This document shows, piece after piece, positions 1 to 16,804 of a stretch of 16,804 bases of DNA. Position 1 is the first letter of the stretch. Every line of letters starts with the position of its first letter. The position numbers were made by a program, and so were the translations under genes. This DNA is from Emcibacteraceae bacterium (GTDB lineage Bacteria > Pseudomonadota > Alphaproteobacteria > Sphingomonadales > Emcibacteraceae): contig JAESUD010000267.1 in NCBI GenBank assembly GCA_016763335.1, positions 1 through 16,804 on the forward strand, read 5' to 3'. The notes under the pieces were generated by a model. It did no database searches. It was not told the origin of the DNA and was given only the letters and a program-made list of their open reading frames with translations.

Positions 1-665
1 TCTTCTTCGCTCATTTCCTTATCCATTAAGACATCGGCGCTTGAAATAAAAACCTGATAAGCACTATGAATTAAGTAAAGGCACGCAAGGCCACCGAATA
101 TCGGATCGGCATATGTCATACTGAAATACCCCCCGAGCACGAGCGATACGGCCACACCGAAATTGAGAAAAATATCCCCTGTATAATGCATTCCGTCGGC
201 TTCAATAGCCACAGACCCAGTTCTTCGGGTGACATACCTTTGATATATAACCAACAAAATAGTCAACCCCATAGACGCGACGATTATACCGATCCCTAGT
301 TCTGGGTTCTGAACTATTATTGGATTGCGGATTTTATCAACCACTTCGTAAAGCAGCAAAAGCGACGTTGCCGTTATGACGAATGCTTGCAGGAGCCCGG
401 CAATTGCCTCGGCTTTACCATGGCCAAACCTGTGATCATCATCCGCAGGCACCAAAGAAAAACGAACTGCGGCAAAAATAATAATCGACGACAAGCTATC
501 CATGACACTATCGAGTAATGTACCGAAAATAGCCACGGAGCCACTTTCAACATAACCCCACATTTTAAGACCAATTAATATTATGGCCACACTAACCGAG
601 GCGGTCGTTGCACGTTTCAAAAGTTTTTCGGCTTCTTGCCTATCTATTTTTATACGGTTATTCAT
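1..665 (-). CDS. Cation diffusion facilitator (FieF-like) metal exporter, partial (C-terminus outside window)
   Basis: Translating the minus strand from the ATG at 663-665 gives 221 uninterrupted residues that run off the window edge, so the cytoplasmic C-terminal domain is missing. CDF proteins are inner-membrane proton antiporters that export Zn2+, Fe2+ or similar ions. The metal-site residues line up with E. coli FieF with a constant offset of seven: D52 and D56 (LDSVMDS) plus H160 and D164 (HYTGD) form the transport site, and D75, H78, H82 (DHRFGHGKAE) form the second site. Several hydrophobic segments lie between about residues 20 and 205. The DD-HD transport site points to Zn/Fe rather than Mn, but this is inference. 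The start codon overlaps the pdxH stop by one base (TAATG), so the two genes are probably co-transcribed and translationally coupled. Confidence 0.9.
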   Translation of the reverse strand, partial: MNNRIKIDRQEAEKLLKRATTASVSVAIILIGLKMWGYVESGSVAIFGTLLDSVMDSLSSIIIFAAVRFSLVPADDDHRFGHGKAEAIAGLLQAFVITATSLLLLYEVVDKIRNPIIVQNPELGIGIIVASMGLTILLVIYQRYVTRRTGSVAIEADGMHYTGDIFLNFGVAVSLVLGGYFSMTYADPIFGGLACLYLIHSAYQVFISSADVLMDKEMSEE

Positions 666-1240
666 TATGGATATTGAGTTTCAACATCCCAGTTGCCCTG
701 ATCATTCTTTGTGTAGATATGCCGGTCGTGAAGTCTGAATTTTCTATCTTGCCAAAATTCGATTTTTCTTGGGTTCAAGCGAAACCCAGACCAATGCTCA
801 GGCCTTGGGACAGTACTAAGAGCAAATTTTGTTGTATATTTGAGTATACGTGCTTCAAATTCAAAACGCCCTTCCATGGGTCTGCTTTGTTTTGAAGCCC
901 ATGCTCCGATCTGGCTGTCTTTGGCACGTGAGGCAAAATAAACGTCTGCTTCTTCGTCACTTACCTGGGTGACTTCGCCCTCAATGCGGATTTGCTGCGC
1001 CATACTTTTCCAGTGAAAACAAAAGGCCATATTAGGGTTTCCAGCTATTTCTTTCCCTTTTCTACTTTCAAGGTTGGTGTAAAAAGTAAAGCCATCTGGA
1101 CCGTGATCCTTAAGCAAAACCATCCTGATTGATGGTCGCCCCTGTTCATCTACGGTGGCAATTGACATGGCTTCAGCCATATCTTCCGATGCTTCTGCTT
1201 CTTTAAACCAATCGGCAAATCTTTCAAATGGGTCTTGCAT
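665..1240 (-). CDS. pdxH: Pyridoxamine/pyridoxine 5'-phosphate oxidase
   Basis: The 191-residue protein matches the FMN-dependent oxidase that makes pyridoxal 5'-phosphate, the last step of the DXP-dependent vitamin B6 pathway and of salvage; it is cytosolic and homodimeric. Recognisable segments in order: RMVLLK around residue 39 and FYTNLESRKGKEI around 53-65 (FMN phosphate and substrate region), QIRIEGEV around 83-90, the SRAKDSQIGAWASKQS stretch, and the C-terminal signature WSGFRLNPRKIEFWQ followed by RLHDR. It is somewhat shorter than E. coli PdxH (218 aa), mainly at the N-terminus, as is common in alphaproteobacteria. An AAGG lies about 12 bases upstream of the ATG. It appears to lead a two-gene unit with the CDF exporter. 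Confidence 0.97.
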   Translation of the reverse strand: MQDPFERFADWFKEAEASEDMAEAMSIATVDEQGRPSIRMVLLKDHGPDGFTFYTNLESRKGKEIAGNPNMAFCFHWKSMAQQIRIEGEVTQVSDEEADVYFASRAKDSQIGAWASKQSRPMEGRFEFEARILKYTTKFALSTVPRPEHWSGFRLNPRKIEFWQDRKFRLHDRHIYTKNDQGNWDVETQYP

Positions 1241-1338
1241 GATATATCAAACCTTGTAACGCTTTATTTCGTTATTAATTATATGGTATATAATAGAGAA
1301 TATCTATAGATCAATAGATCAAGTTAGAGGATAATACA
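1241..1338. promoter_or_regulatory. Divergent promoter region between pdxH and the glycine-zipper lipoprotein gene
   Basis: This 98-base AT-rich gap must hold the promoters for both directions. For the minus strand, TTGATC (1309-1314) lies 16 bases from TATATA (1287-1292), a plausible sigma-70 pair for pdxH. For the plus strand a perfect TATAAT sits at 1289-1294, but no good -35 box is visible at the proper distance. The two -10 elements overlap, so the promoters would compete. An imperfect tandem repeat of ATAGATCA occurs at about 1306-1321. A clear Shine-Dalgarno AGAGG (1326-1330) precedes the TTG start at 1339. Confidence 0.45.
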
Positions 1339-1806
1339 TTGCCTAATTCACAAAATATCGCAAAACTTGCTTTGATTTCTGCTGTTGCGTTATCATTAAT
1401 GTCTTGCACAAAAGAAGAAAGCGGAACTTTGCTCGGCGGCATCGGCGGTGCGCTTATTGGTAGTGCAGTTACGAATGATAGCTCAGTTGGTGTCATTCTT
1501 GGCACACTAGCCGGGGCTTATATTGGCCGTGACATCGGCAGAAAACTTGACGATGCAGATCAACAGAAAATGTACCAAACCACTCAAGGAGCACTTGAAA
1601 CCGGCGTATCCGGCACTGCTTCACAGTGGCATAACCCTGATAGTGGCAACAGCGGAACCATTACCCCGCAACCATCATATAACAATACAGCAGGGCAATA
1701 TTGCCGTGAATATCAACAAACCGTCACCATTGCAGGCGAGCCGGAAACAGCTTATGGTACCGCATGCCGCCAACCGGACGGTTCCTGGAAAATTGTGAAT
1801 AGTTAA
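1339..1806 (+). CDS. Glycine-zipper lipoprotein of the 17 kDa surface-antigen type
   Basis: The 155-residue product starts with TTG, chosen because AGAGG lies eight bases upstream and because this start gives a complete signal peptide. Residues 1-22 form a lipoprotein signal with lipobox L-M-S-C, so C23 would be lipidated. Residues about 32-68 are a glycine zipper (GGIGGALIG, then GTLAGAYIGRDIG), typical of membrane-associating 17 kDa antigens. The C-terminal part, from CREYQQTV through TACRQPDGSW, has the paired cysteines and pattern of the SH3-like surface antigen domain. Family members are outer-membrane lipoproteins of unclear role. It is six bases upstream of the J-domain gene and probably heads the unit reaching through the YihY gene. 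The family call is secure; the function is not. Confidence 0.85.
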   Translation: MPNSQNIAKLALISAVALSLMSCTKEESGTLLGGIGGALIGSAVTNDSSVGVILGTLAGAYIGRDIGRKLDDADQQKMYQTTQGALETGVSGTASQWHNPDSGNSGTITPQPSYNNTAGQYCREYQQTVTIAGEPETAYGTACRQPDGSWKIVNS

Positions 1807-1811
1807 AAAAT

Positions 1812-2744
1812 ATGAGAGATCCATATCAAGTACTGGGCGTATCAAAAAGTACCAGCAAAGCTGATTTAAAAAAAACTTACCGCAAGCTAGCGATGAAACT
1901 TCATCCGGATCAAAATCCGAATGACGAAAAAGTATCCGACAAATTCAAGGAAGTGTCTGCTGCCTACGCGCTGTTAAGTGATGAAAAAATGAAAGCCCGC
2001 TATGACCGCGGCGAGATTAACCCTGATGGTTCTGAAAAAGGTTTTGCTGGTTATCAGCAACATGCCGGCGCAAGGGGCAATCCATATGGCAGAACTGCCG
2101 GTGCAGGCGGTTTTGGCGCCGGGTTTGATGCCGAAGATTTATTCTCAAGCCTTTTTGGTGGTGGACGCGCCAGAGCACAAAGACCCAGAGCAGTAAAACG
2201 CGGGCAAGATAAGACATACACCATTAATATTGAATTTCTTGATGCTGTTACAGGTAGCAAAAAACAAATCAAACTTGAAAATGGCAAAACGTTAAATATT
2301 AATATACCGATAAATGTAAAAGAAGGTCAGCAAATAAGATTGAAAGCCCAGGGGCGCCCTGGTGTTGGCGGCGGCGCAAGCGGCGATGCACTTATCGAAG
2401 TACATATTAATAAACATGCTTTTTATACACTTAAAAATAATGATATCCATATGGATTTGCCAATAACTCTTGAGGAAGCCATCCTCGGCGGCAAAGTAAC
2501 AATTCCAACAATTTCTGGTAAAATAGTGCTTTCCATCCCCAAAAATTCCAACTCAGGAAAAATTATGCGCCTGAAAGGTAAAGGGGCCACCGATCCAAAA
2601 ACGAAAAAAATCGGTGATCAATTCGTTAAGCTAATGATCATGCTGCCGGAAAAGATCAATTCAGACCTTGAAAAAAACATCAAAAAATGGTCGACTAAGA
2701 ATAAAGACACCGAGGTTAAAAACATTCGCGGACATCTAGGGTAA
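1812..2744 (+). CDS. Type II J-domain chaperone (CbpA/DnaJ-like, no zinc finger)
   Basis: The 310-residue protein has an N-terminal J domain (residues 1-67) with the HPD motif that stimulates DnaK ATPase (KLHPDQN near residue 31-36). A Gly/Phe/Arg-rich linker follows (about 75-125, with GAGGFGAGF and LFSSLFGGG), and then the DnaJ C-terminal substrate-binding domains (about 130-295). There are no CxxCxGxG repeats at all, so this is a type II Hsp40 like CbpA rather than canonical DnaJ. It would act as a cytosolic co-chaperone. The gene begins six bases after the lipoprotein stop with little Shine-Dalgarno sequence, suggesting coupling to the upstream gene. Its stop is one base before the next start. 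A canonical dnaJ is expected elsewhere in the genome. Confidence 0.93.
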   Translation: MRDPYQVLGVSKSTSKADLKKTYRKLAMKLHPDQNPNDEKVSDKFKEVSAAYALLSDEKMKARYDRGEINPDGSEKGFAGYQQHAGARGNPYGRTAGAGGFGAGFDAEDLFSSLFGGGRARAQRPRAVKRGQDKTYTINIEFLDAVTGSKKQIKLENGKTLNINIPINVKEGQQIRLKAQGRPGVGGGASGDALIEVHINKHAFYTLKNNDIHMDLPITLEEAILGGKVTIPTISGKIVLSIPKNSNSGKIMRLKGKGATDPKTKKIGDQFVKLMIMLPEKINSDLEKNIKKWSTKNKDTEVKNIRGHLG

Positions 2745-2745
2745 A

Positions 2746-3609
2746 ATGAAAAAAATACTGGCTTTCGTAAAATTCAACATTAAGACGATTGCAAATTTCA
2801 ACAAGCATGACGGTATGGTCATGGCTGGACATCTTGCTTTTCTTGGCATGCTTTCACTATTTCCTTTCATTATCTTTCTTGTGTCACTCGCTGGGACTTT
2901 TGGTCAATCAAGTGCAGGCACAGATGCTCTTGCAGCAATGTTTGAAAGTATGCCCCCTGATGTCGCATCGGTTTTGCGCGGCCCCATTGAACAAATGGTT
3001 TCAACATCTGGCAAAGGCATTATGACATTCAGCATCATTGGTGCCTTATGGGTTTCATCATCGGCCATTGATGCCGCACGCCTCGCCATTGTCAGGTCAT
3101 ATTCAACCGTATCACGGCGGCCTTATCTTCGGCGGCGGGCAGAAGGGCTGTTGTTGGTTATTTTATCGGCAAGCAGTATTATTCTTGGCATGACCGCACT
3201 CGTTTTTGGCCCGGTGATCTGGCAAACGATTATTAAATACAGCCCGATAAACGCCGACTGGAATTTCCTATGGAATTTAATAAGGCTTTCAGTCAGTTTC
3301 AGCCTCATTTTTGGCGCTTTATGTTTGGCATATTTTATTTTGCGGCCCAGAAGCCTTAAAATTCCGGGACCCGTTGCGCCGGGCGCGATTGCAGCAATTA
3401 TTTTATGGATGATTGTGGCAAACGGTTTTTCAATATATCTTAAGTATTTTGGTAATTATGATGTGACCTACGGAAGCCTCGCGGGGGCCATCATTGCGCT
3501 TGTTTTTTTCTACTTTATTAGTGCAGGTTTTATCATTGGGGCCGAGATTAATGCCGCCCTCTATCACGAGCGACTAGAAAAATTAGAAAAAAACAAGCCA
3601 AGCGATTGA
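2746..3609 (+). CDS. YihY/BrkB-family inner-membrane protein
   Basis: The 287-residue protein has the layout of the YihY/virulence factor BrkB family (formerly misnamed ribonuclease BN). A short N-terminal stretch leads to a first membrane segment with AGHLAFLGMLSLFPFIIFL (about residues 26-45). Then comes a segment around ALWVSSSAIDAARLAI (about 100-116) and four more hydrophobic segments to about residue 278, ending with a charged cytoplasmic tail. The conserved SLAGAIIALVFFYFISAGFIIGAEIN stretch in the last segment is diagnostic. The family's function is unsettled; six membrane passages are predicted. The ATG is one base after the J-protein TAA, so translation is likely coupled. The old RNase BN annotation should not be used. 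Confidence 0.93.
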   Translation: MKKILAFVKFNIKTIANFNKHDGMVMAGHLAFLGMLSLFPFIIFLVSLAGTFGQSSAGTDALAAMFESMPPDVASVLRGPIEQMVSTSGKGIMTFSIIGALWVSSSAIDAARLAIVRSYSTVSRRPYLRRRAEGLLLVILSASSIILGMTALVFGPVIWQTIIKYSPINADWNFLWNLIRLSVSFSLIFGALCLAYFILRPRSLKIPGPVAPGAIAAIILWMIVANGFSIYLKYFGNYDVTYGSLAGAIIALVFFYFISAGFIIGAEINAALYHERLEKLEKNKPSD

Positions 3610-3611
3610 AT

Positions 3612-3651
3612 TTGCGGGAAAAATGTGTAGAATATTATCAATATGATAATA
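3612..3651 (+). promoter_or_regulatory. Candidate fabI promoter with a 7-5-7 inverted repeat
   Basis: The 93-base gap before fabI contains the perfect inverted repeat TATTATC-aatat-GATAATA at 3633-3651. The left arm includes TATTAT, which could be a -10 box, with a weak TTGCGG (3612-3617) upstream at short spacing (15 bases). A regulator bound to the repeat would cover the -10. The repeat does not match a regulator site that I can name confidently. A good Shine-Dalgarno AGAGGA lies just before the fabI start. Confidence 0.35.
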
Positions 3652-3702
3652 GAGATTATATCATAAAAAAGCATTTGGGAAAAACACCCAGAGGAATAAA
3701 AA

Positions 3703-4521
3703 ATGACTGAAAAAAAAGGACTTCTCGCCGGCAAGCGCGGTATCATCATGGGCGTTGCTAATAGCCGCTCCATCGCATGGGGTATCGCAAAAAGAGCCGC
3801 AGAAGAAGGTGCAGAACTCGCATTTACTTTTCAAGGTGAACAACTTGAAAAAAGGGTAAAACCATTAGCCGAGAGTGTTGGGTCAGAAATAGTACTTCCT
3901 TGTGATGTCACAGATAGCGCATCAATTGACGCTGTATTTGCGGAGCTCGAGAAGAAATGGGGCAAACTGGATTTTATGGTTCATGCTATTGCCTATTCAG
4001 ATAAAAACGAGCTTACTGGGCGTTATATTGACACTAGCCCAGAAAATTTTGCCAAAAGCCTGAATGTATCCTGTTACTCATTTACAGCCATTGCCCAGCG
4101 CGCAGAAAAACTTATGACCGAAGGTGGCAGCATGATCACGCTTAGCTACTATGGTGCAGAAAAAGTCATCCCGCATTATAATGTTATGGGTGTCGCAAAA
4201 GCAGCACTTGAAGCCAGCGTAAGATATATGGCCCGTGACCTTGGCGTAAAAAATATCCGGGTTAACAGTATTTCAGCGGGGCCTGTTAAAACATTGGCCG
4301 CGTCCGGTATTGGCGATTTCCGTTACATTTTAAAATGGAACGAATATAATTCTCCGATGGGAAGAAATGTCACCATCGAAGAAATAGGAAATGTTGGGGT
4401 ATATTTTATCAGTGACCTTTCATCTGGGGTAACCGGCGAAAATCATCATGTTGATGCTGGGTACCATGTTATGGGAATGAAACGCGAAGACGCGCCGGAC
4501 CTTACGTTAAACAAGGACTAA
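3703..4521 (+). CDS. fabI: Enoyl-[acyl-carrier-protein] reductase (NADH)
   Basis: The 272-residue protein is a short-chain dehydrogenase of the FabI type, which reduces the enoyl-ACP double bond in the last step of each fatty-acid elongation cycle. It has the altered Rossmann motif [13 protein letters not shown] (residues 17-29), LPCDVTD (65-71) for the cofactor adenine, and the catalytic pair Y159 and K166 in YNVMGVAKA (Tyr-x6-Lys, as in FabI), with the preceding [12 protein letters not shown]. The substrate-loop region follows [12 protein letters not shown]. The C-terminus ends with the conserved [15 protein letters not shown]. Length is normal. AGAGGA precedes the ATG. aroC starts four bases after the stop, so the two are an operon. 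FabI is the known target of triclosan and isoniazid-like drugs; nothing here predicts resistance. Confidence 0.97.
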
Positions 4522-4525
4522 GAAA

Positions 4526-5596
4526 ATGTCAGACAATAGTTACGGCAAACTCTTCCGGGTTACAACCTGGGGCGAGAGCCATGGACCATCCATAGGATGT
4601 GTGGTCGATGGAGTTCCGCCAAAACTAGCCTTAACCGAAGCTGACTTGCAAATATATCTTGATCAAAGAAAACCGGGCCAGAACCGCTTTACTACCCAGC
4701 GGCAAGAACCGGATCAGGTCATGATCATGTCCGGCGTATTTGAAGGGCTGACCACCGGGACTCCCATAAGTCTGATCATTGAAAACAAAGATCATCGCTC
4801 AAAAGATTACGGCGATATAAAAGACAAATTCCGCCCGGGTCATGCTGATTTTACCTATACGGCGAAATACGGCATTCGCGATTACCGCGGCGGCGGAAGG
4901 TCGTCTGCCCGTGAAACAGCCATGCGCGTTGCCGCTGGCGGTATTGCCCGCAAAATATTAGGGGATGAGATTAAAATTACCGGTGCCTTGGTGCAGATCG
5001 GTGATAAAAAAATTAACCCAGAAAATTGGGACGATGCCGAAATAAGTAAAAACCCCTTTTGGTGTCCAGATGCGGAAATGGCCGCACAGTGGGAAACATA
5101 TCTGGATAAAATCCGCAAAGCGGGAAGTTCCATTGGCGCCGTAATTGAAATCCGCGCAAGCGGTGTTGCCGCTGGTCTTGGCGCACCAATCTACGGCAAA
5201 CTAGACGGCGACCTTGCAGCCGCGATGATGAGCATTAATGCCGTAAAAGGTGTCGAAATAGGTGCAGGGTTCAGCAGTGCAGAACTTACCGGTGAGCAAA
5301 ATGCCGATGAAATTCGCATGCAGGACGGAAAACCACATTTCACCAGCAATCATGCAGGCGGCATACTCGGCGGCATTTCATCCGGTCAGGATATTGTCGT
5401 TCGCTTCGCAGTAAAACCCACGTCATCAATTCTTACACTACGCCAAACCATTGATACTAGTGGCAATGAAACCGAAATTCTTACCAAAGGTCGTCACGAC
5501 CCTTGCGTCGGCATCCGCGCCGTCCCCATCGGCGAAGCCATGATGGCCTGCGTCCTCGCCGACCATATCATGCGCCATAGAGCACAGTGCGGATAA
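4526..5596 (+). CDS. aroC: Chorismate synthase
   Basis: The 356-residue enzyme converts 5-enolpyruvylshikimate 3-phosphate to chorismate, the branch point for aromatic amino acids, folate and quinones. It needs reduced FMN although the reaction is redox-neutral. Signature segments are all present: WGESHG (residues 15-20, with the catalytic His19), [14 protein letters not shown] from residue 103, the [19 protein letters not shown] block (121-139), and [16 protein letters not shown] in the second half. Asp/Arg residues near the C-terminus ([14 protein letters not shown]) are also conserved. The length is usual for the family. An AAGGA at 4513-4517 lies inside the last codons of fabI, consistent with coupled translation. 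Confidence 0.98.
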
Positions 5597-5651
5597 AGCG
5601 GATAGATCAGAGTATTTCTTTTCCTAAGAACTATGTGAAAAAGGGACCATA

Positions 5652-6293
5652 ATGAAAAAAGCCGATATTCACGAATTTTTCAGAAGACTTGAAGAACGCG
5701 ACCCTGAACCAAAGGGTGAACTGGATTATATTAATCCCTATACATTGGTTGTTGCAGTTGCTTTATCAGCACAAGCAACCGATATTGGCGTTAACAAAGC
5801 AACAAAAGCATTGTTTAAAATTGTCAGCACACCGGAAGAAATGGTTGCCCTCGGTGAAGAAAAATTAAAAGGCTATATTAAAACCATTGGTCTTTTTAAT
5901 ACCAAAGCAAAAAATGTCATTAAGGCGGCCCAAATGCTTGTGGATGATTTTGGTGGCGTGGTGCCGGACAATCGGGAAGATTTAGAAAAACTAGCCGGTG
6001 TAGGGCGTAAAACAGCCAATGTAGTGCTCAATATAGCCTTTGGTCACCCTACTATCGCAGTTGATACCCATTTATTTCGTGTTTCAAACCGGACAAAAAT
6101 GGCACCAGGGAAAAACCCTTTACAGGTAGAGCTTAAGCTTATAAAAAAAATACCCAAAGAGTTTTCCCGCCATGCCCATCATTGGTTAATTTTACATGGT
6201 CGCTATATTTGTAAAGCACGCACGCCAAATTGCCCAACCTGCCCGGTTGAAGACTTATGCGTATTTAAAGAAAAAACCCAACTTCCCAATTAA
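5652..6293 (+). CDS. nth: Endonuclease III (DNA glycosylase/AP lyase)
   Basis: The 213-residue protein is a base-excision-repair enzyme that removes oxidised pyrimidines and cleaves abasic sites. Numbering coincides with E. coli Nth: the helix-hairpin-helix LAGVGRKTANVV carries catalytic Lys120, Asp138 is in AVDTH, and the 4Fe-4S cluster ligands are C187, C194, C197 and C203 (C-x6-C-x2-C-x5-C). It is slightly longer at the C-terminus. The start is supported by a purine-rich AAAAGGGA about six bases upstream. It follows aroC by 55 bases without an obvious terminator, so readthrough from fabI-aroC is possible. It converges with the lipoprotein gene on the other strand with a gap of only 14 bases and no visible terminator hairpin. 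Confidence 0.98.
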   Translation: MKKADIHEFFRRLEERDPEPKGELDYINPYTLVVAVALSAQATDIGVNKATKALFKIVSTPEEMVALGEEKLKGYIKTIGLFNTKAKNVIKAAQMLVDDFGGVVPDNREDLEKLAGVGRKTANVVLNIAFGHPTIAVDTHLFRVSNRTKMAPGKNPLQVELKLIKKIPKEFSRHAHHWLILHGRYICKARTPNCPTCPVEDLCVFKEKTQLPN

Positions 6294-6307
6294 TTTTTTA
6301 GGTTAGT

Positions 6308-6709
6308 TTAGTCTTGTAAAAATGTAGAGATACAGAAATCTGCCCGTTGCCCTTCAAGGCCCATAAGGTTTTTTTCTTCAGATGTTTCTACATATTCCAC
6401 ATGCATGTCGCTGTTATCATTTTCATAAAAATATATGTGAGCATTGCAGAATTGATTATCATAAAGCCAGACTTCAGCTGCTTTTTCAACCCGTTTTAAA
6501 GACGGCTCGCCCAATATTTTTTCTACAGAATCTTTTTGAAGCCCCATAATATTACTCATCTGAAAAGCGGGTTCAGCAGGTTTCGGTTTTTCCGCGATTG
6601 TTGGTTCCGGGACCACCACGGGTGCAGGCGGCGGGGTATCGGCAAGCTTTTGTTCAGGCCCGCACGCCGCGAGTAATAATACGCTCATTAAAACCAAAAT
6701 TATTTTCAT
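6308..6709 (-). CDS. Small lipoprotein, SmpA/OmlA-like fold suspected
   Basis: I place the start at the ATG 6707-6709, not at a longer in-frame start at 6745. This choice puts a proper lipoprotein signal at the N-terminus, overlaps the upstream gene's TGA as ATGA, and is preceded by GGAAGAAGAAG. The product has 133 residues: signal peptide with lipobox L-A-A-C (lipidated C16), a Pro/Ala-rich linker (about 20-45), then a compact domain. In that domain GLQKDSVEKILGEPSLKR and the later VWLYDNQFCNAHIYFYE follow the pattern of SmpA/OmlA-like outer-membrane lipoproteins. Two further cysteines (in QFCNA and DFCIS) could form a disulfide in the periplasm. The fold assignment is my inference; the function is unknown. 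Confidence 0.8.
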   Translation of the reverse strand: MKIILVLMSVLLLAACGPEQKLADTPPPAPVVVPEPTIAEKPKPAEPAFQMSNIMGLQKDSVEKILGEPSLKRVEKAAEVWLYDNQFCNAHIYFYENDNSDMHVEYVETSEEKNLMGLEGQRADFCISTFLQD

Positions 6710-7410
6710 ACTTCTTCTTCCTTGCCCAAATGGAATAAATGACAAATTAACGCCACACCGAGGATGGGAACTGTAAACTGCACAATTGGAACCATAAACA
6801 GTAATGTCATAATCACACCGGCAACTAATATCACACCACGACTGGATTTTCTCCGTATGCCCGCTTCTTTAATGCCAAGATGCCTAACGGCAACCATTTC
6901 ATAATAACCCCAACCAAGTAAATAACCATTTAACAGATAAAATATCGCTAGTGGAATAATCGGCATCCAGAAGAGGAAAACATATAGCGGCAAGACCAAT
7001 AAGTTGAGCAATATGATAAAAAACATAATTCTAAGGGCTAGAAAGGCAAGATGGGTAATACCAAGTCGTTTACCGGCCTTATTGCCCGGATAATGTTTAT
7101 TTTCGACACAGTCGACAATATCATCAAGAAATATTGAGATAAAAATAGTTGATATCGGTGCAAAAAACATAAATACGAAAAAGAAAAACGCGGATGTATA
7201 AATCCATCCGACCATACTATTAACAATATCTTGCCACCACTGCCAATCTGATGAATAAAGCGGCACTTCTTTCATCAGCTCATTGGAAATCAGATACGAT
7301 ATTAATATCGCCCCAACCGTTGTCAGCATACCAAGCAGGAACACTTTTAGAAAAGCGCGGTCAAAAAGTTGCTGGCCTGTACGTTCTATTGCCGTGATTA
7401 AATTTTTCAC
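6706..7410 (-). CDS. EI24/CysZ-like integral membrane protein
   Basis: The 234-residue protein starts with GTG (7408-7410); an AGGATAGG lies upstream at a usable distance and no ATG is available in that region. It has four to five long hydrophobic segments (about residues 25-45, 70-95, 120-155, 195-225). The middle block, GKRLGITHLAFLALRI followed by hydrophobic stretches and LNGYLLGWGYYEMVAVRHL, is typical of the EI24 family that includes the sulfate permease CysZ. Alphaproteobacterial members have not, to my knowledge, been shown to move sulfate and no sulfur gene is nearby, so the name cysZ is not used. The stop overlaps the lipoprotein start by four bases, implying the two are made together. 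Confidence 0.83.
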   Translation of the reverse strand: MKNLITAIERTGQQLFDRAFLKVFLLGMLTTVGAILISYLISNELMKEVPLYSSDWQWWQDIVNSMVGWIYTSAFFFFVFMFFAPISTIFISIFLDDIVDCVENKHYPGNKAGKRLGITHLAFLALRIMFFIILLNLLVLPLYVFLFWMPIIPLAIFYLLNGYLLGWGYYEMVAVRHLGIKEAGIRRKSSRGVILVAGVIMTLLFMVPIVQFTVPILGVALICHLFHLGKEEEV

Positions 7411-7555
7411 GTCTTTACCTATCCTAACTAATTTTCCTACGCCCTTGAATAAAATATATGGTTATCTTATCTAAAAAGGCAAGAATTAATCTTACATTTA
7501 CTTATCAAGTATAGTAAATTACCTCAAGAATTTAATATAAAAACCGGAACAAAAT
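7411..7555. promoter_or_regulatory. Divergent promoter region with a 7-10-7 inverted repeat
   Basis: The 145-base gap between the EI24-like gene and adenosine kinase is AT-rich. TTGAAT (7445-7450) with TATCTA (7468-7473) at 17 bases is a weak plus-strand promoter candidate. Downstream of it the inverted repeat ATTTACT (7496-7502) / AGTAAAT (7513-7519) with a ten-base spacer could be an operator or a small mRNA hairpin. Its outer position, near the kinase start, favours a role in that gene. No known regulator motif is recognised. Confidence 0.3.
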
Positions 7556-8542
7556 ATGGCAAACAAATTTGATGTACTTGGCATCGGCAATGCTATTGTC
7601 GACATTCTTACGCATGTTGAAGATGACTTGTTACAGTCACTTGAAATTCCAAAAGGTAGTATGAGGCTCGTTGACGAGCTAGAATCAGATTCCATTTATA
7701 AAAAACTTGGACAGTGCATTGAATGTTCCGGCGGTTCAGCAGCAAATACCATTGCCGCGCTGGCATCCCTCGGCAGCAAAACATCCTATATCGGCAAAAT
7801 AAAAGATGATCAACTCGGTGCGGTATTTAAACATGACATTACGTCAATCGGGACAGAATTTAATACCCCGCCGGCAACTTCCGGTCCATCAACTGCGCAT
7901 TGCCTCGTTCTGGTAAGCCCGGATGCAGAAAGAACAATGTGTACATATCTTGGTGCCTGTGGACAGTTAAACGAAAATGATATTGATGAAGATATGGTTC
8001 GCGCTTCAAACATCATATATTTAGATGGGTATCTTTGGGATCCTGAGCCCGCAAAAGCAGCTTTTAGAAAAGCCATCAATATTGCAAAAGAAGCCGGAAA
8101 CAAGGTTGCTTTCACCTTATCCGACAGTTTTTGTGTTGACCGCCACCGCAATGAATTTCTCCATCTTGCTAAAAATGATATCGATATTCTTTTTGCCAAC
8201 GAAGATGAAATAAAAATACTCTACGGTACAGATGATCTGGATCAAGCCGTAAAAATGGCACAGTCTGACTGCGAAATTGCCGCCATTACTTGCAGTGCTA
8301 AAGGCTGCATTGTTACTAATAAGGATAATATTATCGCCGTTGAAGGACGCACTGTACCAATGGTAAAAGATACCACAGGTGCGGGTGATGCATTTGCTGC
8401 TGGTTTCCTACACGGAATATCACAAGGTAAATCGCTTGCGGAATGCGGTGCGCTTGGCAACCTTATTGCGAGCGAAGTGATTGCCCATTTAGGCGCAAGA
8501 TTAGATATTAATTTAAAAAGCTTTGTGGAAGAAAACACTTAA
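7556..8542 (+). CDS. Adenosine kinase (PfkB-family sugar kinase)
   Basis: The 328-residue protein is a ribokinase/PfkB-family enzyme of the type annotated as adenosine kinase in alphaproteobacteria, phosphorylating adenosine to AMP in purine salvage. Visible motifs: GIGNAIVDIL at residues 10-19, the first PfkB signature CSGGSAANTIAALASLG (about 58-74) with the following YIGKIKDDQLG, the lid/substrate region, NEDEIKILYG in the second half, and the second signature DTTGAGDAFAAGF. In that signature D278 is the catalytic base and GAGD forms the anion hole. The substrate is inferred from overall similarity; related ribokinases and inosine/guanosine kinases share the motifs. Its TAA lies in the palindrome TTAA shared with the stop of the converging HIT gene. 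Confidence 0.9.
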   Translation: MANKFDVLGIGNAIVDILTHVEDDLLQSLEIPKGSMRLVDELESDSIYKKLGQCIECSGGSAANTIAALASLGSKTSYIGKIKDDQLGAVFKHDITSIGTEFNTPPATSGPSTAHCLVLVSPDAERTMCTYLGACGQLNENDIDEDMVRASNIIYLDGYLWDPEPAKAAFRKAINIAKEAGNKVAFTLSDSFCVDRHRNEFLHLAKNDIDILFANEDEIKILYGTDDLDQAVKMAQSDCEIAAITCSAKGCIVTNKDNIIAVEGRTVPMVKDTTGAGDAFAAGFLHGISQGKSLAECGALGNLIASEVIAHLGARLDINLKSFVEENT

Positions 8543-8898
8543 CGGCTAAGCATTGGTCCGAGCTTCTTGCCCGCTAAAATATGAAAATGCAGATGCGGCA
8601 CTTCCTGATGGGCATTGTCGCCTGTATTTGCCAGAAGTCGGTAACCGTCTTTTTCGAGACCTAACTGCCGTGCCACGTCACCAACAGCGCGGAAAAATCC
8701 GACTGTCAAATCATCCGGGGCATTAACAGAAAAATCGGCCATGCTGACAAACTCACCTTTGGGAATTACCAATACATGAATGGGGGCTTGCGGGTTTATA
8801 TCGTTAAAGGCTAATGCATATTCATTTTCAAAAACTTTATCACACGGAATTTCGCCGCGCAGGATTTTTGCAAAAATATTATCATTATCATAAACCAT
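8539..8898 (-). CDS. HIT-family (HINT-like) nucleotide hydrolase
   Basis: This 119-residue protein has the histidine-triad motif H102-L-H104-F-H106 near the C-terminus, with H104 as the expected nucleophile. It also has the typical N-terminal segment NIFAKILRGEIPCDKVFE and HVLVIPKGEF. HINT proteins hydrolyse nucleoside phosphoramidates and acyl-AMP adducts; the physiological substrate in bacteria is uncertain. The ATG abuts the hisE stop directly with no gap, so it is the last gene of the his operon. The C-terminus is short and ends just after GKKLGPMLSR, as usual for the group. Its stop codon overlaps the adenosine kinase stop. Confidence 0.95.
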   Translation of the reverse strand: MVYDNDNIFAKILRGEIPCDKVFENEYALAFNDINPQAPIHVLVIPKGEFVSMADFSVNAPDDLTVGFFRAVGDVARQLGLEKDGYRLLANTGDNAHQEVPHLHFHILAGKKLGPMLSR

Positions 8899-9228
8899 CT
8901 ACGATTTTCCCCTTGATTTCTTTTCTTCAATACCGGAAAGACCTTCACGACTTAGAAGTTCGCCGTATATATCATCGACCTTTATGCCCATGTCGGACCA
9001 TAACACCATCATATGAAATAACAAATCAGCCGATTCAGATATAGCCTCGGCGCGATCATCACTAGCAGCGGCAATGCAAAGCTCTACTGCTTCCTCGCCA
9101 ACTTTTTGGGCTATTTTTTTTCTTCCTTTAAAAAAAAGGCTGGCCACATAACTTTTATCCGCATCGCCGCCTTTGCGGCTTTCAATAACCTGCGTCAGCT
9201 TTTTTAAAATATCCTGTTTATTTGTCAT
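8899..9228 (-). CDS. hisE: Phosphoribosyl-ATP pyrophosphatase
   Basis: The 109-residue protein hydrolyses phosphoribosyl-ATP to phosphoribosyl-AMP, the second step of histidine synthesis. It is an all-alpha MazG-like pyrophosphohydrolase. The characteristic segments are SYVASLFFKGRKKIAQKVGEEAVE (about residues 26-49) and the metal-binding acidic helix ESADLLFHMMVLW (about 65-77). It is a stand-alone HisE, not the HisIE fusion of enterobacteria, so a separate hisI is expected elsewhere. It is one base downstream of hisF and directly abuts the HIT gene. The tail after residue 98 is basic and poorly conserved. Confidence 0.95.
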   Translation of the reverse strand: MTNKQDILKKLTQVIESRKGGDADKSYVASLFFKGRKKIAQKVGEEAVELCIAAASDDRAEAISESADLLFHMMVLWSDMGIKVDDIYGELLSREGLSGIEEKKSRGKS

Positions 9229-9229
9229 T

Positions 9230-9988
9230 TTAAATCCTTACGTCAATACCAGCATTCGCCATATATTTTTTGCATTCTTCAATACTATATTCACCAAAAT
9301 GAAAAATTGATGCCGCGAGCACGGCACTCGCATGGCCGTCCTTAACGCCTTCTACCATATGTTCAAGCGTTCCGACACCGCCCGAAGCAATAACGGGAAT
9401 AGACACACTATCAGCCACAGCCCGGGTTAGGGCAATATTAAAACCGCTTTTTGTGCCGTCACGGTCCATTGAGGTGAGCAAAATTTCACCGGCGCCAAAC
9501 GAAGCCACTTGCTTGGCATATTCCACTGCGTCAATACCGGTAGCAGTGCGGCCGCCGTGGGTAAAAACCTCATATTTATCCGGCCCAACTGATTTTGCGT
9601 CAATGGCAACGACAATGCACTGCGAGCCAAATTTTTCTGCAAGCTCGCGCACCAATTCCGGCCTATTAACTGCCGCCGTCATGACGGATACTTTGTCTGC
9701 ACCAGCCAGTAATAATTTCCTTACGTCTTCTTCTTGGCGAACACCGCCACCAACGGTTAAAGGCATAAAGCATTGTTCTGCGGTTTTCTGAACCACGTCC
9801 AATATGATCGAACGATTATCGCTCGAGGCGGTAATATCTAAAAAGCATAGCTCATCCGCACCCGCAGCATCATATAATTTTGCCTGCTCTACCGGGTCAC
9901 CAGCATCCCGAAGACCAACAAAATTAACCCCCTTAACAACTCGGCCGTCTTTAACATCAAGACACGGTATGATGCGGGATTTAAGCAT
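9230..9988 (-). CDS. hisF: Imidazole glycerol-phosphate synthase, cyclase subunit
   Basis: The 252-residue (beta/alpha)8-barrel enzyme works with HisH. It uses the ammonia delivered from the glutaminase to cyclise PRFAR into imidazole glycerol-phosphate and AICAR, linking histidine and purine synthesis. The catalytic aspartates are present at the family positions D11 ([15 protein letters not shown]) and D130 (VVAIDAK). The two phosphate-binding loops are visible as TVGGGVR (about 78-84) and PVIASGGVG in the C-terminal half, with [10 protein letters not shown] between them. Its start overlaps the hisA stop by one base (TAATG). Confidence 0.98.
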
Positions 9989-10728
9989 TACTGGTCACCC
10001 TTTAAAAACGCGATTGCTTCGCGGATATCAAGACTACCGTCATAAAGCGCACGACCGGAAATTGCCCCTTCGATTGATCCTGTTGCGGCCTCTGCCGCAG
10101 ATTTTAATATTTTAAGATCATCAAGTGACGCCACACCACCCGATGCAATCACCGGAATAGTCAGCGCATTTGCAAGGTTAATTGTGCTTTCCACATTTAG
10201 CCCCTGCATCGTACCGTCGCGGTCAATATCCGTATAAATTATGCTGGTCACACCGGCATCTTCGAATTTTTTGCCAAGCTCCACAGCCGACATATCAGAT
10301 GTTTCTGCCCACCCTTCAACAGCGACCATGCCGTTTCTTGCATCAATGCCAACGGCTATTTTTCCGGGGAATTTTTTCGCAGCCGTAATGACTAATGCTG
10401 GATCGCGCAGGGCTATCGTGCCTAAGATTATTCGACTTATACCTTTTTCAATCCATGACTGAATGGTATCAAGGTCACGGATACCGCCACCAAGCTGAAC
10501 CGGAACATTGACACTATCAAGTATCGACGTTACCGCATCACCATTAACAGGACGGCCGGCAAAGGCACCATTTAAATCAACAATGTGAAGCCACTGACAT
10601 CCTGCTTTTTCAAACTGTCTGGCCTGATCACCAGGGTCATCATTAAACACAGTTGCACTGTCCATTTCGCCTTTATATAGGCGCACACAATTTCCGTCTT
10701 TTAAATCAATTGCAGGGAATAAAATCAT
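9988..10728 (-). CDS. hisA: ProFAR isomerase
   Basis: The 246-residue protein is 1-(5-phosphoribosyl)-5-[(5-phosphoribosylamino)methylideneamino]imidazole-4-carboxamide isomerase. It performs an Amadori rearrangement to PRFAR, the HisF substrate. Catalytic D8 (PAIDLKDG) and D129 (VGIDAR) are at the usual positions. The phosphate-binding motifs QLGGGIRD (about 79-86) and [14 protein letters not shown] are intact, and [10 protein letters not shown] lies between them. This is a half-barrel duplication relative of HisF, and the two genes are adjacent as in most alphaproteobacteria. The start overlaps the GNAT stop by four bases (ATGA). Confidence 0.98.
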
Positions 10729-11276
10729 ACTTCATCCAGATCTTTTGAATAATAATAACCGGGCACGAATACACCATTAATCCGCGCATAGCGTTCTTTA
10801 ATGCCCCAACGGTCCATGCCAATCCATTCACATATGGCAATGGCCGATTGCTGGTCCGAAGACATTTGACATTCCAGTGTACGGCAACCTTTACTTCGTG
10901 CCACATCTTCGGCTTTTCTCAACATGGCTTTGGCTAGGTTATGCCCCCGTGCCCACGGGGCAAGAAAAAACGTTTCAATGCTACCGCGAAATGCTCCGGC
11001 TTCATTATTTTTTGGCGGTTGCACCAGTTGACAACAACCAGCGATTTGGCCGTCCATGCGAGCAATGATCAACGTACGTTCAGGGATAATAAAAACTCCC
11101 TTCCAAAAACTTTCAAGTGTTTTTTCCGGCGGCGGCAACAACCAGTTAAAACCTTCATGCGCCAATATCGCGACCCTTGTGGTTTCACAAAGCTCAAGAA
11201 TATCCACATTATCAAGTGACGTTACTTCATCAACACTAAGACGGGGTCCTTTATTTTCTAATGTCTCTTCGCTCAT
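10725..11276 (-). CDS. GNAT-family N-acetyltransferase within the his operon
   Basis: The 183-residue protein has the GNAT fold signature. Beta4 is [14 protein letters not shown], followed by the acetyl-CoA loop R-G-H-N-L-A (a variant of R/Q-x-x-G-x-G/A) and helix [15 protein letters not shown]. Motif B is [22 protein letters not shown]. An N-terminal extension of about 35 residues is rich in acidic residues. The substrate cannot be told from sequence. It is packed between hisH (one base upstream) and hisA (four-base ATGA overlap), so it is translated with the histidine enzymes. It could be a protein or antibiotic-like acetyltransferase carried along with the operon, or could act on a pathway intermediate; I have no basis to choose. 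Confidence 0.85.
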
Positions 11277-11277
11277 T

Positions 11278-11907
11278 TTACGGTGACCAATGCAAAAAAT
11301 TTCTTATGAATTTAAGGCCTAATGCCTGACTTTTTTCCGGATGAAATTGTGTGCCGACGATATTATCCCGGCCGATCACGGCTGTTATATCTCCGCCGTA
11401 ATTAACATGGGCCAACATATTGTTCTGATCACTGGTTTTAAATTGGTAACTATGAACAAAATAGGCATGATCACCATCATTAATGCCTGCAAATAATGAA
11501 TGCGTCTGATCAATATTCAAATTATTCCAACCCATATGCGGTACTTTTAAAGGATCTACTTTTAATTCTTCAACGGTTCCGCTGATCCAGCCAAACCCTT
11601 CAGTACGGCCATGTTCAAGTCCGGCATCCGCGAGCAACTGCATTCCTACGCATATTCCTAGAAATGGACGGCCTTTGTTTATGACCGCCTCTTCTAGTGC
11701 ATCACGCATTCCGGAGTGCGCCAATAGACCGGACATGCAATCAGCAAATGCACCGACACCGGGAAGAATAATTCTGTCCGCACTGAGAACATCATCCGGA
11801 GAAGAAGTAACAAGCACTTCCATATCCATGCCTTGCGCAGCACGAATGGTTCCTTTCTCTGCTGAGCGAAGGTTCCCTGATCCATAATCGATTATAACAG
11901 TTTTCAT
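11278..11907 (-). CDS. hisH: Imidazole glycerol-phosphate synthase, glutamine amidotransferase subunit
   Basis: The 209-residue class I glutamine amidotransferase hydrolyses glutamine and passes ammonia to HisF. The nucleophile C86 is in FLGICVGMQLL, and the catalytic H189 and E191 are in TQFHPEKSQ. IIDYGSGNL at the N-terminus and the oxyanion region ILPGVGAF (about 47-54) are conserved. Length is normal. It begins three bases after the hisB stop. The HisF partner is encoded three genes downstream in the same unit, as expected for a stoichiometric complex. Confidence 0.98.
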   Translation of the reverse strand: MKTVIIDYGSGNLRSAEKGTIRAAQGMDMEVLVTSSPDDVLSADRIILPGVGAFADCMSGLLAHSGMRDALEEAVINKGRPFLGICVGMQLLADAGLEHGRTEGFGWISGTVEELKVDPLKVPHMGWNNLNIDQTHSLFAGINDGDHAYFVHSYQFKTSDQNNMLAHVNYGGDITAVIGRDNIVGTQFHPEKSQALGLKFIRNFLHWSP

Positions 11908-11910
11908 TGT

Positions 11911-12513
11911 TTAATCTGACTTGCCGCCAAGCATACCTTTTGTTGACGGAATTGCGTCTGATTTACGGGGATCAATTTCTATTGCCTGACGCATAGCCCG
12001 CGCCAACGCCTTATAGGAACTTTCAATGATGTGATGATTATTTTCGCCGTACATATTTTCCACATGTAGTGTCACGCCAGCCCCTTGGGCAAACGCACGA
12101 AACCATTCAAGGAAAAGCTCCGTGTCCATTTCACCGAGTTTATCACGGCTAAAATCAACCTTAAAAACAATAAAAGGCCTGCCGGAAATATCAATTGAAC
12201 AGCGCGTGCATGTTTCATCCATTGGGATAATTGCATTACCGTAACGAGTGATACCACGAAGATCGCCAAGTGCATCAGAAATTGCTTGCCCGATGACAAT
12301 ACCAACATCTTCTACTGTATGATGAAAATCAATATGAGTGTCGCCTTTGGCCCTTAATGTAATATCGATAAGACTATGACGGGAAAGCTGTTCCATCATA
12401 TGATCGAGAAACCCGATACCAGTATCCACGTCATAAATGCCCGTACCATCAAGATTAACAGTTGCACTGACGGATGTTTCCTTGGTCGTGCGCTCGACTG
12501 TTGCTGTGCGCAT
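11911..12513 (-). CDS. hisB: Imidazoleglycerol-phosphate dehydratase
   Basis: The ORF is open to a TTG at 12594, but I set the start at the ATG 12511-12513. AAAGGAG (12520-12526) lies six bases upstream, and [13 protein letters not shown] is the usual N-terminus. The resulting 200-residue protein catalyses dehydration of imidazole glycerol-phosphate to imidazole acetol-phosphate, using bound Mn2+. The metal-binding clusters are intact: [17 protein letters not shown] and NNHHIIES. It is the monofunctional form, without the histidinol-phosphatase domain of E. coli HisB, so the phosphatase must be another gene. It is the first gene of the his operon in this window. Confidence 0.97.
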
Positions 12514-12540
12514 GATTTTCTCCTTTAAATTGGCCATCTC

Positions 12541-12598
12541 ACTTTTGCATGACATATAGCAGTAGTAAACGAGAAGTACCAGTATTCTACGCAAAAGT
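12541..12598 (-). promoter_or_regulatory. Widely spaced 8-base inverted repeat in the hisB leader
   Basis: ACTTTTGC (12541-12548) and GCAAAAGT (12591-12598) are perfect inverted copies separated by 42 bases in the stretch just upstream of the hisB Shine-Dalgarno. In a his mRNA they could pair as a leader stem; as DNA they could be paired operator half-sites. TAGAAT (12584-12589) may be a minus-strand -10 and TTGAAA (12610-12615) a -35, but the 20-base spacing is unusually long. No histidine-rich leader peptide is seen. Confidence 0.3.
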
Positions 12599-12630
12599 TT
12601 GTATTATTTTTTCAAGAAAATAACATATGC

Positions 12631-12661
12631 CCCTTGACCAATCTCGAAAAATTCCCCACAT
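12631..12661 (+). promoter_or_regulatory. RpoH (sigma-32) heat-shock promoter candidate for hslV-hslU
   Basis: CCCTTGACC at 12631-12639 matches the C-rich TTGAA-type -35 of heat-shock promoters. CCCCACAT at 12654-12661, 14 bases on, matches the CCCCATnT -10. This is a recognised combination of the sigma-32 family. The expected start of transcription would be about 12668-12670, some 30 bases before the hslV ATG at 12699. hslVU is under RpoH control in the bacteria in which it has been studied. This is the only stretch in the 185-base gap that fits. Confidence 0.65.
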
Positions 12662-12698
12662 GTTAATTCATAACTTTAAAATAACGGGCAATTGATAA

Positions 12699-13250
12699 AT
12701 GGCAGAACAAAATAACGGATGGCGCGGCACGACTATATTAAGTGTACGCAAAGGAAATAAAGTCGTCATTGTCGGCGACGGACAGGTTTCGCTCGGCAAT
12801 ACGGTTATAAAAGCAAACGCGCGAAAAGTACGGCGCATAGGGGACGGCAGCGTAATTGTAGGTTTTGCCGGATCAACCGCCGATGCATTCGCGCTTTTTG
12901 AAAGGCTTGAAGAAAAGCTTGAACGTTATAACGGTCAGCTGACCCGGGCCTGCGTTGAAATGGCAAAAGACTGGCGCACGGATAGATATTTGCGTAAACT
13001 TGAAGCAATGATGGCGGTAGCCGATAAGGATGTATCGCTTATTCTTACCGGGACAGGCGATGTGCTTGAGCCTACAGACGGCCTTATTGCCATAGGTTCA
13101 GGCGGAGATTACGCCCTCGCCGCTGCCAAAGCCCTTATGGACCAAGACCTTGATGCAGAAGAGATCGGCAAACGTGCCTTAGAGATTGCAGCAGAAATTT
13201 GCGTATATACCAATAACAACCTTACCGTTGAAACATTAGACATTAAATAA
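12699..13250 (+). CDS. hslV: HslV peptidase subunit of the HslUV protease
   Basis: The 183-residue protein is the proteasome-beta-like threonine peptidase of the HslUV (ClpQY) complex, forming a dodecamer capped by HslU. The nucleophile is predicted to be T11 in [12 protein letters not shown], so the first ten residues are a propeptide to be removed; E. coli HslV instead exposes its Thr after loss of Met. The segments [31 protein letters not shown] and [15 protein letters not shown] are conserved, as are the C-terminal [16 protein letters not shown] residues that contact HslU. The Shine-Dalgarno is poor. The ATG is the only one that keeps the short alphaproteobacterial propeptide. Confidence 0.97.
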
Positions 13251-13265
13251 TACTGGAAATTCTCA

Positions 13266-14576
13266 ATGACATCTTTTTCACCACGTGAAATCGTATCTGA
13301 ACTAGACCGATATATTATTGGCCAAAATGCAGCAAAGCGCGCTGTTGCTATTGCCCTTCGTAATAGATGGCGCCGCCAAGAACTTGAGGGCGAAATGAAG
13401 GAAGAAATACTACCAAAAAATATCCTTATGATTGGCCCCACTGGTGTTGGTAAAACGGAAATTTCTAGAAGGCTTGCAAAATTAGCTGGTGCACCTTTTG
13501 TTAAAGTCGAAGCGACAAAATTTACCGAAGTTGGATATGTCGGCCGCGATGTTGAACAAATCATCCGTGATTTGATGGAAATATCCATTAGCCTTATTCG
13601 CGATAAAAAAAGAAAAAGCGTTGTCACCAAGGCGGAACTATCCGCCGAAGAACGCGTACTAGACGTATTAGTCGGCGAAACCGCATCGGACGACACGCGG
13701 CAAAAATTCAGAAAAATGCTACGCGAAGGCGAGCTTGACGACAAAGAAATCGAAGTTGATATTATGGAAAGTCAATCGTCCAGCATGCCTTCTTTTGACA
13801 TTCCGGGTATGCCGGGTGCGAGCATGGGCATGGTAAATCTTGGTGATATTCTCGGTGGACAATTTGCACCGAAAACCGAAAAGAAGAAAATGTCCGTTGC
13901 AAAGGCGTTAGAATCACTGGCAAATGACGAGGCTGAAAAACTACTGGATGAAGATGGAATAATCCGTGAAGCCATTGAAAACACAGAAGAAACAGGCATT
14001 GTTTTCATTGACGAAATTGATAAAATTGCCGGACGTTCCAACAGCAATAGTGGCGAAGTTAGCCGCGAAGGTGTACAGCGGGATTTATTACCGTTAATTG
14101 AAGGATGCACTGTTTCAACAAAACATGGCAATATCAAAACCGATCATATTTTATTCATTGCATCCGGGGCCTTTTCAGTTGCCAAACCATCCGATCTTTT
14201 ACCTGAACTTCAGGGACGCTTACCGATCCGGGTTGAACTTGACGCCTTAACAGAAGATGATTTTAAACATATTCTGGTTGAACCGGACTTCAGTTTGATC
14301 AAACAATATGTGGCACTCCTCGGCACAGAAGAGATCACACTGACATTCACAGAAGACGGCATCGCTGCCATTGCCAAGATGTCTGCGACTATTAATGAAA
14401 GCGTGGAAAATATTGGCGCGAGAAGGCTACATACAGTACTTGAAAGAGTGCTCGATGAAATAAGCTTCGAAGCGACCGATATGTCAGCGACAGAAATCAC
14501 CATTGATGAAGCCTATATCACCAAGCATATTGGTGATCTGGCCGACACATCTGATCTATCGAAGTTTATTCTTTAG
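13266..14576 (+). CDS. hslU: HslU ATPase subunit of the HslUV protease
   Basis: The 436-residue AAA+ unfoldase feeds substrates to HslV. Walker A is GPTGVGKT (residues 57-64) and Walker B with the following acidic residues is [10 protein letters not shown] (from about 246). The intermediate I domain, which handles substrates, is the stretch of about 110-225 with a Met/Gly/Ser-rich loop ([16 protein letters not shown]). The sensor-2 segment [20 protein letters not shown] and the C-terminal DLSKFIL tail, which inserts into HslV to activate it, are both intact. Length is normal. It begins 15 bases after hslV and is co-transcribed with it. The last 11 bases overlap the antisense molybdopterin-oxidoreductase relic. 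Confidence 0.98.
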
Positions 14577-14775
14577 ATTTTATCTTTTCAACCTGACAGA
14601 GGCTCGATTTGAAACCAGGAAAGCCGGTTATTTCACAGAGAGCTTCGTCAGGGATAAGATAATTCATTGCCGCAACTTCCCAGCCATGGGGGGCGTGAAC
14701 CACATCGGGCATCATAATGTCCGATACCAAAGCGCGTATTTCAAGCTTGCGGCCTTGGGAATGTTGATGTTTCCA
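14566..14775 (-). pseudogene. Relic of a molybdopterin oxidoreductase C-terminus
   Basis: An open minus-strand reading frame ends in TAA at 14566-14568 and encodes about 70 recognisable residues, but it has no start codon and no upstream domain; an in-frame TAA closes it at 14797-14799. The end matches the dinucleotide-binding C-terminal domain of DMSO-reductase-family enzymes: EIRALVSDIMMPDVV, then the hallmark APHGWE, a later ITGFPGFKSSLCQVEK, and a charged tail. The conserved spacing between PHGW, the GFP-x-x-KSSLC segment and the terminal VE is that of thiosulfate/polysulfide reductase-like large subunits, so this is homology rather than chance. All the catalytic parts are gone. It is best read as what remains after deletion of a full gene. 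Confidence 0.65.
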
Positions 14776-14982
14776 TCTCGTCTGTAATGTTATGTTTTAA
14801 AGTTCCCGCTATCTTCATGAATAGCTCCCAATATTGCCCCTACCAAATTTTGATATTTTGCATTATACATCAACCACTCATCTAATTTGTTGATAAATAT
14901 CAATGAAACAAGATAAATTAGCTTTATTATATTTATCACAAAACAATAAATTAAAAATTACAAACGCCACATATATCAATAA
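14577..14982 (+). other. Intergenic region between hslU and the MBL-fold gene
   Basis: This 406-base gap has two parts. The first 200 bases carry the antisense molybdopterin-oxidoreductase relic, whose base composition is close to that of coding DNA. The remaining 160 bases (about 14820-14982) are very AT-rich and non-coding, holding the FNR-type box and a -10 element described separately. Short plus-strand frames through the relic have no matching features and are not genes. I see no terminator hairpin after hslU; the first plausible one on this strand is at 15961-15983. Confidence 0.6.
14890..14930 (+). promoter_or_regulatory. FNR/FixK-type box with class II promoter for the MBL-fold gene
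   Basis: TTGATAAATATCAA at 14890-14903 is a perfect match to the FNR/FnrL/FixK consensus TTGAT-N4-ATCAA and is also a 6-2-6 palindrome. TATTAT at 14925-14930 is a good -10. If transcription starts about seven bases after it (14937), the box centre (14896.5) is at about -41, the position of class II activation by CRP/FNR-family proteins. A further ATCAA half-site at 14975-14979 is probably chance. The downstream gene starts 46 to 58 bases after the predicted start of transcription. Confidence 0.6.
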
Positions 14983-15858
14983 GTGAGTAAGGATATGACT
15001 TCTTCAGCAATAATAAAAGCATTCTTTGATCCGGATACATATACAGTTACCTATGTCATCGCCGACCCCTCATCAGGCTCGTGTGCGATAATTGACAGTG
15101 TCCACGACTATGACCCTGATTCCGGGCGAACTTCGACGAAATCTGCTGATCAGGTTATTTCCTATATTGAAGAAAATAATTATACCTGCAAATGGATACT
15201 TGAAACCCATGTCCATGCGGATCACCTAACCGCCGCCCCTTATCTTAAAGAAAAAATTGGCGGAAAAATAGCGATCGGCAATCAAGTGACGAGTGTTCAG
15301 GAAACATTTGGCCCAATTTTTAATGCAGAAAATTCATTTGCAAAAGATGGCAGCCAATTTGATCATTTGTTTGAAGATAATGAAACATTCAACATCGGCA
15401 ATATTCAAGCCACCGTTTATCATACACCGGGCCATACACCGGCCTGTGTTTCATACATTATAGAAAATAACTGTTTTGTCGGCGACACCATGTTTATGCC
15501 AGATTTTGGCACAGCGCGCTGCGATTTTCCCGGCGGCGATGCGGCAATGCTTTATGCTTCGATTGAACGAATACTTGAACTGCCTGATGATACGGTACTT
15601 TACATGTGCCATGATTATGCACCCGGTGGTCGCGACTATAAATGGGTGACATCGGTTGGTGAGCAAAAAGAAAAGAACATTCATCTTGCTGGAAAAACAC
15701 GCGAACAATATATCGAGGCAAGAACTACCAGAGACGCAGAACTGAGCATGCCAAAATTAATTCTGCCATCGGTTCAGGTTAATATGCGTGGTGGTAATTT
15801 TCCGCCAGCCGATGACAACGGAACTTCTTATATTAAAATTCCTCTTAATAAATTATAA
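14983..15858 (+). CDS. MBL-fold metallohydrolase, persulfide-dioxygenase-like (ETHE1/Blh type)
   Basis: The 291-residue protein (from GTG 14983; 287 from ATG 14995) has the metallo-beta-lactamase fold. The metal ligands, by GTG numbering, are H76, H78, D80 and H81 (THVHADH), H151 (HTPGHTP), D168 (FVGDTMF) and H210 (MCHDY). The fold, the MPDFGTARCDFPGGDAAMLYASI block and the Tyr/Trp-rich C-terminus match the ETHE1/Blh-like group, whose members oxidise glutathione persulfide to sulfite with one iron. Persulfide dioxygenase is therefore likely but not proved. Start choice is unclear: the ATG has an AAGGA only one base away, and the GTG has no Shine-Dalgarno. No rhodanese or BigR-type regulator gene is adjacent, unlike the known Blh operon. 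It probably ends at the hairpin at 15961-15983. Confidence 0.88.
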   Translation: MSKDMTSSAIIKAFFDPDTYTVTYVIADPSSGSCAIIDSVHDYDPDSGRTSTKSADQVISYIEENNYTCKWILETHVHADHLTAAPYLKEKIGGKIAIGNQVTSVQETFGPIFNAENSFAKDGSQFDHLFEDNETFNIGNIQATVYHTPGHTPACVSYIIENNCFVGDTMFMPDFGTARCDFPGGDAAMLYASIERILELPDDTVLYMCHDYAPGGRDYKWVTSVGEQKEKNIHLAGKTREQYIEARTTRDAELSMPKLILPSVQVNMRGGNFPPADDNGTSYIKIPLNKL

Positions 15859-15875
15859 GAATGGATAAGTTATAA

Positions 15876-16019
15876 TCAATGACACCAAACACCGTGTGTA
15901 TCCACATGGCGGAACCAGTCAACATCAGACCAATAACGGCTGATCTCAACAGGGGGGACCGGGCATTTATAAAGCCCTTTTTTAAAGCATAATTTTTTTT
16001 GTTTAAAAGTGAAAGCCAT
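15876..16019 (-). CDS. Small 47-residue Cys/His/Trp-containing protein of unknown function
   Basis: A 48-codon ORF beginning at the ATG 16017-16019 has AGAGGAG (16027-16033) seven bases upstream, and a good promoter (TTGATT 16067-16072, 17 bases, TATATA 16044-16049) places its RNA start near 16037. A longer frame to 16238 exists, but it would run through the promoter region and into the MFS gene. The peptide is two-part. Residues 1-19 are basic (FTFKQKKLCFKKGLYKC) and the rest is acidic and aromatic (VPPVEISRYWSDVDWFRHVDTHGVWCH), ending in Cys-His. There is no signal peptide or membrane segment. C11, C19 and C46 with H38, H42 and H47 could bind metal. I recognise no family. It lies between a metallohydrolase and an MFS exporter. 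Confidence 0.6.
   Translation of the reverse strand: MAFTFKQKKLCFKKGLYKCPVPPVEISRYWSDVDWFRHVDTHGVWCH
15961..15983 (+). terminator. Candidate rho-independent terminator for the MBL-fold gene
   Basis: GGGC (15961-15964) pairs with GCCC (15974-15977) around a nine-base loop that could add two to three A-T pairs. Six T residues follow (15978-15983). This has the shape of an intrinsic terminator on the plus strand, about 100 bases downstream of the MBL gene stop. The stem is short, so efficiency may be low. It lies inside the small ORF on the other strand (codons for K-G-L-Y-K-C). Confidence 0.4.
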
Positions 16020-16095
16020 ATTATTTCTCCTCTTTATAAAACATATATAATATAGTATATAGAATAAATCAAGAACAAAATGAGAACATATATTA
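16020..16095. promoter_or_regulatory. Divergent promoter region for the small ORF and the MFS gene
   Basis: For the minus strand, TTGATT (16067-16072), 17 bases and TATATA (16044-16049) make a good sigma-70 promoter for the small ORF. For the plus strand a perfect TATAAT lies at 16046-16051 without a recognisable -35. The -10 elements overlap, so transcription of the two genes is likely to be mutually exclusive or competitive. The MFS gene has no strong Shine-Dalgarno before its ATG at 16096. Confidence 0.45.
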
Positions 16096-16804
16096 ATGAC
16101 CGATAGAGTAAACCTACTTAATAGAAGAGAATTTATCTGCATAATGGCTGTTTTAATGTCCATTACAGCCTTGTCTGTTGACGCAATGATACCCGCACTA
16201 GGATTAATGGCTACGGACTTAAATGTACAAAATGCCAATGATATCCAAATGGTCGTAACAGCAGTCTTCTTAGGTATGGCATTCGGGATTATGCTTTACG
16301 GGCCTTATGCCGACAGTTTTGGGCGCAAAAATGCTATCTATCTAGGTATTAGCATTTTTCTCGTGGGCACCGTGGTCGCAATTTATGCGGATAGTCTATA
16401 TACCATGCTAATAGGTCGGGCCATTCAAGGGTTTGGGTCGGCAGCTTGCCGCGTTGTAACGCTGACAATTATCCGTGATAAATATAAAGGCGCAGAAATG
16501 GCAAAAATAATGTCATTGATTATTATGGTGTTTATCATGGTTCCTGCGCTCGCGCCGTTGCTTGGGCAGGGTATATTGCTTTTTGCGGGTTGGCAGTACA
16601 TTTTCTGGTTCATATTTGCCTTCGCGTTAATCGGCGTTATATGGATGCATTTTAGACAGCGCGAAACATTAGTCAGTGAAAACAGAAGAGATTTCTCTTT
16701 TTCAGTAATTCTTTCGGGTACGGTTGAAACCGTTAAGCACCCTGTTTCCATGGGTTACACACTTATGGCCGGGACTTTATTTGGTGCCTTCGTAACTTAT
16801 TTAA
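16096..16804 (+). CDS. Bcr/CflA-type MFS drug exporter, partial (C-terminus outside window)
   Basis: From ATG 16096 the frame is open to the window edge, giving about 236 residues, roughly the first half of a 12-TM major facilitator. The first segments are clear: TM1 around FICIMAVLMSITALSVDAMIPAL, TM2 MVVTAVFLGMAFGIMLYG, then motif A G-P-Y-A-D-S-F-G-R-K (loop 2-3), TM3 and TM4 with GRAIQGFGSAACRVV. TM5 contains the VFIMVPALAPLLGQ stretch, which is motif C of drug/H+ antiporters, and TM6 follows GWQYIFWF. These place it in the Bcr/CflA branch of the DHA1 drug:H+ antiporter family. The substrate is unknown, and it has not been matched to a specific member. It is divergent from the small ORF gene. 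Confidence 0.9.
   Translation, partial: MTDRVNLLNRREFICIMAVLMSITALSVDAMIPALGLMATDLNVQNANDIQMVVTAVFLGMAFGIMLYGPYADSFGRKNAIYLGISIFLVGTVVAIYADSLYTMLIGRAIQGFGSAACRVVTLTIIRDKYKGAEMAKIMSLIIMVFIMVPALAPLLGQGILLFAGWQYIFWFIFAFALIGVIWMHFRQRETLVSENRRDFSFSVILSGTVETVKHPVSMGYTLMAGTLFGAFVTYL

Follow-up and report, generated by a model that had tools for sequence, protein, structure and literature searches.

Which gene does an FNR-type box serve when it stands between a gene for a predicted persulfide dioxygenase and the remains of a divergent molybdoenzyme gene, and is that gene turned on or off when oxygen is scarce? The box lies in a stretch of 16,804 nucleotides (the window), which is the entire contig C203 of an Emcibacteraceae genome of 2.89 Mb in 371 contigs. 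We conclude that the box at 14890-14903 is real and probably functional, and we give a probability of roughly 0.57 to its being an FnrL class II activator site for the dioxygenase gene.

A single exact FNR-type box in the window

A pattern scan, accompanied by shuffles, places an FNR/FnrL-type box, TTGATAAATATCAA, at positions 14890 to 14903, with no strand assigned. All ten fixed bases of TTGAT-N4-ATCAA, the pattern by which, along with its close variants, we recognize FNR sites, are present, as the initial annotation had read them, and the scan returns no second exact match in the window. In 200 dinucleotide-preserving shuffles the mean number of exact matches is 0.04, with at least one match in 8 of the 200, a value that coincides with the rough estimate made earlier. 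The description of the box as a full palindrome over 14 bases has to be given up: its complement is TTGATATTTATCAA, so the central two bases are unpaired and pairing extends to 12 of 14 bases.

Genome-wide, the exact pattern occurs 15 times, compared with about 7 when the window shuffles are scaled up to the genome and with 2 matches for a control in which the pattern is read backwards, and 11 of the 15 sites overlap an open reading frame of at least 80 aa. A match alone is therefore only moderately telling, and the exact pattern by itself, taken across the genome, is weak evidence.

The genes on either side of the box

Downstream of the box, on the plus strand, lies the gene of a 287-aa MBL-fold protein (14995-15858; an alternative GTG start is possible at 14983), which profile and sequence matches liken to the SDO half of Blh. 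The protein matches the P. putida persulfide dioxygenase of PDB entry 4YSK, named PpPDO in PMC12856154, over nearly its full length (E 1.4e-113), and it carries the MBL motif H-x-H-x-D-H. It matches NF040641 at profile positions 141-423 only (396 bits; cut-off 625). The DUF442 sulfurtransferase half that would make it a bifunctional Blh is absent from the protein, and a profile search finds no PF04273 (DUF442) match anywhere in the genome. Homology to proven enzymes thus bears out the persulfide-dioxygenase-like gene of the initial annotation, and we describe its product as a predicted stand-alone persulfide dioxygenase of the Blh/PpPDO type.

Beyond the dioxygenase gene lie a gene for a small protein of 47 aa (15876-16019, minus strand), whose match to PF17583 (DUF5484) is just under the cut-off, and a conserved neighbour, a Bcr/CflA-like MFS transporter gene (16096-16804, plus strand; profile matches) that is truncated by the contig end. 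Conserved Cys and Trp residues mark the small protein, which is also present in G003, G005, G008, G009 and G010. A homocysteine S-methyltransferase-like gene directly follows the dioxygenase gene in G005 and G012 (L060 5871-6812; L031 541-1488), not in the window.

On the other side of the box, the minus strand holds the remnant of a divergent molybdopterin oxidoreductase gene (14578-14818), a dead gene that the initial annotation overlooked and on whose side of the box the -10 hexamer is better still. The remnant is made up of 19 N-terminal codons (14818-14762, encoding MKIAGTLKHNITDEMETST), a 31-base junction piece (14738-14768) matching about residues 586-596 of the intact gene, and a C-terminal piece from about residue 633; minus-strand positions 14775-14581 match the last 65 or so residues of the enzyme. 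In comparison with the intact copies (687-689 aa; L059, L060, L062), two deletions have removed about residues 20-585 and 597-632, and the frame has changed. PF00384 and PF01568 are both present in the intact L060 copy, whereas the window holds only fragments and none of the intact domains of the DMSO-reductase family. The best NCBIfam match of the intact gene is formate dehydrogenase alpha, far below its cut-off, and the best solved-structure match by sequence is acetylene hydratase (L060 2815-4884, minus strand; L059, L062, L055).

A search of 99 genomes finds an intact copy in 5, each of them from this genus, and none in the genome of the window. Among the 99, the oxidoreductase is restricted to this genus and linked to the persulfide dioxygenase gene. 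The two genes are directly divergent in G001, G005 and G008; in G003 the molybdoenzyme gene lies past an MFS gene relative to the MBL gene, and in G009 it adjoins the Bcr/CflA-like gene, with no MBL gene there.

A -10-like hexamer on each side of the box

Facing the MBL gene, a -10-like hexamer matching TATAAT at 5 of 6 bases, TATTAT (14925-14930, plus strand), lies 28 bases from the box centre. Transcription predicted from it would start near 14937 and put the box centre at about -40.5, in agreement with the position of about -41 noted earlier and with a class II site, whose centre we expect near -41.5, overlapping the -35 position; the start itself is read from the hexamer. Facing the dead divergent gene, a perfect TATAAT (14862-14867, minus strand) lies 29 bases from the box centre, and it is this divergent side, not the MBL side, that has the better hexamer. 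The chance of a 5/6 hexamer such as TATTAT at one of four spacings is 12% here, and that of a perfect TATAAT within four spacings on the minus strand is 1.2%. A promoter scan gave 4 hits against 2.1 expected and is not informative, and a terminator scan found none.

An FnrL-like regulator and further sites in the genome

Does the genome encode a protein that could use the box? A profile search with PF00325, the Crp signature, finds one protein, FnrL-like and of 252 aa. It has a C-x2-C-x7-C motif near the N-terminus, another Cys in 'DLCQM', and a recognition helix with E-TVSR, and against NF045989 it scores 160.7 bits, below the cut-off of 300. The cysteines we take to be the cluster ligands, and the E-TVSR helix presumably recognizes TTGAT. 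The genome thus encodes a regulator of the kind that an FNR site requires, one with cluster cysteines and an E-xxSR helix, and the FNR/FnrL-type user proposed by the initial annotation has a candidate. An Fnr-like match at E <= 1e-20 is found in 12 of the 13 genus genomes, the present one counted, and none at this threshold in G011, which is 53% complete. The only Fnr-like proteins found in G001 and G002 are of a more distant type (35-36% identity); the G001 protein (35%) likewise has C-x2-C-x7-C.

The looser pattern TTGAY-N4-RTCAA has 36 sites in the genome, 22 of them overlapping an open frame, compared with 11 sites for its control. Copies precede ccoN (TIGR00780, over the cut-off), a NarK-family transporter gene (family match below the cut-off) and two usp (universal stress protein) genes, all typical FNR targets. 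In Rhodobacter capsulatus, the direct targets reported for FnrL include ccoN and a UspA gene, with such sites (PMC4634722).

We also examined the spacing of these sites. With the 22 sites that overlap open frames dropped (among them the usp site L145) and the window excluded, 19 orientations remain, of which 3 have a hexamer matching TATAAT at 5 or more of 6 bases at offset 28, against a mean of 0.41 per offset; offset 29 has none, and offsets 26-28 together have 6. A hand-picked set of 19 oriented sites, L156 excluded, likewise gives 3 of 19 at offset 28. The ccoN and narK-like sites have no hexamer of even 4/6 at offsets 26-31, and the spacing rule is therefore not general.

Several of these sites have neighbours of interest in their own right. 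The NarK-family gene is divergent from a gene (L003:1393-2988, minus strand, contig C62, with L142) for a 531-aa protein with a nitrate- or nitrite-sensing NIT domain, a cNMP-binding domain and a Crp-type helix-turn-helix, and TTGACCTTGATCAA lies between the two; by its domains the protein looks like a one-component nitrate-responsive Crp-family regulator. A gene for a beta-CASP-like MBL protein (L139:1576-2346) has TTGACCTTCATCAA 62 bases upstream and CATAAT at offset 28, and is a candidate for another FnrL target. TTGATGTTTATCAA (L020:1501-1514) is flanked by genes for an XRE-cupin regulator and a class III aminotransferase, and a perfect TATAAT at offset 28 faces the regulator gene. The gene beside the box of L013, considered as hemN, is PmbA/TldD.

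The box is shared by part of the genus

For comparison among relatives, we took the best MBL match per genus genome at E <= 1e-60, which gives ten orthologues; second, more distant MBL copies in G004 and G010 were left unscored, and G002, G007 and G011 have no match at this threshold. Within 250 bases upstream, an exact TTGAY-N4-RTCAA is found in 3 of the 10: the window, G001 and G012. In each of them a hexamer matching 5/6 or better faces the MBL gene at offset 28; in G001 and G012 it reads TAAAAT. The exact box is absent from the other seven; G008 has a site with one mismatch and no 5/6 or better hexamer at offset 28, and in G003, G004, G005, G006, G009 and G010 the best site has at least two mismatches. 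The upstream comparison suggested by the initial annotation thus upholds in part the class II position toward the MBL gene: the geometry recurs in the orthologous promoter of two sister species at the same offset, but 7 of 10 orthologues lack the box.

Because the MBL tree joins G001 and G012 as sisters, the box-bearing lineages number only two. The promoters of these two align (score 47; maximum 33 in 500 shuffles), and the box differs symmetrically between them, TTGAT..ATCAA in G001 and TTGAC..GTCAA in G012. The window and G001 are identical at 17 of 18 bases at the box, with an alignment score reached by 3 of 500 shuffles; between the window and G012 the promoter alignment is at chance level (309 of 500).

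How does the presence of the box relate to the molybdoenzyme gene? In G001 the box lies 15 bases upstream of the molybdoenzyme start codon, a gap that leaves no room for a class II site for that gene there. No such molybdoenzyme gene was found in G012. Among genomes with both genes at the locus, 1 of 4 has the box (G001; not G003, G005 or G008), and among those without an intact molybdoenzyme gene, 2 of 5 have it (the window and G012; not G004, G006 or G010). The presence of the box therefore does not track that of the molybdoenzyme gene.

In a wider survey, the strict pattern lies upstream in 2 of 80 named loci (L062 and L105; reversed control 0 of 80), and the looser TTGA-N6-TCAA in 6 of 80 (its control 0 of 80), a denominator that includes L104, which has no upstream DNA, and a few loci with less than 350 bases. 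L062 is G001's own DNA, 100% identical over 3849 bases. With the strict pattern in so few of the 80, the site is characteristic of only part of this genus. Sequence identity with G003, G005, G010, G001 and G004 places five named records, all metagenome-assembled, in the genus. A loose TTGATACACCTCAA common to L063, L068 and L069 (two titled Gammaproteobacteria, one Oceanospirillales) was rejected, its right half being unlike an FNR box. An upstream scan of 30 loci left 7 unscored, all outside the genus (L035, L044, L045, L048, L051, L052, L053).

Discussion

Since the box is still there in the window, with its dead divergent gene, and in G012, where no such gene was found, we assign it chiefly to the dioxygenase gene; in the present genome it may earlier have had a role at the divergent gene as well, until that gene died. 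We infer the following course of events. At low oxygen FnrL would regain its iron-sulfur cluster and dimerize, and the dimer would bind the box at about -41, recruit RNA polymerase to the TATTAT -10 hexamer, and thereby raise expression of the persulfide dioxygenase. Sulfide would be produced where oxygen is scarce and would poison the terminal oxidases; with residual O2 the enzyme would convert glutathione persulfide to sulfite, and so could shield respiration at low O2.

The initial annotation saw a puzzle in the induction of an O2-using enzyme at low oxygen, and held repression to be the simpler reading. We do not share this view. In Agrobacterium, growth and respiration under hypoxia are reported to depend on Blh (PMC5823870), and in the present genome ccoN, a cbb3 oxidase gene, has a site of the same type, so that low-oxygen activation of an O2-using enzyme is reasonable.

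Of the other explanations, the one that survives best is that the box was shared: a single FnrL dimer between two class II promoters would have activated molybdoenzyme and dioxygenase alike, and since the molybdoenzyme gene died one promoter arm would be idle. The perfect TATAAT 29 bases from the box on the divergent side, a 1.2% event, together with TATTAT at offset 28 on the plus strand, makes it possible that both genes once depended on the box, and the molybdoenzyme gene is directly divergent in three genomes (G001, G005 and G008) and separated by an MFS gene in G003. Yet G001 is the sole genome found with both the intact gene and the exact box, and there the 15-base gap excludes a class II site; the molybdoenzyme loci of G005, G003 and G009 have no exact box, nor has G008. 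We regard full sharing as unlikely.

A related explanation is that the box belonged to the molybdoenzyme gene alone, so that what remains is a relic to which the MBL gene does not respond. Genes for anaerobic molybdoenzymes are among the classic targets of FNR, and the perfect minus-strand -10 hexamer lies at class II spacing. As the main reading we reject it, and consider it improbable, because G012 has an exact box with a -10 hexamer at offset 28 toward the MBL gene and no such molybdoenzyme that we could find, and because in G001 the start codon is too near the box; the lack of an exact box in G005, G003, G009 and G008 speaks against it as well.

Could the box instead mediate repression of the MBL gene, or a response to nitrate or nitrite, through FnrL or a different Crp-family member, for example the NIT-cNMP-HTH_Crp protein? 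That protein is encoded beside the narK-like gene with a box in between, and an O2-using enzyme could well be turned off when there is no O2. The class II spacing favours activation, however, as does the reported need for Blh in hypoxia (PMC5823870), and we think this explanation very improbable. Least credible of all is a functionless chance match, which might appeal to the 15 exact genome sites, 11 of them overlapping open reading frames, and to the lack of the box in most orthologues, but which has to contend with 0.04 matches expected in the window and with a second lineage that has the box and the same -10 offset, where the genome rate of TTGAY-N4-RTCAA is about 0.3% per 250-base upstream region.

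How does activation by FnrL compare with what is known? With the FnrL promoters of ccoN and uspA in R. capsulatus (PMC4634722), the locus shares a TTGAY-N4-RTCAA-type site and an FnrL-type regulator with cluster cysteines; the spacing seen in this genus, which would fit class II, we liken to that of FnrL-activated alphaproteobacterial promoters. It differs in its target, here a predicted persulfide dioxygenase, and the words sulfide and lactamase are absent from the main text of that report. With the bigR-blh operon of Agrobacterium and Xylella (PMC5823870) it shares the kind of dioxygenase (ETHE1/SDO domain), described there as needed at low oxygen. Unlike that operon, it has no DUF442 half, it shows an FNR-type box as its visible control element, and no BigR-like gene adjoins the dioxygenase gene in the window. 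PpPDO and PaPDO (PDB 4YSK; PMC12856154) are the same kind of enzyme by near full-length match, and differ in regulation as far as the main text of the PaPDO paper goes, in which 'ANR' is absent. FNR-type control of persulfide or sulfur dioxygenases is announced in none of the titles and abstract openings searched, a scope outside which most subscription journals lie. Control type and target are each known, and the novelty of their pairing is modest; FnrL activating a sulfide-detoxifying enzyme in a marine alphaproteobacterium would be a plausible extension of known biology.

More tentatively, and with considerable doubt, we suggest that in this lineage FnrL directly drives sulfide and persulfide detoxification at low O2 in place of persulfide-sensing control of the BigR/SqrR type, that a shared bidirectional site was retained by the dioxygenase after the death of the molybdoenzyme, and that oxygen, not the toxic substrate, would be the signal. 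The two nearest named relatives are the metagenome bins SI072_bin126 and SI074_bin98, whose origin we believe to be Saanich Inlet, a fjord that is poor in oxygen and turns sulfidic seasonally. The locus is also a natural experiment: in some species the second of the two genes at this divergent promoter is dead or absent, and any selection acting on the site can then be attributed to a single side. If our reading is true, sulfide detoxification would be tied to oxygen sensing in marine bacteria.
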